Part shown: positions 1 through 64,000 of the stretch, piece by piece
Layout of the letters: each line of letters begins with the position of its first letter
Position numbering within the stretch: position 1 is the stretch's first letter
Assembly: GCA_013178165.1 (NCBI GenBank)
Contig: JABLXG010000004.1
Coordinates: forward strand, 186,001 to 250,000
Reading direction: 5' to 3'
DNA: 64,000 nt
Source: Anaerolineae bacterium
Lineage (GTDB): Bacteria > Chloroflexota > Anaerolineae > Aggregatilineales > Ch27
The notes under the pieces: model-generated
What the model was told of the DNA's origin: nothing
Database searches by the model: none
Seen by the model: only the letters and a program-made list of their open reading frames with translations
Made by a program: the position numbers and the translations under genes

Positions 1-1187
1 GCTGGCTGTACCTGGGCGCGACGGACGGCGTCCAGGTTATTCACCATGCGGCGGATGGTTCCTTGATCGGGCCGTTGCCGCTGGCCGACAGGAGTAGCGT
101 ACCGCTGGCAGCCGCGGGGTCCTGGCTGTACCTGGGTGGCGCGGAACGGGCACTGCACGCTGCCATGCTGGCGGATCCGGCGGCTATCGACTGGCAGATC
201 GCTTACCCGCTGGCGACAGGGCGTCCGCTGGCGGTGGCGGCCTGGGATAACCGCGCTCTGGTGGCGTCTGGGGAGGGCGGCATCATCGCGCTGGCGTGGA
301 CAACAACCACCGCTAGGCCGCCGACTTTGCTAAGCCTGCTGGAAGGGTTGCCTGCTGCGCCGCAGAATCTGGTCAGCGGGGAGGATCGCCTGTGGATGGC
401 GGGCGAAGGTTTGCTCTGGCAGGTCGATGTCCATGACCCTGCCGCGCCAGCCCTGGCCTGGGCCTTGAGTCTGCCCGGCGCGGGTGGCGGCCTGGCAGCG
501 CTGCCGGAGACCGGCCACTTGGCGGTAGCTGCCGGGCGGTGCGGTCTGTGGCTGCTGGAGGTGAGTGGGGAGTCGCCGCGCATCGCTGGCTGGTGGCGTG
601 GCGGAACTGTCGAGGGGGTGGCAGCCGTTGGCCAGACCCTGGCGGCGCTGGAGGAAGGCCGCCTGACGCTGCTGCAGGTCGAACCGGGCACCTCCGCGAC
701 TCTGCCACTGGCTTCGGCACCCTGGCCGCCGGATGGGGCGGTCGGGATCGCTGAGGAGGCGCTGACCCTGCGCTGGGAACCGCCGCCTGAGCCATGCGAC
801 GCCTGGCGCTATGAGGTCTGGCTGGCCGCTGGCGACGGCTCACTCGCCCGGCTGGCAGCCGTCGAGGGCGCGCGGGCTACTGCCCCGGCCCTCCCCCCTG
901 GCGTGGAAGTCACCTGGCGGGTCGATACGATCGCGGCATCGGGAGAAGTGCGGATGGGGTCGCTATGGCACTTTCAGACCGGCCCGCTGGCCACCGGGGA
1001 ATCCAGCGGCGTGCTGGCCCTGCCGATTCCGGAAGCGGCGCAGGAGACGGAACCCGTTCCCGGCGGTGCTCCAGCGGTGACGGGGCTGGATGCGCGGCAG
1101 CTGCTCCCGGCGCTGGTTGGCGGTATCCTGCTGGAAGTGGCATTGGTGGGAGGGCTGCTGTTGTGGTGGCGACGCCAGGGGCGCTGA
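1..1187 (+). CDS. Membrane-anchored beta-propeller-like protein, 3' part
   Basis: The reading frame is open from the first base of the window, so the N-terminus lies upstream. The visible part repeats short units of the WLYLG type separated by Gly/Ala-rich turns, which resembles LVIVD-like or other beta-propeller blades. A fibronectin-III-like segment follows at about residues 220-305 of the visible part, with the sequence LTLRWEPP and a later TWRVDTI strand. A proline- and glutamate-rich linker then leads to a single C-terminal membrane helix and a short basic tail ending WWRRQGR. This architecture fits a protein displayed on the outside of the cell and anchored by its C-terminus. The function is unknown. 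The family call rests on repeat pattern only. Confidence 0.6.
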   Translation, partial: WLYLGATDGVQVIHHAADGSLIGPLPLADRSSVPLAAAGSWLYLGGAERALHAAMLADPAAIDWQIAYPLATGRPLAVAAWDNRALVASGEGGIIALAWTTTTARPPTLLSLLEGLPAAPQNLVSGEDRLWMAGEGLLWQVDVHDPAAPALAWALSLPGAGGGLAALPETGHLAVAAGRCGLWLLEVSGESPRIAGWWRGGTVEGVAAVGQTLAALEEGRLTLLQVEPGTSATLPLASAPWPPDGAVGIAEEALTLRWEPPPEPCDAWRYEVWLAAGDGSLARLAAVEGARATAPALPPGVEVTWRVDTIAASGEVRMGSLWHFQTGPLATGESSGVLALPIPEAAQETEPVPGGAPAVTGLDARQLLPALVGGILLEVALVGGLLLWWRRQGR

Positions 1188-1217
1188 GGGACAATAAAAC
1201 ACCCGCCGCGGCGGGTG
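1188..1217 (-). terminator. Intrinsic terminator of tRNA-Asn
   Basis: An 18-bp perfect GC-rich palindrome occupies 1200-1217. Read on the minus strand it is followed by a T-rich tract (GTTTTATTGT). It lies just downstream of the tRNA-Asn gene and next to the stop codon of the convergent gene. Confidence 0.75.
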
Positions 1218-1224
1218 CTGGTAG

Positions 1225-1297
1225 CTCCACAGGTAGGACTCGAACCTACAACCCATCGGTTAACAGCCGATTGCTCTGCCGATTGAGCTACTGTGGA
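1225..1297 (-). tRNA. tRNA-Asn (GTT)
   Basis: The minus strand folds into a full cloverleaf. The acceptor stem is TCCACAG paired with CTGTGGA. The anticodon loop CTGTTAA contains GTT. The T arm is GTAGG-TTCGAGT-CCTAC. The discriminator base is G, as expected for tRNA-Asn. The CCA end is not encoded. The gene stands alone with its own promoter and terminator. Confidence 0.96.
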
Positions 1298-1310
1298 AGA
1301 TTGTGCCAGC

Positions 1311-1339
1311 ATAATACCAATCGGCCTGGTCGTTGTCAA
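1311..1339 (-). promoter_or_regulatory. Sigma70-type promoter of tRNA-Asn
   Basis: On the minus strand there is TTGACA (1334-1339), a 17-bp spacer and TATTAT (1311-1316). Transcription would start about 7 bases before the tRNA. This is a full -35 match and a 5/6 -10 match. Confidence 0.8.
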
Positions 1340-1406
1340 GCATGAATCGGCTCCACAGGCCGGGTTTGTTGCCGCATTTTCGGGGGAAAGAAACGTTCTC
1401 ATGGGG

Positions 1407-1435
1407 TTGGGAAAAACGCCTGTTTCGCGTAGAAT
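1407..1435 (+). promoter_or_regulatory. Candidate promoter of the infC operon
   Basis: TTGGGA (1407-1412), a 17-bp spacer and TAGAAT (1430-1435) precede infC by about 230 bases. The 371 bases between the tRNA and infC hold no gene. They contain this promoter, the tRNA promoter and a structured leader. Confidence 0.5.
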
Positions 1436-1465
1436 ATAGGGGTCAGGTCTGGGAGTGTCGGGGTA

Positions 1466-1490
1466 GCTCATCCCCCTGCCGGGGGAGAGC
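1466..1490 (+). promoter_or_regulatory. Strong hairpin in the infC leader
   Basis: GCTC-A-TCCCCC pairs with GGGGGA-GAGC around a TGCC loop, giving a 10-bp stem with one bulged A at 1470. It lies inside the predicted leader between the candidate promoter and infC. A second small stem, GGCGC-TGAG-GCGCC, lies at about 1616-1629. In several bacteria the infC-rpmI-rplT leader is the target of L20 autoregulation. That role here is only an inference from position. Confidence 0.4.
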
Positions 1491-1668
1491 AGGAAGCGCC
1501 CGACCTCCAGGCAGGCCAGAACCGACTCCGGTTGCAGGCTGGCATGGCAGTGAGTCAAGAAGCCAGCGCCGGGGAATTCGGAATTGACTGCCCTGCCTGA
1601 CTATGATACACTTTGGCGCTGAGGCGCCGTTTATCCGGCCCTTTATTAGTTAGCGAGGGAATAAAGCA

Positions 1669-2196
1669 ATAGGCGCGACACAATACCGCATTAATCAGGA
1701 AATTCGGGCTCGCGAGGTGCGCCTGATCACGGAGGACAACGAGAATATCGGTGTCGTGCCCACCCGTGATGCCCTGGAACGGGCCATCCGCGTCGGCCTC
1801 GACCTGGTCGAGGTGGCTCCGAACGCGGAGCCGCCGGTTTGCCGGATCATGGATTTTGGCAAGTTCCAGTACGCCCGCGCTAAAAAGGAACGCGAAGCCC
1901 GCCGGCAGCAAAAGCAGATCGAGGTTAAGGAGATTCGGCTCCGCCCTAAGACCTCTGACCATCACCTGGAAATCAAGGTGCGCAGTGCACGCCGCTGGTT
2001 GAGTGAAGGCATGAAGGTCAAGGTCCGCATCCAGTTCCGCGCTCGCGAGATCACCTACCCGGAGATCGGGCGCGAAATCCTGGATCAGATCGCCGGGGCG
2101 GTGGACGACATCGCCATTGTGGAGCAGCAACCCAGCATGGAAGGGGCAACCATGTTGATGGTGCTGGCTCCGTCACCGGACAAGAAAAAGAAGTAA
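1669..2196 (+). CDS. infC: Translation initiation factor IF-3
   Basis: IF-3 binds the 30S subunit and controls start-codon choice and subunit joining. The protein shows the N-domain opening YRINQEIRAREVRLI and the C-domain motif HHLEIKVRSARRWL. The IF-3 homology extends upstream of the first conventional start (GTG at 1717), so that start would remove conserved residues. In this frame there is a stop at 1651-1653 and no ATG, GTG or TTG before 1717. A ribosome binding site GAGGGA (1655-1660) sits 8 bases before ATA at 1669, which gives a 175-residue protein of normal length. A non-canonical start is a known feature of infC (AUU in Escherichia coli) and lets IF-3 repress itself. It is the first gene of infC-rpmI-rplT. 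Confidence 0.93.
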   Translation: MGATQYRINQEIRAREVRLITEDNENIGVVPTRDALERAIRVGLDLVEVAPNAEPPVCRIMDFGKFQYARAKKEREARRQQKQIEVKEIRLRPKTSDHHLEIKVRSARRWLSEGMKVKVRIQFRAREITYPEIGREILDQIAGAVDDIAIVEQQPSMEGATMLMVLAPSPDKKKK

Positions 2197-2222
2197 TCAC
2201 CACGCAAGCAGGGGAGCACTTC

Positions 2223-2468
2223 GTGACCAAGAAGACCAAGAAGTTCAAACTGAAGACGTACAAGGCAGCCTCCAAGCGCTTTCGCGTCACGGGCACCGGC
2301 AAGATCATGCGCACCAAGGGCGGCAAGAGTCACCTGCGCCGTCGCCGTTCCAAGCGCACCAAGCAGGCGCTGGACCGTATGCTGGAAGTGACGACGACTG
2401 GTGAGCGCCGTCGCATCAGCCGGCTGGCCCCGTACATGACTAAATTCCGGGCTAACCCGCCCGCCTGA
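2223..2468 (+). CDS. rpmI: 50S ribosomal protein L35
   Basis: This is a small, strongly basic protein of the large ribosomal subunit. The sequence has the L35 pattern of a Lys-rich N-terminus, the central GKIMRTKGGKSHLRRRRS block and a C-terminal LAPYMTKF-like ending. At 81 residues it is longer than the usual 64-67, mainly because of N-terminal and C-terminal additions. The start is GTG, preceded by GGGGAGC. It sits 26 bases after infC in the conserved infC-rpmI-rplT order. Confidence 0.95.
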   Translation: MTKKTKKFKLKTYKAASKRFRVTGTGKIMRTKGGKSHLRRRRSKRTKQALDRMLEVTTTGERRRISRLAPYMTKFRANPPA

Positions 2469-2509
2469 TCGGGCTGGGAGCCGCGACCATCGAACGACCT
2501 TGATCATTA

Positions 2510-2539
2510 GACCCGCGCCGCTGGGCCGGGTCATGTTTT
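2510..2539 (+). terminator. Possible attenuator hairpin between rpmI and rplT
   Basis: GACCCG (2510-2515) pairs with CGGGTC (2527-2532), with further possible pairing inside the loop. ATGTTTTG follows. It lies 16 bases before rplT and could reduce read-through or be an L20-related control site. The T tract is weak. Confidence 0.3.
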
Positions 2540-2554
2540 GCAGGAGATAAGACC

Positions 2555-2899
2555 GTGCGCGTAAAGAGAGGCTACACTTCCCGCCAGCGCCACAAGAAGA
2601 TACTCAAGCGGACTGAAGGGCAGTGGGGGACCAAGCATCGCCTGTTCCGCCGGGCCAATGAGGCCATGATGAAGAGCCTGTGGTACAGCTACCGCGACCG
2701 CCGCAACCGCCGGCGCGACCTGCGGAGCCTGTGGATCACCCGCATCAATGCCGCGGCTCGCCTCAATGGTCTGAGCTATAGCCGGCTGATGCATGGTCTC
2801 CGCCAGGCGCAGATTGACCTGGACCGCAAGGTATTGGCCGACATCGCTGTGCGCGATCCGCAGACCTTCACCCACATTGTGAAAGCTGCCCGCGGTTAG
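2555..2899 (+). CDS. rplT: 50S ribosomal protein L20
   Basis: L20 is an assembly protein of the 50S subunit and often represses its own operon. The 114-residue basic sequence starts [17 protein letters not shown] and carries the L20 blocks [34 protein letters not shown] and [13 protein letters not shown]. The start is GTG with AGGAG 8 bases upstream. It is the third gene of the infC operon and is followed by an intrinsic terminator. Confidence 0.96.
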
Positions 2900-2934
2900 G
2901 CGGACTGCGCCAGCGCGGCGCCCTGCGCCAACGA

Positions 2935-2968
2935 GACGAGGTTCCGCCGACGGGCCTCGTTTTGTTTT
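2935..2968 (+). terminator. Terminator of infC-rpmI-rplT
   Basis: ACGAGG (2936-2941) pairs with CCTCGT (2955-2960), with a second CCG/CGG stem in the loop. TTTTGTTTT follows directly. Confidence 0.75.
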
Positions 2969-3006
2969 CCAGGCCCGGTGCAGGATAGCCAAGGACAGGA
3001 AGGCCG

Positions 3007-3810
3007 ATGACTGATATCGCCAGCCCGCGTAACGAGCGGGTCAAACTGGTCAAGGCGTTGCAGAGCCGCGCCCGTCAGCGCCGCCGCGAGGGCAAGATCG
3101 TCCTTGAAGGGGTGCGGCTGATCGCCGACGCCCTCGCCTGTGGCCTGACGCCGGAATTCGTGCTCTATACGGTGGATGAAGTCACCCTGGGCCGTCCGGC
3201 GTACCGCCTGTTTCAACAACTGGCGGAATTGCGCATTCCCCTGTTGTCGGTCAGCCAGGGGATTATGGAGCAGGTCAGCGACACGGAAACCCCCCCAGGG
3301 TTGCTGGCGGTTGTGCCGCTGCCACAGGTGACCGTCCCGGAAGTCGTCAGTCTGGCGCTGGTGCTGGACGCCATGAACAATCCGGGCAATCTGGGCAGTG
3401 CGCTGCGCACCGCCGCTGCTGCTGGAGTCGACGTGGTCATCCTGACCCCGAACACGGTTGATCCCTACAACCCCAAGGCGCTGCGCGGCGGCATGGGGGC
3501 GCAGTTCCGCCTGCCCATTCTGGAACTGGACTGGACGGATATTGCGCTGCGCTTTGGCCACCTGAACGCTTATCTGGCGGCAGCGGATGGGGCGTTGCCT
3601 TATTACGCAGTGGACTGGCTGCGTCCCTCGTTGGTTATCATCGGCGGGGAGGCGCACGGGCCGACCGCACCCGCCCGCGCTCTGGCTGCCGCAACAATCG
3701 CGATCCCGATGGCCGGTCAGACCGAGTCGCTGAATGCGGCTGTGGCGACAGGCGTGATCCTCTATGAAGCCCGGCGGCAGCGCGCGCTTTCCACACAGAA
3801 AGGCGTCTGA
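3007..3810 (+). CDS. TrmH/SpoU-family RNA 2'-O-methyltransferase
   Basis: The 267-residue protein has the SpoU-class knotted methyltransferase fold. An N-terminal substrate-binding part (LEGVRLIADAL) precedes the three class motifs: NPGNLGSALRTAAAAG, the GGEAHGP block, and the C-terminal knot IPMAGQTESLNAAVATGVI. Such enzymes use S-adenosylmethionine to methylate ribose in 23S rRNA or tRNA. The length and N-terminal domain fit the RlmB/TsnR-like group. The exact target base cannot be read from sequence. ATG at 3007 has CAGGAAGG upstream. The next gene begins 2 bases after its stop, so the two are probably cotranscribed. Confidence 0.88.
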   Translation: MTDIASPRNERVKLVKALQSRARQRRREGKIVLEGVRLIADALACGLTPEFVLYTVDEVTLGRPAYRLFQQLAELRIPLLSVSQGIMEQVSDTETPPGLLAVVPLPQVTVPEVVSLALVLDAMNNPGNLGSALRTAAAAGVDVVILTPNTVDPYNPKALRGGMGAQFRLPILELDWTDIALRFGHLNAYLAAADGALPYYAVDWLRPSLVIIGGEAHGPTAPARALAAATIAIPMAGQTESLNAAVATGVILYEARRQRALSTQKGV

Positions 3811-3812
3811 GG

Positions 3813-5048
3813 ATGAAGATCCGTTCTGTGACGGCGTTTGTCAACCTCGCGCTGACGGAGCCGGAACTGGGCCTGGCGCAGGCCGCTAACTTCCTGCACA
3901 ACGCTGTCCCGGCTTTTGAGAAGGCGGGCTTTGCCGTACAAACGCGGCGCGTGGCGTCTCAGCCTTTCCCACGCATTCTGGCGCCCATCGGGCCGCTGGC
4001 CGCCGTCCCTTACGCTGTACGGGTCGCCGAACTGGCCCAGAGCTACGGGATCGACTATGTCGCGCTCGGCCCCGTCCACGCCAGCGATGATCCGAAATAT
4101 CTGGATATTATCCCGGAGATGATCGGGGCGACCGGATCGCTGTTCTTTGCCGTCAGTCTGGGCGATCCGGTGCACGGCGCTGATCTGGCCCTGGCCCGGC
4201 GGACAGCGGCGGCGATCCAGCGGGTTAGCCAGTTGAGCGAAGACGGGTTGCGCAATCTCCACCTGGCGGCAATCGCCAATTGCGGCCCCGGTGCGCCATT
4301 CTTCCCGGCGGCTTACCACGCCGATGGCGAGCCAATGAGCTTCGCCCTGGCGATTCAGGCCGCTGACCTGGCGGTGCAGGCGTTTTCCGAAGCCGGGTCG
4401 CTGGTGGACGCGGAAGATCGGCTGATGCAGCTGGTGATGGCCGCGGCGGGCGACCTCATGGCGGTGAGCGAGGCCCTGGCCGCTGATTTTGACATCGTAC
4501 CGGGCGGGATCGACTTTTCGCTGGCGCCCTTCCCGGAGGATGCGATCAGCCTGGGTGGGGCAATGGAGCGCCTGGGGATGACCCTTGGCGGCAGTGGCGG
4601 AGCGGCGGCCGCTGCCGTGATCATGAGCGCGCTTGACCGCGTCCCGTTCAAGCGAGCAGGCTTCAACGGCCTGATGCTGCCGGTGCTGGAGGATAGCGTC
4701 CTGGCCCGGCGGGCGGCTTCCGGCCAGCTCAGCACCACCGATCTATTGCTCTACAGCGCGATCTGTGGCACCGGCCTGGACACCATCCCGCTGCCCGGCG
4801 ATACCCCGGTTGAAGCGCTCACCGGCCTGTTGCTGGATGTTGCTGCGCTAGCCCTGCGGCTGGATAAGCCGCTCACGGCGCGGCTGATGCCGCTGCCCGG
4901 TAAGGTTGCCGGAGACCCGACCGGTCTGGAACACTTCGAGTACTTCGCACCGGGGCGGGTGATGGCCGCGCCGACGGGGCTGACACCTGGCGGGTTGCTG
5001 CTAGGCAAGGATGTGCTGCGTGTGCGGCCACGGCTGCGGCATGCCTGA
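3813..5048 (+). CDS. DUF711 (UPF0210-like) family protein
   Basis: The 411-residue protein opens MKIRSVTAFVNL and shows several Gly/Ala-rich blocks, including GGIDFSLAPFPEDAISLGGAMERLG near residue 230 and a conserved CGTGLDTIPLPGDTP segment. This pattern matches the DUF711/UPF0210 family. No reaction is established for the family, and I do not assign one. It begins 2 bases after the RNA methyltransferase gene, so the two likely form one transcript. Confidence 0.75.
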   Translation: MKIRSVTAFVNLALTEPELGLAQAANFLHNAVPAFEKAGFAVQTRRVASQPFPRILAPIGPLAAVPYAVRVAELAQSYGIDYVALGPVHASDDPKYLDIIPEMIGATGSLFFAVSLGDPVHGADLALARRTAAAIQRVSQLSEDGLRNLHLAAIANCGPGAPFFPAAYHADGEPMSFALAIQAADLAVQAFSEAGSLVDAEDRLMQLVMAAAGDLMAVSEALAADFDIVPGGIDFSLAPFPEDAISLGGAMERLGMTLGGSGGAAAAAVIMSALDRVPFKRAGFNGLMLPVLEDSVLARRAASGQLSTTDLLLYSAICGTGLDTIPLPGDTPVEALTGLLLDVAALALRLDKPLTARLMPLPGKVAGDPTGLEHFEYFAPGRVMAAPTGLTPGGLLLGKDVLRVRPRLRHA

Positions 5049-5055
5049 GGATGGG

Positions 5056-5084
5056 TTGGAGCTTTGACACCCGGCTGCTATACT
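5056..5084 (+). promoter_or_regulatory. Candidate promoter of hisS
   Basis: TTGGAG (5056-5061), a 17-bp spacer and TATACT (5079-5084) lie just after the DUF711 stop codon. Transcription from about 5091 would give a 170-base hisS leader that contains the terminator-like hairpin at 5190. Confidence 0.5.
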
Positions 5085-5189
5085 GTCTGGCGCAGGAGCA
5101 AGGACATGGCAAACGCTTTGACGATGGTCTGGTACGCTCATCACGCCCGGCGACGATAGTCTTGACCCGCCCGTTGCACCGGTTCACTC

Positions 5190-5216
5190 AGGCGCAGACG
5201 CGGGTCTGCGCCTTTT
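5190..5216 (+). terminator. Attenuator-like terminator in the hisS leader
   Basis: AGGCGCAGAC (5190-5199) and GTCTGCGCCT (5204-5213) form a perfect 10-bp stem with a GCGG loop, followed by TTTTGG. It lies downstream of the candidate hisS promoter and upstream of the hisS start. It could therefore stop read-through from upstream, attenuate hisS, or end a short RNA. No T-box sequence is visible. Confidence 0.6.
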
Positions 5217-5263
5217 GGTTGCCTGTAACAGTGCGATGGTGTGTTGGCCCAGGAGGAACCCCG

Positions 5264-6592
<1,329 letters not shown>

Positions 6593-6614
6593 TCGGATAC
6601 AGGCTGAATCGCTT

Positions 6615-6649
6615 CAGGGTCACCCTGTGACGGGCGGCCCTGTTGTTTT
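6615..6649 (+). terminator. Terminator of hisS
   Basis: CAGGG (6615-6619) pairs with CCCTG (6638-6642). An alternative inner GTCAC/GTGAC stem is possible. TTGTTTT follows. Confidence 0.55.
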
Positions 6650-6654
6650 CTGAC

Positions 6655-7044
6655 TCACGCTCCGCGGGACACACGCAACGGCGTCTGAGCGACGTGATGA
6701 TCGGGGATAGAGGCTTCCAGGATGTAAAGGCCATGCTGGGCCAGGCGCATGCGCAGCTGCAGCACAAAGTCGAGGTTCTTGCCCTCATGCAGGGTAAAGG
6801 CGCGGGCAGGCAGGCTTTGCAGGGAATCTTCGGGGTCTGCAAGGTGGTACAGCCGCAGGTCGAGCGTATAGCGGCCCGGCGGCCCCATGATCTGGGCGAA
6901 GACCGTGATGGCGACATCGACCGGCAGGCGCGGCGTGGCGATCTCGCTGATAGGCTGGATCACCCAGCGTCCGGATTGCTCGTCTGCATGGGCGGCGGCG
7001 CATAGCAGCAGGCTGTAGATGCGCGGCTTGAGCTGAAAGTCCAT
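6655..7044 (-). CDS. Conserved hypothetical protein, DUF6941-like
   Basis: The 129-residue protein has no signal peptide or membrane segment. Its beta-rich pattern and the phrase AQIMGPPGRYTLDLRLYH recall the DUF6941 family of small beta-sandwich proteins, but the match is by eye only. ATG at 7044 has GGGGGAG 5 bases upstream. It lies 20 bases after the lipoprotein gene and is probably the last gene of the DUF1015-lipoprotein transcript. Function unknown. Confidence 0.55.
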   Translation of the reverse strand: MDFQLKPRIYSLLLCAAAHADEQSGRWVIQPISEIATPRLPVDVAITVFAQIMGPPGRYTLDLRLYHLADPEDSLQSLPARAFTLHEGKNLDFVLQLRMRLAQHGLYILEASIPDHHVAQTPLRVSRGA

Positions 7045-7064
7045 GTTTGCTCCCCCGCCTCATC

Positions 7065-8504
7065 TCATTCGAACGGGCACAGGTCTTCGACGGTGTAATC
7101 GTTCAGGACAACGCCGAAGTAGGTCGGATCGCCCAGAAACTCATAGGTGCGCGGAGCCTGCACCTGGGCATCCTGCCGGACACGCTCGCAGGCAACGCGC
7201 AGGGCATTCTCGGCGCTGTTGGCGCTGCTGACGGCGACAAAGGTCTGGTAGAAACTGGTAGCCAGCAGGGTGTAGTGCGAGGGCAGGTCAGTCATTTGCC
7301 AGGGGCGCTCCTGCTGCATGGCGGTCAGCATCTGGCGGGCCAGATCGCTGCGCAGGGCAGTGTAGGCCAGCACCAACCGGTAGCGGGCGTAAGCGTCCAG
7401 CATGGCCTTCTCCAGCGCCCGGTTGGCGTCGGAGTCGGCTACGCCGCCCCACAGCGTCCCGCGTTGCATGGCTTCCTGGTAGAGGGTGATGGCGTCATCC
7501 AGATCGTTGACGCGCAGGGCCTGGTCAGCGCGGCGTAGCATGTGGATGTACAGGTTAGCGTAAGGATGGTCCAGCAGCGGATCGGCGGCAGTGTAGACGT
7601 ACTGGAAGCCGTTCCAGGTCCAGGTGTGGCGGGTGGGCAGGAACGGCCCGAATTCGCGCTGCGGGGCGTTTTGGGCCACCCCACTGTTGTAGAGGTCGCC
7701 TTCCTCGATGACCAGTTCGGGCGGTCGGGCGTCGCTGAAGGCCACCAGGGTAATCCCGGCGTTGGGCAGGCCGCGCACCGGCCGGCGCAGGTCGTCGGTG
7801 TAGCGGTACATCACAGCGAAGGGGTCGCTGAGCGTGTGGAAGCGGGCGGCAGCCCGATCCCAGGTGAGGATGATCGGTTCGCGGAAGCAGGCCAGGCGCG
7901 TGCATTGTTCCACCCAGAAGATGATCTCCGGCAGGCCATCCAGGGTGATGTCGCGGATGCTGTCTGATGTTTGTTCTTTGACGCCGGAGGCGGTGGCCTG
8001 CTCAATCCGGTAGCTGATCTGGGGCATGCTTTGTGCGCTGCCGGGGGCGCTGGCGTAGCCGTAAAGTACCTGGTAAGGCTGGCCGGGCACCTGGCAGCCG
8101 AAGATCAGGAGCATGCCGGGCGGCTGTGGCGCGGCAGCTGTGACCGGGTAGTGTAGCGTGATCAGCACATCCAGCAGGCGATCGCCGTTGAGATCATGGC
8201 CGTAATCGACCCGCCCACCCAGATGGTCGTCGATCACCCCCCAGGCGCGCAGCATCCCCTCCAGGTCGGCGGGGGAACCGCCCCGGTTGAGAAAATCACG
8301 GATGACCGCTTGGTAGCTGGCCGGATCGTCGGGACGGGCAGCCTGCGGGCGGATGCCGCTGAAAGGCAGGCAGTACTGTGGCTGGGGCGTGGCGGTAGGC
8401 TGGGGAGTGGGCTGGGGCTGCATGTTGCAGGCCAGGCTCACGCTGACCAGCAGGCCGATCAACCACATCAGCCATCCGCCGGGGTGTCGCCATAGAGGTC
8501 GCAT
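7065..8504 (-). CDS. Lipoprotein with C-terminal helical repeats
   Basis: From ATG 8504 the protein begins with a basic N-region, a hydrophobic helix and the lipobox VSLAC, with the lipidated Cys at about residue 26. A TPQPTATPQPQ linker follows, typical of an extracytoplasmic lipoprotein. The middle resembles a solute or VCBS-like beta region with asides such as DYGHDLNGDRLLD. The last third is helical and TPR-like (ADQALRVNDLDDAITLYQEAM). The frame is open further upstream to 8627, but that extension puts the signal peptide internally, so I reject it. The length is 479 residues. No enzyme motif is seen. Confidence 0.75.
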   Translation of the reverse strand: MRPLWRHPGGWLMWLIGLLVSVSLACNMQPQPTPQPTATPQPQYCLPFSGIRPQAARPDDPASYQAVIRDFLNRGGSPADLEGMLRAWGVIDDHLGGRVDYGHDLNGDRLLDVLITLHYPVTAAAPQPPGMLLIFGCQVPGQPYQVLYGYASAPGSAQSMPQISYRIEQATASGVKEQTSDSIRDITLDGLPEIIFWVEQCTRLACFREPIILTWDRAAARFHTLSDPFAVMYRYTDDLRRPVRGLPNAGITLVAFSDARPPELVIEEGDLYNSGVAQNAPQREFGPFLPTRHTWTWNGFQYVYTAADPLLDHPYANLYIHMLRRADQALRVNDLDDAITLYQEAMQRGTLWGGVADSDANRALEKAMLDAYARYRLVLAYTALRSDLARQMLTAMQQERPWQMTDLPSHYTLLATSFYQTFVAVSSANSAENALRVACERVRQDAQVQAPRTYEFLGDPTYFGVVLNDYTVEDLCPFE

Positions 8505-8607
8505 CTGTGCTGCCCACTCCTGCCTGTTATACCCGCGGCTGTGCCGGGCTGATCCTATTATGCGCCTGGCCTCCACGGGCGGCAACCGGTGCCGCCGGGT
8601 GACCGGT

Positions 8608-10005
8608 TTAGCCAGCCATGGTGGCATGAGAAGAGCCGGTTATGGCCGCCTGATCATCGCCTGGCGGACAGGGATCGGGCAGACGCTCTTCCGGCCCGGC
8701 TGGTAGCATGACCAGGCCGGAGATCATCTTGGGGTAGAAGTCTGTGCTCTTCTGAGGCATTTTCTCCCCGTGGGCGGCCACCGCCTTGATCTGAGCCATG
8801 GTGGTTGGGCTGAGGAAGATGGCGAACTCCCCCCGGCCAGCGTTGATGTTGTCCACCGGGCGCTGCGGATCGCGGTGATAGCGGATCAGAGACTTGTCCT
8901 CGATGCCCGCTGGCGGGACACCGGCGGCCTGCTCCAGCAGCAGGCGGTGGGCGATGGTCACGGCCAGCGAGCGCCACGCCTGTGAGCGATCGGGCGCCAG
9001 GGTATCGAGGATGGCTTCGTCGCGCAGGGTCAGGACGTAGAAGCCGACCTCTGGCCCGCCATAGAAGCCGAAGGCATGGCCACGCGGGTGGGCATTGACG
9101 GCGGCCAGCATCGCTTCCAGATCGGCGGCCGGCGCGATGGCGAAGTGCGCCGCAGCGCGGGCCAGCACCTCAGCCGGGCTGACCGCACCGAAATCGTGAA
9201 TCTCGCGGTGGGTGGGCAGGATGATCAGTCCCGGATCGTCCATACTGACCAGCGTTGCGCTGATGAAATTGACGGCGGCGTCCGGGGGCAGCGCCTGCTG
9301 TTCCTGGCGGTAGGCCAGGGCGGTCTCGTAGCGGTGATGCCCGTCGGCGATAATCAAGCCCTGCAGCGGGGCGAGAATGCTCCCCACAGCGTGGATGATC
9401 TCCGGATCGGTGATGACCCAGACGCGCTGGCGGACCTGGTTCTCGAACAGTTCGGTCGCGTCAATGGCCGGAGTGCGATCGGCGATGGCGGCGCGGAGCA
9501 GGGTGTTAACGCGATTCTCCCGATCAGGGTAGAGGACAAAGATCTGCTCTGGCTGCACCTGCAGGGCGTGCAGCAAGCGCAGGCGATCGGCTCTGGGACC
9601 GCGATGGGTACGCTCGTGGGGCAGGATGACGCCTTCCTCAAACTCATGCAGACCCAGCGCAGCGATCAGGCCCAGCCGCACGTGTGTTCGGCCAGCAATG
9701 GGGAAGGTTTGCTCGTAAACGTACAGGGCCGGGCGATCTTCGCGGATCAGGATTCCTTCAGCCAGCCAGTTCTCATACCGCTGGCGAGCGCAGCGATAAT
9801 TGCCGTTGGTGGCGCAGGGGCCGGGCAGGCCGGTGTCTTCATTGTGGCCGAGGATAATCCCGGTGATGTTGTAGGGACTGAGTTGCCGGTAGCGGGCTGC
9901 CAGATCGGGGCCGATCCGGTCGTAGGGCTGGCTGAGCACGTCATCCAGCCGGGGGATGCGGGCAGGGTTGTAGCGAACCCCACGGAACGGTTTGATCACC
10001 GCCAT
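8608..10005 (-). CDS. DUF1015 family protein
   Basis: The protein starts MAVIKPFRGVRYNP and carries SQPYDRIGPD, the ILGHNEDTG block, LPHERTHRGPRADRL and IADGHHRYETAL. These are characteristic of DUF1015, a family of unknown function present in many bacteria. ATG 10005 has AAGGG 7 bases upstream; a TTG two codons earlier is a less likely start. The length is 465 residues. It is upstream of the lipoprotein gene on the same strand. Confidence 0.88.
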   Translation of the reverse strand: MAVIKPFRGVRYNPARIPRLDDVLSQPYDRIGPDLAARYRQLSPYNITGIILGHNEDTGLPGPCATNGNYRCARQRYENWLAEGILIREDRPALYVYEQTFPIAGRTHVRLGLIAALGLHEFEEGVILPHERTHRGPRADRLRLLHALQVQPEQIFVLYPDRENRVNTLLRAAIADRTPAIDATELFENQVRQRVWVITDPEIIHAVGSILAPLQGLIIADGHHRYETALAYRQEQQALPPDAAVNFISATLVSMDDPGLIILPTHREIHDFGAVSPAEVLARAAAHFAIAPAADLEAMLAAVNAHPRGHAFGFYGGPEVGFYVLTLRDEAILDTLAPDRSQAWRSLAVTIAHRLLLEQAAGVPPAGIEDKSLIRYHRDPQRPVDNINAGRGEFAIFLSPTTMAQIKAVAAHGEKMPQKSTDFYPKMISGLVMLPAGPEERLPDPCPPGDDQAAITGSSHATMAG

Positions 10006-10057
10006 AGCCAATCCCTTTCACAGCAGGTCGCCCCGGAGCAGGGGCGGGTGTGGCGTG

Positions 10058-10094
10058 AAAGCTCCGCCGATCGCAGGCCGCGCATCGGCGGAGC
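10058..10094 (-). terminator. Terminator of the lpdA transcript
   Basis: GCTCCGCCGAT and ATCGGCGGAGC form a perfect 11-bp stem (10061-10071 with 10084-10094). On the minus strand TTTCAC follows. It lies 34 bases downstream of the lpdA stop codon. Confidence 0.65.
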
Positions 10095-10127
10095 ACAGGT
10101 GTAGCAAGGCAGGGCATGATCCGCGCC

Positions 10128-11528
<1,401 letters not shown>

Positions 11529-11651
11529 GTGCTGCTCCATCGCTGGGGCGGGCAGGAAGCCCGCCGGCCTGTCAGATGCGCCGAGTCTAGCGCCTTTTGG
11601 GGCCAGACTCAACCGGACAAGAGAACCCCATGATTGGCGTGTTCAGTATCC

Positions 11652-12314
11652 CTATGGCTGCCCGCCCTCCGCCGCCGGGACCCATACTGCAAAGTCGTCG
11701 ACCGTGAACGTCGCCGGCGTTTCCCCGGCGGAAAAGGCGATCCCACCCGGCGGCAGCGGGCCATCCGGCGCGGTATCTGCCAGCGAGAACATCTCTTCGC
11801 CGTCTACATCGACCACCAGCTGATTCCCGAAGGCGCCGAAGCGGATAGTGTGCCAGGCCGGGCCACTGATCACGGCGTCGGCGTATTCCTCGCCCAGGAT
11901 GGTTTCGCCGCGGTAAAGGCGGACGCGCCCGGTAGGGCCAAGTCCGACGGCATAACTGCCTGCTTCCCCGGCGCGGATATTGAGCCGCCCTTCGCCTTCC
12001 TCTACCCACAGCCGCACCTGCACCACCACATCGCCGAAGATGTGATCGCCGTAGCGGGTTGGCTCCGGGCGGCCGCTGGCGACCAGGGCGGGCGTCATCC
12101 CCGGCCCGCCTGCTGCGCGATGCTCCCAGCCGTGGCCGAGTTGCCAGTCCAGCTGGAAGGTTTCGAAGTCGTCCACTGCGGCGGCGGTGAGCGGTGGTTC
12201 TTCAAAGCCGCTCAGACTGATGAAACGGCTGAAGATCACATAGCCCGCCGCGATGACCAGCACCGGGATGACCAGTGTGCCAACAACGATCGCGGTGGTG
12301 CGGTTGATTCCCAT
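11652..12314 (-). CDS. Membrane-anchored LamG/DUF1080-like beta-sandwich protein
   Basis: The 220-residue protein has an uncleaved N-terminal membrane helix at about residues 8-30. A soluble domain with the pattern of concanavalin-like jelly-roll folds follows: FETFQLDWQLGHGWEH, VVVQVRLWVEEGEG, VGLGPTGRVRLYRG and WHTIRFGAFGNQLVVDVDG. Such domains usually bind carbohydrate or hold together exported proteins. No catalytic residues are evident. It starts 10 bases after the iron-sulfur oxidoreductase gene and may be cotranscribed with it. Confidence 0.6.
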   Translation of the reverse strand: MGINRTTAIVVGTLVIPVLVIAAGYVIFSRFISLSGFEEPPLTAAAVDDFETFQLDWQLGHGWEHRAAGGPGMTPALVASGRPEPTRYGDHIFGDVVVQVRLWVEEGEGRLNIRAGEAGSYAVGLGPTGRVRLYRGETILGEEYADAVISGPAWHTIRFGAFGNQLVVDVDGEEMFSLADTAPDGPLPPGGIAFSAGETPATFTVDDFAVWVPAAEGGQP

Positions 12315-12324
12315 GGCAGACTCC

Positions 12325-14367
12325 TTACGGCGAGAGGCGCCCGGCGACCAGTTCAGCGATATCGTTTACCCTGACGGATGCATCGCCGTCTGGCACAGGC
12401 TTTCCGGTTGAATCAACGGCGCTGTGCAGCATGATGGCGCAGAACGGACAGGCCGTGACGACCGTCTGCGCGCCAGTGGCGGCGGCTTCTGCCAGGCGCA
12501 TGGCATTGATCGGGCGCTCCTGGCGGGTTTCCATCCAAACCTGAGCGCCACCCCCGCCGCAACACAGGCTTCGCTGGCGGTGACGTGGCATTTCCGCCAG
12601 GGTGACGCTTTCCAGCGCCAGCAGAGTCTCGCGGGGGGCGTCATATTCGCCATTGTAGCGGCCCAGGAAGCATGGGTCGTGGTAGGTGATCACCCCCTTC
12701 CGGCGGCGGCGATCCCATTTTTGTAGCGAAAGCCGGCCCGCCCTCAGCAGGCCAGCGATGTAGGCGCTGTGGTGTATGACGGCGTAATGGCCACCGAAAT
12801 CGGGATACTCGTTGCGGAAGGTGTGGTAGCAGTGCGGGCACTGGGTGACGATCAGGTTGAACGTGTAGCGGTTGAAGGTATCGATCAGCGCGGCAGTGGC
12901 CTGCTGATAGAGCGCCTCCTGGCCGCTGCGGCGCGCCCATTCGCAGGTGCAGCGTTCTTCCTCGCCCAGCACGGCGAAGTCCACGCCTGCGGCGCGGAAA
13001 ATCTGGATCATCGCCCGGCTGACGCGCTGGCCTGCCGGGTCGTACGCCCCGGCGCAGCCGACCCAGTAGAGCACGTCAACACTGTGCCGGTCGGCCAGCA
13101 ACGGCACGTCCAGCCCGGCGGCCCAGTCCAGGCGCGTCCCGCGCGGATGGCCCCAGGGATCGCCGGCGCGTTCGGCGCGAGTTAAGGCCCCAACTAGGCG
13201 ATCGGGCGGTCGTCCTTCCATCAGGACCAGGTGCTGGCGCATGGCCAGGATGTCGGCCAGCGGCTCGTTGCCCACCGGGCAGATCTCCACGCAGGCGGCA
13301 CAGGCGGTGCAGGCCCAGACCCCTTCAGGGGGCAGGGCGCTCTCAAATAGCGTGACGGGCGACTCCTTGCCAGCGGCCAGGAGTGCGCCGTGTTCCCTCA
13401 GAAAATAGCGCTTGTTGACCTCCAGCGCGGCGGGCGAAAGCGGTGTCCCGGCAGCATAGGCCGGGCAAACATCCTGGCAACGGTTGCACATGATGCAGGC
13501 GTAAGCATCGACGATCTGCGTACGGCTGAGGTGTTCGATGCGTTCCGCCCCGAAGCTCTCGATTGTCTCATCATCAAGGGGCAGGGGGGGCATGGCGCCG
13601 GGGCTGCGCCGTTCCGGGCGGGTCAGGTAGTTGACGGGGGCGAGCAGCAGGTGAAAGTGCTTGGTACGCGGGAACCAGGGCACGAAGACCAGGATCAGGC
13701 CGATGGCCAGCCAGAACATGACATGCTCGCCGACCTCCAGTAGCGCCGGATTGCCCCCGCTGAACAGGCCGCTGATCGCGCTGGCAAAAGGTTGGAAGGC
13801 ATCCGGACCGTGCCGGGCTACCGTCAGCGCCTGCCCCAGGAAGCGTGCGCCAACGTGCCCCAGGATAAACGCGCCGACGATGGCCGAGTCGCGGCGGATG
13901 CCCCCGGCAGCAATGTCCGGATGGAGCAGGATGTCCGGGCGGAAGGTCAGGCGAGGGTCTCCGGCGATGAAGCGGCGGACGAGGAAGTAGAGCATGCTGA
14001 GGATCACGGCGACGCTGAGTACGTCAGCCAGCAGGCGGTAGGCGTCGGCCAGACCGTTCGTCCCTGGAAAGGCGTAATCCGCCAGGAAGCCTTCCAACAC
14101 ATCGCCCAGGTTGACCAGGAGATAGAACAGGAAGCCCCAGGCGATGGTGGCGTGCAGGATACTGGTGAACGGGCGGGCGTTCAGCACCGTACGCTGCGTG
14201 ATCGTGACCTCAAGCGCCTGAAGTATCCGCCGGGCCAACCCGTTCAGGTGCAACGCGCCGTTGCCCCGCCGGATCACGGCGGCGACCTGCCCGAAGCTAT
14301 GCCAGGTCAGGTACAGGGAGATGATGGCCAGGATGACAAACACGACTTTCTCAGGGAGGGAAAGCAC
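12325..14367 (-). CDS. Membrane Fe-S oxidoreductase, EtfAB:quinone oxidoreductase-like (HdrD-like)
   Basis: The N-terminal third has about six membrane helices of the NarI type. Two ferredoxin-type [4Fe-4S] motifs follow (CIMCNRCQDVCP and CTACAACVEICP, near residues 295 and 355). Two CCG domains come last: one with ERCTCEWARRSG and QCPHCYHTF, the other with DPCFLGRYNGEYD and LCCGGGG. This order matches fused proteins proposed to pass electrons from electron transfer flavoprotein to menaquinone. GTG 14367 has AAGGAGG 6 bases upstream and is preferred to a longer frame at 14406, giving 680 residues. Beta-oxidation genes lie 5-14 kb away, which supports that role by inference. The etfAB genes are not here. 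Confidence 0.85.
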   Translation of the reverse strand: MLSLPEKVVFVILAIISLYLTWHSFGQVAAVIRRGNGALHLNGLARRILQALEVTITQRTVLNARPFTSILHATIAWGFLFYLLVNLGDVLEGFLADYAFPGTNGLADAYRLLADVLSVAVILSMLYFLVRRFIAGDPRLTFRPDILLHPDIAAGGIRRDSAIVGAFILGHVGARFLGQALTVARHGPDAFQPFASAISGLFSGGNPALLEVGEHVMFWLAIGLILVFVPWFPRTKHFHLLLAPVNYLTRPERRSPGAMPPLPLDDETIESFGAERIEHLSRTQIVDAYACIMCNRCQDVCPAYAAGTPLSPAALEVNKRYFLREHGALLAAGKESPVTLFESALPPEGVWACTACAACVEICPVGNEPLADILAMRQHLVLMEGRPPDRLVGALTRAERAGDPWGHPRGTRLDWAAGLDVPLLADRHSVDVLYWVGCAGAYDPAGQRVSRAMIQIFRAAGVDFAVLGEEERCTCEWARRSGQEALYQQATAALIDTFNRYTFNLIVTQCPHCYHTFRNEYPDFGGHYAVIHHSAYIAGLLRAGRLSLQKWDRRRRKGVITYHDPCFLGRYNGEYDAPRETLLALESVTLAEMPRHRQRSLCCGGGGAQVWMETRQERPINAMRLAEAAATGAQTVVTACPFCAIMLHSAVDSTGKPVPDGDASVRVNDIAELVAGRLSP

Positions 14368-14418
14368 CGTCTGCCTCCTTGATCGGGTAATGGGCGCGGA
14401 GCGCAAGGGACTGGTTTC

Positions 14419-14447
14419 AGTCTACACAGAGAGGCGGAGCGGTACAA
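14419..14447 (-). promoter_or_regulatory. Promoter of the Fe-S oxidoreductase gene
   Basis: On the minus strand TTGTAC (14442-14447), a 17-bp spacer and TAGACT (14419-14424) lie about 50 bases before the GTG start at 14367, in the 162-base gap after the preceding gene. Confidence 0.55.
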
Positions 14448-14529
14448 ACGGGCGACGGGAGGCAGACGTCAGAAGGCAGGCGGTTGAGAGACCAGGCAGC
14501 CGGGAGCGCGGGAAAGATCGGCGGACGCC

Positions 14530-15465
14530 TCAGGTCCGGGCAGGGGTATCGGTCGAGTCCGGCTCATCGGTGGGAGGCGTTTGTGGGGCCGGGGGCGCCG
14601 GTTTCTCCCCGAAGTCAGGGCCGAGCACCATCAATACGGTATCGTCGACCAGCCGCTCGATCTCGCTTTCCGGCAAAGGCTGGGTGTGCTCGTCGGCCCC
14701 GCCAGCGGAGCGCGAATAGGCGATCAGCAATTCCTCGGTATCCTGGATCGTGATCGGTGGTGGCTCACTGACCTGTGTTTCCCTGGCCGGATCGGGTGGG
14801 CGCTGACCCTGGGCGTAGACGAAGAAAGCCAGTTCCGTCATCTGCTCGGTACTCTGGACATGCAAGCGGCTACCGCTGAGGGTGACGAAATCGGCAGCCA
14901 GCTTTAGCTCAAGGGCGGTGTCTTCCAGCCGCCAGTTGCCCTGTAACCGCGCCAGTATCTCCTCCAGACTGCGCGGGCCAGGTCGGTCGCCGGTATGGCC
15001 AAAGCGAACGCGAAACCACATTCCGTTGGCCAGACTCTGCACTACCAGATGTACATTGGGGCCAAGCGTGAAAGCTGCTGAATAAAGCAGCAGCAGGGCT
15101 TCCTGCAGGGCCTCCCGGTTGCTTTCCAGAGTCAGGTTTTCTTCGGCGTGCAGCGGCGTGACCAGCTCAAGCTGCCCGCTCAGCCAGTCCAGCAGGTCCT
15201 GCACCGGGAACGGGCGGATGTGCTGGCGCGGCAGTAGTTCACCGAGTTTGTAACGAATCAGGGCCTGCCAGGCATTGAGCAGGTTGAGTACACCCAGCAC
15301 CTCGCTGGTGGCGCGGGCCTGCCAGTAGGCGCGGGGTTTGCCTGCCGCGGTAGGCAGGTGCACCAGGCTGATAGCCGCCAGACCGGAGTTCAATGGCTCG
15401 ATCAGGCGGCGCATCAGCAAGAATTGCAGTTGTCCCAGGGATTCCCAGTCGGGTTCGCGGGACAT
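14530..15465 (-). CDS. Degenerate histidine-kinase-like protein
   Basis: The 311-residue cytoplasmic protein follows the layout of a histidine kinase core without its catalytic signatures. The DHp-like helix reads MRRLIEPLNSGL (residues 18-29), which aligns with the usual SHELRTPLNSIL but has Arg19 where the phosphorylated His should be. The ATPase-like half has REALQEALLLLYSAA in place of the N box, and the Gly-rich ATP-lid boxes are missing, although the terminal GSRLHVQS-like strand is recognisable. It may work as a pseudokinase or scaffold. ATG 15465 has AGGGGGA upstream. It lies 40 bases after the Cys-rich gene, so they probably share a transcript. Confidence 0.6.
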   Translation of the reverse strand: MSREPDWESLGQLQFLLMRRLIEPLNSGLAAISLVHLPTAAGKPRAYWQARATSEVLGVLNLLNAWQALIRYKLGELLPRQHIRPFPVQDLLDWLSGQLELVTPLHAEENLTLESNREALQEALLLLYSAAFTLGPNVHLVVQSLANGMWFRVRFGHTGDRPGPRSLEEILARLQGNWRLEDTALELKLAADFVTLSGSRLHVQSTEQMTELAFFVYAQGQRPPDPARETQVSEPPPITIQDTEELLIAYSRSAGGADEHTQPLPESEIERLVDDTVLMVLGPDFGEKPAPPAPQTPPTDEPDSTDTPART

Positions 15466-15505
15466 AGACGATCCCCCTGTCGGGATGGCTGGCATTGATT
15501 CCGGA

Positions 15506-15880
15506 TCAGGCTGCTTCGCCGATCTCGGCGTATTCCGGCGTTTCAGTCGTCTCGGTCAGCGGCTGCCTGTCGGCCAGCCGTTCACGGAGGTCGCTGAGTG
15601 CCTGCTCGTAGATACGGGTCAGGTCGCGGTCCGGCCCCTTGTAGCGGCGCAGAGTCTGGATGGCGCAGGCAGCGCAGCCGCGCATGGCCCGGTAGCTGTC
15701 GGTCTCGCAGGCCAGGCAGCCATTGAGGCGGATCATCATCAGGCAAAAACCCAGTACCTCTTCGTGCGCTTCGGGGAGCTGCAGGACACGGTCGACCAGG
15801 GCGCGCCATTCGCTGCCGCGCAGGTCACGCAACTGGCGGGTCACATAGTGCGGGTATAGCAGTTCATTCTGCGTATACAT
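15506..15880 (-). CDS. Cys-rich conserved hypothetical protein
   Basis: The 124-residue protein is largely helical and contains two CxxC pairs 12 residues apart (GCLACETD and GCAACAIQ), plus a single upstream Cys in LGFCLMM. Four cysteines in this spacing could bind zinc or an iron-sulfur cluster, or form a redox pair. There is no signal peptide. The C-terminus is acidic. I do not recognise a named family. It is the first gene of the pair with the degenerate kinase. Confidence 0.6.
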   Translation of the reverse strand: MYTQNELLYPHYVTRQLRDLRGSEWRALVDRVLQLPEAHEEVLGFCLMMIRLNGCLACETDSYRAMRGCAACAIQTLRRYKGPDRDLTRIYEQALSDLRERLADRQPLTETTETPEYAEIGEAA

Positions 15881-15975
15881 ACGTCATAAATCCTTGAAAA
15901 TTCAGCAGATTACGCGGTTCCCGGCCGGCGGCGCGATTCCGCGATTTCCGGCTCCGGGGCATCCGCATCCTCGAA

Positions 15976-16005
15976 ACTATAAATGTGCAAGTATGGTACT
16001 GTCGC
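15976..16005 (-). promoter_or_regulatory. Possible promoter of the Cys-rich gene
   Basis: On the minus strand GCGACA (16000-16005), an 18-bp spacer and TATAGT (15976-15981) precede the gene by about 95 bases. The divergent gap 15881-16222 holds this site and the facing promoter. I see no gene in it. Confidence 0.35.
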
Positions 16006-16131
16006 ATTCGTTTCTAGCATAGGAGGGCTTGGGGCAGGCATGATATAGGGCATGGGTACTAATCGGTGGTTTGCCAGTCTCCTGGCCTGCTGGTCTTTGC
16101 TTCTGGCGGCGCCCTCTGGCGACAGGCGTGC

Positions 16132-16159
16132 TTGGTGGCAGAGCGGGGAATGGTATACT
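16132..16159 (+). promoter_or_regulatory. Extended -10 promoter of the FxLyD lipoprotein
   Basis: TTGGTG (16132-16137), a 16-bp spacer and TATACT (16154-16159) with an upstream TGG giving an extended -10. The gene starts about 55 bases after the expected start site. Confidence 0.5.
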
Positions 16160-16222
16160 GGCAGGCAGGCGCCGATTGGCGCAAGTGCTGCTGGTTGCAG
16201 GCGGAATACCGGGAGAACGCAT

Positions 16223-17398
16223 GTGAGAAGGATGCTGTGGGTGGGGCTGCTGTTGATCCTGACTGGCTGTGCGGCGCTGGAGGGGCCTCCCGCACCCGCT
16301 ATGCCCGATCTCAACCGGACATACACCCACCCCGGCGGCGTGTTCTCGCTGGCCCTGCCGCCATCGTGGATCGCGGGCGACCTTAGCAGCGGCGAGACCT
16401 TGCTGATGACCTTTGCCCCCCCGGAAGTGACACGCCCGCCGCTGACCGTCTATGTGGTGCGGCTGGCAAGCCCCTTGGATGGCACGGCTTTTGGCGCAGC
16501 GATGGGATCGTACCTGCGCTCGCCGCAGAACTGGACGCTGGATGTGGTCGACCAGCAGGCGATGGGTGACGGGAGCTGGCGTGTGGCTGGCATCCGCCAG
16601 GTGCGCGGGCAGGCATTGCCGGTGAACCTCTTTATGCTGCGGGAAGGGGCGTTCTTTTCCGCCCTGGAAGTTGTCGTACCGTCCGCTGATCCCTTTCTGG
16701 CTTCGCTGCTGACCATGATGGTCAATACGTACCGGATCAACCCGGAAGCTGCCTGGCCGGTCGGGACGGCGGGCGATTTCCCGCCGTTGGATGAGAACCT
16801 GTTGGTGGCGGGCGGAAATCTCTCCTTCAGTGCGCTGGCAGCGTGGGATGACAGCGAAGGTGGTTTTCACCTCAGCGGGCAGGTCGCCAACCGCGCCCCG
16901 TACCCGGTGGAAGCGGTGACGATCCAGGCTGTCCTGCTGGATGCCGCCGGGAATACCCTGGCTGAAGGGAGCGCCGCAATGCCGCTGTTTGTGTTGCCGT
17001 ATGGCGAACTGGGGCCATTTGACGTACGTTTTCCGGGCGGACGGCCTCGTGGTGTGGCCCGCTATCGGCTGGAGGCGCGGGCGCAACATGCTGCGCAGCC
17101 AGAGGTGCTGCTTGGCGCGGGGGCGTTTGACTGGGAAGATCGCGCTGAATACGACGACAGTGGCCAGTTACACATCCGGGGGACACTCTGGCATATCAGC
17201 GACGCGCCGGCCTATGATCCTCAGGCAGTGATCACTCTGCTTGACAGCGCCGAACGGGTAATCGGGGTGACAGCAGCGAGCATCGGTGACGGCCCCATTC
17301 CGCCCGGCGGATCGTTACGCTTTGATGTGGCCGTTCCGCCCGGCGGCGCGGAAGCGGTGCACTATCAGCTGACCATCCAGGCCCGTCGCCAGCCTTGA
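16223..17398 (+). CDS. Lipoprotein with PsbP/Mog1-like and FxLyD-like domains
   Basis: From GTG 16223 (GGGAG 7 bases upstream) the protein starts MRRMLWVGLLLILTGCAA, a signal peptide with lipobox LTGC and Cys at residue 16. The first domain begins YTHPGGVFSLALPPSW and looks like the compact beta domain seen in PsbP/Mog1-type exported proteins. Two later repeats of roughly 100 residues each contain strand patterns such as GGFHLSGQVANRAPYPVEAV and LHIRGTLWHIS, typical of FxLyD-like domains. It is 391 residues and probably exported and lipid-anchored. Upstream in-frame codons to 16052 would bury the signal peptide and are rejected. Function unknown. Confidence 0.75.
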   Translation: MRRMLWVGLLLILTGCAALEGPPAPAMPDLNRTYTHPGGVFSLALPPSWIAGDLSSGETLLMTFAPPEVTRPPLTVYVVRLASPLDGTAFGAAMGSYLRSPQNWTLDVVDQQAMGDGSWRVAGIRQVRGQALPVNLFMLREGAFFSALEVVVPSADPFLASLLTMMVNTYRINPEAAWPVGTAGDFPPLDENLLVAGGNLSFSALAAWDDSEGGFHLSGQVANRAPYPVEAVTIQAVLLDAAGNTLAEGSAAMPLFVLPYGELGPFDVRFPGGRPRGVARYRLEARAQHAAQPEVLLGAGAFDWEDRAEYDDSGQLHIRGTLWHISDAPAYDPQAVITLLDSAERVIGVTAASIGDGPIPPGGSLRFDVAVPPGGAEAVHYQLTIQARRQP

Positions 17399-17440
17399 GG
17401 GCGGGGCCTGGTGGCAGGCGAAGGCAGGAAGCAGGCTAAG

Positions 17441-18358
17441 ATGATTGTCACGATCCTGGGATCGGGGGGCGGTACGGGCATCCCTAACCCGTTTTGTCAG
17501 TGCCCGACGTGTGAGACGGCGCGGCGGTATGGCGGCAGGGACCGCCGCAATGCGCCGGCGGTACTGATCAATGACGATTTGTTGATCGACTGCGGCCCCG
17601 ACGTGATCAACAGTGCCCGGCAACTGGGGGTGTCGCTGGCTTCCCTGCAGGCGCTGGTGATCACGCACCGGCACAGCGATCATCTCGATCCCTGGTTTTT
17701 TCGTTCCCGGCGAAGCGTCAAAAATACTGAATTGCCGTTGCTGACTGTCTACGGCCCGCGCGACGCGCTTGATTCCGTTTTTGACTTTTATGCGCGGACG
17801 TTTGGCTGGAACCGGCCCATGCTGGAACAGGAGACACGCACCATCTGGCACCCGGTGGAAAGCGGCAGCCGCAAGCTGATCGGGCGCTACCGGCTACAGT
17901 TTTTCCCCGCCACCCATGGCAATGCGATGCTCCAGGCGGTGCTGGTCGGCGTACGAGATGCGCAGGCGGGTTATTTTCATTGCTACGATAGCGGCCCGCT
18001 GACAGAGGAAGCGTGGACGCTGCTGGGCGATCAGCGTTTTGATGCAGCGGCTATCGACGCCACGATCGGGCGGCAGAGCGATTTTTCCAGCGCCGAGCAC
18101 ATGACTGCTACCCAGGCGATCGAGACAGCCCATCGTCTGCGCGAGATGGGTATCCTGGCTCCTGAAGGGTACGCGCTGGCGACGCATTTCGTCCATCAGG
18201 ATGCGGGCAGCCACGAGGATAAGGCGGCTTTCTACGCGCCCCAGGGCATGACACCGGCATATGATGGTCTGCAGCTGGTGCTGGGTGAAGCAGCGGAGAC
18301 TCCGCCGGTGGAGATTGACTCGGCTGAGGATTGGGAAACATCCGGGTTGCAGGAATGA
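17441..18358 (+). CDS. MBL-fold metallohydrolase, PhnP/PqqB-like
   Basis: The 305-residue protein begins MIVTILGSGGGTGIPNP and carries a Cys motif CQCPTC, as PhnP-type enzymes do. The metal-binding HRHSDHLD follows at about residue 79, then a second His in the ATHGN block and a third near ATHFVH. Metallo-beta-lactamase-fold enzymes of this branch are phosphodiesterases or are used in cofactor synthesis. No phn or pqq genes are nearby, so the substrate is not known. The frame is open from GTG 17411, but ATG 17441 starts at the conserved first strand. Confidence 0.8.
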   Translation: MIVTILGSGGGTGIPNPFCQCPTCETARRYGGRDRRNAPAVLINDDLLIDCGPDVINSARQLGVSLASLQALVITHRHSDHLDPWFFRSRRSVKNTELPLLTVYGPRDALDSVFDFYARTFGWNRPMLEQETRTIWHPVESGSRKLIGRYRLQFFPATHGNAMLQAVLVGVRDAQAGYFHCYDSGPLTEEAWTLLGDQRFDAAAIDATIGRQSDFSSAEHMTATQAIETAHRLREMGILAPEGYALATHFVHQDAGSHEDKAAFYAPQGMTPAYDGLQLVLGEAAETPPVEIDSAEDWETSGLQE

Positions 18359-18398
18359 CGCTGGCGATCGGTGTAATTGCAGTGAACAGGGGAGAGCC

Positions 18399-18863
18399 AT
18401 GATCGAGATCGACATTCCCGGTAAAGAGACGTTGCGGCTGGAACACGCCGTTTTTGATGTCAACGGCACGCTGGCGCTGGATGGCGAACTGCTGGCCGGC
18501 GTGGCGGAGCGAATGGCCGCGCTGGGCGAGCGCCTGACGCTGCACATGCTTACTGCCGATACGCATGGCCGTCAGGCGGCGATTGACGCAGCACTGGGCT
18601 TCCAGGCCACGATTGTTTCCCGCGGTTCGGTGGAGAAGGCGGCTTATGTGCTCTCGCTGGGCGGGCAGGGGGTGGTGGCCATTGGCAACGGAGCCAATGA
18701 TACCCACATGCTGCAGGCCGCCGCGCTGAGCATCGCCGTCCTCGGCCCGGAAGGGTTGGCCTTTGAGGCGATCAAGAGCGCGGATGTGGTGACTGGCTCG
18801 ATCCTGGACGCGCTGGATCTGCTGCTGAAGCCGGATCGCTTGCGGGCAACGCTGCGCCGTTAG
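18399..18863 (+). CDS. HAD-family soluble P-type-ATPase-like protein
   Basis: The 154-residue protein has a compact HAD core without a cap. Motif I is FDVNGTLALDG: the nucleophile Asp20 is present, but the usual second Asp is Asn22. Motif IV is IGNGANDTHML. This resembles the small COG4087 proteins related to the phosphorylation domain of P-type ATPases. Asn or Thr at the second motif-I position is normal for P-type ATPase-like members and would lower phosphatase activity. ATG 18399 has GGGGAGAG upstream. The function is unknown. Confidence 0.72.
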   Translation: MIEIDIPGKETLRLEHAVFDVNGTLALDGELLAGVAERMAALGERLTLHMLTADTHGRQAAIDAALGFQATIVSRGSVEKAAYVLSLGGQGVVAIGNGANDTHMLQAAALSIAVLGPEGLAFEAIKSADVVTGSILDALDLLLKPDRLRATLRR

Positions 18864-18905
18864 TATCCACTGACGCCGGTGGTATGCCAGCCCAAACCAT
18901 GGAAG

Positions 18906-18929
18906 ACCGGGGGTGGGGTTGCCCCCGGT
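18906..18929 (+). terminator. Hairpin after the HAD gene
   Basis: ACCGGGGG and CCCCCGGT form an 8-bp stem. There is no T tract directly after it, but a run of T occurs 20 bases on, at 18949-18956. It may act as a weak terminator before the small membrane protein gene. Confidence 0.4.
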
Positions 18930-18983
18930 GTTCCTGTTGCCGTCAAGCTTTTTTTCTTTCCTTGTGCTCACCGGGAGGATCTT

Positions 18984-19319
18984 GTGGCGCTCTTTCTGAT
19001 CAAGTTCTTTCACAGCGCCGTCTTTGTCGTCGAAAGCGCCGCGATTCTCTATATTCTCTACAGTGGCCTGTTCAACATACGCAGCCCCTGGCTGGGGGTG
19101 GCCGTTGTGCTGGTGCTGGCCGAGGTAGTGGTGTACGTCGGCAATGGCACGCGCTGCCCCCTGACCAACCTGGCCCGCCAGATGGGCGATAAGACCGGTG
19201 ATGACTTCATTGCCGACCTCTTCCTGCCCGCCTGGTTCACACCGCTGATCCCGCGTATCTGCGGTTCCCTGGCCGCAGTCGGCATGGTGCTGGTCGTAAT
19301 ACGCCTGCTGATCGGGTGA
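18984..19319 (+). CDS. Small four-helix membrane protein, DUF2784-like motif
   Basis: From GTG 18984 (GGGAGGA just upstream) the 111-residue protein has three or four hydrophobic segments. A conserved-looking loop, GNGTRCPLTNLARQMGDKTGD, recalls the RCPLT motif of small DUF2784 membrane proteins. Its role is unknown. It lies between the HAD gene and the TetR regulator and has its own upstream hairpin. Confidence 0.6.
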   Translation: MALFLIKFFHSAVFVVESAAILYILYSGLFNIRSPWLGVAVVLVLAEVVVYVGNGTRCPLTNLARQMGDKTGDDFIADLFLPAWFTPLIPRICGSLAAVGMVLVVIRLLIG

Positions 19320-19351
19320 TCGCACTGGCGGGACCGCGGCTGGTGCCCCGG

Positions 19352-19379
19352 TTGACGCCGTCATGGGGCGGTTTATAAT
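19352..19379 (+). promoter_or_regulatory. Promoter of the TetR gene
   Basis: TTGACG (19352-19357), a 16-bp spacer and a perfect TATAAT (19374-19379). The -10 overlaps the left arm of the operator palindrome. Confidence 0.75.
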
Positions 19380-19398
19380 CAAATCGTTGTTTGATTAT
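19375..19398 (+). promoter_or_regulatory. Predicted TetR operator (24-bp inverted repeat)
   Basis: ATAATCAAA and TTTGATTAT are perfect 9-bp inverted arms with a 6-bp centre (TCGTTG). The site covers the -10 element and the expected start of transcription of the regulator gene, so bound protein would block its own promoter. AT-rich symmetry is unusual in this GC-rich sequence. Confidence 0.75.
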
Positions 19399-19419
19399 CG
19401 CCAGCTGGAGCGTAAGACG

Positions 19420-20019
19420 ATGGCACGCAGACCTGCCAGCCAGACCGTCAGCCGCCGGGCCATTCTGGACGCCGCGGCGCGCGTTTTTCATGAGCGCGGC
19501 TATCACGGGGCTACGATGCAGGACATCAGCGCCGCTGTTGGCCTGACGGCTGGCAGCCTGTACCACCATTTCAGCGGCGGCAAAGAAGCAATTTTCCTGG
19601 CGGTGCTGGAAGCCGGGCTGGCCCAGGTGACTGCTGATCTCAAGGCCATTGTGGCGTTGCCGCTGCCGCCGGATGAGAAGTTGCGCCGCGCCATTTGCGC
19701 CCATGTCCTCAGCGTGACCGAACACGTGGCGGTCGCTGCACTGATGGTCTTTGAGATGCGTACGGCGCTCAGCCTGCCGGAGGCGCCAGCTCGTTACCTG
19801 GCCGCCCGCGACGCCTTCGAAGGGCTGTACCGCCAGATGATCGCCGAGGGCATTGCTGCGGGGGTGTTCCGCCCGGTGGATGTCGGCGTGTTCACCCGCA
19901 CCCTGCTGGGTGCGGCCAACTGGGTGAGCGTGTGGTATCGCCCGGAAGGGCGGCTGACCGGCGTTGACATCGCCGGGCAGATCGCCGATATTTTTCTCAA
20001 CGCATTGCGGGCAGGGTAA
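19420..20019 (+). CDS. TetR/AcrR family transcriptional regulator
   Basis: The 199-residue protein has an N-terminal TetR DNA-binding domain with the helix-turn-helix region ATMQDISAAVGLTAGSLYHHF at about residues 36-56 and a helical ligand domain after it. Similar regulators with this type of C-terminal domain often sense acyl-CoA and control fatty-acid or sterol breakdown. Here it precedes a beta-oxidation cluster, so an FadR-like job is a reasonable inference. ATG 19420 is chosen because the longer frame from 19363 would run through the promoter and operator. Autoregulation is likely. Confidence 0.85.
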   Translation: MARRPASQTVSRRAILDAAARVFHERGYHGATMQDISAAVGLTAGSLYHHFSGGKEAIFLAVLEAGLAQVTADLKAIVALPLPPDEKLRRAICAHVLSVTEHVAVAALMVFEMRTALSLPEAPARYLAARDAFEGLYRQMIAEGIAAGVFRPVDVGVFTRTLLGAANWVSVWYRPEGRLTGVDIAGQIADIFLNALRAG

Positions 20020-20050
20020 GCCTGTTAACCGTTGGACTGGAGGGGAAGTC

Positions 20051-20284
20051 GTGTCACCATCATCACTGCGTACATCACTGCTTATGGTGGATCGGGACAG
20101 GTGCGGCATCTGCGGGTGCTGCGTGCCGGTATGCGCCACAATTGCCCTGGTGCTGCACGACGCGTATCTGGAAGTCATCAACGATCGCTGTACCTCCTGC
20201 CAGAAGTGCATTGTGGTCTGTCCCACTCATGCGCTTTCGGAAGTTGCGCTATCGGCAGTGGCGGCGCAGGGAGGGGAGCGGTGA
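20051..20284 (+). CDS. Two-cluster 4Fe-4S ferredoxin
   Basis: The 77-residue protein has two ferredoxin motifs, CGICGCCVPVC and CTSCQKCIVVCP, each able to hold a [4Fe-4S] cluster. GTG 20051 has AGGGGAAG upstream and gives a compact ferredoxin; the frame upstream overlaps the TetR gene. Its stop overlaps the GTG start of the flavoprotein gene by 4 bases. Such coupling suggests that it supplies electrons to, or takes them from, that flavoprotein. Confidence 0.85.
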   Translation: MSPSSLRTSLLMVDRDRCGICGCCVPVCATIALVLHDAYLEVINDRCTSCQKCIVVCPTHALSEVALSAVAAQGGER

Positions 20285-21468
20285 AACTGCGGGAAGCTTA
20301 CGATGTCATCGTAATCGGGGGTGGCCCGGGCGGCGCAGCAGCGGCGATCACAGCAGCCCGGCGCGGGTTGAGCGTCCTCCTGATTGAAAAGCGGCAGGAG
20401 ATTGGCACGCCCGTTCGTTGTGCGGAAGCGATTGGCCGCGACCAGGTGGCGCCGTTCATCGCCCTGAACCCGGCCTGGATCGCCGCCGAGATCGACGCCT
20501 TTCGCATCTTCGGGCCGTCCGGCCAGTCGGTGCGTGTGCCGCCGACATCCCCCACGATCGTGGTTGAGCGCAAGCTTTTCGACCGTGAGCTGGTCAATGC
20601 GGCGGTGCAAGCCGGGGCGACAGCACGGGCCATGACGCGGGCAACCGGCCTGATCATCGAAGATGGCTTTGTGCGCGGCGTGAAGATGATCAGCCTGAGC
20701 CGGGAGGAAACAGTGCGGGCCAGAGTCGTCATCGGCGCGGACGGGCCGGAATCGCAGGTGGGGCTATGGGCTGGGCTGAGTACCATGCCACGCATGGCCG
20801 ATTACTACACGGGATTTGAATACCTGCTGGCTGGTATCCCGCTCGACGATCCCCGCGAATGCCAGTACCACATCGGCAACGATCTCGCGCCAGGCGGGTA
20901 TGCCTGGGTCTTCCCCAAAGGGCCGGATAAAGCCAATGTCGGCCTGGTGATCACAGCCACCCATGAGAAGAACGGCCGGAGCGCCCAGGATTATCTGGAT
21001 GCTTTTGTCGAGCGGCGCTTCCCTGGCGCGTCTGTGCTTGCTGTGATGCTGGGCGGCATTCCGGTCGGCGGCACGGTCAAGGAGCTGGTCGGGAATGGGG
21101 TGATGCTGGTTGGCGATGCAGCCCACCAGGCCGAGCCGATCACCGGCGGTGGGATCAACCTGGCGATGTTCGCCGGGGAAATGGCCGCCAACGTTGCCGC
21201 CGATGCCATCGCCGCCGGGGACTGGTCAAAGAAGGCGCTGGAAGCTTATCCAAGGCGCTGGCATCAGGAGCACGGGCGCGCCATCAAGAGCATGGCTGCG
21301 CTGCGCCACAGCGTGCTGAAGTTTTCCGACGAGCGCTATGACCGGCTGGTAGCCCTGGCGGCGGAACTGCCGCTGGCGGAGATGAGCGCGTTTGACATCA
21401 TCCTCCGCGTGCTGCGCCATGATCCTGCTCTGTTGCTGGCAGCGCGGGAGTTCCTCATCCCGACCTGA
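20281..21468 (+). CDS. Geranylgeranyl-reductase family flavoprotein
   Basis: The 395-residue protein has an N-terminal FAD motif VIVIGGGPGGAAAAITAARRG, the family signature GTPVRCAEAIGR near residue 43, a central GYAWVFPKGPDKANVGL and the second FAD contact LVGDAAHQAEPITGGGI. Members reduce double bonds of isoprenoid lipids or quinone tails, often with a ferredoxin partner. FixC/ETF-quinone-oxidoreductase-like enzymes are distant relatives. The overlap with a ferredoxin gene fits either job. Its place in a beta-oxidation cluster makes an electron-transfer role worth considering. Confidence 0.8.
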   Translation: MKLREAYDVIVIGGGPGGAAAAITAARRGLSVLLIEKRQEIGTPVRCAEAIGRDQVAPFIALNPAWIAAEIDAFRIFGPSGQSVRVPPTSPTIVVERKLFDRELVNAAVQAGATARAMTRATGLIIEDGFVRGVKMISLSREETVRARVVIGADGPESQVGLWAGLSTMPRMADYYTGFEYLLAGIPLDDPRECQYHIGNDLAPGGYAWVFPKGPDKANVGLVITATHEKNGRSAQDYLDAFVERRFPGASVLAVMLGGIPVGGTVKELVGNGVMLVGDAAHQAEPITGGGINLAMFAGEMAANVAADAIAAGDWSKKALEAYPRRWHQEHGRAIKSMAALRHSVLKFSDERYDRLVALAAELPLAEMSAFDIILRVLRHDPALLLAAREFLIPT

Positions 21469-21480
21469 GTGTTTGCCGGG

Positions 21481-21512
21481 TGGGGGGCCTGTTCGGCAGG
21501 GCAGGCCCCCCA
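21481..21512 (+). other. Perfect 11-bp hairpin without T tract
   Basis: TGGGGGGCCTG and CAGGCCCCCCA pair perfectly around a 10-base loop, between the flavoprotein and the first acyl-CoA dehydrogenase. No T tract follows. It may protect or split the transcript rather than end it. Confidence 0.5.
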
Positions 21513-21576
21513 TGGACTGTGCGGATTACCCGGCGGCTTTCCTGCCGGAAGAGACGCGGAGAAGGAGCAGCCCGGT

Positions 21577-22668
21577 ATGGTGTCGTTTACCCCCACCGAA
21601 GAACAGCAGATGTTGATCGAGACGATTCACCGCTACGCCGAGGCGGAGGTGCGACCAATCGCCCACGAGGCGGACGAAACGGGCGAAATCCCCGCCGGGG
21701 TGTTGCGGGCCGGCTGGGAGATCGGCCTGATCCCGGCGGCGCTGCCGGAGGCGTACGGCGGTCTTGGCGAGCACGAGGCGCTGACTGGTGTCCTGGCGGC
21801 GGAGGAACTGGCCTGGGGTGACCTGGCCGTGGCGCTCAAGGTGCTGGCTCCTGCTCTGTTGGCCTACCCGGTGCTGATAGCCGGGACGGAGGCGCAACAG
21901 GCTGAACTGCTGCCGCTTTTCGCCGGTGATTATGTCCCCATGACCGCTGCGCTGGCCGAGCCAGGGCTGTTCTTTGATCCTCGCGCCCTGGCGACAACGG
22001 CTACCGCCCAGGATGGCGGCTATGTTCTCAATGGCGTCAAGAGCAATGTCCCCCTGGCGGCGGAAGCGCACAAGCTGCTTATCTATGCTCGCGAGGACAG
22101 TGGGGCGGTCGGCGCGTACATCGTCGATGCCGGGGCGGACGGGCTGACGATAGGCGAGCGGGAGAAGCTGATGGGCATCCGCGGCCTGCCAACGTATCCG
22201 GTCACGCTCTCCGGCGTGCGCGTCGATGCGGTGCGGCGACTGGGCGGGGAAGCCCCCCTGCCGTATGAGGCGATTCTCAACCGCCAGCGGGTGGCCCTGG
22301 CGGCGCTGGCGGTCGGTGTGGCACGGGCGGCTTTTGAGTACGCACGCGACTATGCCAAAGGGCGCGTCCAGTTCGGTGTGCCAATCGCCACCAAACAGGC
22401 CATTGCTTTCATGCTGGCCGAGATGGCGATTGAGGTCGATGCAGCGCGGCTGATGACCTGGGAAGCGGCCTGGAAGCTTGACCAGGGGCAGGATGCCACG
22501 CGGGAGGCGTACCTGGCGAGCCGTTACGCCGCCGATACGGTCGTCTTCGTGGCGGATAGCGCCGTGCAGACGCTGGGCGGTTACGGCTTCATCCGCGAAT
22601 ACCCGGTGGAGCGCTGGCTGCGGGATGGGCGGGGATTTGCCATGTTCTGTGGCCTGGCAACCGTCTGA
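21577..22668 (+). CDS. Acyl-CoA dehydrogenase-like protein lacking catalytic Glu
   Basis: The 363-residue protein has the full acyl-CoA dehydrogenase fold: an N-terminal helical domain, the beta domain with NGVKSNVPLA, and the C-terminal helical domain with GRVQFGVPIATKQAIAFMLA and GGYGFIREYPVERWLRD. The usual ending IYEGT is replaced by MFCGLATV, so Cys358 stands where the catalytic Glu belongs. The alternative Glu site of isovaleryl-CoA-type enzymes is Gln237 (LNRQRVALA). With no catalytic base visible it may be the non-catalytic half of a pair with the next gene. ATG 21577 has AAGGAG upstream. Confidence 0.85.
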   Translation: MVSFTPTEEQQMLIETIHRYAEAEVRPIAHEADETGEIPAGVLRAGWEIGLIPAALPEAYGGLGEHEALTGVLAAEELAWGDLAVALKVLAPALLAYPVLIAGTEAQQAELLPLFAGDYVPMTAALAEPGLFFDPRALATTATAQDGGYVLNGVKSNVPLAAEAHKLLIYAREDSGAVGAYIVDAGADGLTIGEREKLMGIRGLPTYPVTLSGVRVDAVRRLGGEAPLPYEAILNRQRVALAALAVGVARAAFEYARDYAKGRVQFGVPIATKQAIAFMLAEMAIEVDAARLMTWEAAWKLDQGQDATREAYLASRYAADTVVFVADSAVQTLGGYGFIREYPVERWLRDGRGFAMFCGLATV

Positions 22669-22710
22669 GTGGTGCATTTCGGGTCTTGAATTGGGCAGGG
22701 AGCGCGGACT

Positions 22711-23964
22711 ATGGCAATCAGCTTTGCAATGCCTGAGCGTGTGGAGCGCGAACGGATGATGGCCCAGGCGCTGGCCGAAGGGATCATGCGCCCGGTTTCC
22801 CGCCAGCTGGACGAAAACGAGCATGAGCGTCCGGTCGATTTCATCAAGCTGATCTGGCCGGTGATGCGCGATCAACAAGCCCGCGCTCTTGACCGGCTCA
22901 AAGCGCCGCCGGACCAGGAGAAGGAGAAAAAGCCACGCAGTCCATACCTGGCCATGATGGTGCAGATCGAGGCGCTCTCCTGGGGCGATGCCGGGCAGTA
23001 CCTGTGTATCCCATCGCCGCTGCTGGCCGGGGCGGCCATTGAAGCGGTTGGCACGCCGGAGCAGAAGGAGCGCTTCCTGCGGCGTTTCGCCGAGGGCGAT
23101 GCCCCTAGGTGGGGCGCGATGGCCATGACCGAGCCAAACGCCGGTTCCGATACCAAAGCGATCGAAACGACGGCGGTGCTCGACCCGGAGACCCACGAGT
23201 GGATCCTCAATGGCGAAAAGATCTTCATCACCAGCGGCGGCCTGGCGCTCAGGGAATCGGATGGCATCGTTGTTGTCTGGGCGACGATCGACCGTTCGGC
23301 TGGCCGGGCCGGGATGCGCCCGTTCGTTGTGGAAGCCGGGACGCCCGGCGTAACCGTATCCAAGCCAGAGATCAAGCATGGCATCCGCGCCAGCGACACG
23401 GTTTCAATCAAGTTCGAGAACTGCCGTATCCCATACGATAACTTGCTGGGTGATCCGGAAGTCCGGCGGGAGGGTAGCCGTGAGGGCTTCCGGGGGGCTA
23501 TGGCAACATTCGACGCCTCCCGCCCGCTGGTGGCCGCCAGTGCGCTGGGCGTGGGCCGCGCCGCGCTGGAGTTCGTCAAAGAGACGCTTCACCAGCACGG
23601 CATCGATATCCCCTATGATCAGCCCTACCACAAGCTAAGCGCCATCCAGCGCGATGTGCTGGAGATGGAGGCACAACTCAAAGCGGCCTATCTGCTCACC
23701 CTGCGGGCCACCGCCATGCTGGACGAAGGGCTGCGCAACAGCCTGGAAGCGTCGATGGCCAAGGCCAAAGCTGGTAAGGCGGTTACGAAGGTGACGCAAA
23801 AGGCCGTCGAACTGCTGGGTATGATGGGCTACAGCCGCGAGTGGCTGGTGGAGAAGTGGATGCGCGACGCCCGGATCAACGACATCTATGAGGGCACCGG
23901 GCAGATCAATCTGCTGATTGTGGCCCGCCGCATCCTGGGGTATAGCAGCAGCGAACTGAGCTGA
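22711..23964 (+). CDS. Acyl-CoA dehydrogenase
   Basis: This FAD enzyme makes the first oxidation of beta-oxidation and passes electrons to electron transfer flavoprotein. It has the substrate-loop signature AMTEPNAGSD, the beta-domain NGEKIFITSGG and the C-terminal RINDIYEGTGQINLLI with the catalytic Glu394. At 417 residues it is slightly longer than common short-chain enzymes, because of an N-terminal extension rich in charged residues. It starts 42 bases after the first acyl-CoA dehydrogenase gene. It likely forms an operon, and perhaps a heteromeric enzyme, with that protein. Confidence 0.92.
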   Translation: MAISFAMPERVERERMMAQALAEGIMRPVSRQLDENEHERPVDFIKLIWPVMRDQQARALDRLKAPPDQEKEKKPRSPYLAMMVQIEALSWGDAGQYLCIPSPLLAGAAIEAVGTPEQKERFLRRFAEGDAPRWGAMAMTEPNAGSDTKAIETTAVLDPETHEWILNGEKIFITSGGLALRESDGIVVVWATIDRSAGRAGMRPFVVEAGTPGVTVSKPEIKHGIRASDTVSIKFENCRIPYDNLLGDPEVRREGSREGFRGAMATFDASRPLVAASALGVGRAALEFVKETLHQHGIDIPYDQPYHKLSAIQRDVLEMEAQLKAAYLLTLRATAMLDEGLRNSLEASMAKAKAGKAVTKVTQKAVELLGMMGYSREWLVEKWMRDARINDIYEGTGQINLLIVARRILGYSSSELS

Positions 23965-24027
23965 TCTACGCTGGAGCGCCGGGCTGTAGACCACGTACTC
24001 TAACGTCTTTCAGGGGGAGGAAAGTCG

Positions 24028-26421
24028 ATGGGCTATGCGATTCGCCGGGCAGCGGTGATCGGCTCCGGCACCATGGGCAGCGGCATCGCCGCCCTGCTGG
24101 CGGGTATGGGCATCCCGGTATTGTTACTGGACATCCCTGCACCGGGGACGCAGCCCGGCGATCCGCCGGAGGCACGGAATGCCATCGTACAGAGAAGCCT
24201 GGAGGCGCTCGGCAAGAGTCGCCCGGCCCAGCTTTTCGCCGCGGAAGACGCCGATCTGATTATCCCCGGCAACGTGGACGATGACCTGGCCCGCCTGGCG
24301 GACGCCGACTGGATCATCGAGGCCATCGTTGAGCGGCTGGAGACCAAGCAGGAACTGATGGCGCGCCTCGCTGCCGTCCGGCGACCGGATGCGATCGTCA
24401 GCACCAACACCTCCGGCCTGAGCATCAATGCCATCGCCGCCAGGCAGGAGGCCGGCTTCCGGCGGCACTTCCTGGGCACGCATTTCTTCAACCCGCCGCG
24501 CTACCTGCAGCTGCTGGAGATCATCCCCGGTGCGGAAACCGACCCGGCGCTGGTGGCGTTCATGGCTGCGTTCGGGCGCGATGTGCTGGGCAAGGGCGTG
24601 GTGATCGGCAGGGACACACCCAACTTCATTGCCAACCGGATGTTGAACCTGGTCGGTGCCTTTACGGTAGCTTATGCCGTTCAGCACGGCTTTACCGTGG
24701 GGGAGATTGATGCCCTGACCGGCCCCCTGATCGGGCGTCCCAAGACAGCGACCTTCCGGTTGCTCGATCTGGTGGGCATTGACGTGCTGGCGCATGTCAG
24801 CCGCAACCTGTACGAGGCCATCCCGGATGATCCGGCCCGTGAGGTGCTGGTGGATGCCGGGCTAACCCGCGTCCTGGATCGGATGGTGGCCGAAGGCTGG
24901 CTGGGCGGCAAGGCCGACCAGGGCTTTTACAGAAAGGTCTTTGTCGACGGCGAGCGCCAGTTCTGGGAGTTGAACCTGGAGACGTTCGAGTACGTGCCGC
25001 CCGCAAGTGTCCGCTTTGAGAGTGTGGGCAAGCACCGCAAGATCGAGGATACCGGGGCGCGTATCCGGGCGTTGATCGCGGAGGAAGATCGCGCCGGGCT
25101 GTTCCTGTGGGCGCTGCACGCCTTCTATCTGACGTATGCGGCGCAGATGGCCGGTGTGATCGCCGATGACCTGCCCAGCCTGGATCGCGCGGCGCGATGG
25201 GGTTTCGGGCATGAGCTTGGTCCGTTCGAAATCTGGGATGCCATTGGCGTGGCTGAGTCCGTTCCGCGCCTGGAAGCGGATGGCTACGCCGTGCCCGCCT
25301 GGGTGAAGGAGATGCTGGCTGGCGGCGGCGCTACGTTCTACCGCCGCGATGGGCACGGGATCGTGACCGGCGTTTACGACCCGGTGGCGAAGCGGTACCG
25401 CGATCTGGCCCCTGACCGGCAGGTGGTGGTCATCGCCGATCTAAAGGCGGCGGGCAGGATCGTGGAGGAGAACGCCGGGGCCAGCCTGATTGACATGGGC
25501 GATGGGGCGTTGCTGGTGGAGTTTCACACCAAAGCCAACGCCTTTGACGCCGATATCCTGGCCATGCTGCAGCGCGGACTGGCCCGGCTGGAAGATGACT
25601 TTGATGCGCTGGTGATCGGCAACCAGGGCCAGCACTTCTCACTGGGAGCCAACATCATGCTCATTGCGATGATGGCTCAGTCCGGGCAGTGGGACGAACT
25701 GGATCGGGTGATTCGCGAGGGGCAGGCGATCATGGAGGCGCTGCGCCACGCTCCCAGGCCGGTCGTGACTGCGCCCTTCGGCATGGCGCTGGGCGCGGGC
25801 GCAGAAGTCACGATGGCCTGTACAGCCTGCGTAGCCCACGCCGAGCTGTACATTGGCCTGGTGGAGTTCGGGCTGGGCCTGATCGCGGCCTGGACGGGCA
25901 CTAAGGAGATGCTGCGGCGGGTGGTTAGCCCGGTCATGCGCACGCCCGGCGCCGATGTGCTGCCACACCTGCAGCAGGTCTTTGAGCAGATCGCGCTAGC
26001 CAAAGTCAGTGAAAGCGCCAAACAGGCGCGGGCAATGGGCTTCCTCAGCCCGGCGGACCGGATCGTCATGAGCCGCGACCAGCATCTGGCGGAAGCCAAA
26101 CGTACAGCCCTGGCGCTGGCGCCCGGTTACCGCCCGGCTCTGCCGGGCAAGGTCTGGGCGGCGGGGCGGGATGCACTGGCGGCGCTCAAGCTGGCTGTGT
26201 GGCAAATGGTGCAAAGCGGTTACGCCAGTGAGCATGACGCCAAGGTTGCGGGCAAGCTGGCTTATGTCCTGACTGGCGGCGATCTAAGTGCGCCAGGCTG
26301 GGTGGATGAGCAGGTCATTCTTGACCTGGAACGAGAGGCGTTCCTGAGCCTGGCCGGGGAGCCAAAAACACAGGAGCGCCTGTGGTATATGCTCCAGTAC
26401 AACAAGCCGCTACGCAACTAG
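24028..26421 (+). CDS. fadN: 3-hydroxyacyl-CoA dehydrogenase / enoyl-CoA hydratase, FadN-type
   Basis: The 797-residue fusion carries a 3-hydroxyacyl-CoA dehydrogenase at the N-terminus (NAD motif AVIGSGTMGSGIAALLAG, then HFFNPPRYLQLLEIIPG) and an enoyl-CoA hydratase-like domain at the C-terminus. This is the order of Bacillus FadN, the reverse of FadB/FadJ. In the hydratase domain both Glu positions appear kept (GAGAEVTMAC and VEFGLGLI), but the usual PxGGGT oxyanion stretch reads AAWTGT. The hydratase may therefore be altered in activity. It catalyses, or is expected to catalyse, the second and third steps of fatty-acid oxidation. Confidence 0.9.
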   Translation: MGYAIRRAAVIGSGTMGSGIAALLAGMGIPVLLLDIPAPGTQPGDPPEARNAIVQRSLEALGKSRPAQLFAAEDADLIIPGNVDDDLARLADADWIIEAIVERLETKQELMARLAAVRRPDAIVSTNTSGLSINAIAARQEAGFRRHFLGTHFFNPPRYLQLLEIIPGAETDPALVAFMAAFGRDVLGKGVVIGRDTPNFIANRMLNLVGAFTVAYAVQHGFTVGEIDALTGPLIGRPKTATFRLLDLVGIDVLAHVSRNLYEAIPDDPAREVLVDAGLTRVLDRMVAEGWLGGKADQGFYRKVFVDGERQFWELNLETFEYVPPASVRFESVGKHRKIEDTGARIRALIAEEDRAGLFLWALHAFYLTYAAQMAGVIADDLPSLDRAARWGFGHELGPFEIWDAIGVAESVPRLEADGYAVPAWVKEMLAGGGATFYRRDGHGIVTGVYDPVAKRYRDLAPDRQVVVIADLKAAGRIVEENAGASLIDMGDGALLVEFHTKANAFDADILAMLQRGLARLEDDFDALVIGNQGQHFSLGANIMLIAMMAQSGQWDELDRVIREGQAIMEALRHAPRPVVTAPFGMALGAGAEVTMACTACVAHAELYIGLVEFGLGLIAAWTGTKEMLRRVVSPVMRTPGADVLPHLQQVFEQIALAKVSESAKQARAMGFLSPADRIVMSRDQHLAEAKRTALALAPGYRPALPGKVWAAGRDALAALKLAVWQMVQSGYASEHDAKVAGKLAYVLTGGDLSAPGWVDEQVILDLEREAFLSLAGEPKTQERLWYMLQYNKPLRN

Positions 26422-26540
26422 CAGCGAGTGTGGCAGGTTTCTGTCGTAGGATACAGTGCGTAACCGAAATTGATGGGCAGCATGTATACGGCTGGATACT
26501 CCCCTGTCGTCGTTGTCGGTGTGGCGCTGCGGAGCACATC

Positions 26541-27197
26541 ATGAGCGAGCGTTTTGACCAGTTCATCGCGCATCTGGCGGAGGCGGAAGTCGCCGCGGAT
26601 GCCTGTAACCAGTACGCCTATGCTGACGGCTTCAACGCTGTCCGCCGGGAGAACCTACGCCTGTACCTGCACCAGATGGCGGCCCGCGATCCGAAGGTAC
26701 TGCTGGTGGGGGAGGCGCCCGGCTACCAGGGTTGCCGTCGCTCCGGCCTGAATTTCACCAGCGACCATCTGATGCTTAACCCACCGCCTGGCGTGCCGAT
26801 CCTGGGCGCGGCGGCGGGTTACCGCATGTCGCCAGAATATGACCGCCCGCGCAAAGAGCCGAGCGCGGCGATCGTCTGGGAGGCTATCGCCCGCACCGGC
26901 CTCCTGCCCGTGATCTTCGCCGCGTATCCGTTTCATCCCTTTCAGGCGGGCAAGCCGCTTTCCAACCGTGCCCCACGCGCGGATGAACTGGCGCAGGGAC
27001 GTATCTTTCTGGCGGAGATGCTGGGCCTATTCGATTTCACGATAGTGCTGGCGGTGGGCAATATAGCCGAGCGATCGCTTTCCGCGCTGGGCGTGGACTT
27101 CATCAAGCTGCGCCACCCGTCGCATGGCGGCAAGGCGGCGTTTATGGCTGGCTTTGCGGCGGTGGCCCGGCAGGTGGGTAAGGAGCATGACCGATGA
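26541..27197 (+). CDS. Uracil-DNA glycosylase superfamily protein
   Basis: The 218-residue protein has motif [17 protein letters not shown], followed by LNFTSD, and a C-terminal RHPSHGG corresponding to the HPS-type motif II that inserts into the DNA helix. This points to excision of uracil or related bases from DNA. No four-cysteine iron-sulfur ligand set, as in family 4 or 5 enzymes, is seen, so the subfamily is open. ATG 26541 is preferred; the longer frame begins in a non-conserved region. Its stop overlaps the thiolase ATG by 4 bases, which is odd for a DNA repair gene inside a fatty-acid operon. Confidence 0.8.
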
Positions 27198-28378
27198 GAG
27201 ATGCGGTGATTGTGGCGCTGACACGGACGGCGGTAGGCCGCGCCAGGAAGGGCGCAACCCGCAACACCCGTCCCGATGATCTGGCGGCGGCGGTGATCCG
27301 CGAACTGCTGCGCCAGACGGAAGGGCGGCTTGACCCGGCGCTGATCGATGATCTGGTACTGGGCTGCGCCTTCCCGGAAGGTCCGCAAGGGCTGAACATT
27401 GCTCGCGTGGTGGGCATCCTGGTCGGGTTGCCGGTGAGCGTCCCGGCGCAGACGATCAACCGCTTCTGCGCCAGTGGTCTGCAGGCCATCGCCAGCGCGG
27501 CGGAGCGGATCATCACCGGCGGCGCGGATGTGATCGTTGCCGGTGGGGTGGAATCGATGAGCGCGGTACCGATGGCCGGTTTTAGGCCCAGCCCTCACCT
27601 GAAGCTGGTGGAGGAGCACCCGGAAGCCTACATCAGCATGGGCCTGACAGCGGAGCGCGTGGCCGAGGAATACCGCGTGACCCGCGAGGAGCAGGATGCG
27701 TTTGCCTACGACAGCCACCGCAAGGCAGTCGCCGCCCAGGCAGCCGGCAAATTCGCGGCGGAGATCGTGCCCATCGAACTTGAGGAAGTCACCGTCGGGC
27801 CGGACGGCCGTTTGCAACGCCAGCGGATGGTCTTTGACCGCGACGAGCATCCCCGCCCGGATACCTCTCTGGAAGCTCTGGCGGCGCTCAAGCCGGTCTT
27901 CAGGGAGGGGGGCACGGTCACGGCGGGCAATTCGTCGCCGCTGAGCGATGGCGCAGCGGGGGTGATCATCATGGAGGCCGGGATGGCCGCCCGGCTGGGC
28001 CTGACGCCGCTGGCGCGCTTCGTGGCCTTCGATGTGATCGGGGTGCGTCCGGAGGTGATGGGCATCGGGCCGGTGGAAGCGGCGCCGCGCGCCCTCAGGC
28101 GAGCCGGGCTGACCCTGGCTGACCTCGACCTGATCGAGCTAAACGAAGCCTTTGCCGCGCAGAGTGTGGCCGTCATCCGCGAGCTGGGGCTGGACCCGGC
28201 AATCGTCAATGTCAACGGCGGCGCAATTGCCCTGGGGCATCCGCTGGGCGCAACCGGGGCCAAGCTGACGGTTCAACTGCTGCATGAACTGCGACGGCGC
28301 GGCGGCAGGTACGGCCTGGTCACCATGTGTATCGGCGGCGGGATGGGTGCTGCGGGTATCTTTGAGTGCCTGAACTGA
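27194..28378 (+). CDS. fadA: Acetyl-CoA C-acyltransferase (thiolase)
   Basis: Thiolase cleaves 3-oxoacyl-CoA to acetyl-CoA and a shortened acyl-CoA, the last step of beta-oxidation. The nucleophilic Cys is in [13 protein letters not shown] (about residue 92), the His in [18 protein letters not shown] and the second Cys in [13 protein letters not shown]. The length of 394 residues is normal. It overlaps the glycosylase gene and closes the cluster that begins with the TetR regulator. Confidence 0.95.
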
Positions 28379-28514
28379 TGCAGCTCTGAAACCGCAACTT
28401 CATCAGCAGCAGGTGCGTATTATTATAAGGGCGGATGCAGGTTCAGAAAATATGACGGGCGGTGCGCTGCTTGCCGCCCTCGTGTGCTGTTTTGCCATGG
28501 AAAAGGACACTGCG

Positions 28515-28850
28515 ATGCGCGACCGCGACCGATTGTGGATCACGCTGGCGATCTGGGTGATCTTTGGCGCCATCACGATCATGTTCTTCGCTATTGCCCT
28601 TGGCCCGGCTTCGAAGCCGCTTGGCCAGGATACGATCTTTGCCATTGTTGCCGCCCTGGCAGCGGCGGCAACGCTTTCCACAGCGGCGGTCTGGGGGCGG
28701 CTGGGGAACACTGGCGAAGGGAGCCGGGAAACGCAGGACAGCGGCAAGCTGAAGCGGCCTGACCCGGCACGCCTTGCCCGGCTGATCGAGAGCCTGGACG
28801 ATGATGAGATTGCTGAGCTGGAAACGTTGCTTAAGATGCAGGAACGCTAG
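28515..28850 (+). CDS. Small two-helix membrane protein, paralog 1 of 4
   Basis: The 111-residue protein has two membrane helices (residues about 8-28 and 38-58), a short cytoplasmic linker and a C-terminal helix with the shared motif RLARLIESLDDDEIAELETLL. The following three genes encode proteins of the same plan. ATG 28515 has AAAAGGA 7 bases upstream; an in-frame ATG six codons earlier is possible. Family not recognised. Placed 136 bases after fadA, it is probably transcribed separately. Confidence 0.75.
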   Translation: MRDRDRLWITLAIWVIFGAITIMFFAIALGPASKPLGQDTIFAIVAALAAAATLSTAAVWGRLGNTGEGSRETQDSGKLKRPDPARLARLIESLDDDEIAELETLLKMQER

Positions 28851-28898
28851 TGCGGTCATGTTCTCTGAAGCTTGGTGGCAGGGCCACGGGAGAAAATA

Positions 28899-29252
28899 AT
28901 GGATGACCGATATCGGTTCTTATCGACGGGTGTTGTGTGGACTGCCTACGCTACCGTCTTGATCACCCTGTTCATCGCTCTGGTGGCCGGGCAGCCGCCC
29001 GTAAATGAGACGTTGATGATCATGCTGGGGGTGTTTGTGCTGTTTCTGACATCTGTCGCCGGGATGGCGACAGCGACTATCTGGCGCGCTGGCGGGCGGC
29101 GAGCGGCTGCCAGTCCCTATGTACAGCAGGAAGCGGGCAAGGCCAAGCGCGATGTCTCCGACCGGATCGGGCGGCTGATTGAAGCGCTTGACGAGGACGA
29201 GATCATCGAGTTAGAAACGCTGCTGGCGGTTCGGCACGATGAACGACGTTGA
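28899..29252 (+). CDS. Small two-helix membrane protein, paralog 2 of 4
   Basis: The 117-residue protein repeats the plan of the preceding gene: two membrane helices, a linker AGKAKRDVSDR and the C-terminal RIGRLIEALDEDEIIELETLL. ATG 28899 has GGGAGA about 7 bases upstream. The loop between the helices carries PPVNET, which would lie outside if the N-terminus is inside. Confidence 0.75.
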   Translation: MDDRYRFLSTGVVWTAYATVLITLFIALVAGQPPVNETLMIMLGVFVLFLTSVAGMATATIWRAGGRRAAASPYVQQEAGKAKRDVSDRIGRLIEALDEDEIIELETLLAVRHDERR

Positions 29253-29277
29253 GCGGAGACAGGTCAGGAGGTAGCCC

Positions 29278-29613
29278 ATGCGCGACGTGCTGCGCACGGG
29301 GGTGACGGCAGTGATCTGGGTGGTTTTTACCATGTTCATGATCGCCCAGTTCGCCATGGCTAGCGAGACACCAGTCCCGCTCTACTACTTCGTGGCCATG
29401 GCGACGACGGGCGCGCTGGCGATTCTGGCTTTCATGCTGACGGTTCGCGTCTGGCGGCGGGAGGAACCAGAAACCCGGCGGCTGGCAACTACTAAAGCCA
29501 AGCGGGGCAATCTGGCCGTCCGCCTGGAGCGGCTGGCTGAGGAACTGGACGAGGACGACCTGATCGAGCTGGAGACGCTGATCCGGATGCGCGGGCAGGA
29601 ACATTCCGGTTAG
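29278..29613 (+). CDS. Small two-helix membrane protein, paralog 3 of 4
   Basis: The 111-residue protein has two helices, a WRREEPE linker, the Lys/Arg patch TKAKRGN and the terminal RLERLAEELDEDDLIELETLI. It begins 25 bases after paralog 2 with GGAGG upstream (AGGTCAGGAGG). The C-terminal helix is the most conserved part of the four proteins. Confidence 0.75.
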   Translation: MRDVLRTGVTAVIWVVFTMFMIAQFAMASETPVPLYYFVAMATTGALAILAFMLTVRVWRREEPETRRLATTKAKRGNLAVRLERLAEELDEDDLIELETLIRMRGQEHSG

Positions 29614-29667
29614 CGATGCATCGTTGCGGCAGGGAGTGACAGCTATTCTGACTGGCAGCGGGGAGCT

Positions 29668-30015
29668 ATGAGCGATCAGCGCACATTCTGGACGGCCATC
29701 GTGACCATGGTGATCTGGGTTGCGATGACGGTAATCTCGATCATCTTCATGACGCTTGAGGATGTTACCGCGCTCGGCGCGGCGGCGTTTGTGATTATTA
29801 TGGCCGGGGTGGCTATCGGCGGTACTATTGCCATCTGGACGGGCGAGACCGAATCCGCACGGCAGCCCGGCGGGATGCGCGGTGATACCCGCAAGACCAA
29901 GCGCGGCGACCCGGAGCGTATTGCCCGCCTGATCGAGCAACTGGACGGCGACCAGATGGTGGAACTGGAGACCCTGTTGATGGCCCGGCGGGATGATGCG
30001 CTGGACGACCGGTAG
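29668..30015 (+). CDS. Small two-helix membrane protein, paralog 4 of 4
   Basis: The 115-residue protein has two helices, then TKRGDPERIARLIEQLDGDQ and MVELETLLMARRDD. It shares the motif but has Gly and Gln where the others have acidic residues (LDGDQ instead of LDEDE). It begins 54 bases after paralog 3, and a sugar-phosphate isomerase-type gene follows 72 bases later. Confidence 0.75.
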   Translation: MSDQRTFWTAIVTMVIWVAMTVISIIFMTLEDVTALGAAAFVIIMAGVAIGGTIAIWTGETESARQPGGMRGDTRKTKRGDPERIARLIEQLDGDQMVELETLLMARRDDALDDR

Positions 30016-30087
30016 CCCGGCCAGGGAAATTCTCTGCCTGGACGACTGTGATCTGACCCTGCGAACTCAAATACTCAGAGAGGCGAC

Positions 30088-31128
30088 ATGAGCAAGACGT
30101 TGCTTGAACAGGAGATACACGAGCAGCCAGAGGCGCTGGCCCGCCTGCTGGCCGCTGAAAGCGATCACATTGCCCATCTTGCCGGTGTCATCCGGCAGGC
30201 CCAGCCACCGTTTGTGCTGATCGTGGCGCGTGGATCATCGGATAACGCGGCGGTTTACGGCAAGTACGCGCTGGGAATCTTCGCCGGGTTGCCGGTGGCC
30301 CTGGCCGCGCCGTCGATCACGACCTACTATGGCCGGATGCCTCGTGTCCGCGGCGCGCTGGTGATCGGCGTATCCCAGAGCGGGCAGGGCGAAGACGTGC
30401 GCATGGTTGTCGACCAGGCGCGGGCGCAGGGCGCCCTGACGCTGGCGGTGACCAACGATCCCGAATCGCCGCTGGCGAAGACCGCTGAGCATTGCATCGG
30501 CCTGCATGTCGGCCCGGAAAAGAGCGTGGCGGCTACCAAGACGTACACCGCTCAACTGACGGTCATGGCGATGCTGGCCTCCCATATCGCCGATGACGCC
30601 GGGCTGAAGCATGACCTGGCCGGATTGCCGGCATGGGTCAGCCAGACGCTTCTGCTGGCGCAGGACGCCCCGGCGCGGGCGGAGCGTTACCGCTACATGA
30701 CGCGCTGTGTCACCCTGGGGCGTGGCTTCAACTACGCGACCGCGTTTGAATTGGCGCTTAAGATCAAGGAACTGACGTACATCGGGACTACGCCATACAG
30801 CCCGGCGGATTTCCGCCATGGCCCGATGGCTCAGGTGGATGAGGGCTTTCCGGTGCTGGCGATCGCCCCGGATGGCGCGGTGCTGGGCGATGTGCTGGAT
30901 TTGATACGCGAGCTACGGGAGCGCCAGGCCGAACTGATCGTGATCTCCAACCGGGAGGAAGCGCTGGCCCTGGCGCAGACTCCGCTGCCGATTCCGGCTA
31001 TCCCGGAGTGGCTCTCCCCCATCGTAGCGACCATTCCGGGGCAGTTACTGGCCTTTGGCCTCAGCCGGGCCAAAGGCTACGATGTCGACCACCCGCGTCT
31101 GTTGCGCAAGGTGACCAGCACCCGCTGA
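30088..31128 (+). CDS. SIS-domain sugar-phosphate isomerase/deaminase, NagB-II/GlmS-C-like
   Basis: The 346-residue protein has two SIS domains. The first shows ARGSSDNAAVYGKYALG and SQSGQGEDVRM, the second SPADFRHGPMAQVDEG. This matches the isomerase half of GlmS and the stand-alone NagB-II deaminases that convert glucosamine 6-phosphate and fructose 6-phosphate. No glutaminase domain is present, so it does not use glutamine on its own. ATG 30088 has AGAGAGG upstream. It ends in an intrinsic terminator. Confidence 0.85.
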   Translation: MSKTLLEQEIHEQPEALARLLAAESDHIAHLAGVIRQAQPPFVLIVARGSSDNAAVYGKYALGIFAGLPVALAAPSITTYYGRMPRVRGALVIGVSQSGQGEDVRMVVDQARAQGALTLAVTNDPESPLAKTAEHCIGLHVGPEKSVAATKTYTAQLTVMAMLASHIADDAGLKHDLAGLPAWVSQTLLLAQDAPARAERYRYMTRCVTLGRGFNYATAFELALKIKELTYIGTTPYSPADFRHGPMAQVDEGFPVLAIAPDGAVLGDVLDLIRELRERQAELIVISNREEALALAQTPLPIPAIPEWLSPIVATIPGQLLAFGLSRAKGYDVDHPRLLRKVTSTR

Positions 31129-31147
31129 ACACCGATCCGGACGATAG

Positions 31148-31175
31148 CGCCCCGCTTGCATTGGCGGGGCGTTTT
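31148..31175 (+). terminator. Terminator after the SIS-domain gene
   Basis: CGCCCCGC (31148-31155) and GCGGGGCG (31164-31171) form an 8-bp stem and TTTT follows. It separates convergent genes. Confidence 0.75.
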
Positions 31176-31187
31176 GATGCGGCGGCC

Positions 31188-31823
31188 CTACAGATCGCGC
31201 ACGATGGCAGCAACCTCGCGGGCGATGGCCCGGATTTCCTCCAGCGGGCGGCGGCCATCGCCGGCCAGCCCGTCGCCGGCCAGGCCGCAGGCTGTTGCCC
31301 CGGCCCGCAGAAAGTCGGCGATGTTGCCAACATGCATGTAGCCGTTACAGGTGAAATCCAGGTGGTTGAGCGGGCCGCGCATAGCCTTGAAGTAGTTGAT
31401 GCCCAGCGCCCCGGCGGGGAAGAACTTGATCAGCTTGCAGCCGTGGTTAGCGGCGTTGACGGCCTCGCTGGGGGTGGCCACGCCGGGGGCGATGAGCAGG
31501 CCGGCGGCGTGGGCGGTGGAGACGACGGCGGGGTCAAAGGCGGGCGAGACCAGGAATTGCGCGCCCAGCTCCAGCGCCTGGCCGACCTGTGCCGGTTGCA
31601 GGATGGTGCCCATCCCGGCCAGCAAATCCGCGCCAAAAGCCTGCCGCACGGCTGGCAACGCTTCCTGCCATTCTGGCGAATTGGTCGTCAGTTCGACGAT
31701 GTCGAGGCCGTTTTCCAGCAGTACTTCGCAGACGGCAATGGCTTTGGCCGGCGGAAAATCCCCGCGCAGCACGACGATGATGCGGGTCTGGCGGATGCGG
31801 GCCAGGGCGGATGCGGCGTCCAT
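31188..31823 (-). CDS. eda: KDPG/KHG aldolase family protein
   Basis: The 211-residue protein is a class I (Schiff-base) aldolase of the 2-keto-3-deoxy-6-phosphogluconate / 4-hydroxy-2-oxoglutarate family. It shows IVVLRGDFPPAKA, the Glu of IVELTTNSPEW, AGMGTILQPAQVGQAL and the Schiff-base lysine in HGCKLIKFFPAG. ATG 31823 (or GTG 31826) follows AAGGAGG. The substrate could be KDPG or another 2-keto-3-deoxy sugar acid. It lies downstream of aspartate kinase on the same strand, with 42 bases between, without an obvious pathway link. Confidence 0.85.
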   Translation of the reverse strand: MDAASALARIRQTRIIVVLRGDFPPAKAIAVCEVLLENGLDIVELTTNSPEWQEALPAVRQAFGADLLAGMGTILQPAQVGQALELGAQFLVSPAFDPAVVSTAHAAGLLIAPGVATPSEAVNAANHGCKLIKFFPAGALGINYFKAMRGPLNHLDFTCNGYMHVGNIADFLRAGATACGLAGDGLAGDGRRPLEEIRAIAREVAAIVRDL

Positions 31824-31865
31824 CACAGGGTGCCTCCTTTGGTGGCAGGTGCAGCAAGAGCACGG

Positions 31866-33284
31866 CTATCCGGCGTTGCCATTATTGGCAACCAGGCGGT
31901 GGAGCGCCTGTACAGCGCGCCGGGCATCTTTGGAGTCAACAGCCAGCGAGATGTTGGCATCGGACGATCCCTGGGCGATCACAATGACGTTGATCTGCTC
32001 CTCGGCCAGCACGCCAAAGATGCGCGCCGCCACGCCGGGCGTCTCCCGCATCCCGGCGCCGACGATCGTGATCACCTCGATGTTCTCCTGCGCCCAGACA
32101 CGGTCGACGTCCTGGCGGCTGATCTCGGCAGCCAGTTCGGCTTTGATGGCGGCCACCGCTCGCGCCGAGTCAGTGTCGCGCACAATGAAGCAAAAGCTTT
32201 GCTCAGACGACGACTGTGAGATCACCAGCAGATTGACTTCTTCCCGCGCCACCGCGCTGAAGGTGCGCCCGGCAATGCCCGGCACGCCGATCATACCGCG
32301 CCCGGCGACGGTGATCAGGTGAACGTCAGGGATGATGGTGATCGCCTTGGCGATGAAAGGCGTCATTTCCGGCTCAGGGCGGATCAGCGTTCCCGGATGA
32401 GTCGGGTTGAACGTATTGCGCACGCGGATGGGCATGCCGCGATCCATGACCGGCAGGATTGTCTTGGGGTGGAGCACCTTGGCGCCAAAGAAAGCCAGTT
32501 CGCCGACCTCCCGGTACGAGAGAATCGGGATAACATGGGCGCTGGGCACCAGGCGTGGGTCAGCGGTCATCACGCCATCGACATCGGTCCAGATCCATAG
32601 CTCATCGGCGTCGATGCAGGCGGCCAGGATACCGCCGCTGTAATCGCTGCCGCCGCGTCCCAGGGTCGTCGTGATGCCTGTCTCGGTCGCGCCAATGTAG
32701 CCGGTGACGATCGGCAACACACCCGCTTTGAGCAGGGGGACAAGGTGCTGCTGAACGCGCGCACGCGTTTTGTCCATCAGCGGCGTGGCGTTCTGAAAGG
32801 CGGCGGTGGTCACGATCAGGCGGGTGGCGTCGATAGGGAGCGCCGCCGCCCCGCGATCCTGCAGGTGAGCGGCCAGCAGCCGGGCGCTAAGACGTTCTCC
32901 GATAGAGACGATTGCATCCAGACCGCGGTTGGTCAATTCGCCCAGGATGGCGACGCTGCGGCATAGATCCTGGAATTCGTCGACCAGGCGGTGCAGCTCC
33001 GCCAGCAGGGCTTCCTGAGCCTCCGGCGTGCGGACCAGTTCGCGAGCAGCTTCGTGATGGCGGTCGCGCAGATCGGCAGTGGTTTTCAGGTAGACGGCGG
33101 TGTGGCCTTCGGCGGCGGCGCGGGCGGAGTCCAGCAGCTGGTTGGTGACGCCGGACATTGCCGAGACGACCGTGAGCACCTGATGCCCCTGTTCCACGGC
33201 ATCAAGGATGATCTGGCCGACAGAGGCGATGATCGCCGCGTTGCCCATCGACGTGCCACCAAATTTGAAGGTCAGGGTCGCCAT
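31866..33284 (-). CDS. lysC: Aspartate kinase
   Basis: The enzyme phosphorylates aspartate as the first step towards methionine, threonine and lysine. The 472-residue protein starts MATLTFKFGGTSMGNAA, has the ATP/aspartate motif GRGGSDYSGGILAA and ends in two ACT domains (NLLVISQSSSEQSF and INVIVIAQGSSDANIS) for amino-acid feedback. ATG 33284 has AAGGAG 8 bases upstream; the frame runs 8 codons further. A SAM-I riboswitch and terminator in the leader show that its transcription falls when S-adenosylmethionine is abundant. No homoserine dehydrogenase domain is fused. Confidence 0.95.
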   Translation of the reverse strand: MATLTFKFGGTSMGNAAIIASVGQIILDAVEQGHQVLTVVSAMSGVTNQLLDSARAAAEGHTAVYLKTTADLRDRHHEAARELVRTPEAQEALLAELHRLVDEFQDLCRSVAILGELTNRGLDAIVSIGERLSARLLAAHLQDRGAAALPIDATRLIVTTAAFQNATPLMDKTRARVQQHLVPLLKAGVLPIVTGYIGATETGITTTLGRGGSDYSGGILAACIDADELWIWTDVDGVMTADPRLVPSAHVIPILSYREVGELAFFGAKVLHPKTILPVMDRGMPIRVRNTFNPTHPGTLIRPEPEMTPFIAKAITIIPDVHLITVAGRGMIGVPGIAGRTFSAVAREEVNLLVISQSSSEQSFCFIVRDTDSARAVAAIKAELAAEISRQDVDRVWAQENIEVITIVGAGMRETPGVAARIFGVLAEEQINVIVIAQGSSDANISLAVDSKDARRAVQALHRLVANNGNAG

Positions 33285-33332
33285 GCCGGGTGCTCCTTGT
33301 TGTGTCATCGTGCTGCCAGCCCGGCGGGGATC

Positions 33333-33359
33333 AAAAACGCCCTCGCGGTGACGAGAGCG
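33333..33359 (-). terminator. Riboswitch-controlled terminator of lysC
   Basis: On the minus strand CGCTCTCG and CGAGGGCG pair (8 bp, one G-U) around a 6-base loop, followed by TTTTT (33333-33337). It lies between the SAM-I aptamer and the lysC start. Confidence 0.8.
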
Positions 33360-33389
33360 CGTGGGGCACGGGGTGTGCTGCCAGGGCCG

Positions 33390-33512
33390 CTCTCATCTGC
33401 CAGATCAGAGTCTGTCGGAATTGGCACCTTCTTCGCGCTGGCCAAACCGGGGCCAGGACGAAGGGTTGCCGCGGTTTCGCAGGGCCGATCCCTCCACCGC
33501 TCTGGATAAGAG
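33390..33512 (-). ncRNA. SAM-I riboswitch (S box) of lysC
   Basis: On the minus strand the P1 strands CTCTTATC and GATGAGAG pair fully. Between them stand the conserved S-box core elements: CAGAGCGGTGGAGGGA, a GGCCCTGCGAAACCGCGGCAACC-like block (the family has ATGAAACCCGGCAACC), and GGTGCCAATTCCGACAG. The aptamer binds S-adenosylmethionine. Here binding would favour the downstream terminator and stop lysC transcription. The expression platform between 33360 and 33390 can pair alternatively with P1. The gap 33285-33626 holds only this leader and the promoter region. Confidence 0.95.
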
Positions 33513-33626
33513 TGTGCTGGATGCTATACCAATTGGTAAACTGGCGGGGAATGGTAGCATGGTGGCCAGGGCATGTCAAGCAGTACGATTCAGTTCAATC
33601 GCCAGCGGGAAGAGAGGGCGGAAATC

Positions 33627-34790
33627 ATGCGTATTCTTGTCGCCCCCAATGCGTTCAAGGGTGCGCTATCTGCGCCGGAGGCCGCCGCGTGCATCGCGCG
33701 CGGGCTGGAGCGCTCTGGCCTGGACTGCGCCGTCGAGTTGATGCCCATCGCCGATGGCGGCGATGACACGATGGAGGTGTTGGCCGGGCAGGGTGGGACG
33801 ATCTACCCGGTCATGGTCGACGATCCGCTGGGGCGACCGGTGCAGGCCGCCTGGGGGATGCTGGCTGATGGCGAAACCGCTGTGGTGGAGATGGCCCGCG
33901 CTTCCGGCCTCAAGTTGCTCCGCCCAGAGGAGCGCGATCCGTTGCGGGCTTCCACCTATGGCACCGGACAACTGATCGCCGCAGCGATTGCAGGCGGGGC
34001 GCGGCGGATCATCGTCGGCGTGGGTGGCAGCGCCACTGTTGACGGCGGCGCGGGCTGTATGCAGGCGCTGGGTGTCCGCCTGCTGGATGCTGATGGTCGT
34101 GAGGTGCCGCGTGGCGGCGGCTTGCTGAGCCGGGTGGCCCGCATCGACACGAGCAATATGCTGGCTCCCCTGCGTGAGCGGCGCGTGCAGGTGATGGTTG
34201 CCTGTGATGTGGATAACCCGACACTGGGACCGAACGGCGCGGCGGCTGTCTTTGGCCCGCAAAAAGGAGCAACGCCGGAGCAGGTGGCCCTGCTGGAGGC
34301 GGGGCTGAGCCATTTCTTCACGCTGGTGGCGGAACAGGTTGGAGTCGATGTGCGGGCGCTGCGAGGCGGCGGGGCAGCAGGAGCGCTCTCTGCCGGGTTG
34401 GCAGCCTTCCTTGGTGCAGAGTTGCGCCGGGGGATTGACCTGGTGCTGGAGGCGTTGCATTTTGAGGAACGGCTGGCCGGAATTGATCTGGTCATCACCG
34501 GCGAAGGGCGCATGGATTCGCAGACGTTGGGTGGCAAGGGGCCGTTCGGTGTGGCCGTGGCCGCCAGGGTGCACGGCGTCCCCAGCGTGGCCCTGGTGGG
34601 TGGCGTCGGCGACGGCGAAGATGCGCTGCTGGACGCCGGCCTGACGGCGATCGTGCCGATTGCGCCGGGACCGATCGCGCTGGAGGAGGCGCTGGCCAAG
34701 GCAGGCGCCCTGCTGGAGCGGGCCGCCATCCGCCTTGGACGGCTGATCGCGCTGGGCCGCGCCTTACCCGGTAGGAGGTCTGAGCTATGA
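33627..34790 (+). CDS. glxK: Glycerate kinase
   Basis: The enzyme phosphorylates glycerate, feeding it into glycolysis. The 387-residue protein begins MRILVAPNAFKGALSAPEAA and has the family motifs MPIADGGDDTMEVL, GGSATVDGGAGCMQALG, TLGPNGAAAVFGPQKGA and ITGEGRMDSQTLGGKGP of the GarK/GlxK type. ATG 33627 sits at the conserved first strand; the frame runs 18 codons upstream. Its stop overlaps the ATG of the acyltransferase by 4 bases, so the two are translationally coupled. Confidence 0.93.
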   Translation: MRILVAPNAFKGALSAPEAAACIARGLERSGLDCAVELMPIADGGDDTMEVLAGQGGTIYPVMVDDPLGRPVQAAWGMLADGETAVVEMARASGLKLLRPEERDPLRASTYGTGQLIAAAIAGGARRIIVGVGGSATVDGGAGCMQALGVRLLDADGREVPRGGGLLSRVARIDTSNMLAPLRERRVQVMVACDVDNPTLGPNGAAAVFGPQKGATPEQVALLEAGLSHFFTLVAEQVGVDVRALRGGGAAGALSAGLAAFLGAELRRGIDLVLEALHFEERLAGIDLVITGEGRMDSQTLGGKGPFGVAVAARVHGVPSVALVGGVGDGEDALLDAGLTAIVPIAPGPIALEEALAKAGALLERAAIRLGRLIALGRALPGRRSEL

Positions 34791-35899
34791 GCGGCTTGCT
34801 ATCCCTGTCGCGGCGGCGAGCTATCCTACGCCGGACGATGCACGCGCTGCAGGGCGTTTTCGCCCGCGCCGAGGTGCGCGGGGTGGAGAACATTCCCCCG
34901 CGTGGCCCGCTGCTGATCCTGTTCAACCACCTTTCCACGCTCGACGGGCCGTTGGTGATGGCGAACATGCCGGGCGAGATTGAACTGGTCGGGCCGGGCG
35001 ACTTCCCCATGACCGCGGCGGGGCAACTGGTGATCCGCGCTTACGGGATCACGTTGATCAACCGGGGACGCGCCGATCGGGGTAGCCTGCGGGCTGTGAT
35101 CGATCACCTGCGGGCCGGTCGTATGGTGGCCATGGCTCCTGATGGTGGGACGTGGGAGAAGGGGATCACGGATGTCAAGGATGGCGCAGCGTACCTCTCC
35201 CAGCTCACCCAGACGCCGATACTGCCGGTGGGACTGGGCGGCCTGTATCGCGTGCCGGTGCCCGGTTTGGCAGCGTTGCTGAGCCGCCCGCGGATCACGA
35301 TCACCTTCGGGGAGGTCATGCCGCCGGTGCCGCCCAGCGCTGACCGCCGCCACCGTGAAGCCGATCTCCGGGCCGCGTCGCTGGCGATCATGCAGCGCAT
35401 CTACGATCTCCTGCCACCGGAAGATCGCGCCCGTTATGACGCCTGGGGACAAGCCATCTACGACCTGCGTCTGGAATTTGTCGCTGAAAATGGGGCGCCG
35501 ATCGTGTACAATGGCCCGCCGTTACCCGACCTGAACGCGCTGGGTGAATTCCTGGCCAAGCCGAATCTCTTCCGTCCCATGTGGCAGAATGCCCGTCTGG
35601 TGGTCGACCCCTTCCGGGAGTCCCGCTTCTTCCCGGCGATGGAGGTGCGGCTGGCCGCCCGTGACCTGTACAGGACACTGACGACCGGGACTTTTGACGT
35701 TTACCTGCAGTATCGGCTGGGGAACGAGCGGGCAACGGCGGCGCTGGCGGGCCTGCAGGCCGTACGTGATGAAGTCTGTGAATGGGCGCTGCAGCGCGGG
35801 GCGCGGCTGCGTCTGACGCCGGTGATCCGCCTGCCGGAAGAGCACAATGTGCAGCCTAACCTGCATCCTTCCGGCGTCGGGGGTGTTGTAGAGGGGTAG
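34787..35899 (+). CDS. PlsC-type 1-acylglycerol-phosphate acyltransferase, copy 1
   Basis: The 370-residue protein has the PlsC acyltransferase motifs: NHLSTLDG (HX4D catalytic motif, about residue 47), INRGRADRGSL and APDGGTW. A long C-terminal extension from about residue 240 (PDLNALGEFLAKPNLFRPMW) is shared with the next gene and is not part of the usual acyltransferase fold. It probably acts on lysophosphatidate or a related glycerolipid at the membrane, though no clear membrane helix is seen. It is coupled to glycerate kinase. Confidence 0.85.
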   Translation: MSGLLSLSRRRAILRRTMHALQGVFARAEVRGVENIPPRGPLLILFNHLSTLDGPLVMANMPGEIELVGPGDFPMTAAGQLVIRAYGITLINRGRADRGSLRAVIDHLRAGRMVAMAPDGGTWEKGITDVKDGAAYLSQLTQTPILPVGLGGLYRVPVPGLAALLSRPRITITFGEVMPPVPPSADRRHREADLRAASLAIMQRIYDLLPPEDRARYDAWGQAIYDLRLEFVAENGAPIVYNGPPLPDLNALGEFLAKPNLFRPMWQNARLVVDPFRESRFFPAMEVRLAARDLYRTLTTGTFDVYLQYRLGNERATAALAGLQAVRDEVCEWALQRGARLRLTPVIRLPEEHNVQPNLHPSGVGGVVEG

Positions 35900-36024
35900 G
35901 GATCGGTACAGGACGAGGAAACCCCGATAGGTCTGGCTGCATCTAAGACCTGCCGCTGTGGATGGTAGTAAGCCGGTGGGTCAGGCTGTCGGGGATAGCC
36001 TGTCGGCAAGAGGGAGAACGGATT

Positions 36025-37170
36025 TTGGCGGATTCACCACTGGTTACGTCGATCTTCGACTACAGAACGGAACTCATCGATCTTGGCACGCTGGGCAAAG
36101 TGCGCGTCCGGCTGCCGATGGTCAATCCGTTACGCCTGCGTCGTCGTATTCTGCATGGTCTGGCGCATACCTTTCATGACCTGATGACCCGCACCGAGGT
36201 CTACGGGCAGGAGAACATCCCGGCCCGCGGCCCGGTGCTGATTCTGCCCAACCACCTCTCCAACCTGGATGGCATGCTGGTACTGGCCTACTACCCGCGC
36301 CAGATCGAGATGGTCGGCCCCGGCGACTTCAAGATGATTACGCTCAAAGACTGGTTGCTGCGCGCCTATGGCGTGACGCCGATCAATCGCGGGCGAGCGG
36401 ACGCAGCCAGCCTGCGCAATCTGGTCACCCATCTGCGTTCCGGGCGCGACCTGCTCATGTTCCCCGATGGTGGGATGTGGGAGAAGCGGCGTTTTGTGGC
36501 CAAAGAAGGGGCCGCCTACCTCTCCCAGCTCACCGGCGCACCGATCCTGCCTGTTGGCCTCAGCGGGACATACCTCAAGACAATCGATGCCTTCACCGGG
36601 CGTATGCCGCGCCTGACGTTGCGCTTCGGGGAGTTGATGCCGCCCGTGCCGCCCAGCCGGGATCGCCGCATGCGCAACAGTGACCTGGATGCTGCTTCCG
36701 CTGAGATTATGGCCCGTATCTGGGACCTGCTGGAGCCGGAAGAGCAGGCCCGTTACCGGCGCTGGGCGCGGGAAGTCTACCGCCTGCAGATCGACTTCCG
36801 TTGGGCCGCGACTGATGAATTGCTGCCTTATGACGGTCCGGCGTTGCCGGATATGAGCGCGCTGGCGGAGTTTATGGCCAAGCCCAATCTCTTCCGCCCG
36901 ATGTGGGAGAATGCCCGGCTGAATATCGATCCGTTCCGGCAGGCGCGTTTCTTTGGCCCGCTGGAGTTGCGTTTTGCTGCTCGCGACCTGGGTGCATTGC
37001 TGCAGGGTGAGTACGACCGCTACCTGCCATACCGCCTGGGCGACGAGGCCGCGCTGCAGGTCAATGCGGCGCTGGAGGCCCTGCGGACAACAGTTAGCGA
37101 GTGGGCGATGGCGCATGACGCACTGGTACGCCTGGCACCGATATGCAGCGATCCGGAGGAGCAGGGCTGA
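36025..37170 (+). CDS. PlsC-type acyltransferase, copy 2
   Basis: The protein is a paralog of the previous one. It has NHLSNLDG, INRGRADAASL and FPDGGMWEK, then the same C-terminal extension (PDMSALAEFMAKPNLFRPMW, then ENARLNIDPFRQARFF). A TTG at 36025 with AGGGAGA upstream gives 381 residues and the N-terminus ADSPLVTSIFDYR. A longer frame from ATG 35962 lacks a good ribosome site. It may supply the second acyl transfer of glycerolipid synthesis. Two copies in a row suggest distinct substrates or positions. Confidence 0.82.
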   Translation: MADSPLVTSIFDYRTELIDLGTLGKVRVRLPMVNPLRLRRRILHGLAHTFHDLMTRTEVYGQENIPARGPVLILPNHLSNLDGMLVLAYYPRQIEMVGPGDFKMITLKDWLLRAYGVTPINRGRADAASLRNLVTHLRSGRDLLMFPDGGMWEKRRFVAKEGAAYLSQLTGAPILPVGLSGTYLKTIDAFTGRMPRLTLRFGELMPPVPPSRDRRMRNSDLDAASAEIMARIWDLLEPEEQARYRRWAREVYRLQIDFRWAATDELLPYDGPALPDMSALAEFMAKPNLFRPMWENARLNIDPFRQARFFGPLELRFAARDLGALLQGEYDRYLPYRLGDEAALQVNAALEALRTTVSEWAMAHDALVRLAPICSDPEEQG

Positions 37171-37237
37171 ACCCGGCAGGATGATAGCTGTTCCGGCTGG
37201 TGAGCCGTGAACTATATCTGACAGTGACAGAACAACA

Positions 37238-37268
37238 CAGGGCTGCGCCGGAAGAAGGCGCAGCCCTG
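37238..37268 (+). terminator. Bidirectional terminator
   Basis: CAGGGCTGCGCC and GGCGCAGCCCTG form a perfect 12-bp stem with a GGAAGAA loop between convergent genes. TGTTT follows on the plus strand. On the minus strand the T tract is absent. Confidence 0.7.
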
Positions 37269-37298
37269 CTGTTTCAAGTTAAGTGGTGAACAGCGCGT

Positions 37299-38087
37299 TT
37301 ATCGCTTCTTCCGGGGAAACCAGGGGAAGAAGGCCGGCGTAGTTTCCATGTACTCGCGGTAGGCAGGCCGGGTTTCCTTAAGGGATTTCTCCAGCAGGGC
37401 CACGCCGGAGACACGCACGAGCAGGAAGGTCATGATCAGCGGGCTGTAGACCGTCCACCAGCCGCCCGCTGCCGCTGCGATCAGCCAGAACCCCCACCAC
37501 TGCGTGGCATCACCGAAGTAATTGGGATGGCGGGTGTAGCGCCAGAAGCCGGTATTGAGCACCTTGCCTTTGTTGGCCGGGTTGCGCTTGAACTGCATGA
37601 GCTGCCAGTCGCCGCCGGCCTCAAAGGCGAAACCGATGATCCACACGATCACGCCAAGATAGTCGATGAAGGTCAGGTTGGCAGGGGTGGCGCTCCATTG
37701 CGCGGCCAGTAGCGGGATCGAGACGACCCACAGGATCACGCCCTGCAGCAGGAAGACACGGAAGAAGCTCATCCACCACCAGCTGGCGCCGTGCTCCTGG
37801 CGCCATTTGGCGTAGCGGAAGTCTTCCCCTTTGCCGATGTTGCGGTAGCCGATGTGCAGGGAAAGCCGCAGGCCCCAGATGGCGACCAGCGCCAGCAGGA
37901 GCAGCTTGCGCGTTCCAAAGCCGTCCGGCGTGAGGGCGAAGTACGTGGCGCCAACGACGACGAAACCGAACCCCCAGAAAATGTCAACGATGCTGGAGTC
38001 TTTGATGGCCAGGCTAATCAGCCACAGGATGGTCATCAGGACCGTGGCTGCCAGCAGGCCGGTGAGATAGACCTCAAGAAAAGTCAT
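37299..38087 (-). CDS. DUF1295 membrane protein (steroid 5-alpha-reductase-like)
   Basis: The 262-residue protein has about six membrane helices and the DUF1295 signatures: SSIVDIFWGFGFVVVG near the start, RNIGKGEDFRYAKWR and the C-terminal LNTGFWRYTRHPNYFGDATQWWGFW. This matches the 3-oxo-5-alpha-steroid 4-dehydrogenase-like superfamily, whose members reduce steroids or other lipids with NADPH. No bacterial substrate is established for this branch. It is a single gene with a distinct promoter and a palindrome around the -10. Confidence 0.88.
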   Translation of the reverse strand: MTFLEVYLTGLLAATVLMTILWLISLAIKDSSIVDIFWGFGFVVVGATYFALTPDGFGTRKLLLLALVAIWGLRLSLHIGYRNIGKGEDFRYAKWRQEHGASWWWMSFFRVFLLQGVILWVVSIPLLAAQWSATPANLTFIDYLGVIVWIIGFAFEAGGDWQLMQFKRNPANKGKVLNTGFWRYTRHPNYFGDATQWWGFWLIAAAAGGWWTVYSPLIMTFLLVRVSGVALLEKSLKETRPAYREYMETTPAFFPWFPRKKR

Positions 38088-38113
38088 GCTGGATCGCTCC
38101 CCCAGGACAACAA

Positions 38114-38147
38114 GACATATGTTACGATACTATGTATAGCATATGTC
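38114..38147 (-). promoter_or_regulatory. Inverted repeat around the DUF1295 promoter
   Basis: GACATATG (38114-38121) and CATATGTC (38140-38147) are perfect 8-bp inverted arms separated by 18 bases. They flank the -10 of the minus-strand promoter and could be a repressor site. Confidence 0.45.
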
Positions 38148-38161
38148 GAATTATTGTTCAA
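38133..38161 (-). promoter_or_regulatory. Promoter of the DUF1295 gene
   Basis: On the minus strand TTGAAC (38156-38161), a 17-bp spacer and TATACA (38133-38138) sit about 45 bases before the start codon. Confidence 0.6.
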
Positions 38162-38212
38162 GTTTGTGTCGGGGAGTCTGAGCAAACGCTCATGTTACGG
38201 TGGACGGGAACG

Positions 38213-40105
38213 CTAGAGATGCTCCTTGATCACCTGCGCCAGTTCCAGGCCGATGCCCGGCACAGCGGCGATCTCTTCGACGGTGGCCTCGCGCAGCTTC
38301 TTGATCGATCTGCCGAAGGCATCCAGCAGCAGCTTGCGTCGCCGGGGGCCGATGCCGGGGATGGCTTCCAGCTGGGAGGCCAGGCTCTCCTTAGCACGGC
38401 GCTGGCGATGGCTGGTGATGGCGAAGCGGTGGGCCTCATCCCGTACCCGCTGCACCAGGAACAGCGCCGGCGACCGGCGGTTGAGCAGGATGGACTCAGT
38501 CCGGCCCGGAACGAAAAGTTCCTCGTTTTGCTTGGCCAGGCCGACAACCGGCACCTGTTCCAGCAGGCCAAAGTCGCCCAGCACTTCTACGGCTACGTTA
38601 AGCTGGCCCTTGCCACCGTCGACGATCAACAGATCGGGCAGCAGCCGCCAGGTTTCATCCTGATCCTTCTGGCCGGGGCGGGTCACGGATGGCGTCTCCT
38701 GCGCTTCGCGGTAGCGCCGGAAACGGCGGGTCAGCGCCTCCCGCATGGACTGGTAATCGTCCGAACCTTTATGAGCGACCGAGTTGATGTTGAAGCGGCG
38801 GTATTCGCCTTTACGCGGCACGCCCTTGACGAACACGACCCGGCTGGCGACGATAGCCGTGCCCTGGGTGGTGCTGATGTCATAGCATTCGATACGGTTG
38901 GGAATCTGCGGCAGGCCCAGCGCCTCCTGCAGTTCGCGAAGTGCTCCTTCCTGGCGAACCGTATCGGCCTGCCATTGCACCTTGAGGATGCCCAGCGCTT
39001 CGGCGGCGTTGGCGTTGGCCATCTCCACCAGTTCGCGTTTCTGGCCGCGCCTGGGGACGCGCAGGCAGGCGCGCTTGCCCCCGCGCAATCCCTTCAGCCA
39101 GCGCTCTAGGACGGCATGACCTTCGATCTCGGTCGGCAGCATGATCTCCGGCGGAACAAAAGCGGCGCGATCGTAGAACTGCTGGACGAAGCTCTCGATC
39201 ACAGCAGCCATATCTTCTTCCAGCACGTTTTCCATCGGGAAGCTCTCCCGCCCGATCAGTTTGCCCTGGCGGATGAAAAAGACCTGCACCAGGGCGTCGC
39301 CGTTGGAGGAGGCAAAACCGATCACATCCTGGTCAGGACCGCCGACGTTGATCACCTTGCGGCTTTCGATCAGGCTGCTGATCGCCCGGATCTGGTCGCG
39401 GTAGCGGGCGGCGCGTTCGAACTGCAGTGCTTCCGCCGCGCTGTGCATCCGTTGTTCCAGATCGCGCAGCACTTCATCCGAGTGGCCTTCCAGAAAGTGC
39501 ATGAGTTGCCCGATCATGGCCCGGTACTCTTCCTGGTTGACCGCGCCGATGCACGGGCCGGTACACAGCTTGATGTCGTAGTACAGGCAGGCACGCGGAT
39601 CTTTGCCGGTGATCTCCCGGTCACAGGTCAGGTAGGGGAAGATGCGACGCAACACGTCCAGCGTCTCGCGGATGCTCCGGGCGTTGAACGGCCCAAAGTA
39701 ACGCGAACCATCCTGCACCATGCGCCGGGTGAATTCGACCGTAGGGAAGGGGGCGGCCCAGGTGACCTTGATGTAGGGATACTGCTTGTCGTCCTTGAGG
39801 GCAATGTTGTAGTGGGGCCGGTAACGCTTGATCAGCGTGTTTTCCAGCCGCAGGGCCTCCAGTTCGCCCTCCTCGTCAAGGGGATCATCGCCGGTGACGA
39901 TGAATTCGATGTCGGCGACCTGGTCGCGCAGGCGGCGGGTTTTCTCGTCAGTGACGCTGCGGTGGAAGTAGCTGCGTACCCGGTTGTACAGCTCTTTGGA
40001 CTTGCCGACATAAACAACCGTCCCGCTGGCATCTTTCATCAGGTAGACGCCAGGCTTGTGCGGCAGGTTATCCAGGATGCGCTGCAGGTAAGCGGAAATC
40101 TCCAT
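38213..40105 (-). CDS. uvrC: UvrABC excinuclease subunit C
   Basis: UvrC makes both incisions in nucleotide excision repair. It has the N-terminal GIY-YIG nuclease (GVYLMKDASGTVVYVGKSKE, about residues 18-38), the UVR motif near residue 200, the RNase-H-like second nuclease (ECYDISTTQGTAIVAS) and two C-terminal helix-hairpin-helix DNA-binding repeats. The length of 630 residues is normal. I choose ATG 40105; ATG 40111 is also possible. The P-loop kinase gene ends 15 bases upstream, so these minus-strand genes are probably cotranscribed. Confidence 0.94.
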   Translation of the reverse strand: MEISAYLQRILDNLPHKPGVYLMKDASGTVVYVGKSKELYNRVRSYFHRSVTDEKTRRLRDQVADIEFIVTGDDPLDEEGELEALRLENTLIKRYRPHYNIALKDDKQYPYIKVTWAAPFPTVEFTRRMVQDGSRYFGPFNARSIRETLDVLRRIFPYLTCDREITGKDPRACLYYDIKLCTGPCIGAVNQEEYRAMIGQLMHFLEGHSDEVLRDLEQRMHSAAEALQFERAARYRDQIRAISSLIESRKVINVGGPDQDVIGFASSNGDALVQVFFIRQGKLIGRESFPMENVLEEDMAAVIESFVQQFYDRAAFVPPEIMLPTEIEGHAVLERWLKGLRGGKRACLRVPRRGQKRELVEMANANAAEALGILKVQWQADTVRQEGALRELQEALGLPQIPNRIECYDISTTQGTAIVASRVVFVKGVPRKGEYRRFNINSVAHKGSDDYQSMREALTRRFRRYREAQETPSVTRPGQKDQDETWRLLPDLLIVDGGKGQLNVAVEVLGDFGLLEQVPVVGLAKQNEELFVPGRTESILLNRRSPALFLVQRVRDEAHRFAITSHRQRRAKESLASQLEAIPGIGPRRRKLLLDAFGRSIKKLREATVEEIAAVPGIGLELAQVIKEHL

Positions 40106-40120
40106 AGGCATCACCCGGCA

Positions 40121-40657
40121 TCAGCCGTGGTGTTGATCAGCGAGTTGCATTAACCAGGCGCGAGTCTGAGCCGGGGAGTGCAGCCGCGCCACGTGCAGGT
40201 GGGCGTGCTCCGGCTGTTCGAACAGGATCGGGTACTGCCTGCGGCGGCGATGGTAGGTCTTGAGCATCCACAGGATGATCGAGTCGCGGCTGAACAGGGT
40301 GCGCAGCGATTCGCGGTTGGTCCCCCACAATACTTCACGGGTGGCGATGCGCCGCAGCGTGCGCCGCAGCAACTGGCGGAAAATGGTGAGGAACGGATAG
40401 TCCAGCCAGATAATTGTGTCCGCCTGCCGCCAGAGCAGGTCACAGACCTCGCTGTAGTTGCCGTCGGCCACCCAGCGATCAGCTGCAATTGCCCCGGCCA
40501 GCCGGGTGCGGAAAGTCTCCAGAGGGACTTCCTGCCAGCCCGGCGCCCAGTGCAGTGCGTCTAGCTCAATATGGGGGCAGCCGAGCCGAGCGGCCAGCTC
40601 TGCCGCTATCGTGGTTTTGCCGCTGCCTGTGGTGCCGACGACAACGATCCGCTGCAT
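40121..40657 (-). CDS. P-loop adenylate-kinase-like (topology modulation protein family)
   Basis: The 178-residue protein opens MQRIVVVGTTGSGKTTIAAELA with a Walker A loop. It has a middle FRTRLAGAIAADRWVADGNYSEV and a basic RTLRRIATRE stretch, a pattern seen in small kinases labelled DNA topology modulation proteins (FlaR-like). A lid-like WGTNRESLRTLF segment is present. The real substrate is unknown. It sits between the GT39 gene and uvrC on the same strand. Confidence 0.75.
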   Translation of the reverse strand: MQRIVVVGTTGSGKTTIAAELAARLGCPHIELDALHWAPGWQEVPLETFRTRLAGAIAADRWVADGNYSEVCDLLWRQADTIIWLDYPFLTIFRQLLRRTLRRIATREVLWGTNRESLRTLFSRDSIILWMLKTYHRRRRQYPILFEQPEHAHLHVARLHSPAQTRAWLMQLADQHHG

Positions 40658-40670
40658 GGCGTAAGCCCCA

Positions 40671-40700
40671 AATAGCGCACCGTACCCCGGTGCGGCTATT
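40671..40700 (-). terminator. Hairpin after the GT39 gene
   Basis: AATAGC-GCACCG and CGGTGC-G-GCTATT form a 12-bp stem with one bulged G. On the minus strand TTTGGGG follows, so termination is probable but weak. It lies 42 bases downstream of the membrane glycosyltransferase gene. Confidence 0.45.
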
Positions 40701-40741
40701 GTAACGTACGCGGGCGAGCGGCTCAATTGTTCGGTGGGCGT

Positions 40742-42220
40742 TCAGCCACAGTAGTTACAGGGCCGGTAATCAGGATCGAGGGCGTAGATGGTCAGCCGCG
40801 GGCGGCCAGAGGCGTGGCGGATCGTCGCGCTGATGACCCCCGGTGTGTGATCGGGGGCGTAAGGCAGATCTTCCAGCACGACGAACACACCCGGCGCACG
40901 GCTGGACTCCATGAGCGCCTGCAGCGCCGGGATATCCTCGCCGTTGGGGTTGACGCGCGGACACTCGACTGGGAAGTCGTCCAGGCTCAGGTAGCGCAAC
41001 CCCTGGCAATTGGCCATGATGCCGATTACGCGGGTAGCGCCATGCGCCAGCAGCGCCCAGCGGGCTTCCGCCAGGCCGAAGCCAGAGCCATCGCCGCTGA
41101 TGTATTCACCGGCGGTGGCCGGGTGGAGCGGCAGGCGGTCAGGCTGGCGGGCTGCTGTGACGGCGAAAGGCAGCCAGACCATCAGGCCCCAGGCCACGAT
41201 TCCTGCAGCGATCAGCAGGGCTATGCTCCGGGACCTGCCCCGAATGATGTCCGCCAGACCGACTGCACCGATCAGCAGCAGAAGGGTTACTGGCGTTTCG
41301 TAAAAACGTGTGCTTTGCCGGGCGCTCAGGGCGATGATCATGGCTGGTACTACCAGGCATAGGGGCAGGAAGAACTTGCGTCGGATGAGTAGGTAGAGCA
41401 GGCCCAACCCGCATACGGCAACCACCCCCGGACTGAGGAAGATGGCGGCGGTGTCGGTCATCAGACTCAGGTTGGCGACCAGAGTTGGTAGCAGGCCAGA
41501 GAGTGGATCGGGGTTGTGATGGCCAAACAGGCCGAAGTAGTCGTAGCCCAGGGCGCGCAGGCCCAACCCGAAGGCAGCAGTCAGACCCAACAGTGTGCCG
41601 AGCGCGATCAGCAGCCAGCGCGCCCGCGCCTGCCTGCTGTGGCGGCCCCGGCCGAGTGTCAGGACGGCGGCCAGCGGGATGCCATAGTAGGGCAGGGCGG
41701 TTACTTTGAATCCCAGCGCAGTGAAGAGCGCCAGCCCACTCAGGATGGCATCGCCGGTGGCTGCTCGTCGCACCAGCCGGAAGGCGAAGTACAGGCCGAT
41801 AGCCACTGTCGAAGCTGCCAGGGTATCGGCCATGGCCATCCGGTTGAAAAAGTGATGGTAGGGGCTGAACAGGAGCAGTAATCCGGCGAAGAGCGCGCCG
41901 TGTCTACCTGCTGCCAGGCGGGCGCTGCTAATGATGGCCGCATAGCCGGGTAGCAGCGCCAGAAGGGTCATCACCCGCGCTAGCCAGAGTCCGCCGCTAC
42001 GTTCCGGCTGGACCAGCGCATAAAGGCCGGTTGTCAGCAGACGGCCCTCGTCAGCGTGGATGAATGGCGAGATCACCCGCTGCTCCTCGGCATAGTGCAG
42101 ATGTACACCTTCATCAATGAAGGGTGGGAAGGCGCCTAGCACGATCAGACGTGCAGCCCATAAGGCCAGAACAAGCAGGGCAGCCAGCGTAGCGGTTTGC
42201 TTGCGGAGTGGCGCGAGCAT
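40742..42220 (-). CDS. GT39-like membrane glycosyltransferase
   Basis: The 492-residue protein has about ten membrane helices and a short C-terminal soluble part. Near the N-terminus, after the first helix, is FPPFIDEGVHLHYAEEQ, the acidic pair in the first outside loop expected for ArnT/PMT-type glycosyltransferases (family 39). Such enzymes transfer a sugar from a polyprenyl phosphate to a lipid or protein. The acceptor is unknown. ATG 42220 has GAGGGG 7 bases upstream. It diverges from rsmH. Confidence 0.7.
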   Translation of the reverse strand: MLAPLRKQTATLAALLVLALWAARLIVLGAFPPFIDEGVHLHYAEEQRVISPFIHADEGRLLTTGLYALVQPERSGGLWLARVMTLLALLPGYAAIISSARLAAGRHGALFAGLLLLFSPYHHFFNRMAMADTLAASTVAIGLYFAFRLVRRAATGDAILSGLALFTALGFKVTALPYYGIPLAAVLTLGRGRHSRQARARWLLIALGTLLGLTAAFGLGLRALGYDYFGLFGHHNPDPLSGLLPTLVANLSLMTDTAAIFLSPGVVAVCGLGLLYLLIRRKFFLPLCLVVPAMIIALSARQSTRFYETPVTLLLLIGAVGLADIIRGRSRSIALLIAAGIVAWGLMVWLPFAVTAARQPDRLPLHPATAGEYISGDGSGFGLAEARWALLAHGATRVIGIMANCQGLRYLSLDDFPVECPRVNPNGEDIPALQALMESSRAPGVFVVLEDLPYAPDHTPGVISATIRHASGRPRLTIYALDPDYRPCNYCG

Positions 42221-42326
42221 GGGCATTCCCCTCTAGCACGTGGACAAGGATCGCTATGTCTATTGTATCCGGTCTGGTGGGATGTGCTGTCTGGAGGCGG
42301 GGTGGTATGATTGACGGTTGGAGAGG

Positions 42327-43277
42327 ATGGGATTTGTGGAACGGAACGAAAGAGCCGAGGCACACGTTCCGGTGCTGCTGGAGGCTGTTCTGGCGATGCT
42401 GGCCGTCCCGCCTGGCGCAACGATCATCGACGCCACGGTGGGTGCGGGTGGCCATGCGGTGGCTTTGCTGGAGGCCGCCGGGCCAGCTGGCCGGCTGCTG
42501 GGCATCGACCGCGATCAGGCAGCCCTGGCGCTGGCCGCCAGGCGGCTGGCCCCTTTCGCCGGGCAGGTGACGCTCGCCCATGCGCCGTTCGATACGCTGG
42601 CGCAACAGGCCACCACTGCGGGAATCACCGCCGCCGATGCTATCCTGTTCGATGTGGGTGTGTCGTCGATGCATCTGGACGATCCGGCGCGTGGTTTTTC
42701 GTTCGCTCAGGATGGGCCGCTGGATATGCGCATGGATCCGAGCGACGATGGGCCAACCGCCGCTGAGATCGTCAACATGCTGGATGAGGGCGAGCTGGCC
42801 GATTTGATCTGGCGCTATGGGGAAGATCGGCTGGCCCGCCAGATCGCAAGGGCAATTGTGCGCAGCCGGCCGCTGACGCGTACGGCTGAACTGGCCGCTG
42901 TGGTGGCGGCTGTCTATCCAAAACACCGCCGGGAGAAGATTCATCCGGCGACGCGCACCTTTCAGGCGCTGCGCATTGCTGTCAATGACGAACTTGGGAT
43001 GCTGGAACGGGCACTGCCGCAGGCCGTTGCCCTGCTGCGACCGGGCGGGCGGCTGGCGGTGATCAGCTTTCACAGCCTGGAAGATCGGATTGTCAAGCAG
43101 TATTTCCGGCGGGCGGCGGCGGATTGCGTCTGCCCGCCGGGGCAACCAGTCTGCACGTGCCGCCACCGGGCAGAAGTGCGGGAAATCACGCGCAGGCCAG
43201 TGACTGCCGATGCGGCAGAAGTGGCCCGCAACCCGCGCAGCCGCAGTGCCCGCTTGCGCGTGGTGGAAAAGTTGTGA
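42327..43277 (+). CDS. rsmH: 16S rRNA m4C1402 methyltransferase RsmH
   Basis: RsmH (MraW) methylates N4 of cytidine 1402 in the 16S decoding centre. The S-adenosylmethionine site is IIDATVGAGGHAVALLEAAG, and the family motifs DAILFDVGVSSMHLDDPARG, DMRMDP, ATRTFQALRIAVNDEL and LAVISFHSLEDRIVKQYF are all present. A C-terminal Cys cluster (CVCPPGQPVCTC) may bind zinc. Start choice lies between ATG 42327, TTG 42318 and GTG 42336. An extended -10 (TGGTATGAT at 42303-42311) just upstream would leave a very short leader. It opens the dcw cluster; mraZ is absent. Confidence 0.95.
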   Translation: MGFVERNERAEAHVPVLLEAVLAMLAVPPGATIIDATVGAGGHAVALLEAAGPAGRLLGIDRDQAALALAARRLAPFAGQVTLAHAPFDTLAQQATTAGITAADAILFDVGVSSMHLDDPARGFSFAQDGPLDMRMDPSDDGPTAAEIVNMLDEGELADLIWRYGEDRLARQIARAIVRSRPLTRTAELAAVVAAVYPKHRREKIHPATRTFQALRIAVNDELGMLERALPQAVALLRPGGRLAVISFHSLEDRIVKQYFRRAAADCVCPPGQPVCTCRHRAEVREITRRPVTADAAEVARNPRSRSARLRVVEKL

Positions 43278-43398
43278 AGCAGTGGGGCGCGTGCTACCCG
43301 CCTGGTATCGGCTGGTGCAGCCGGCCTATGTGGTGGAGCGGGATTATGCATTATAGTAATGAGCGGTGTGGATTGTGAGCCAGTGTTGACCCGGAACG

Positions 43399-43905
43399 AT
43401 GAGCCAGAATAACCTCTCCAACCGTATTCAGCATACTTTGCGCAGCGCGCCCTGGCGTCGCCAGTCGCAACTGGCGGCGATCATCGCTCTGGCCCTGATC
43501 GTGGCGATCATCATTGGCGCTTTGTATCTGGCCCAGGTCACTACGATCTCGACTACCGGCCGCCAGAATGAGGAACTCCGCGCCTACCGCGATCGGCTGG
43601 TGCGCGAGAACGAGCAACTGCGGGCCGAGATCGCCGAACTGCGCAGCGTCCCGCGTCTTTTGCAGCGGGCGCAGGAGATGGGCTTCACGTATGCCGGCAG
43701 CGAAGAGATCGAGTACCTGATTGTGGCGGGGTATATGCCACAGCAACCGGCCAGCGTTGCGCCGCTACAGGCGCAGGAAGCGCCATTGCCGGTCTACGAC
43801 GAAACGTTTTCCGGCTGGCTGGAACAGCAATGGGCGGAGCTGGTGGCGCAGTTCGAAGCGTGGGCCAGGGCCAGCCGCGGCCCCGCTGCCCAGACGGGGG
43901 AGTAG
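43399..43905 (+). CDS. FtsL/DivIC-like septum protein
   Basis: The 168-residue protein has a cytoplasmic N-terminus, one membrane helix (IIALALIVAIIIGALYLAQV, about residues 28-47) and an extracytoplasmic coiled coil with LRAYRDRLVRENEQLRAEIA. This is the plan of FtsL/DivIC, which with FtsQ links the divisome to FtsI/FtsW. Its position between rsmH and ftsI is the usual place for ftsL. A Pro/Gln-rich C-terminal tail of about 50 residues beyond the coiled coil is longer than in common members. Sequence alone does not separate FtsL from DivIC. Confidence 0.8.
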   Translation: MSQNNLSNRIQHTLRSAPWRRQSQLAAIIALALIVAIIIGALYLAQVTTISTTGRQNEELRAYRDRLVRENEQLRAEIAELRSVPRLLQRAQEMGFTYAGSEEIEYLIVAGYMPQQPASVAPLQAQEAPLPVYDETFSGWLEQQWAELVAQFEAWARASRGPAAQTGE

Positions 43906-43908
43906 GCG

Positions 43909-45633
43909 ATGAACCATCCGGAGATATTCCGGCGCCGTCTGCAAGTCGTGGCTGCAGCGTTGGTTGTTGTTAGCGTCTTTCTGGTGGTGCGGCTGGCGAC
44001 CATTCAGTTCCAGCTGGACCCGGAGGCGCTGGCCTACTTTCAGGGGCAGACTCGCCAGTACCGGCGACTGGTTGAATACCTGCCGACCCGCGGGCAAATC
44101 TACGATCGCGACGGTGAGCTATTCGCCGTCAATCAACTGCAGTACGCCATCGGAGCTAACCCACCGCTGATCACTGATAAGGTGGGCGCGGCGCGGCAAC
44201 TGGCGGTGGCGCTCAACGGCGACGAACTGGCGATTTACGAAGCGCTGACCTCTGACCGGCCCTGGGTGCAGATCGCCCGGCCGGTCAGCGCGGCGGTCGG
44301 CCAGGCGGTGCAGGACCTGGGCATCTTTGGCGTCGAGATTTCGCCCATCCCTTCCCGCGCCTATCCGCAGGGTATGCTGGGCGCACAGGTGATCGGGTTT
44401 GTGGGCGGCGATCAGCGCGGCAATTTCGGCGTGGAAGGCGCGTACCAGCGCGAACTGGCCGGTGAGAGCCTGGTCGAAGAAGAGAGCGCCATCCCGTTCG
44501 AGGTTTCCGCGCTGGTGACTCCCCGGCACGGGCGCGACCTGGTGCTGACCCTGGATCGGGATGTCCAGTTCCTGGCGGAAGCGGAGTTGATGCGTGCCAT
44601 CGACGTGACCGGGGCGGAGCGTGGTACGATCCTGATCATGAACCCGCGCACCGGGGCCATTCTGGCGATGGCCAACTTTCCTTCGTATGACCCCAATATC
44701 TACTACGAAGTGGACAACCCGCGGCTGTTTCAGAACGCGGCGATCAGCGAGCAGTACGAGCCGGGATCGGTCTTTAAGATCGTGACTCTGGCGGCGGGGA
44801 TCGAGGAAGGGGTCATCCTGCCGGGCAGTACGTATAACGACCAGGCCAGCATGGAGTGCGGCGGGATCACGATCTGGAACTGGGATCGCGCCTCTCACGG
44901 CCTGATCGACATGACCCAGGTAATGGTGCAATCGCTCAACGTGGGCACGGCAACCGTAGCCCGCGAGATGGGGCCGACTCGCTTCTACCGTATGGTCAAG
45001 GCGTTTGGCTTCGGCGAGCCAACCCGCGTTGACCTGCAGGGGGAGGCTGCCGGGACAGTGCCCATGCCGGGCGACACCGTCTGGCAGGAAAGCCAGATTT
45101 GCACTAACAGCTTCGGGCAGGGGATCGCCGTGACGCCGTTGCAGATGCTGACGGCGGTCAACGCCATCGCCAATGACGGGTTGATGATGCAGCCGCATGT
45201 GGTGCACCAGATCATCGATGGCAAGACGGTCTACACGACCCAGCCCTCGCCGATGGGACGCCCGGTATCTGTCCAGACCGCCCGCATGATCCGCGACATG
45301 CTGGTGCAGACCGTGCAGTACGGGACGCCGGACGCGCAGGTGCCCGGCTACACCATCGCTGGCAAGACCGGCACGGCCCAGATTCCCATCCCCGGCGGCT
45401 ATGAGCAGGACAAGTCAATTGTGTCGTTTGTGGGGTTTCTGCCTGCCGACGACCCTCAGGTGTCTATCCTGATCAAACTGGATCGCCCGCGGGAATACTG
45501 GGGCAGTGTGGTTGCTGCGCCCATCTTCGCCCATCTGGTGGAACGGCTGGTGATCCTGCTGGAAATCCCACCGGATAGCGTGCGGCAGGAACTGGCGTCG
45601 CAGGGCGGCATACTCGAAGCAGTAGATCGCTAG
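43909..45633 (+). CDS. ftsI: Penicillin-binding protein 2 / FtsI transpeptidase
   Basis: The 574-residue class B penicillin-binding protein has an N-terminal membrane anchor, a pedestal domain and the transpeptidase domain. The catalytic serine is in EPGSVFKIVTLAAG (SxxK), the second motif is SLN (VQSLNVGTATVA) and the third is KTGTAQ. It cross-links septal peptidoglycan with FtsW as partner. No PASTA domain is present. ATG 43909 lies 4 bases after the previous stop, with GGGGGAG upstream. Confidence 0.93.
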   Translation: MNHPEIFRRRLQVVAAALVVVSVFLVVRLATIQFQLDPEALAYFQGQTRQYRRLVEYLPTRGQIYDRDGELFAVNQLQYAIGANPPLITDKVGAARQLAVALNGDELAIYEALTSDRPWVQIARPVSAAVGQAVQDLGIFGVEISPIPSRAYPQGMLGAQVIGFVGGDQRGNFGVEGAYQRELAGESLVEEESAIPFEVSALVTPRHGRDLVLTLDRDVQFLAEAELMRAIDVTGAERGTILIMNPRTGAILAMANFPSYDPNIYYEVDNPRLFQNAAISEQYEPGSVFKIVTLAAGIEEGVILPGSTYNDQASMECGGITIWNWDRASHGLIDMTQVMVQSLNVGTATVAREMGPTRFYRMVKAFGFGEPTRVDLQGEAAGTVPMPGDTVWQESQICTNSFGQGIAVTPLQMLTAVNAIANDGLMMQPHVVHQIIDGKTVYTTQPSPMGRPVSVQTARMIRDMLVQTVQYGTPDAQVPGYTIAGKTGTAQIPIPGGYEQDKSIVSFVGFLPADDPQVSILIKLDRPREYWGSVVAAPIFAHLVERLVILLEIPPDSVRQELASQGGILEAVDR

Positions 45634-45648
45634 ATCGGATAGCAGCCT

Positions 45649-46662
45649 ATGGTGGGGGATTTGCCTGTTGCATTGACGATGCTCAGCCTGTCCTTCTTGC
45701 TGGCGGTGATCTGGGGCGACCCGTTCATCATTGTGCTGAAGCGACTGGGCCTGGGCAAGCGGATTCTGGAGAGCCTGCCGGGAAGCCATCAGGTCAAAGC
45801 CGGGACGCCAACATTCGGCGGCATCCTGATCATTGTGCCCGCCGTCTTGCTGACGCTGGCGCTCAACCTGGCCAGTCTGCTCAACCCGGAAATTCGTACC
45901 GGCGCCAGTATCCTGATGCCGCTGGGAGTGCTGCTGGGCTACGGGCTGCTGGGTATGCTGGACGACTGGGAAGGGGTGCAGGGCAAGCGCGAGCGCGGGC
46001 AAGGCATTTCCGCGCGGGCCAAGCTGGCCGGGCAGGTTGTCCTGGCGCTGGTGGCGGCCACGGTCATGTCCCTGTGGAATGGCGGTTTTCAGCACGCTAA
46101 CACGGTCTTTCTGCCTTTCATTGGCATCCCGATTTCACTCCCGCCCTGGATCTGGATTCCGGTTGCGGCGTTCATCATTGTGGCGTCTTCCAACGCGATC
46201 AACCTGACTGACGGCCTGGATGGGCTGGCCGGGATCATTGCTGCGATGGCCTATGGCACTTACGGCCTGATCGCCTACCTGCAGGGCCAGATCTTCTTGA
46301 CCCAGTTCTGTTTCATCATCGCCGGGGCCTGCTTTGCCTTCCTGTGGTATAACGCCTTTCCCGCCCAGTTGTTTATGGGCGATACCGGGGCGCTGGCGCT
46401 GGGAGCGGCGCTGGGCGTGGTTGCACTGATGACCGGGCAGTGGGCGCTGCTGCCGGTGATCGCCTTTGTGCCGGTGGCGGAAACGCTCAGCGTGGTGGTG
46501 CAGATAGCCTATCTGCGGCGCACCGGGCGCAAACTGTTGCGGATGAGTCCGCTGCATCTGCATTACCAGGAAATGGGCTGGAGCGAGGTGCAGGTGGTTC
46601 AACGCTTCTGGATCATTGCGCTGGTCGGTTCCATGCTGGGGATTGCCCTGGCGCTGGTTTAG
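45649..46662 (+). CDS. mraY: Phospho-N-acetylmuramoyl-pentapeptide transferase
   Basis: MraY makes lipid I from UDP-MurNAc-pentapeptide and undecaprenyl phosphate. Ten membrane helices are predicted. The family motifs SHQVKAGTPTFGG, GMLDDWEGV, NAINLTDGLDGLAG and FMGDTGALALGAALG are all present. The usual HHHFE motif in the last loop reads HLHYQ at residues 303-307, so the middle His and the Glu are replaced. The length (337 residues) is normal. Between ftsI and mraY there is no murE or murF. The ribosome site is weak (GATAGC), and translation may depend on ftsI. Confidence 0.92.
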   Translation: MVGDLPVALTMLSLSFLLAVIWGDPFIIVLKRLGLGKRILESLPGSHQVKAGTPTFGGILIIVPAVLLTLALNLASLLNPEIRTGASILMPLGVLLGYGLLGMLDDWEGVQGKRERGQGISARAKLAGQVVLALVAATVMSLWNGGFQHANTVFLPFIGIPISLPPWIWIPVAAFIIVASSNAINLTDGLDGLAGIIAAMAYGTYGLIAYLQGQIFLTQFCFIIAGACFAFLWYNAFPAQLFMGDTGALALGAALGVVALMTGQWALLPVIAFVPVAETLSVVVQIAYLRRTGRKLLRMSPLHLHYQEMGWSEVQVVQRFWIIALVGSMLGIALALV

Positions 46663-46678
46663 GATGGGTGTTTAGCTG

Positions 46679-48100
46679 GTGGAAGACGATAGAGGCAGGC
46701 GCGTCGTGGCGGATGAGTTGCATGGCAAGCATGTGGTGGTGATAGGCTTCGCCCGGCAGGGGCAGGCACTGGCCCGCTGGCTGCCGGGGATCGGGGCGCG
46801 GGTGACCGTCACCGACGCCCGCCCGGAAGAGTCCTTTGGCGAGGTTCTGGCGTCTTACCGCGCTTGCGGCGTGCGTTTTGTCCTGGGCGGGCATCCGCTG
46901 AATCTGCTCGATGATGCGGACGTGCTGTGCGTCTCCGGTGGCGTGCCGCTGACGGCGCCGCTGGTGGCGGAAGCATTCCGGTGCGGTGTGCCGGTGACCA
47001 ATGATGCCCAGTTGTTCATGGCTCGCTGCCCCGCGCAGACCATCGGCATCACTGGCAGCGCCGGCAAGACGACCACAACCTCGCTGGTTGGCGCCATGTG
47101 CCGCGCCGCCGGGCGTGTGACACACGTTGGCGGCAATATCGGCGATGTGCTGCTGGATGTGCTGCCTGCTATTCAGCCCTCCGACGTTGTGGTGATGGAG
47201 CTGAGCAGCTTCCAGCTTGAACTGATGACGGCCAGCCCGGCCATTGGCGCGATTCTGAATATCACCCCTAATCATCTTGATCGTCACGGGACGCTGGAAG
47301 CCTATGCCGCGGCCAAAGCGAACCTGATCCGCTACCAGAAGGCGGACGACCTGGCCATCCTGGGTCGCGACGATCCGGGCGCGGCGGCTCTGGCAGGCGT
47401 GGCGCCGGGGCGTGTGGCCTGGTTCAGCGCCCGTGAGGTCGTGGCGGATGGCGCCTATCTCGATGGCGGGCGCCTGACCGTGGTCGGTATGGCCAGCCCT
47501 GAGGGCCTCCCGCAGGCCGTGCTACCGCGGGCGGAAGTCCCGCTGCGTGGTGCGCATAACGTTCTTAACGCGCTGGCGGCATGCGCTATCGCCGGGGCGG
47601 CGGGCATCCCGCCGGAAACGCTGGCGGCAGCGATCCGGACTTTCCGCAGTGTGGCCCACCGGCTGGAAGTGGTGCGGGTGCGCGACGGTGTCACCTGGGT
47701 CAACGATAGCATCGCTACCGCGCCGGAGCGCGTGCTGGCCGCCGTGCGCAGCTATGACGAGCCGCTTGTCCTGCTGCTGGGCGGCAAAGATAAGAACCTG
47801 CCCTGGGACGGGCTGATCGACCTGGTAGTGCAAAAGGCGCGGGCGGTGGTCACATTTGGCGCGCACGGGCCGGTAGTGGCCGCGTTGCTGCACCAGGCGC
47901 TGGCCCGCGGCGCGGAGGGATTGCTGGCTCCGGAGCGTGTGCGGGAGGCTGTCACGCTGGAGGAGGCGGTGGCGGCGGCAGCAGCGCTGGCCCGCCCTGG
48001 CGATGTGGTGTTGCTCTCGCCTGGCGGCACCAGTTATGACGCTTATCGCGATTTTGAGGAGCGCGGCGCGCACTTCCGGGCGCTGGTCAACGCGCTCTAG
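46679..48100 (+). CDS. murD: UDP-N-acetylmuramoylalanine-D-glutamate ligase
   Basis: MurD adds D-glutamate to UDP-MurNAc-L-alanine. It has the N-terminal nucleotide-sugar domain (VVVIGFARQGQALARWL), the ATP loop IGITGSAGKTTTTSLVGA, ILNITPNHLDRHGTLEAYAAAK and the C-terminal VNDSIATAPERVLAA with LLLGGKDKNLPWDGL. The length is 473 residues from GTG 46679. A GTG at 46706 is an alternative start that leaves the conserved part whole. The gene follows mraY by 16 bases. Confidence 0.93.
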   Translation: MEDDRGRRVVADELHGKHVVVIGFARQGQALARWLPGIGARVTVTDARPEESFGEVLASYRACGVRFVLGGHPLNLLDDADVLCVSGGVPLTAPLVAEAFRCGVPVTNDAQLFMARCPAQTIGITGSAGKTTTTSLVGAMCRAAGRVTHVGGNIGDVLLDVLPAIQPSDVVVMELSSFQLELMTASPAIGAILNITPNHLDRHGTLEAYAAAKANLIRYQKADDLAILGRDDPGAAALAGVAPGRVAWFSAREVVADGAYLDGGRLTVVGMASPEGLPQAVLPRAEVPLRGAHNVLNALAACAIAGAAGIPPETLAAAIRTFRSVAHRLEVVRVRDGVTWVNDSIATAPERVLAAVRSYDEPLVLLLGGKDKNLPWDGLIDLVVQKARAVVTFGAHGPVVAALLHQALARGAEGLLAPERVREAVTLEEAVAAAAALARPGDVVLLSPGGTSYDAYRDFEERGAHFRALVNAL

Positions 48101-48176
48101 GAGTGCTGGTTGGCGAGCAGGATTTGTCTGTCGGCTATAGAATACCTGCACAGGTTGACAATCAAGGACAGCACGC

Positions 48177-49442
48177 ATGGCGACCATGCCACAGTTCTTT
48201 GAGGACAAAGCGCCACCCCCTGATTCGGCGCGCATTGCTGAGCGTAAGAAGCTCTTCCGCGCCCGGATTGACCTGTACCTGGTGCTGGTGGTGGGTATCC
48301 TGCTGGCGATCGGGCTGATGATGGTCTTCAGCACCACGTTCGACTGGAGCTACCAGACTTACGGCGATCCCTCCGTGATCTTCATGCGGCAGGTGCGGTC
48401 GATGGCGCTGGGGGGGGTGGTGACGCTTCTGCTGGCGTTGATCGATTACCGGATATGGAAGAGGTTCGCTCTGTGGATGATGCTGGTAGTGATCGCGCTG
48501 CTGATCGCGCTGCTGATGACCGCGCCGGAGGTGTTTGGCGCGCAGCGCGCTTTCATCAACGGCTCGCTCCAGCCCGGCGAGGTGGCCCAGCTGGTGACCA
48601 TCATTTACATGGCGGCCTGGCTTTCCGCCAAGCAGAGCAAAATCCGCCGCATTAGCTACGGCCTGATCCCATTTTCGATTCTGATCGGCTCGGTGGGCGG
48701 GCTGATTGTACTCCAGCCGGACCTGAGTACCGCATCGCTGATTCTGATTACGGCGGTGACAATGTTCTTCCTGGCTGGCGCGGATTTGTTGCAGATGGGT
48801 ATTATCGGGCTGTTCATGGGGGGGATAGGCTACCTGTTTGCCATGCAGATCAGCTACGCCGGGTCGCGTCTGGCTTCGTACCTGGCGAGTACGACCGATC
48901 TGACCAAGGCCAGCTATCATGTCCAGCAGGCGGTGATCGCCTTCCTGAATGGTGGGTTAACCGGCGTTGGGCTGGGCGAGAGCTACCAGAAGTTTGGCTT
49001 TTTGCCTGCGCCACATACGGATAGCATTTTCGCTGTGCTGGCGGAAGAACTGGGGTTGCTCGGTTGTATCCTGGTGGCGGGGTTGTTTGTGGTGCTGGCG
49101 GTGCGCGGCTACCGGATCGCCCGTGGAGCGCCGGATAGCTTCGGGGCGTTGCTGGCCGCCGGGGTCACCACATGGATTGTCGTGGAAGCGCTGCTGAACA
49201 TCGCTGTGATGACAGCGGTGTTGCCGTTCAGCGGTGTGCCGCTGCCGTTTATCAGCTTTGGCGGTTCGGCGCTGGTGACTTCGATGGCGGGTGTGGGCCT
49301 GCTGCTGAGCATCTCCCGTGTGACGGCGCGCGAATCGGTACCGGAACGGAGAGCGCATGCGGATCCTGATCTCAGCCGGGGGGACCGGGGGCGGAGTGTA
49401 CCCCGCGTTCGCCGTGGCAGAGGCGCTGCAACAGGGCGCTGA
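48177..49442 (+). CDS. ftsW: Lipid II polymerase FtsW
   Basis: FtsW is the SEDS-family glycosyltransferase that polymerises septal peptidoglycan with FtsI. About ten membrane helices are seen. Typical motifs are GRLASYLAST-like (here SYAGSRLASYLAST), the HTDSIFAVLAEELGLLGC loop with the catalytic Asp, and PLPFISFGGSALVTSMAGVG. The core ends at SISRVTARESVPERR. The last 28 residues are an Arg-rich tail read through the first 86 bases of murG in another frame. This tail is probably not functional. Confidence 0.92.
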   Translation: MATMPQFFEDKAPPPDSARIAERKKLFRARIDLYLVLVVGILLAIGLMMVFSTTFDWSYQTYGDPSVIFMRQVRSMALGGVVTLLLALIDYRIWKRFALWMMLVVIALLIALLMTAPEVFGAQRAFINGSLQPGEVAQLVTIIYMAAWLSAKQSKIRRISYGLIPFSILIGSVGGLIVLQPDLSTASLILITAVTMFFLAGADLLQMGIIGLFMGGIGYLFAMQISYAGSRLASYLASTTDLTKASYHVQQAVIAFLNGGLTGVGLGESYQKFGFLPAPHTDSIFAVLAEELGLLGCILVAGLFVVLAVRGYRIARGAPDSFGALLAAGVTTWIVVEALLNIAVMTAVLPFSGVPLPFISFGGSALVTSMAGVGLLLSISRVTARESVPERRAHADPDLSRGDRGRSVPRVRRGRGAATGR

Positions 49443-50490
49443 CGATCTGCCGCCGGTGACGCTGTTCTTTGTGGGCGGCGTGGGCGCTGGCGGGATGGAA
49501 CCGGAACTGATCGCCCGCAGCGGGATCGTCTGGCAACGGGTGGTGTACATCCAGGGCGGACCGATCCATGGGGTCAGCCCGGCGCGGCTGGCGGTCAGCG
49601 CGGCGAAGCTGGCGGTGGGGTTTATCCAGGCACTGGGGCTGGTGATGCGCTGGCGACCGGAGCGGGTCTTCCTGACCGGTGGTTGGGCCAGCCTGCCGGT
49701 CGCCCTGGCGGGCTGGCTGTGGCGCGTACCGGTCTATGCCTTTGTGCCGGATATCGAGCCAGGGCTGACGCTCCGGGTGGCCAGCCGCTTCGCCCGCCGG
49801 GTAGCGGCGACTTCCGCCGAGTCCGCCCGTTACTTCCGGGCGGGGCAGGTGGTGGAAACCGGTTACCCGTTGCGGCGGAGCGTGCTGGGAGCTACGCGAG
49901 CGGCGGCTGTGACCCACTTCCAGCTGGACAAGGGACGGCGGACGTTGCTGGTCTTCGGCGGGAGCAGCGGCGCGCGCAGCATCAACCGGGCGTTGCTGGC
50001 CATTCTGCCTGACCTGCTGGCGGATGAAAACTTGCAGGTGCTGCACATTAGCGGCAAACTCGATTGGCCGGAAGTCAGCGCGGCCCGGGAGCGTTTAGCG
50101 CAGGCAGCGCAGAAGCGTTATCATGCCTATGCTTATTTGCATGAGGATATGGGGCTGGCGCTGGCGGCGGCTGACCTGGTGGTAAGCCGGGCAGGGGCCA
50201 GTACGCTGGGGGAGTTCCCGCAGTTTGGCCTGCCAGCGATCCTGGTGCCGTATCCGCATGCCTGGCGTTACCAGAAGGTCAATGCGGACTATCTGACATC
50301 GCGGGGGGCGGCGATCTGGCTGGCCGACGATCAACTGGCTGAGGCGTTGTATCCGGCGATCCGGCGCCTGCTGGACGATCCGGCGGCGCTGGCGATGATG
50401 GGGGAAAAAGCGCGGCAACTGGCCCGCCCGGAAGGCGCCCGCGCGATTGCCCGCCTGCTGGTGAGGGCATGCGAAGTGGAGGGGCGATGA
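49357..50490 (+). CDS. murG: MurG-type N-acetylglucosaminyltransferase
   Basis: MurG adds GlcNAc to lipid I to make lipid II on the inner side of the membrane. The 377-residue GT-B protein has the first Gly-rich loop SAGGTGGGVYPA, the acceptor-side VFLTGGWASLPVALAG, VFGGSSGARSINRAL and the UDP-binding SRAGASTLGEFPQFGLPAILVPYP. In typical MurG the first loop reads GGTGGHxxPA; here Gly13 replaces that His. The gene overlaps ftsW by 86 bases and the next gene by 4. No other lipid II synthase is in the window. Confidence 0.9.
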   Translation: MRILISAGGTGGGVYPAFAVAEALQQGADDLPPVTLFFVGGVGAGGMEPELIARSGIVWQRVVYIQGGPIHGVSPARLAVSAAKLAVGFIQALGLVMRWRPERVFLTGGWASLPVALAGWLWRVPVYAFVPDIEPGLTLRVASRFARRVAATSAESARYFRAGQVVETGYPLRRSVLGATRAAAVTHFQLDKGRRTLLVFGGSSGARSINRALLAILPDLLADENLQVLHISGKLDWPEVSAARERLAQAAQKRYHAYAYLHEDMGLALAAADLVVSRAGASTLGEFPQFGLPAILVPYPHAWRYQKVNADYLTSRGAAIWLADDQLAEALYPAIRRLLDDPAALAMMGEKARQLARPEGARAIARLLVRACEVEGR

Positions 50491-51020
50491 TACAACTGTC
50501 CACGGTTCTGACAGGCATGATCATCATGTTCGGCATCATCGGTTTTTCGCGCGGGTGGACCAAGGAGATCATCGCCTCAACCGGCATTGTGCTGGCGCTG
50601 TTCACCATAGAGCAATTCAAAGCTGTCTTCTTGGAGCCGCTGACCGCTGGCGCTGACCCGGCGCAGAAGTTCTATTTTTACGCGGCTATCCTGCTGATCA
50701 TCACTTTTTTCGCTTATCAAACGCCGGGACGCTTTGAGCGACGCACCCGTCCCCGGAGAGGCCTGCGTGAAGGCGGTCTTCAGGAGAGCCTGCTGGGGGG
50801 TGTGCTGGGGGCCTTCAACGGGTATTTGGTGGCCGGCTCCCTGTGGTACTACATGCGTGTGCTGGGTTACCCCCTCAATCCGAATATCCCGGCTCCCTAT
50901 GTGGGCACGGTCAGCGAGGCCATGCAGTACAGCCTGCCGCTGGACTGGCTGCTGGAGGGCAATCTGCTGACGTTGCTGGTTGTGATCCTGTTTCTGTTCG
51001 TGATTATTGTGCTGATCTAA
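50487..51020 (+). CDS. CvpA-like membrane protein, copy 1
   Basis: The 177-residue protein has four hydrophobic segments. It starts with GFSRGWTKEIIASTGIVLAL, the pattern of CvpA-type proteins. A basic loop (RFERRTRPRRGLRE) and a conserved LLGGVLGAFNGYL segment lie in the middle. It ends in a long hydrophobic helix LLTLLVVILFLFVIIVLI. ATG 50487 overlaps the murG stop (ATGA) with GGAGGGG upstream, so it is coupled to murG. A second copy follows. I know of no assigned role for these in the dcw cluster. Confidence 0.75.
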   Translation: MIQLSTVLTGMIIMFGIIGFSRGWTKEIIASTGIVLALFTIEQFKAVFLEPLTAGADPAQKFYFYAAILLIITFFAYQTPGRFERRTRPRRGLREGGLQESLLGGVLGAFNGYLVAGSLWYYMRVLGYPLNPNIPAPYVGTVSEAMQYSLPLDWLLEGNLLTLLVVILFLFVIIVLI

Positions 51021-51059
51021 TCGGACGGCCCGGCGCGCCGGCGGGATAGTGGTGCCGTT

Positions 51060-51599
51060 ATGGTCCAACTGGGCTACTTTCTCTGGGCAATGGTGGCTCT
51101 GTTCGCGGTGATCGGATTCATCCGCGGTTCGACCCGCGAGATGATCGCCATGGCCGGGATCGTGCTGGGACTGTTTGTGCTTGAGCAGCTCGGCGATGTG
51201 ATTCTGACTCCGCTGATTGGCAGCGCCCCCCTGGCCCAGCAGTTCTATGTGTATGCTGGCATCCTCACCGTGATCACACTGTTCGCTTATGAGACCCCGG
51301 CACGCTTTGAGCGCGGCGAGCGGGCAGAACGCTCCGGACACGACGCCCGCGAGGGCCTGCAGGAGGGTCTTCTGGGGGCGACGATCGGCGGCGTCAACGC
51401 CTATCTCTTCTTCGGGTCGCTGTGGTACTACATGGACGTGCTGCACTATCCACTCAGTCCCTCGATCATGGCCCCGCCGCTGAACTCGGCCAGCGCCCAG
51501 TTTGTCAACCAGTTGCCGCTGGTGTTCCTGCTGGAAGGCAACCTGCTCACGCTGCTGGTCATTGTCCTGTTCCTGTTTGTAGTCGTTGTGCTGGTCTGA
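51060..51599 (+). CDS. CvpA-like membrane protein, copy 2
   Basis: The 179-residue protein is a paralog of the previous one. It shares GFIRGSTREMIAMAGIVLGL, a charged loop (RFERGERAERSGHD), LQEGLLGATIGGVNAYLFFG and the C-terminal LLEGNLLTLLVIVLFLFVVV. Overall spacing and membrane segments match. It lies 40 bases after copy 1 and ends 4 bases before murC, so it belongs to the dcw transcript. Function is unknown. CvpA homologs elsewhere affect colicin production and envelope stress survival. Confidence 0.75.
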   Translation: MVQLGYFLWAMVALFAVIGFIRGSTREMIAMAGIVLGLFVLEQLGDVILTPLIGSAPLAQQFYVYAGILTVITLFAYETPARFERGERAERSGHDAREGLQEGLLGATIGGVNAYLFFGSLWYYMDVLHYPLSPSIMAPPLNSASAQFVNQLPLVFLLEGNLLTLLVIVLFLFVVVVLV

Positions 51600-51603
51600 G
51601 CCT

Positions 51604-52992
51604 ATGCTGATGCCCGGCCAGCATGTCCATTTTGTCGGGATTGGTGGTAGCGGCCTTTCGGCCATCGCCCGCGTGATGCTCCAGCGCGGCTATCGCGTCT
51701 CCGGTTCCGATCGCCAGCTGAACGAGTTGACGGCGGCGCTGGCCCGCGACGGCGCAGTGATCTACGCCGGTCACCGGGCGGAACACATCGGCGACGCTGC
51801 GCTGGTGATCATCTCCTCGGCTGTCCCGGCGGATAATCCCGAAGTGCTGGCGGCGCGGGCGCGCGGCCTGCCTGTCCTCAAGCGTAGCGACATTCTGGCG
51901 GAATTGATGGCCGGGCAGGTCGGCGTTGCCGTGGCTGGAACGCACGGTAAGACGACAACCACAGCGATGATCGTGCATATCCTGCGGGAGACGGGACGCG
52001 ATCCCTCGTTCATCGTCGGCGGCGTGGTGCCGGGTGTGGGCACCAACGCCGGGGTGGGCCGGGGGGAGGCGTTTGTCATCGAAGCTGACGAATACGATCA
52101 TATGTTCCTGGGGTTGCAGCCAACAATCGCCGTGATCACCAATATCGAGCATGACCATCCAGACCTCTTCCCGACTCTGGAGGTATTGACGGAAGATTTC
52201 CGCCGCTTTGCCGCGTTGCTTCCAGCGGACGGCCTGCTGATCGCCTGCGCTGACGATCCCGGCGCGGCGAAGCTGGCGGCTGAGCGGCAGTCAGTAGGTG
52301 CAGTGGTGACGACCTACGGCCTGGCCAGCCCACAGGCCGACTGGCGTGCTGTAGACGTACAGGCGCGGGGGAAGGGAATGGCCTTCCGCGTGGTACGGGC
52401 GGGGCGGGATATCGGCGCCGGGTTGCTGAGCGTGCCGGGCGCTCACAATGTGCAGAATGCCCTGGCAGCGCTGATTGCGGCGATGCGGCTGGGCGTGCCG
52501 GAGAAGGATGCGCTGGCAGCGCTGGCAACCTACAGCGGCGCCGGGCGGCGCTTTGAGGTGCGCGGGCAGGCCGGTGGCGTGACTGTGATCGATGATTATG
52601 CCCACCACCCGACAGCTATCACCGTGACGCTACGGGCGGCGCGGGCTGCCTATCCGCAGGCGACGATCTGGGCGGTCTGGCAGCCACATACCTTCTCGCG
52701 CTTGCGGGCGCTTTTTGACGCTTTCGCCGCAGCCTTTCCGCCGGAAGCCGCCGACCATGTCCTGATCACCGATGTCTATGCCGCGCGGGAGCAGCAGAGC
52801 GACGGCCCCGGCATTCCCGAACTGATTGCCCGTATTTCTCATCCAGACGTGCGCCATACACCAACGCTGGACAGCGCCGTCGAGGCGCTGGCAGTGGGGG
52901 TGCAACCGGGCGATGTGGTGCTGATCCTCAGCGCCGGTGACGCGCCAACGATCGGCGTCCGCCTGCTGGAGCGACTGCGCCAGGGTCGTTAA
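51604..52992 (+). CDS. murC: UDP-N-acetylmuramate-L-alanine ligase
   Basis: MurC adds L-alanine to UDP-MurNAc, the first amino acid of the peptide stem. The 462-residue ligase has the N-terminal HFVGIGGSGLSAIARVML, the ATP loop VAVAGTHGKTTTTAMIVH, EADEYDHMFLGL, the substrate motif IDDYAHHPTAITVTLRAAR and the last motif LSAGDAPTIG. ATG 51604 is chosen; the frame runs 6 codons upstream into the CvpA-like gene. It is the start of the second half of the dcw cluster. Confidence 0.95.
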   Translation: MLMPGQHVHFVGIGGSGLSAIARVMLQRGYRVSGSDRQLNELTAALARDGAVIYAGHRAEHIGDAALVIISSAVPADNPEVLAARARGLPVLKRSDILAELMAGQVGVAVAGTHGKTTTTAMIVHILRETGRDPSFIVGGVVPGVGTNAGVGRGEAFVIEADEYDHMFLGLQPTIAVITNIEHDHPDLFPTLEVLTEDFRRFAALLPADGLLIACADDPGAAKLAAERQSVGAVVTTYGLASPQADWRAVDVQARGKGMAFRVVRAGRDIGAGLLSVPGAHNVQNALAALIAAMRLGVPEKDALAALATYSGAGRRFEVRGQAGGVTVIDDYAHHPTAITVTLRAARAAYPQATIWAVWQPHTFSRLRALFDAFAAAFPPEAADHVLITDVYAAREQQSDGPGIPELIARISHPDVRHTPTLDSAVEALAVGVQPGDVVLILSAGDAPTIGVRLLERLRQGR

Positions 52993-53032
52993 TAGCGGTC
53001 GCTTTCTTTTCCGTCTTTTTGCGGAGGGTCTG

Positions 53033-53947
53033 GTGGCTGTGGACTACACGCTCCTGGAGGAGCGCTTTGGCGACCGTCTACGGCGGGACGAGCCGCTGGC
53101 CCGCCATACGGCGGCCCGGCTGGGCGGCCCGGCGGATGCGCTGGTGGTGGCCCACAACCTGGCCGATCTGATCTTTGCCGCCCGGTTTGCCTGGGAACGG
53201 GGTGTGCCGCATCGTATTCTGGGCGGTGGCTCTAATGTGCTGATGGCCGATAGCGGCTTCCGGGGACTGGTCATCATCAACCGGGCAGCGGCGCTGACAA
53301 TTGGCGCAGACGGCGTCGTCCGGGCGGAAAGCGGAGCCAGCTTGAGTACGGTGGCGCGGCGCTGTATGGCGCGCGGCCTGCGCGGGCTGGAATGGGCGGT
53401 CAGCGTGCCGGGTACGATTGGTGGGGCGGCGATCAACAACGCCGGGGCATACGGGGGCGATATGACCGCCTGTGTCCGGGAGGTGGAGGTATACCGCGCG
53501 GCGGGGGTGGCTCGTTACGCTGTCGCTGATATGGCCTATGCTTACCGCACTTCGGCACTCAAGGGTATGCAGGAGCCGTACCTGGTGACGACTGTCACGC
53601 TTCAGCTGGCGCCTGGCGCTGATCCAGCGGCGCTCAAAGCTCAGGCGGCGGAATACATTGCTCATCGTAAGCGCACACAACCGCCGGGGGCCAGCCTGGG
53701 CAGCATCTTCAAGAATCCGCCGGGCGACTACGCTGGACGCCTGATCGAGGCTGCCGGGCTAAAAGGGGCGCGGCGCGGTCAGGTGCAGATCTCAGAGAAG
53801 CACGCCAATTTCCTGGTCAACCTGGGCGAAGGCGGCACGGCGACGGACTACCTGGCGCTGATCCGGCTGGCTCAGGAAACCGTCGCGGCCAGGTTCGGTG
53901 TGCGGCTGGAACTGGAGATCGAACTGCTGGGCGATTTCAGCACCTGA
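53033..53947 (+). CDS. murB: UDP-N-acetylenolpyruvoylglucosamine reductase
   Basis: MurB reduces the enolpyruvyl group to make UDP-MurNAc, using NADPH and FAD. The 304-residue protein has the FAD-domain motifs [41 protein letters not shown] and the catalytic Ser/Glu region [22 protein letters not shown] with [10 protein letters not shown]. This is the type IIa-like form lacking the extra loop of the Escherichia coli enzyme. GTG 53033 has GGAGGG upstream, and a GTG 2 codons later is possible. The frame upstream overlaps murC. Confidence 0.94.
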
Positions 53948-54224
53948 AACAATGCCTGCCAGCGGTATGAAGTCGTAAATTTCCTGTGAAATCGCCGGGC
54001 GGTGGGGTGCGTGCCGCGGCGGGACTTACTTTTTTCACGCTTGGCATATCATGGGATAAGTGGGAAAATAGAGGAACCAGGGGCGCTGGTACAGACTTCG
54101 TCTGAGTTTCCGTTGTGATCACTGGCAGGACTGCACGGACAGGTTGGGAATGCTCAGCCTGCCGATGATCGCCTGGCCTGGCTCATCGGCGAGACGCGCT
54201 CTAGCGGGCGGGACGAAAGCATTC
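53948..54224 (+). other. Gap before ftsQ
   Basis: About 280 bases hold no clear gene. A T-rich stretch (ACTTTTTTCACG), a small hairpin CAGAC-TTC-GTCTG (54092-54104) and the possible early start codons of ftsQ are the only visible elements. A promoter for ftsQAZ may lie here, but none fits the consensus well. Confidence 0.4.
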
Positions 54225-55187
54225 ATGATCGCATCCTCCGATACGGCCAGCAAGTCCCGGCGCAGGCGCCGGGTGCAATCGTCCCATGTGGCGCCACGCG
54301 GCCAGCGCGAGCGGGTGGCGCGTCCGGTAGTGCGCCACGTCGAGCCGCTCCCGGTAGTACGGGCGCCAGCGCGTCGTCGGCGTGCAGCGCGGCGGGAGGC
54401 GGCAGCCCGGAACGGCGTAAGCGGCGCTGTGGCCATGACGCAGCGGCGCAGCGGCCATCTGGAAGCCATCCTTTCTGCCCGGACGCTCAGCGCGGTCACC
54501 GTGGCCAGTTTGCTTGTGGTGCTGTTGATGTTTATCCAGTCGGATGCCTTCTATGTGCACCACATTGAGGTGGGTGGACTGGTCAACCTGACGGCGGAAG
54601 AGGTCTTTGCGCTCAGTGGGGTGGCCAATCTGCACCTTTTCTGGGTGGATCCGGCGGAAGTACGGGCGCAGGTGTTGCGCTCGCCGAGTGTGGCGGATGC
54701 CGAGGTTCGGGTGGGCTGGCCGCCACACCTGATCCAGATCGAGATTCAGGAGCGCGAACCGGCGCTGATCTGGGAGCAGGCCGGAGTCCGTACCTGGATC
54801 GATGTGCGGGGTCGGGTGATGCAGCAGCGGGTGGACCGCACCGATCTGCTGCGGATTGTAGTTGAGGGCAGCGATGCCCCGATCGGCCCGAATGTGGTCA
54901 TCCCGCAGGATGTGGTGGATGCCGCGCTGCAATTGCGGGAGTTGCTGCCAGACCTGGAAGTCCTGATCTATGACGCTGTGGAAGGGCTGGGCTTTCAGGA
55001 CCCTCAGGGCTGGCGAGCCTGGCTGGGAACCGGGACAGACATGGCGGCCAAACTCAACGTGTACAACGCCATTGTGGCTGACCTGAATGCGCGGGGCATC
55101 TACCCGGAATTCATTGATGTGGGGGATGTAGACGCGCCGTACTACCGCATCTGGTGGCGCGAAGATGAGACCGGTACAGGGCAGTGA
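54225..55187 (+). CDS. ftsQ: FtsQ-like division protein with POTRA domain
   Basis: The protein has a long Arg-rich cytoplasmic tail (SRRRRRVQSSH and RRRRAARREAAARNG), one membrane helix near the middle of the first half (SAVTVASLLVVLLMFIQS), then a POTRA-type domain: FYVHHIEVGGLVNLTAEEVF and VADAEVRVGWPPHLIQIEIQER. FtsQ links FtsL/DivIC and FtsI to the ring. ATG 54225 is my choice; the frame is open from 54144. The Arg-rich tail of about 80 residues is longer than in common FtsQ proteins. Position between murB and ftsA fits ftsQ. Confidence 0.85.
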   Translation: MIASSDTASKSRRRRRVQSSHVAPRGQRERVARPVVRHVEPLPVVRAPARRRRAARREAAARNGVSGAVAMTQRRSGHLEAILSARTLSAVTVASLLVVLLMFIQSDAFYVHHIEVGGLVNLTAEEVFALSGVANLHLFWVDPAEVRAQVLRSPSVADAEVRVGWPPHLIQIEIQEREPALIWEQAGVRTWIDVRGRVMQQRVDRTDLLRIVVEGSDAPIGPNVVIPQDVVDAALQLRELLPDLEVLIYDAVEGLGFQDPQGWRAWLGTGTDMAAKLNVYNAIVADLNARGIYPEFIDVGDVDAPYYRIWWREDETGTGQ

Positions 55188-55220
55188 TCCTCGCCTGTGG
55201 GAGCGAGCTGGCGGATTGTT

Positions 55221-56468
55221 ATGGGTGAACTAGTGGTTGGTATCGACGTGGGCACGACCAAAGTGTGCACCATTGTCGGTGAGGTGCGCGAAGAAGATAT
55301 TCATGTCGTTGGCCTGGGTGTGGAACCGAGCCGCGGCATGCAAAAGGGCGTGGTGACGGACATGAACGCCCTCACGGCAGCGATCTCTTCTTCTGTGCAC
55401 AAGGCAGAGCGCAGCAGCGGTTACGAGATCGGACGGGCGTTTGTCAGCCTGGCTGGCAGCCAGGTGTCTTCGATCAACAGCCGGGGCGTGGTGGGGATCA
55501 GTGGCACGCGCCCGGTAGGGCCGGAGGATGTCACGCGGGCCATCGCTAATGCGCGGGCGATCGCCATCCCGCATAACCGCGAGGTGTTGCACGTTATCCC
55601 GCGTACCTACAGCCTGGACGGCAACGAAGGGGTGCGCAGCCCGCTGGGGATGCACGGCTTCCGGCTGGAGGTGGAGACGCACATCATCACCGCCTCGACT
55701 TCGACCGTGCAGAACCTGGAAAAATGCGTCGAATCGACCGGCGTCTATGTCGACCGCTTCATCCTTAACCCATTGGCGTCGGGGGATGTGGTGCTTTCGC
55801 CCACGGAACGGCAGATGGGCGTGATGGTGGTGGACATCGGCGGGGGCACGACCGACCTGGCAATCTTCATCGAGGGCACTGTCTGGCACACGGCGGTACT
55901 GCCCGTGGCCGGTTGGCACATCACCAACGATATTGGCCATGGATTGCGCCTGCCCTTTGAACTGGCGGAAGCGGTCAAGCTGCAGTACGGGCATGCCGAC
56001 CCGCGTGTCCTGGACTCGGTCGAGTCGTTCGCCGTGCAGCCTTTCGGCGAGGAGTTGCCGAGCAAAGTGCTGCGCTACGACCTGGCGCGGATCATCGGCG
56101 CGCGGGTGGAAGAGATTTTCGAGCTGGTGCTGCAGGAAGCCAAACGCTCCGGCTACGACGGCCTGCTGCCCGCGGGCGTGGTGCTCACTGGCGGCAGCAC
56201 GCTGCTGCCGGGCATCCGCGAAGTGGCCGCGCGGGTAATGCACCTGCCGGTGCGCCTGGCCCAGCCGGAGAAGATCACGGGCATGGCGGACACACTGCGC
56301 AGCCCGGCCTATAGCACCAGCGTGGGCCTGTTGCGCCTGGGCCTGGCGATGGACCGCGAAGACCGCCAGTACGCGGATAACGCAGGCGCGGCGCGTTCAG
56401 GCTTCAGCCTGGGCAAGATGCTCAGCGGGTTGTTCCGGCGTTTTGTGCCTGAAGACGAGAACAACTAG
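55221..56468 (+). CDS. ftsA: Cell division protein FtsA
   Basis: FtsA is the actin-like ATPase that tethers FtsZ to the membrane. It starts MGELVVGIDVGTTKVCTIVGE (phosphate loop 1), has the 1C subdomain, phosphate loop 2 VVDIGGGTTDLAIF and the adenosine motif GVVLTGGSTLLPGI. The C-terminus FSLGKMLSGLFRRFVPE is an amphipathic membrane-targeting helix. The length is 415 residues from ATG 55221; the frame extends 8 codons upstream. It lies 33 bases after ftsQ. Confidence 0.95.
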   Translation: MGELVVGIDVGTTKVCTIVGEVREEDIHVVGLGVEPSRGMQKGVVTDMNALTAAISSSVHKAERSSGYEIGRAFVSLAGSQVSSINSRGVVGISGTRPVGPEDVTRAIANARAIAIPHNREVLHVIPRTYSLDGNEGVRSPLGMHGFRLEVETHIITASTSTVQNLEKCVESTGVYVDRFILNPLASGDVVLSPTERQMGVMVVDIGGGTTDLAIFIEGTVWHTAVLPVAGWHITNDIGHGLRLPFELAEAVKLQYGHADPRVLDSVESFAVQPFGEELPSKVLRYDLARIIGARVEEIFELVLQEAKRSGYDGLLPAGVVLTGGSTLLPGIREVAARVMHLPVRLAQPEKITGMADTLRSPAYSTSVGLLRLGLAMDREDRQYADNAGAARSGFSLGKMLSGLFRRFVPEDENN

Positions 56469-56514
56469 GGGGACGGGTAGCACTTTTGGACTATTTGGCC
56501 TTTTTCAGGGGGTG

Positions 56515-56549
56515 GCGCAGTTTTGCTGCGCAGCATTTTCGCATACAAT
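56515..56549 (+). promoter_or_regulatory. Hairpin and candidate promoter before ftsZ
   Basis: GCGCAG-TTTTG-CTGCGC (56515-56531) is a perfect 6-bp hairpin, and AGCATTTTC follows it. TACAAT at 56544-56549 is a good -10 with a weak -35 inside the hairpin. The gap of 160 bases between ftsA and ftsZ can therefore hold a weak terminator and a promoter that gives ftsZ its own transcript. Confidence 0.45.
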
Positions 56550-56628
56550 AGCACAATAACCCACACGCAGGCCTAACAGGTGGTATCAAGCGCATGGCAA
56601 CCAGGCGTCTTGATCTGAGGAGGCAGTG

Positions 56629-57810
56629 ATGAGTGATTATGATTTGACCCCCGGTGAGAATTTCGCGCAAATCAAAGTCGTGGGTGTTGGTGGTGGCGGC
56701 GGCAATGCCATCAATCGCATGATTGAGGAGGGCATGGGCGGGGTGGATTTTATCTCCATCAATACTGATGCCCAGGCCCTGATGCTCTCCCAGGCCAAGA
56801 CGCGCGTCCGTATTGGTGATAAGCTGACGCGCGGCCTCGGCGCCGGCGGCAACCCGGAAATCGGGCGCAAAGCGGCGGAAGAAAGCGCCGATGAGCTGTA
56901 CGAGGTGTTGCGCGGCGCGGATATGGTCTTTATCACCTGTGGCATGGGTGGCGGCACCGGCACTGGCGCAGCGCCGATTGTGGCCCAGGTAGCCAAAGAG
57001 CTTGGCTCGCTGACGATTGGCGTCGTCACCCGGCCCTTCTCATTTGAAGGCAAACGGCGCCAGGATGCGGCGGAGGCCGGCATCGAGGCACTCAAGGACC
57101 ATGTTGACACGCTGATTGTCATCCCTAACGATCGTCTACTGCAGATCGCCGATAAGCGCGCCAGCCTGCAGGACGCCTTCCGGCTGGCTGATGATGTGCT
57201 GCGCCAGGGCATCCAGGGCATCTCTGAACTGATCACGGTGCCCGGCCTGATCAACCTGGACTTCGCCGATGTGCGGACGATTATGTCCGAAGGCGGGGCA
57301 GCGCTGATGGCGGTCGGCCAGGCCAGCGGCGATGACCGCGCCCGCAAGGCGGCGGAGGCGGCGGTCAGCAGCCAGCTGCTGGATGTCACCATCGATGGCG
57401 CACGGGGCATCCTGTTCAATGTGACCGGCGGCACCGGCCTGAGCCTGTTTGAGGTCTATGAGGCGGCGTCGATCATCAAGGATACGGCGCACCCGGATGT
57501 CAACCTGATCTTCGGCGCGGTGATCGACCCCAATATGGGTGATTCCGTCCGTATCACGGTCATTGCCACCGGCTTCGAACAGAGCCATGTCGCCCGGCGG
57601 CAGGTACAACAGGGCGCTCAGCCGCTGCAAACACCACAGCGTGCCCCGGCTCAACCGGCCCAGCAACAGCCGGCCATGCAGCCTGCGTTGCGCCGGCCCA
57701 TACAGCCACCACAGCCACCGCAGCAGCAGTCGTCGGTTGACTCCGGTAGCGACTTCTCGTCGTTTGACAGCGGCAATATGGATATCCCGACCTTCCTGCG
57801 CAAGCGGTAA
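56629..57810 (+). CDS. ftsZ: Cell division protein FtsZ
   Basis: FtsZ is the tubulin-like GTPase of the division ring. It has [18 protein letters not shown], the tubulin signature [10 protein letters not shown] in [16 protein letters not shown], and the T7 loop [14 protein letters not shown]. After the globular domain comes a Gln/Pro-rich linker of about 60 residues. The C-terminal peptide DIPTFLRKR binds FtsA. ATG 56629 has GAGGAGG 5 bases upstream. The length is 393 residues. It ends the dcw cluster and is followed by a terminator. Confidence 0.97.
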
Positions 57811-57834
57811 GCGCGGCACAACCGGGAGCCGCGC
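57811..57834 (+). other. Hairpin directly after ftsZ stop
   Basis: GCGCGGC and GCCGCGC form a 7-bp stem immediately after the ftsZ stop codon, without a T tract. It may protect the mRNA end. The gap 57811-58146 (336 bases) holds this, the terminator and the nrdR promoter. I see no gene in it. Confidence 0.4.
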
Positions 57835-57886
57835 CAGAGTGGGCTGACGCGGTGGCGCCCGGACCATTCTTCATACCTCCTCAGGG

Positions 57887-57942
57887 ACAGGCCCTCCACC
57901 CTGTATTTCGGTCTGCGTGCCGGGTGGGGGGCTGCCTGTTTT
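57887..57942 (+). terminator. Terminator of ftsZ
   Basis: ACAGG + CCTCCACCC pair with GGGTGGGGG + CCTGT (57887-57901 with 57922-57939; one G-U and a small internal loop), followed by TTTT. It separates the dcw cluster from nrdR. Confidence 0.65.
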
Positions 57943-57971
57943 CTGCCAGGCCGGGAATTTTAATGCAAAAT

Positions 57972-57985
57972 AGTACCGGGGTACT
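57972..57985 (+). promoter_or_regulatory. Palindrome upstream of nrdR promoter
   Basis: AGTACC-GG-GGTACT is a 6-bp inverted repeat with a 2-base centre, just before the candidate -35. A short AT-poor operator is possible. It does not fit the NrdR box. Confidence 0.3.
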
Positions 57986-57986
57986 G

Positions 57987-58015
57987 TTCAACCCTGCCCC
58001 CGACCGTGTTACAGT
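57987..58015 (+). promoter_or_regulatory. Candidate promoter of nrdR-nrdJ
   Basis: TTCAAC (57987-57992), a 17-bp spacer and TACAGT (58010-58015). A transcript from about 58022 would have a leader of about 125 bases with a TACCCC/GGGGTA repeat around 58060-58080. Confidence 0.45.
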
Positions 58016-58146
58016 GAAAGCCCATTGACCACCATATGCAGGGGGTGATTCACAACATACCCCTATCTGTGGGGGTAGGTGGGCAGGTGGTCGGTGGCGC
58101 CGCGCGGATATTGGGGCCGGGAACCCGGGATGGGGGGGCCAAAGCC

Positions 58147-58635
58147 ATGAAATGCCCGTATTGCGGTGCGACCGGGGCCTCGCGTGTGGTCGACACCAGT
58201 CATGATGCGCGAGGAGGAATTCGGCGACGGCGGGAGTGCCTGAAGTGTGGGGAGCGATTCAGCACCTACGAGCGGGCAATCCTGGCCACGCCGATGTTGA
58301 TCAAATCGGGCGGAGAACGGGAAGCTTTTGATCGGGAAAAGCTGATCCAGGGGATGCGCATTGCCTGTGCCAAACGACCGGTAGCAGCAGCGGATCTGGA
58401 ACGGCTGGCCGATCAGATCGAAGCCAAGCTACAGCGCATGGGCAAGGCGGAAGTCTCCAGCCGGGTGGTCGGCGATATGGCGATTGAGGGACTGAAAGCG
58501 CTCGATGCCATCGCCTATATCCGCTATGCCATCGTCTATCTGCGGCTGGATAACCTGGATAGCGTGCGCGCTGAGATCAACAAACTGCTGGCCGAACAGG
58601 ACAGCAAAACCAAGGGGTCGCAGGCCGGCCGCTAG
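58147..58635 (+). CDS. nrdR: Transcriptional regulator NrdR
   Basis: NrdR represses ribonucleotide reductase genes in response to ATP/dATP. The 162-residue protein has an N-terminal zinc ribbon with MKCPYCG and CLKCGERF (Cys pairs), then an ATP-cone domain with EREAFDREKLIQGMRIACAKRPV. ATG 58147 is right after a G-rich run. The frame from 58036 upstream is not conserved. nrdJ follows 165 bases later, which is the common regulator-target arrangement. Confidence 0.95.
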   Translation: MKCPYCGATGASRVVDTSHDARGGIRRRRECLKCGERFSTYERAILATPMLIKSGGEREAFDREKLIQGMRIACAKRPVAAADLERLADQIEAKLQRMGKAEVSSRVVGDMAIEGLKALDAIAYIRYAIVYLRLDNLDSVRAEINKLLAEQDSKTKGSQAGR

Positions 58636-58735
58636 TCATCCCGGGCGCATCCTGCCGCGATCAGACTGTCACCCGTCGGTACACTCTGCCATGTAATGCC
58701 TGGGGATGGCCAATCCAATAGCAGCGCCTGACCAG

Positions 58736-58762
58736 GAATTGAGGGATGGCCGGACTCAATTC
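58736..58762 (+). promoter_or_regulatory. Inverted repeat in the nrdJ leader
   Basis: GAATTGAG (58736-58743) and CTCAATTC (58755-58762) are perfect 8-bp arms around an 11-base loop, 38 bases before the nrdJ start. It could be a protein-binding site or an mRNA hairpin. It is AT-richer than its surroundings. Confidence 0.45.
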
Positions 58763-58800
58763 GTCTGTGTTGTATTGTTTTCAGGGGAAGGAGCTTCGCA

Positions 58801-61338
58801 ATGACGACCAAGCAGTCAGGCAAGACCAGAACCGGAAGCCGACCAAACGGTCATTCCGGCCCTCCGTTGCCCCTGCGCCACCTGCCGCTTTCCGAAAATG
58901 CGCGGACCGTTCTGGCCAAGCGCTATCTGCGGCGCGGGCCGGATGGCCAGCCGGCGGAGACCGAGCATGAGATGTTCTGGCGGGTGGCCAGCCATGTCGC
59001 AGCAGCAGAGGCGGAACTGGCGGGGGATGTTGAACTGTGGTCGAACCGCTTCTATGAGCTGCTGACGGATATCCGGTTCTTCCCCAACAGCCCGACCTTC
59101 ACCGGCGCGGGCACGCCGCTGGGCCAGCTGGCCGCCTGCTTTGTGCTGGCCATCGACGATGATATGGGGCGTACGCCTTCCGGCATCTTCCAGACGCTGC
59201 GGGACGCGGCGCTGATCCAGCAGACCGGCGGCGGCAATGGTTTTTCGTTTAGCCGCCTGCGGCCCAAAGGCGCGCTGGTGCGTTCCTCGATGGGCAAGGC
59301 GACCGGGCCGGTGGGCTTCCTGCGGGTGTACGACCAGGCTTTTGGCGAGATCGCGCAGGGCGGTTCCCGGCGCGGGGCCAATATGGCTGTGCTGCGCGTC
59401 GATCACCCGGATATCAAAGAGTTCATTACCTGCAAAACTAACGAGAGCCAGATCACCAATTTCAATATCTCTGTGGGCGTCACCGATGCATTTATGCAGG
59501 CGGTGGAAAATGACGAGGATTTCGAGCTGATCAACCCCGCCGATGGCGCTGTTTGGGAGACGGTGCGCGCCCGCGATCTTTTTGACCTGATTGCTCGCCA
59601 GGCGCACTTCAACGGCGAGCCGGGCATCCTGTTCCTGGACACTGCCAACCGTAGCAATCCTGTCCCACACCTCTACGAGCTGGAGGCCACCAACCCCTGC
59701 GGCGAGCAATGGCTGGGGCCGTTTGAAAATTGCTGCCTGGGGTCGATCAACCTGGCCCGGCATATGACGGACGACGACCGGCTGGACTGGGAAAAGCTAC
59801 AGCGCACCATTGAGGAATCCACCCGCTTCTTGGATGATGTGGTGACGGCCAATGCCTATGTCCCTGCTGTGCCCCAGCTCAAGCAGGCGGCTCACCGGGT
59901 GCGGCGCATTGGCCTGGGGATCATGGGGCTGGCCGACATCATGTACCGCCTGGGGGTGCGCTATGGCTCCGAGGAAGGGCAGGAACTGGCCGGGCAGGTC
60001 ATGGAATTCGTGCGCTACCATACCATGCGCACCAGCATCGAGCTGGCGCGGGAACGCGGCCCGTTCCCGGCCATCCGGGGTAGCCTGTATGACCCGGAGA
60101 ATCTCAAATGGACACCACCTCGCCCGATCACGCCTTACCGCCACGACTGGGGCCGCCCGGTTCTGGACTGGGACGCCATCACCGCCGGGATTAAGGCGCA
60201 TGGCATCCGTAACGGCGCGCAGAATACCGTCGCACCGACAGGCACGATCTCGACGGTAGCTGGCTGTGAGGGCTATGGTTGCGAGCCGGTCTTTGCCCTG
60301 GCTTATATTCGTCATGTCAACGACGGAGGACGCGACCTGGAGCTGCAGTATACCAGTCCGCTGTTCCAGCAGGCCATGCAACGCGCCGGTCTGGACGAGG
60401 AGACCATTCGCCGGGTAGTGGAGCAGGTTAGCGTCGATGGCAGTTGCCAGCATGTGGAAGAACTGCCGGAGGAGATCCGGCGCGTGTATGTGGTCAGCGG
60501 TGATGTCACGCCTGAGGAGCATGTCCGCATGCAGGCGGCGATGCAGGCTTTTGTGGATAACTCGATCTCCAAGACGATCAATATGCCCGCAACGGCCACC
60601 GTTGAAGACGTCAAAGAGGCGTATCGGCTGGCCTGGAAGCTGGGCTGTAAAGGTCTGACTGTCTATGTGACCGGCAGCCGTCAGAAGGTCGTCCTGGAAA
60701 CGCGGGCCACCAAAGAGGCCAAGGAAAGCGGGACCGGTTCCGAAACAGTACCTGCTGCCGCGGAGCCATTGCCGCTGTTTAACGAGGACAAGAAACCACG
60801 TCCGCGCCGTCTGTCCGGCTGGACTTACCGCCTGCCGACGCCGCTGGGCACGACCTACCTGACGATCAACGAGAATGGCCAGCGGGGCGACCAGCCATTT
60901 GAGGTCTTCCTGCATACTGCCAAGGCCGGTTCCGATACCGCCGCTGTCTCGGAGGCGCTAGGCCGCCTGATCTCGTATGTGCTGCGGCTGGCATCGCCGG
61001 TCAGCCCGCGCAAACGGCTGAAGGAAGTGGTGCGCCAGCTGGCCGGGATCGGTGGCGGGCGGGCGACCGGCTTCGGCCCGGCACGTGTGCGCAGCCTGCC
61101 TGATGGCATCGCCCAGATGTTGCAGATGTACCTGGACGAGACGGCTGACCGCGATATGCAGGCTTCTTCGGGGGTGACTGCGGTGACGCCCGCCCAGGCG
61201 CCTGTCCAGCCAACCCTGCCGCTGAGCGAGTTGTCGCAGTCCCGGGTCGGTGATCTGTGCCCGGAGTGCGGCCAGGCGACCTTTATCAACGTCGAAGGCT
61301 GCCGCAAGTGCGATTCTTGTGGCTATAGTGAGTGCTAG
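58801..61338 (+). CDS. nrdJ: Adenosylcobalamin-dependent (class II) ribonucleotide reductase
   Basis: NrdJ makes deoxyribonucleotides with a B12 cofactor and works with or without oxygen. The 845-residue protein has [19 protein letters not shown], the active-site [20 protein letters not shown] near residue 300, the [18 protein letters not shown] segment and the C-terminal [20 protein letters not shown] plus CGYSEC (reducing cysteines and zinc-ribbon-like end). There is no N-terminal ATP cone, so control by dATP may rest on NrdR. ATG 58801 has AAGGAG 8 bases upstream. A terminator follows. Confidence 0.96.
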
Positions 61339-61366
61339 ACTTGCGGCAATACCCCCGGCAACTCAG

Positions 61367-61405
61367 GCGCTCCCACGGCTTCCAGTCGCGGGAGCGCTTT
61401 GCTTT
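61367..61405 (+). terminator. Terminator of nrdJ
   Basis: GCGCTCCC (61367-61374) pairs with GGGAGCGC (61390-61397) and TTTGCTTT follows. The loop is 15 bases. Confidence 0.7.
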
Positions 61406-61485
61406 CTGGCGGGCTACAGCTAACCTGACAACAGACTGACGATTCCCTTGCGCGGGGCATTGAACAACCGTTGACCACCCACTGA

Positions 61486-61514
61486 TTGCCCCGAACATGA
61501 ATTGTCCTTATGAT
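61486..61514 (+). promoter_or_regulatory. Candidate promoter of the macroglobulin gene
   Basis: TTGCCC (61486-61491), a 17-bp spacer and TATGAT (61509-61514), 70 bases before the start codon. Confidence 0.5.
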
Positions 61515-61586
61515 CAAAATAGTCAATGACTGACTCCTGTTCGCTGGCCAAGGGCGGTTCTGCACCGCTTTAAGAGGGGGTATTCC

Positions 61587-64000
61587 ATGAGGCCAAGGCA
61601 CACTATAGTCTTAATGGGCTTGATCGGGTTGGTGTTGATCCTGGGAGTCTGGCTCCTGGGCGGGCCGGAATCGTCCGCGCAGGCTGGACCGCCGTTACAA
61701 CAGGGTGCGCGTGCTGCGCCGCAGGTGGTCGATACCCAGCCACTGCCCGGCGAGGAAATCTCGCTGGATAGTACCGTCACATTCTACTTCGACCAGCCGA
61801 TGGATCTGGAGAGCGTGCGGGCGGCGCTGAGCGTGACTCCGGTTACCCCGCTGAAGGTCGAAGCAGTCGATCCGCGCACCATCCAGATCACACCGGAAAA
61901 ACCGTTGCTACGGGCCACCGGCTACACGTTCACGCTGAGCACAGAGGCCCGCAGTGTGGCCGGAGATCCGCTGGGCGAACCGTTCACGTTCAACGTGCAA
62001 ACGGTGGGTTACCTGGCGGTGGCCGAGGTGCTGCCTGCACCGGATACCCGCCATGTCGCGACTGATTCAGCGATCACCGTGATCTTTAACCGGCCGGTGG
62101 TGCCGCTGGTGACAGTCGAGGAAATGGCAACCTTGCCCGACCCGCTGGTCTTTGACCCGCCGCTGGAAGGCGAGGGTGAGTGGCTCAATACCTCGATCTA
62201 TATCTTCCATCCGGTGCGGCTGGAGGGTGGCACCACCTATACGGCTACCGTCCCCGCTGGCCTGACCGATGTTACCGGCGGTGTGCTGGATGCTGACTAT
62301 GCTTGGCAGTTCACCACTGTGCCGCCGGCGATCCTGACCATCAGCCCTGGCCATAATGAGGATGGTGTGGCGCTGGACGCGCCGGTGGTGGTGACCTTTA
62401 ACCAGGCCATGGATCGCGCCAGTGTGGAGAAGGCGTTTGTTCTCGCCGAGCAGGATGCTGGCGTGGTACGCGGATCGTTCTCCTGGAACGAGACGGCCTC
62501 GGAAATGACCTTCACGCCTGCTGAGCCGCTGGCGCTGGGTGGCTTCTACACGGCGCGGGTGGACGCCCATGTCGCCCGTGCAGCCAATGGCACCACACCG
62601 CTTGAGCAGACGATGACCTGGAACTTCATGGCCGTGGATCGTCCGCGCATTCTGCGCACTGAACCGACCAACGGCAGTAATCCGATGCCTTCGGGCGGCT
62701 TTGCCATCATCTTCGCCACGCCGATGGATCGTACCACGCTCGATGATAAGGTGATCATCGAGCCGGAGCCATACCGCGAGCCAGAAGCATACTATTATTC
62801 GTGGGATAACCGCTACGGGCTGAGCTTCGAACTGGAGCCGAGCACCGATTACACGATCCGCATCCTGCCAGGCATGGCTGATGTTTATGGCAACACGATT
62901 GATCAGGAGACGGTCATCCGCTTCACCACGCAGCCCTATGGACCCTGGGTAACGCTCAACACACCTGGCCGGGTGGGGCTGTACAGCGCTTACGCGCCGC
63001 AAACGCGCCTCTTCGCCCAGCATCTGAACGTTAGCCAGCTTGATCTGTCGCTTTACCGCCTGAGCCTGGCCGACCTGGCTCGCCTCAATGGGCCGGATAG
63101 CTGGGAACTGTGGGAGGACTTCCCGCGCCGCGAGGTTGATCTGCTGCGCCGCTGGTCGGTGCCCGTGGAATCCGGCGAGAATGAGCGCTGGTACGAACTG
63201 CTGACTATCACCACCCAGGGCGGGAGCCAGCCGCTGGAATGTCCTGGCGCTCCTGATCCGCGCCTGGAAGTCGGCGGCACGGCAGTGGTGATTACAGAGC
63301 CGGATCCGCTCCGAGCGCGAGGGGGCAGCCCGACGGGCGAGATCGTGGCCCTGCTCTACAAGGACTACCAGCTGCCGGTCGTGGGCGGCCCGGTCTGTGA
63401 GCAGGGGTTGTATTGGTGGCAGGTGGAACTGCGCGATGGCTCGCTGGCCTGGATCGCTGAGGGCGATACCAGTGAGTATTACGTCGCGCTAAAGACTCCC
63501 GCGCCGCGCCCGGAAACAGTTACGGACGTGCAGACGGCGGCGGTCGGCGGGGAACAGGCGCTGCCGCCCGGCGCATACTTCCTGATCGTCTCCACGCCAG
63601 AGACGCGCAGCCGGGGTTTTCAGTCACTGCAGCACGCCATGATCGTGGCCAGCGCCAATGTCACGCTCAAATTCTCGGTGGATTCCGCACTGGCCTGGGT
63701 GACTGACCTGCAGACTGGAGAACCGCTGGCCGGCGTACCGGTCACCTTCTACGACCGGGCTTTCAACCCGGTGGCCAGTGCCGTGACTGACACCGGCGGC
63801 CTGGCGACGGCGTCCATCCCGCGTCTGGAAAGCCTGTACGACTATGTGTATGCCGTGGTCAACACGCCGGAGGCGTTCGGCTTCGCTGCCAGCGAGTGGA
63901 CGTGGGGCATCGAACCATACGACTTCAACCTGATGGCGGACTACTTCCCGGTGGATGTGCGGGGCTATCTGTATACGGACCGCCCGATCTACCGTCCGGG
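61587..64000 (+). CDS. Alpha-2-macroglobulin-like protein, N-terminal part
   Basis: ATG 61587 has GAGGGGG 6 bases upstream. The frame is open to the window edge, about 804 residues. A signal or anchor helix (residues 8-25) is followed by about four bacterial Ig-like (SbsA-type) repeats, each with VTFNQAMD- or FDQPMD-like starts and an ITPEKPL-like end. Near residues 560-635 there is an SH3b-like segment (RARGGSPTGEIVALLY and GPVCEQGLYWWQVELRDG). The last visible residues, YLYTDRPIYRPG, are the hallmark of the macroglobulin MG domain. Bacterial forms trap proteases in the envelope. The thioester and bait regions lie beyond the window. Confidence 0.85.
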   Translation, partial: MRPRHTIVLMGLIGLVLILGVWLLGGPESSAQAGPPLQQGARAAPQVVDTQPLPGEEISLDSTVTFYFDQPMDLESVRAALSVTPVTPLKVEAVDPRTIQITPEKPLLRATGYTFTLSTEARSVAGDPLGEPFTFNVQTVGYLAVAEVLPAPDTRHVATDSAITVIFNRPVVPLVTVEEMATLPDPLVFDPPLEGEGEWLNTSIYIFHPVRLEGGTTYTATVPAGLTDVTGGVLDADYAWQFTTVPPAILTISPGHNEDGVALDAPVVVTFNQAMDRASVEKAFVLAEQDAGVVRGSFSWNETASEMTFTPAEPLALGGFYTARVDAHVARAANGTTPLEQTMTWNFMAVDRPRILRTEPTNGSNPMPSGGFAIIFATPMDRTTLDDKVIIEPEPYREPEAYYYSWDNRYGLSFELEPSTDYTIRILPGMADVYGNTIDQETVIRFTTQPYGPWVTLNTPGRVGLYSAYAPQTRLFAQHLNVSQLDLSLYRLSLADLARLNGPDSWELWEDFPRREVDLLRRWSVPVESGENERWYELLTITTQGGSQPLECPGAPDPRLEVGGTAVVITEPDPLRARGGSPTGEIVALLYKDYQLPVVGGPVCEQGLYWWQVELRDGSLAWIAEGDTSEYYVALKTPAPRPETVTDVQTAAVGGEQALPPGAYFLIVSTPETRSRGFQSLQHAMIVASANVTLKFSVDSALAWVTDLQTGEPLAGVPVTFYDRAFNPVASAVTDTGGLATASIPRLESLYDYVYAVVNTPEAFGFAASEWTWGIEPYDFNLMADYFPVDVRGYLYTDRPIYRP

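Follow-up and report, generated by a model that had tools for sequence, protein, structure and literature searches.

A probable heteromeric acyl-CoA dehydrogenase with an FAD site divided between two adjacent genes of an Anaerolineae bacterium

Two genes designated as A and B lie next to each other in the window, i.e., the whole stretch of 64,000 nucleotides analysed (contig JABLXG010000004.1, positions 186,001 to 250,000). Together they very probably code for an obligate heteromeric acyl-CoA dehydrogenase of fatty-acid beta-oxidation, most likely A2B2, with two FADs at the A-B interfaces and Glu394 of B as the base. A heteromer of one Glu-bearing and one Glu-less subunit had been proposed in the initial annotation, and residue conservation and structure prediction support it: FAD contacts are lost reciprocally, the genes co-occur and are adjacent, the A-B model is better than its control, and the same pattern is found in steroid and PimCD pairs. 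Judged from sequence, the proposal stands, and its basis is firmer than the missing Glu alone. A and B probably work only together, each being without the flavin-holding parts kept by the other.

Subunit A, 21577..22668, + strand: predicted FAD-site-defective acyl-CoA dehydrogenase homolog of 363 aa; ATG at 21577, stop codon at 22666-22668.
Subunit B, 22711..23964, + strand: predicted catalytic acyl-CoA dehydrogenase subunit of 417 aa; ATG at 22711, stop codon at 23962-23964.

Region 21577-23964 had been read as a pair of acyl-CoA dehydrogenases, and both ORFs were confirmed there. Pfam models PF00441, PF02770 and PF02771, which between them cover the N-terminal, middle and C-terminal domains, scored above the curated cut-offs in A and in B, and by domain content both proteins belong to the acyl-CoA dehydrogenase superfamily. 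The genes are on the same strand and in one reading frame, with 42 bases from the stop codon of A to the ATG of B and two TGA codons between them. A long antisense ORF at 21526-23379 was rejected as a gene, solely on its overlap with the two conserved genes. Ordinary dehydrogenases are the nearest relatives of known structure: 2dvl matched A with E 1.7e-60, and 5ol2 matched B with E 1.1e-57. Among the named acyl-CoA dehydrogenase equivalogs of NCBIfam, no curated cut-off was reached by A or B; the acryloyl-CoA reductase model scored best with both, at 210 and 233 bits, respectively, against 640 needed.

Three codons correspond to the known positions of the catalytic base.

A Cys358, 22648..22650, + strand: MCAD-type catalytic-Glu position; variable among orthologs.
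A Gln237, 22285..22287, + strand: IVD-type base position; no acidic residue there among 98 distinct orthologs.
B Glu394, 23890..23892, + strand: predicted MCAD-type catalytic base; Glu in 84/84 distinct orthologs.

All three residues had been assigned to these sites before, and the alignment agrees: Cys358, which replaces the Glu of the IYEGT motif, and Glu394, which is that Glu, fall in the column of the MCAD-type base, and Gln237 falls in that of the isovaleryl (IVD)-type base, where B has Ser270. The Cys358 column of the 98 distinct A orthologs holds D29, E24, T22, L9, C2, S2, Y2, V2, F2, H2, A1 and N1, and the Gln237 column S57, M24, A5, Q4, G4, T3 and I1, with neither Glu nor Asp. By this conservation pattern the identity of Cys358 is incidental, the position varying freely among A orthologs. 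Cys358 was considered as a new catalytic base and rejected because the site is unconserved. That only one subunit carries the catalytic Glu is true of the window pair and not of every relative, with Glu at the base position of A in 24 of 98 orthologs, where it may keep a relic catalytic role. Since A's own flavin site is gone, the loss of Glu in A would be a by-product.

The end of A is exactly five residues past the MCAD-type Glu position in 105/105 alignment rows and in four further orthologs ending in LEGT. In ordinary homologs (25 rows) at least 16 residues follow this position, and in B there are 23-24. With the same end in all 105 rows, the short C-terminus of A appears to be ancestral and not a local truncation, and a frameshift or truncation artefact was rejected on the same ground. 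The LEGT orthologs (L098, L101, L102 and L103) were left out of the 105-row set and checked separately; Glu at the base position and the trans Arg, Phe, Gln and Gly are present in 4/4, and of the cis sites Phe is found in 4/4 and Pro in 3/4.

The division of the FAD site is the main evidence for a heteromer. According to the available part of PMC13027082, S155, S161 and T187 of one human SCAD monomer touch FAD on the flavin side (cis contacts), and the neighbouring monomer reaches the same FAD through R297, Q365 and G369 (trans contacts). The corresponding sites in the window pair are as follows, with counts of distinct orthologs (98 A, 84 B).

A Phe133, 21973..21975, + strand: replaces a cis FAD-contact Ser (Ser161 of human SCAD); Phe in 97/98.
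A Pro159, 22051..22053, + strand: replaces a cis FAD-contact Thr (Thr187 of human SCAD); Pro in 94/98.
A Arg263, 22363..22365, + strand: predicted trans FAD contact retained (Arg297 of human SCAD); 98/98.
A Gln331-Thr-Leu-Gly-Gly335, 22567..22581, + strand: predicted trans contacts retained (Gln365 and Gly369 of human SCAD); Gln331 and Gly335 in 98/98.
B Thr140 to Ser146, 23128..23148, + strand: predicted cis FAD contacts retained; Thr140 and Ser146 in 84/84.
B Thr174, 23230..23232, + strand: predicted cis FAD contact retained; 83/84.
B Glu367 to Met371, 23809..23823, + strand: predicted loss of the trans FAD site; Gln to Glu, Gly to Met/Pro.

By residue conservation, the FAD contacts are divided between A and B. 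At the SCAD S155 column, A has Ser in 0/98 and Thr in 4/98; the one exception at the Phe133 column is a Ser (1/98). In the trans columns of B, Gln is found in 0 of 84 (Glu in 75), Gly in 2 (Pro in 64), and Arg in 6, this last column being the least certain of the alignment. All 25 ordinary homologs keep both the cis and the trans set, bar one Ser for Thr. Because the loss is reciprocal, neither homodimer would possess more than half of any FAD site; a whole site, with the Glu of B over it, would form only in the A-B combination. These counts use distinct sequences, as several loci of the contig scan duplicate genomes of the other searches. The A fragments L083, L100 and L134, the open-ended L112 and L125, and the extra B-like rows L081 and L110 were also left out of the alignments; the strict A orthologs G010, G027, G031, G044, G047, G049 and G058 are absent from them and are part of the co-occurrence count.

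Every cis contact and the Glu are present in B, so B might be an active homomeric dehydrogenase and A a non-flavin accessory (a chaperone, a regulator or an ETF adaptor) with no part in completing the active site. This reading is very unlikely, as B has lost its trans contacts (Gln to Glu in 75/84), A keeps them in 98/98, and a Q365H change at this very site of human SCAD prevents tetramer formation, as given in the available part of PMC13027082.

The obligate A-B enzyme also agrees with the distribution of the two genes. Orthologs were searched for in 61 relatives and in 251 genomes from the phylum Chloroflexota. Clear A orthologs, 51-100% identical, were found at no fewer than 55 loci, the window's own included, and at 52 of the 55 loci examined B lies downstream of A on the same strand; of the other three, two end at a contig edge and one (G059) has A and B on different contigs. 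By strict orthology, A is present in 26 of the 251 phylum genomes, and B in the same 26. Among the 61 relatives, 35 of the 38 carriers have both genes; A alone was found in G004 (at a contig end) and in G049 (65% complete), and B alone in G025, at a contig edge. A gap of about 800-900 bases separates A and B in 11 relatives, with an opposite-strand ORF in the one inspected, so strict co-transcription is not universal. The A and B distances correlate with r = 0.92 over 82 pairs, as is expected for co-inheritance, to which shared species history contributes too. The contig scan found the pair in records labelled Pseudomonadota (Alcanivorax, Caulobacterales), Myxococcota, Thermodesulfobacteriota (Smithella), Actinomycetota, Binatota and Bacteroidota; most records outside Chloroflexota are metagenome bins, and single labels may be wrong. 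Two of the carriers, Alcanivorax sp. DSM 26293 (L117) and Herpetosiphon geysericola DSM 7119 (L067), are strains. Against plasmids, all matches of A were below 60% identity.

It is very unlikely that A and B act as separate homomers, A having another base or a non-dehydrogenase chemistry. Such a reading would fit with the acyl-CoA dehydrogenase domains and fold retained in A, with Asp or Glu at its base site in 53/98 orthologs, and with family members such as reductases and desulfinases that do other chemistry. Against it, the genes occur together in 26/26 carriers of the phylum sample, and since the cis contacts of A (Phe 97/98, Pro 94/98) and the trans contacts of B (Gln 0/84, Gly 2/84) are gone, both homodimers would be left with an incomplete FAD site.

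Joint modelling of the two subunits had been suggested as a check of the heteromer. A and B were folded in AlphaFold as a read-through chain with 48 alignment rows; the model has pLDDT of 89, only the linker 369-376 falling below 50, and pTM of 0.91, which is to be read with the caution that the model is a fusion and any two acyl-CoA dehydrogenase chains might pack as a family dimer. For the control, a chain built alike and equal in size joined B to residues 1-348 of the protein encoded by the following gene (32 rows); it reached pLDDT of 79.9 and pTM of 0.55. The C-terminal region of B, including the catalytic loop, is predicted with higher confidence beside A (ten-residue means of 93, 85, 82, 80, 90 and 70 for model residues 741-795) than in the control (83, 69, 74, 63 and 66 for residues 361-410). 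The fusion model thus gives a confident A-B arrangement, which indicates that a single A and a single B can fit together, not that they prefer this to A-A or B-B. The fold search of the fusion model matched single-chain acyl-CoA dehydrogenases only, with no ChsE/IpdE protein among the matches listed; such matches bear neither on the A-B packing nor on membership in the ChsE/IpdE group.

The assembly is 4.19 Mb in 52 contigs and is 98.6% complete. PF00441 and PF02770 were each found in two places of the genome, and these are A and B. No other acyl-CoA dehydrogenase was found there, and the pair seems to be the sole enzyme of its type in the bacterium. The ETF family is represented by one adjacent gene pair on another contig. 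Around A and B, the following genes were annotated, with counts from the 54 pair loci of the contig scan, many of which end at contig edges.

TetR regulator, weakly FadR-like, 19363..20019, + strand: homologs near the pair in 17/54 pair loci.
Small two-cluster ferredoxin, 20084-20284.
Geranylgeranyl-reductase-family (GGR) flavoprotein, 20290-21468.
FadN-like 3-hydroxyacyl-CoA dehydrogenase/enoyl-CoA hydratase fusion, 24028..26421, + strand: next beta-oxidation gene; homolog in 19/54 pair loci.
Uracil-DNA-glycosylase-superfamily (UDG) ORF, 26382-27197.
Acetyl-CoA acyltransferase (thiolase), 27194..28378, + strand: final beta-oxidation gene in this run; homolog in 17/54 pair loci, one of these matches (at L107) being remote and on the other strand.

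The order TetR-A-B-FadN-FadA recurs in Chloroflexota loci, and loci with TetR, FadN or thiolase neighbours are all labelled Chloroflexota, except L107. The best match of the FadN-like protein of the window is the Staph_FadB model. No homologs of GGR and UDG were seen at the 54 pair loci. An SCP2-domain protein is encoded upstream of A in the Herpetosiphon and Smithella loci. The initial annotation held that the arrangement is not the sterol cluster, and the MCAD-type base and the general beta-oxidation gene run bear this out.

In the proposed mechanism, FAD would sit at each A-B interface, held by Thr140, Ser146 and Thr174 of B, which would hold the isoalloxazine ring, and in its other half by Arg263, Gln331 and Gly335 of A; A would bind no flavin in a site of its own. 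The acyl-CoA would bind to B, Glu394 of B would take the alpha proton, and the beta hydride would pass to FAD, the chemistry being that of the family. The electrons would then go from FAD to ETF, a putative acceptor suggested by the gene run and the single ETF pair. A-B would carry out the first oxidation of beta-oxidation, and the FadN-like and thiolase proteins from this gene run would act after it; these neighbouring genes point to fatty acyl-CoA as the probable substrate. The A2B2 stoichiometry is proposed by analogy with the steroid enzymes, and the assembly and the FAD number are likewise presumed; in the steroid enzymes there are two FAD sites per tetramer, as stated in the available part of PMC8399759.

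For comparison with these enzymes, 296 Actinomycetota genomes were searched with the IpdE2 model NF050027, with matches in 30, 4 of them above the cut-off; 299 Pseudomonadota genomes gave no match, a search outcome that is not proof of absence. The labels steroid alpha and steroid beta are our own and come from 15 loci, 4 of which are above the IpdE2 cut-off; the PimD loci are also 15, with 3 above the model cut-off. Arg, Phe and Gln are retained in 20/20 steroid beta-type rows, in which the base is gone; alpha-type rows have lost the trans Gln in 5/6. The PimCD-type pairs revealed a reciprocal split in 15/15 loci examined: all PimD-type rows keep Arg, Phe, Gln and Gly, and all PimC-type rows are without the trans Gln. 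The IVD-type column is acidic in 15/15 PimC-type and 5/6 steroid alpha-type rows, and their MCAD-type column is not Glu. B reverses this pattern, with Glu at the MCAD-type and not at the IVD-type column, and so is without the Glu that marks the steroid ChsE/IpdE-PimCD lineage.

Trees were computed on subsets of 90 rows and, later, 59 rows; in the 59-row tree, diagnostic columns were blanked, the group names come from an earlier tree, and there are some long branches. Steroid alpha groups with PimC (SH-aLRT 100), and steroid beta with PimD (SH-aLRT 99). A and B each form one clade (SH-aLRT 100), and they group with ordinary dehydrogenases (SH-aLRT 99), not with the steroid/Pim subunits, the long branches being a caveat. 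A constraint joining A with steroid beta and PimD was rejected (p-AU 0.0065), and one joining B with steroid alpha and PimC was not (p-AU 0.09). A separate, second origin of the A/B split is thus favoured by these sequence data, not proved. It is very doubtful that the pair belongs, as a remote relative, to the steroid/bile-acid or PimCD heteromers and acts on steroid-like or dicarboxylic acyl-CoAs. The same cofactor split and the SCP2-domain protein at the Herpetosiphon and Smithella loci would agree with membership; the MCAD-type Glu in 84/84 B against the IVD-type Glu of the PimC-type and steroid alpha-type rows, the separate tree position (with the constraint rejected for A and not for B) and the beta-oxidation neighbours in the window speak against it.

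As the wider meaning of the A-B heteromer, it is rather likely that the active-site split arose a second time, from MCAD/SCAD-type ancestors, as a general fatty-acid enzyme of many bacterial phyla, and that all acyl-CoA dehydrogenation of the window organism runs via it. In the available parts of PMC11153573, PMC8399759 and PMC12543098, heteromeric acyl-CoA dehydrogenases appear as enzymes particular to the breakdown of steroids and bile acids, and a role with dicarboxylic acids is suggested once. No report of a heteromeric acyl-CoA dehydrogenase from Chloroflexota or for general fatty acids was found in the literature searched, largely without subscription journals. A split-site heteromer as such is known; the MCAD-type base, the general beta-oxidation neighbours and the different family branch set this one apart. 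The pair suggests that reciprocal half-site loss around a shared cofactor can occur on more than one occasion, and the half of FAD contacts retained could serve as a rule for spotting proteins annotated as acyl-CoA dehydrogenases that are half an enzyme.

Among known systems, the mycobacterial alpha2beta2 steroid acyl-CoA dehydrogenases ChsE1-ChsE2, ChsE4-ChsE5 and IpdE1-IpdE2 resemble A/B in their paired subunits, with Glu in one only, and the rows around the IpdE2-model hits show an equal reciprocal residue pattern. According to the available part of PMC11153573, the alpha subunit of ChsE4-ChsE5 and ChsE1-ChsE2 binds isoalloxazine and substrate and carries the Glu, and beta binds ADP-ribose; FAD at the alpha-beta interface is thus split between subunits, and A/B is alike by residue pattern. 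ChsE/IpdE differ in the IVD-type base of the alpha-type rows, in steroid substrates and in their tree lineage, whereas in A/B the base is MCAD-type and the gene run is one of general beta-oxidation. The pimeloyl-CoA dehydrogenase PimCD, suggested to be a heterotetramer in the available part of PMC12543098, and its beta-proteobacterial relatives share with A/B the adjacent pair and the reciprocal split, but PimCD has an IVD-type base and Gly at the MCAD-type site, and it clusters with the steroid pairs and not with A/B. The bile-acid acyl-CoA dehydrogenase CasC likewise has one catalytic half and another required for FAD binding (available part of PMC8399759), but it is a single fused two-domain polypeptide with a steroid substrate, and the window pair is two genes. 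Homotetrameric SCAD/MCAD-type enzymes share the fold and the MCAD-type Glu (in B) and are the closest solved structures; each of their subunits has both halves of the FAD site, in contrast to one half each in A and B. The fadN-fadA-fadE genes of Bacillus are a beta-oxidation operon, in which, as in the window run, a FadN-like fusion and a thiolase go with the dehydrogenase step; this step is FadE in Bacillus, but a two-gene pair here.

Just 5' of A, the FAD-site-defective acyl-CoA dehydrogenase homolog, a ferredoxin gene is followed directly by a flavoprotein gene, and the two possibly represent an electron-transfer pair for the operon of A and its catalytic partner B:
20084-21468, two-cluster ferredoxin (66 aa), then geranylgeranyl-reductase-family flavoprotein
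No homolog of this flavoprotein was seen in 54 related loci carrying the A-B pair. A long open frame also lies opposite both subunit genes, and most likely it merely reflects the high G+C content of the strand that encodes them:
21526-23379 (-), open frame of 617 aa, antisense to A and B

The downstream beta-oxidation run has an unusual member, which overlaps the ends of both the FadN-like and the thiolase genes:
26382-27197, ORF weakly matching the uracil-DNA-glycosylase superfamily (PF03167, E 5.8e-07)

The arrangement of the pair varies in relatives. At 11 loci, A and B are separated by about 800-900 bases, and in one of these gaps an opposite-strand ORF gave no match in a Pfam search:
L063 9112-9930 (-), ORF of 272 aa
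In a gammaproteobacterial bin, a single A gene precedes two B genes in tandem (L110 9178-11636). Immediately 5' of A, two relatives encode an SCP2-domain protein, which may be a lipid-acyl carrier partner:
L067 7284-7904, SCP2-domain protein (Herpetosiphon)
L097 7117-7782, SCP2-domain protein (Smithella)
The Alcanivorax genome G310, which carries locus L117, has 29 matches to PF00441 and several additional adjacent dehydrogenase pairs, two of them PimD-like, and is thus rich in candidate heteromers.

On the quinone side, the acceptor for ETF, the presumed electron acceptor of the A-B enzyme, may be an iron-sulfur protein:
12325-14406 (-), iron-sulfur protein of 693 aa with 4Fe-4S dicluster and cysteine-rich CCG domain
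EtfD of mycobacteria is described in PMC8593149 as a membrane oxidoreductase needed for beta-oxidation, and the dicluster and CCG domains of the protein found here are part of the domain set given there for EtfD.

Follow-up and report, generated by a model that had tools for sequence, protein, structure and literature searches.

What do four neighbouring genes do whose small membrane products share one tail and differ in their membrane parts? The question is raised by a locus in a 64,000-nucleotide stretch of DNA (the window), part of a 491-kb contig of an Anaerolineae bacterium of the order Aggregatilineales. Four consecutive same-strand open reading frames, here called P1 to P4, occupy positions 28515-30015 (+) of the window between the genes for a thiolase and a SIS-domain protein (Table 1).

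The four-gene array and its products

The genes are separated by gaps of 48 (P1/P2), 25 (P2/P3) and 54 bp (P3/P4). Further in-frame starts lie upstream of P1 at 28413 and 28452, and the homologs agree with the start at 28515. The preliminary description had seen here four consecutive genes for two-helix proteins of 111-117 residues with a shared tail motif, a reading borne out by the open reading frames and by homology. When P1 was used as a query against its own genome, it retrieved P2 (E 1e-13), P4 (E 7e-12) and P3 (E 9e-11) and gave no other match. A profile built from the tails only found P1-P4 at E 2e-16 to 8e-14, with the next places in that genome at E 0.06 or worse, and the four are the sole family members found there. 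The window also holds tandem Colicin_V/CvpA-like membrane protein genes (50487-51020 and 51060-51599) in a cell-division/peptidoglycan cluster, the second of them below the Pfam cut-off, and adjacent tandem acyltransferase-family (PF01553) genes (34838-35899 and 36025-37170).

Table 1. Positions of the array, its tail segments, the replaced block and the flanking genes in the window.
Feature	Position	Strand	Basis
P1, 111-aa two-helix membrane protein	28515-28850	+	ORF call, homology to P2-P4
P2, 117-aa paralog	28899-29252	+	ORF call, homology; other membrane half in same-genus G001
P3, 111-aa paralog	29278-29613	+	orthologs in G001 and G003
P4, 115-aa paralog	29668-30015	+	orthologs in G001, G002 and G003
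P1 tail (KxKR and acidic leucine motif)	28746-28847	+	tail-only profile, E 2e-16
P2 tail motif	29139-29249	+	tail-only profile; 95% identical in G001, membrane half ~30%
P3 tail motif	29494-29607	+	tail-only profile
P4 tail motif	29893-30012	+	tail-only profile
Replaced block relative to G001	28800-29147		covers the later half of the P1 tail codons, the spacer and the membrane half of P2
SIS-domain protein, downstream neighbour	30088-31128	+	Pfam and locus comparison
Thiolase, upstream neighbour	27194-28378	+	Pfam and locus comparison

In each protein a short N-terminal tail leads into a pair of hydrophobic helices with a short connecting loop; a stretch rich in K and R follows, and then the C-terminal tail. 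The tails follow the consensus KxKR-x4-RxxRLxxxLDxDExxELExLL, in which K-x-KR, R, RL, E, LD, D and ELETL are identical in all four. Mean pairwise identity rises from 25% in the part ahead of KxKR to 60% between that motif and the C-terminus, so the near-constant tail on differing membrane parts that had been noted earlier holds up. P1-P4 carry the family signature: T..IW within helix 1, T...W where helix 2 ends, and KxKR followed by a RxxRLxxxLDxDExxELExLL-like tail. The loop between the helices is almost free of K/R, and 7-10 K/R residues fall within the 40 residues past helix 2, a distribution that fits a hairpin with both ends predicted to lie inside the cell (N-in/C-in). In the AlphaFold models of P1 and P4, two long helices are followed by a tail that is also helical; confidence is low (pLDDT 69 and 64; tails ~55-67), and the models are too weak to suggest more than a hairpin with a helical tail. 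For the C-terminal helix of the preliminary description, these weak models agree with the helical character of the tail; a single long helix appears in the P4 model only, and the P1 tail is modelled as two helices with a turn (H84-92 and H96-110).

Assignment of P1-P4 to a known family was rejected, since searches of Pfam and NCBIfam gave no match over the curated cut-offs, and those of PHROGs, PADLOC, PDB sequences and PDB folds returned weak matches, none of them convincing. The motif did not turn out to be a well-described domain, and the earlier statement that it has no named family stands. The profile search with the C-termini that had been proposed retrieved almost exclusively family members in relatives, the rest being noise from E ~0.01 upward, and gave no tail fused to another kind of protein. 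The open-access full-text literature offered nothing relevant to the hairpin family; DUF4013, a neighbour discussed below, appears there in one paper, on the genetics of cotton fibre.

Distribution and mosaic evolution of the family

The hairpin family was found in 85 of 154 Aggregatilineales genomes, as single copies or often as arrays of two to five (copy number 1 to 6), and ~45% of the order's genomes are without it. Elsewhere in the class and phylum it is all but missing: a sample of the class yielded a single weak match from beyond the order, and a sample of the phylum yielded none. Many relatives carry one copy per genome (for example the g7 genomes and the four gene-bearing genomes of genus g11), which indicates that a hairpin protein can act without paralogs.

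Within the bacterial family of the window genome (f1), we compared the window genome itself (G000) with G001 of the same genus, G003 of another genus, and G002. G001 and G003 likewise have a four-gene array ahead of their SIS gene. P2, P3 and P4 are colinear with their orthologs in G003, each being paired by the tree with the second, third or fourth gene, respectively, and P4 groups with a G002 copy too. For the membrane part of P1, the nearest relatives after G001 are copies from bacterial family f4 and the first gene of G003. Between G000 and G001, dN/dS is 0.26 for P1, 0.20 for P3 and 0.10 for P4, and by these ratios the three genes are under purifying selection. Random local duplication, which the preliminary description had allowed for, does not describe the array, which is kept in relatives with paralog identity and order retained across genera. 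The G002 array is damaged, with one gene apparently lacking its first helix: at L044:7184-7640 a 67-aa two-helix ORF overlaps an ORF that has the second helix and tail only, reflecting either a deletion or an assembly error.

The locus DNA of G000 and G001 is ~90% identical, except for a short intergenic stretch before P1 and a block that runs from within the codons of the P1 tail to those of the P2 tail. Identity in this block is ~36-62% and returns to ~94% at the P2 KxKR codons. The P2 proteins accordingly share ~0.3 of their residues in the membrane half and 0.95 in the tail, and dS is 1.40 in the membrane half versus 0.21 in the tail, which marks this as replacement by a diverged allele and not as relaxed selection. 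Two G001 contigs break at the P1/P2 junction with a 111-bp exact overlap, so that a mixed population is possible. An independent replacement was found in the single-copy gene of g11, which belongs to bacterial family f8, and there too the switch falls at the KxKR codons: DNA identity is ~93% in the upstream gene, 50-80% in the membrane half and ~90% from the KxKR codons on, while the DNA past the gene is not homologous. The g11 counterparts of the P2 identities given above for the membrane half and tail are ~0.6 versus 0.93-1.00, and third-position differences at unchanged residues are 0.51-0.61 versus 0.15-0.27. Judged from these comparisons, the family is modular, its membrane half having been swapped at least twice, in different bacterial families, with the tail kept. 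This mosaic structure and the DUF4013 link described below are what the present analysis adds to the preliminary description.

The tail is also found on proteins of other shapes. In G271 (contig C28, L094:7290-8653) two tandem proteins of 213 and 231 aa, apparently with four helices and without a Pfam match, carry the same kind of KxKR and leucine tail. Arrays of genus g21, part of bacterial family f2, end with a variant whose two helices are set apart by roughly 50-60 extracytoplasmic residues (L055:8034-8582, with counterparts in G298, G351, G343, G345, G348, G350 and G353).

A proposed adaptor role and its alternatives

Among 94 members, identity between paralogs of one genome versus the whole order is 0.25 versus 0.24 for membrane parts and 0.53 versus 0.36 for tails. 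When genome labels were permuted, tails were more alike within than between genomes in f4 (p=0.036), g21 (p=0.004) and the other f2 genomes (p=0.0005), all uncorrected for four tests, but not in f1 (p=0.45); membrane parts gave no significant within-genome excess in the clade sets. A partner shared by the tails within a cell would predict the excess seen in three of the four sets. Gene conversion could account for part of the likeness in some arrays, as the tail third-position difference is low in G348 and in some G331 and G329 pairs. Pure conversion was rejected, since paralogs differ on average as much at third positions of the tail (0.40) as of the membrane part (0.44), so that selection rather than conversion appears to keep most tails alike.

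A constant tail on interchangeable membrane parts is most readily accounted for by two separate jobs and therefore favors a role as adaptor or membrane anchor, the reading that we tentatively prefer while holding it somewhat short of probable. In this scheme, P1-P4 would be small N-in/C-in hairpins whose variable membrane half recognises a partner or site in the membrane. The conserved tail, with its basic KxKR collar and the acidic leucine-rich helical segment after it, would lie in the cytoplasm and dock a cytosolic partner common to the paralogs of a cell, and several paralogs might thus place that one partner at several membrane partners. We count in favor of the adaptor role that the same kind of tail occurs on the apparently four-helix proteins of G271 and on the long-loop variant of g21. 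Also in its favor are the contrast in identity between tails and membrane parts, the two replacements at the KxKR codons, the within-genome excess of three clade sets, the retained identity and order of P2-P4 in G003, the purifying selection on P1, P3 and P4, and the DUF4013 neighbour in f4 described below. Counted against it are neighbours that depend on the clade, the f1 tails that lack a within-genome excess, the share of tail likeness that gene conversion could explain, and the occurrence of DUF4013 in family-free genomes and unlinked in f1.

The preliminary description had offered a choice between a hetero-oligomer and a set of subunits for related partners. The second gains from the shared tail and swapped membrane half; the first is not needed and is weakened by the single-copy genomes. 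As subunits of one hetero-oligomeric membrane complex, P1-P4 would bring their tails together in a shared cytoplasmic bundle, and the tight co-directional array, the gene order that is stable across genera and the several g21 arrays that end with the same long-loop member are all consistent with such a complex. However, copy number falls to one in many relatives, and replacement of the P2 membrane half between neighbours that are ~90% identical would be hard to accommodate in an obligate, interlocked assembly. We consider a hetero-oligomer unlikely.

No universal partner is visible among the neighbouring genes, as the neighbour varies by clade: SIS in f1, DUF4013 in f4 and a VanW/PG-binding protein in g21. 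The SIS gene lies directly 3' of the array in all four array-bearing f1 genomes, and the thiolase gene adjoins it in G000 and G001 but not in G002 or G003. The SIS gene was rejected as a functional partner because most other families of the order have it without linkage to the hairpin genes. The VanW/PG-binding protein is encoded upstream in g21, its place being taken by a penicillin-binding protein in G350. The strongest neighbour link of the family is DUF4013, whose gene lies directly upstream in 15 of 17 f4 genomes, some of these neighbours having been recognised by sequence likeness, without a profile match of their own. In a further f4 genome (G020) the hairpin gene and DUF4013 sit at facing contig ends, consistent with a 16th adjacency, and in G025 and G328 a DUF4013 gene lies directly downstream too. 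The f4 genomes counted have just 1-3 DUF4013 genes each.

This adjacency, with genes for a Zn ABC transporter, FeoAB or Fur near several f4 loci and Zn ABC genes often preceding the DUF4013/hairpin pair, would suit hairpins that are accessory or regulatory subunits of the DUF4013 membrane protein, maybe in metal uptake. Yet DUF4013 is unlinked to the family in f1, f8 and most of f2. Its genes are frequent across the order irrespective of the family and occur in 15 of 19 genomes that lack the hairpins, so the presence of DUF4013 was rejected as a predictor of the family; conversely, G033 has the family and no DUF4013. In f1, DUF4013 genes, often paired, stand just after Zn ABC transporter-like genes (L124, L125, L126 and L127), with the hairpin family elsewhere. 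The metal link is therefore that of DUF4013, and a role of the hairpin family in metal uptake was rejected. We regard the accessory role as rather improbable, and it is likely to be true at most in f4.

The recurrent exchange of membrane halves over a retained tail, together with variable copy number, also resembles polymorphic immunity loci. The hairpins might then be exclusion or immunity proteins, directed at phage or bacteriocins, whose membrane half diversifies by allelic replacement on a tail that serves as a common signalling or anchoring end, and one f2 member is weakly similar to the two-helix effector domain SLATT_1. That similarity is below the cut-off, PADLOC gave no defence-family match above noise, and no defence, mobile or toxin genes were recognised beside the arrays, which hold a stable chromosomal position by housekeeping genes and keep paralog orthology across genera. 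This explanation is quite improbable. The array might instead have arisen by tandem duplication of a small membrane protein that the cell can do without, one with no special role and with tails alike by gene conversion. This idea can draw on the varying copy number, the many genomes without the family and the low tail divergence in some arrays, but it is slightly less probable still and already disfavoured given dN/dS of 0.10-0.26 for P1, P3 and P4, orthologous identity kept across genera and tails that are on average about as diverged at third positions as the membrane parts.

Returning to the adaptor role, a doubtful extension of it is that the membrane halves are, across the whole lineage, interchangeable targeting cassettes: the tail DNA would double as a recombination joint, at which the membrane half is swapped, the cytosolic link kept and the docking site rewired. 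If the adaptor role is correct, a whole Chloroflexota order would have a private adaptor family that assigns partner choice and docking to separate modules, each open to exchange, and DUF4013, a widespread membrane family with no assigned function, would gain a candidate partner. The family would also provide a natural experiment on module swapping in membrane proteins.

Comparison with known systems

Phage-shock proteins of the PspB/PspC type are small membrane proteins with a cytoplasmic leucine-rich helical segment, a likeness to the hairpin family that we take as a lead only: no Psp family was matched in Pfam or NCBIfam, and no pspA-like neighbour was recognised. SLATT and other two-helix effectors (PF18181) of nucleotide-signalling defence likewise combine a two-helix hairpin with cytoplasmic C-terminal helices. 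The best SLATT score came from one distant f2 member (19.9 bits against a cut-off of 26.3, E 8e-4). No protein of the window matches the SLATT models of Pfam or PADLOC, PADLOC giving noise only, and no nucleotide cyclase/SMODS, nucleotidyltransferase or reverse transcriptase gene was recognised beside the f1, f4, f8 and f2 loci, where most neighbours were assessed by visual inspection of the first residues of their proteins. DUF4013 (PF13197), a membrane protein whose gene immediately precedes the hairpin gene in most f4 genomes, is a neighbour and no homolog; it is ~210-260 aa long and has its own profile, which the hairpin proteins do not match. Like the tail described here, the SHOCT domain (PF09851) is a short helical segment at the C-terminus of small proteins, which are often membrane proteins. 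Its consensus is unlike that of the hairpin tail; PF09851 is not matched by P1-P4 at E up to 1, and for 30 members it does not figure in the 25 families matched most often. P1-P4 thus belong to an undescribed family that is confined essentially to one order, while proteins of their general kind, small membrane hairpins that bear a soluble tail, are familiar.
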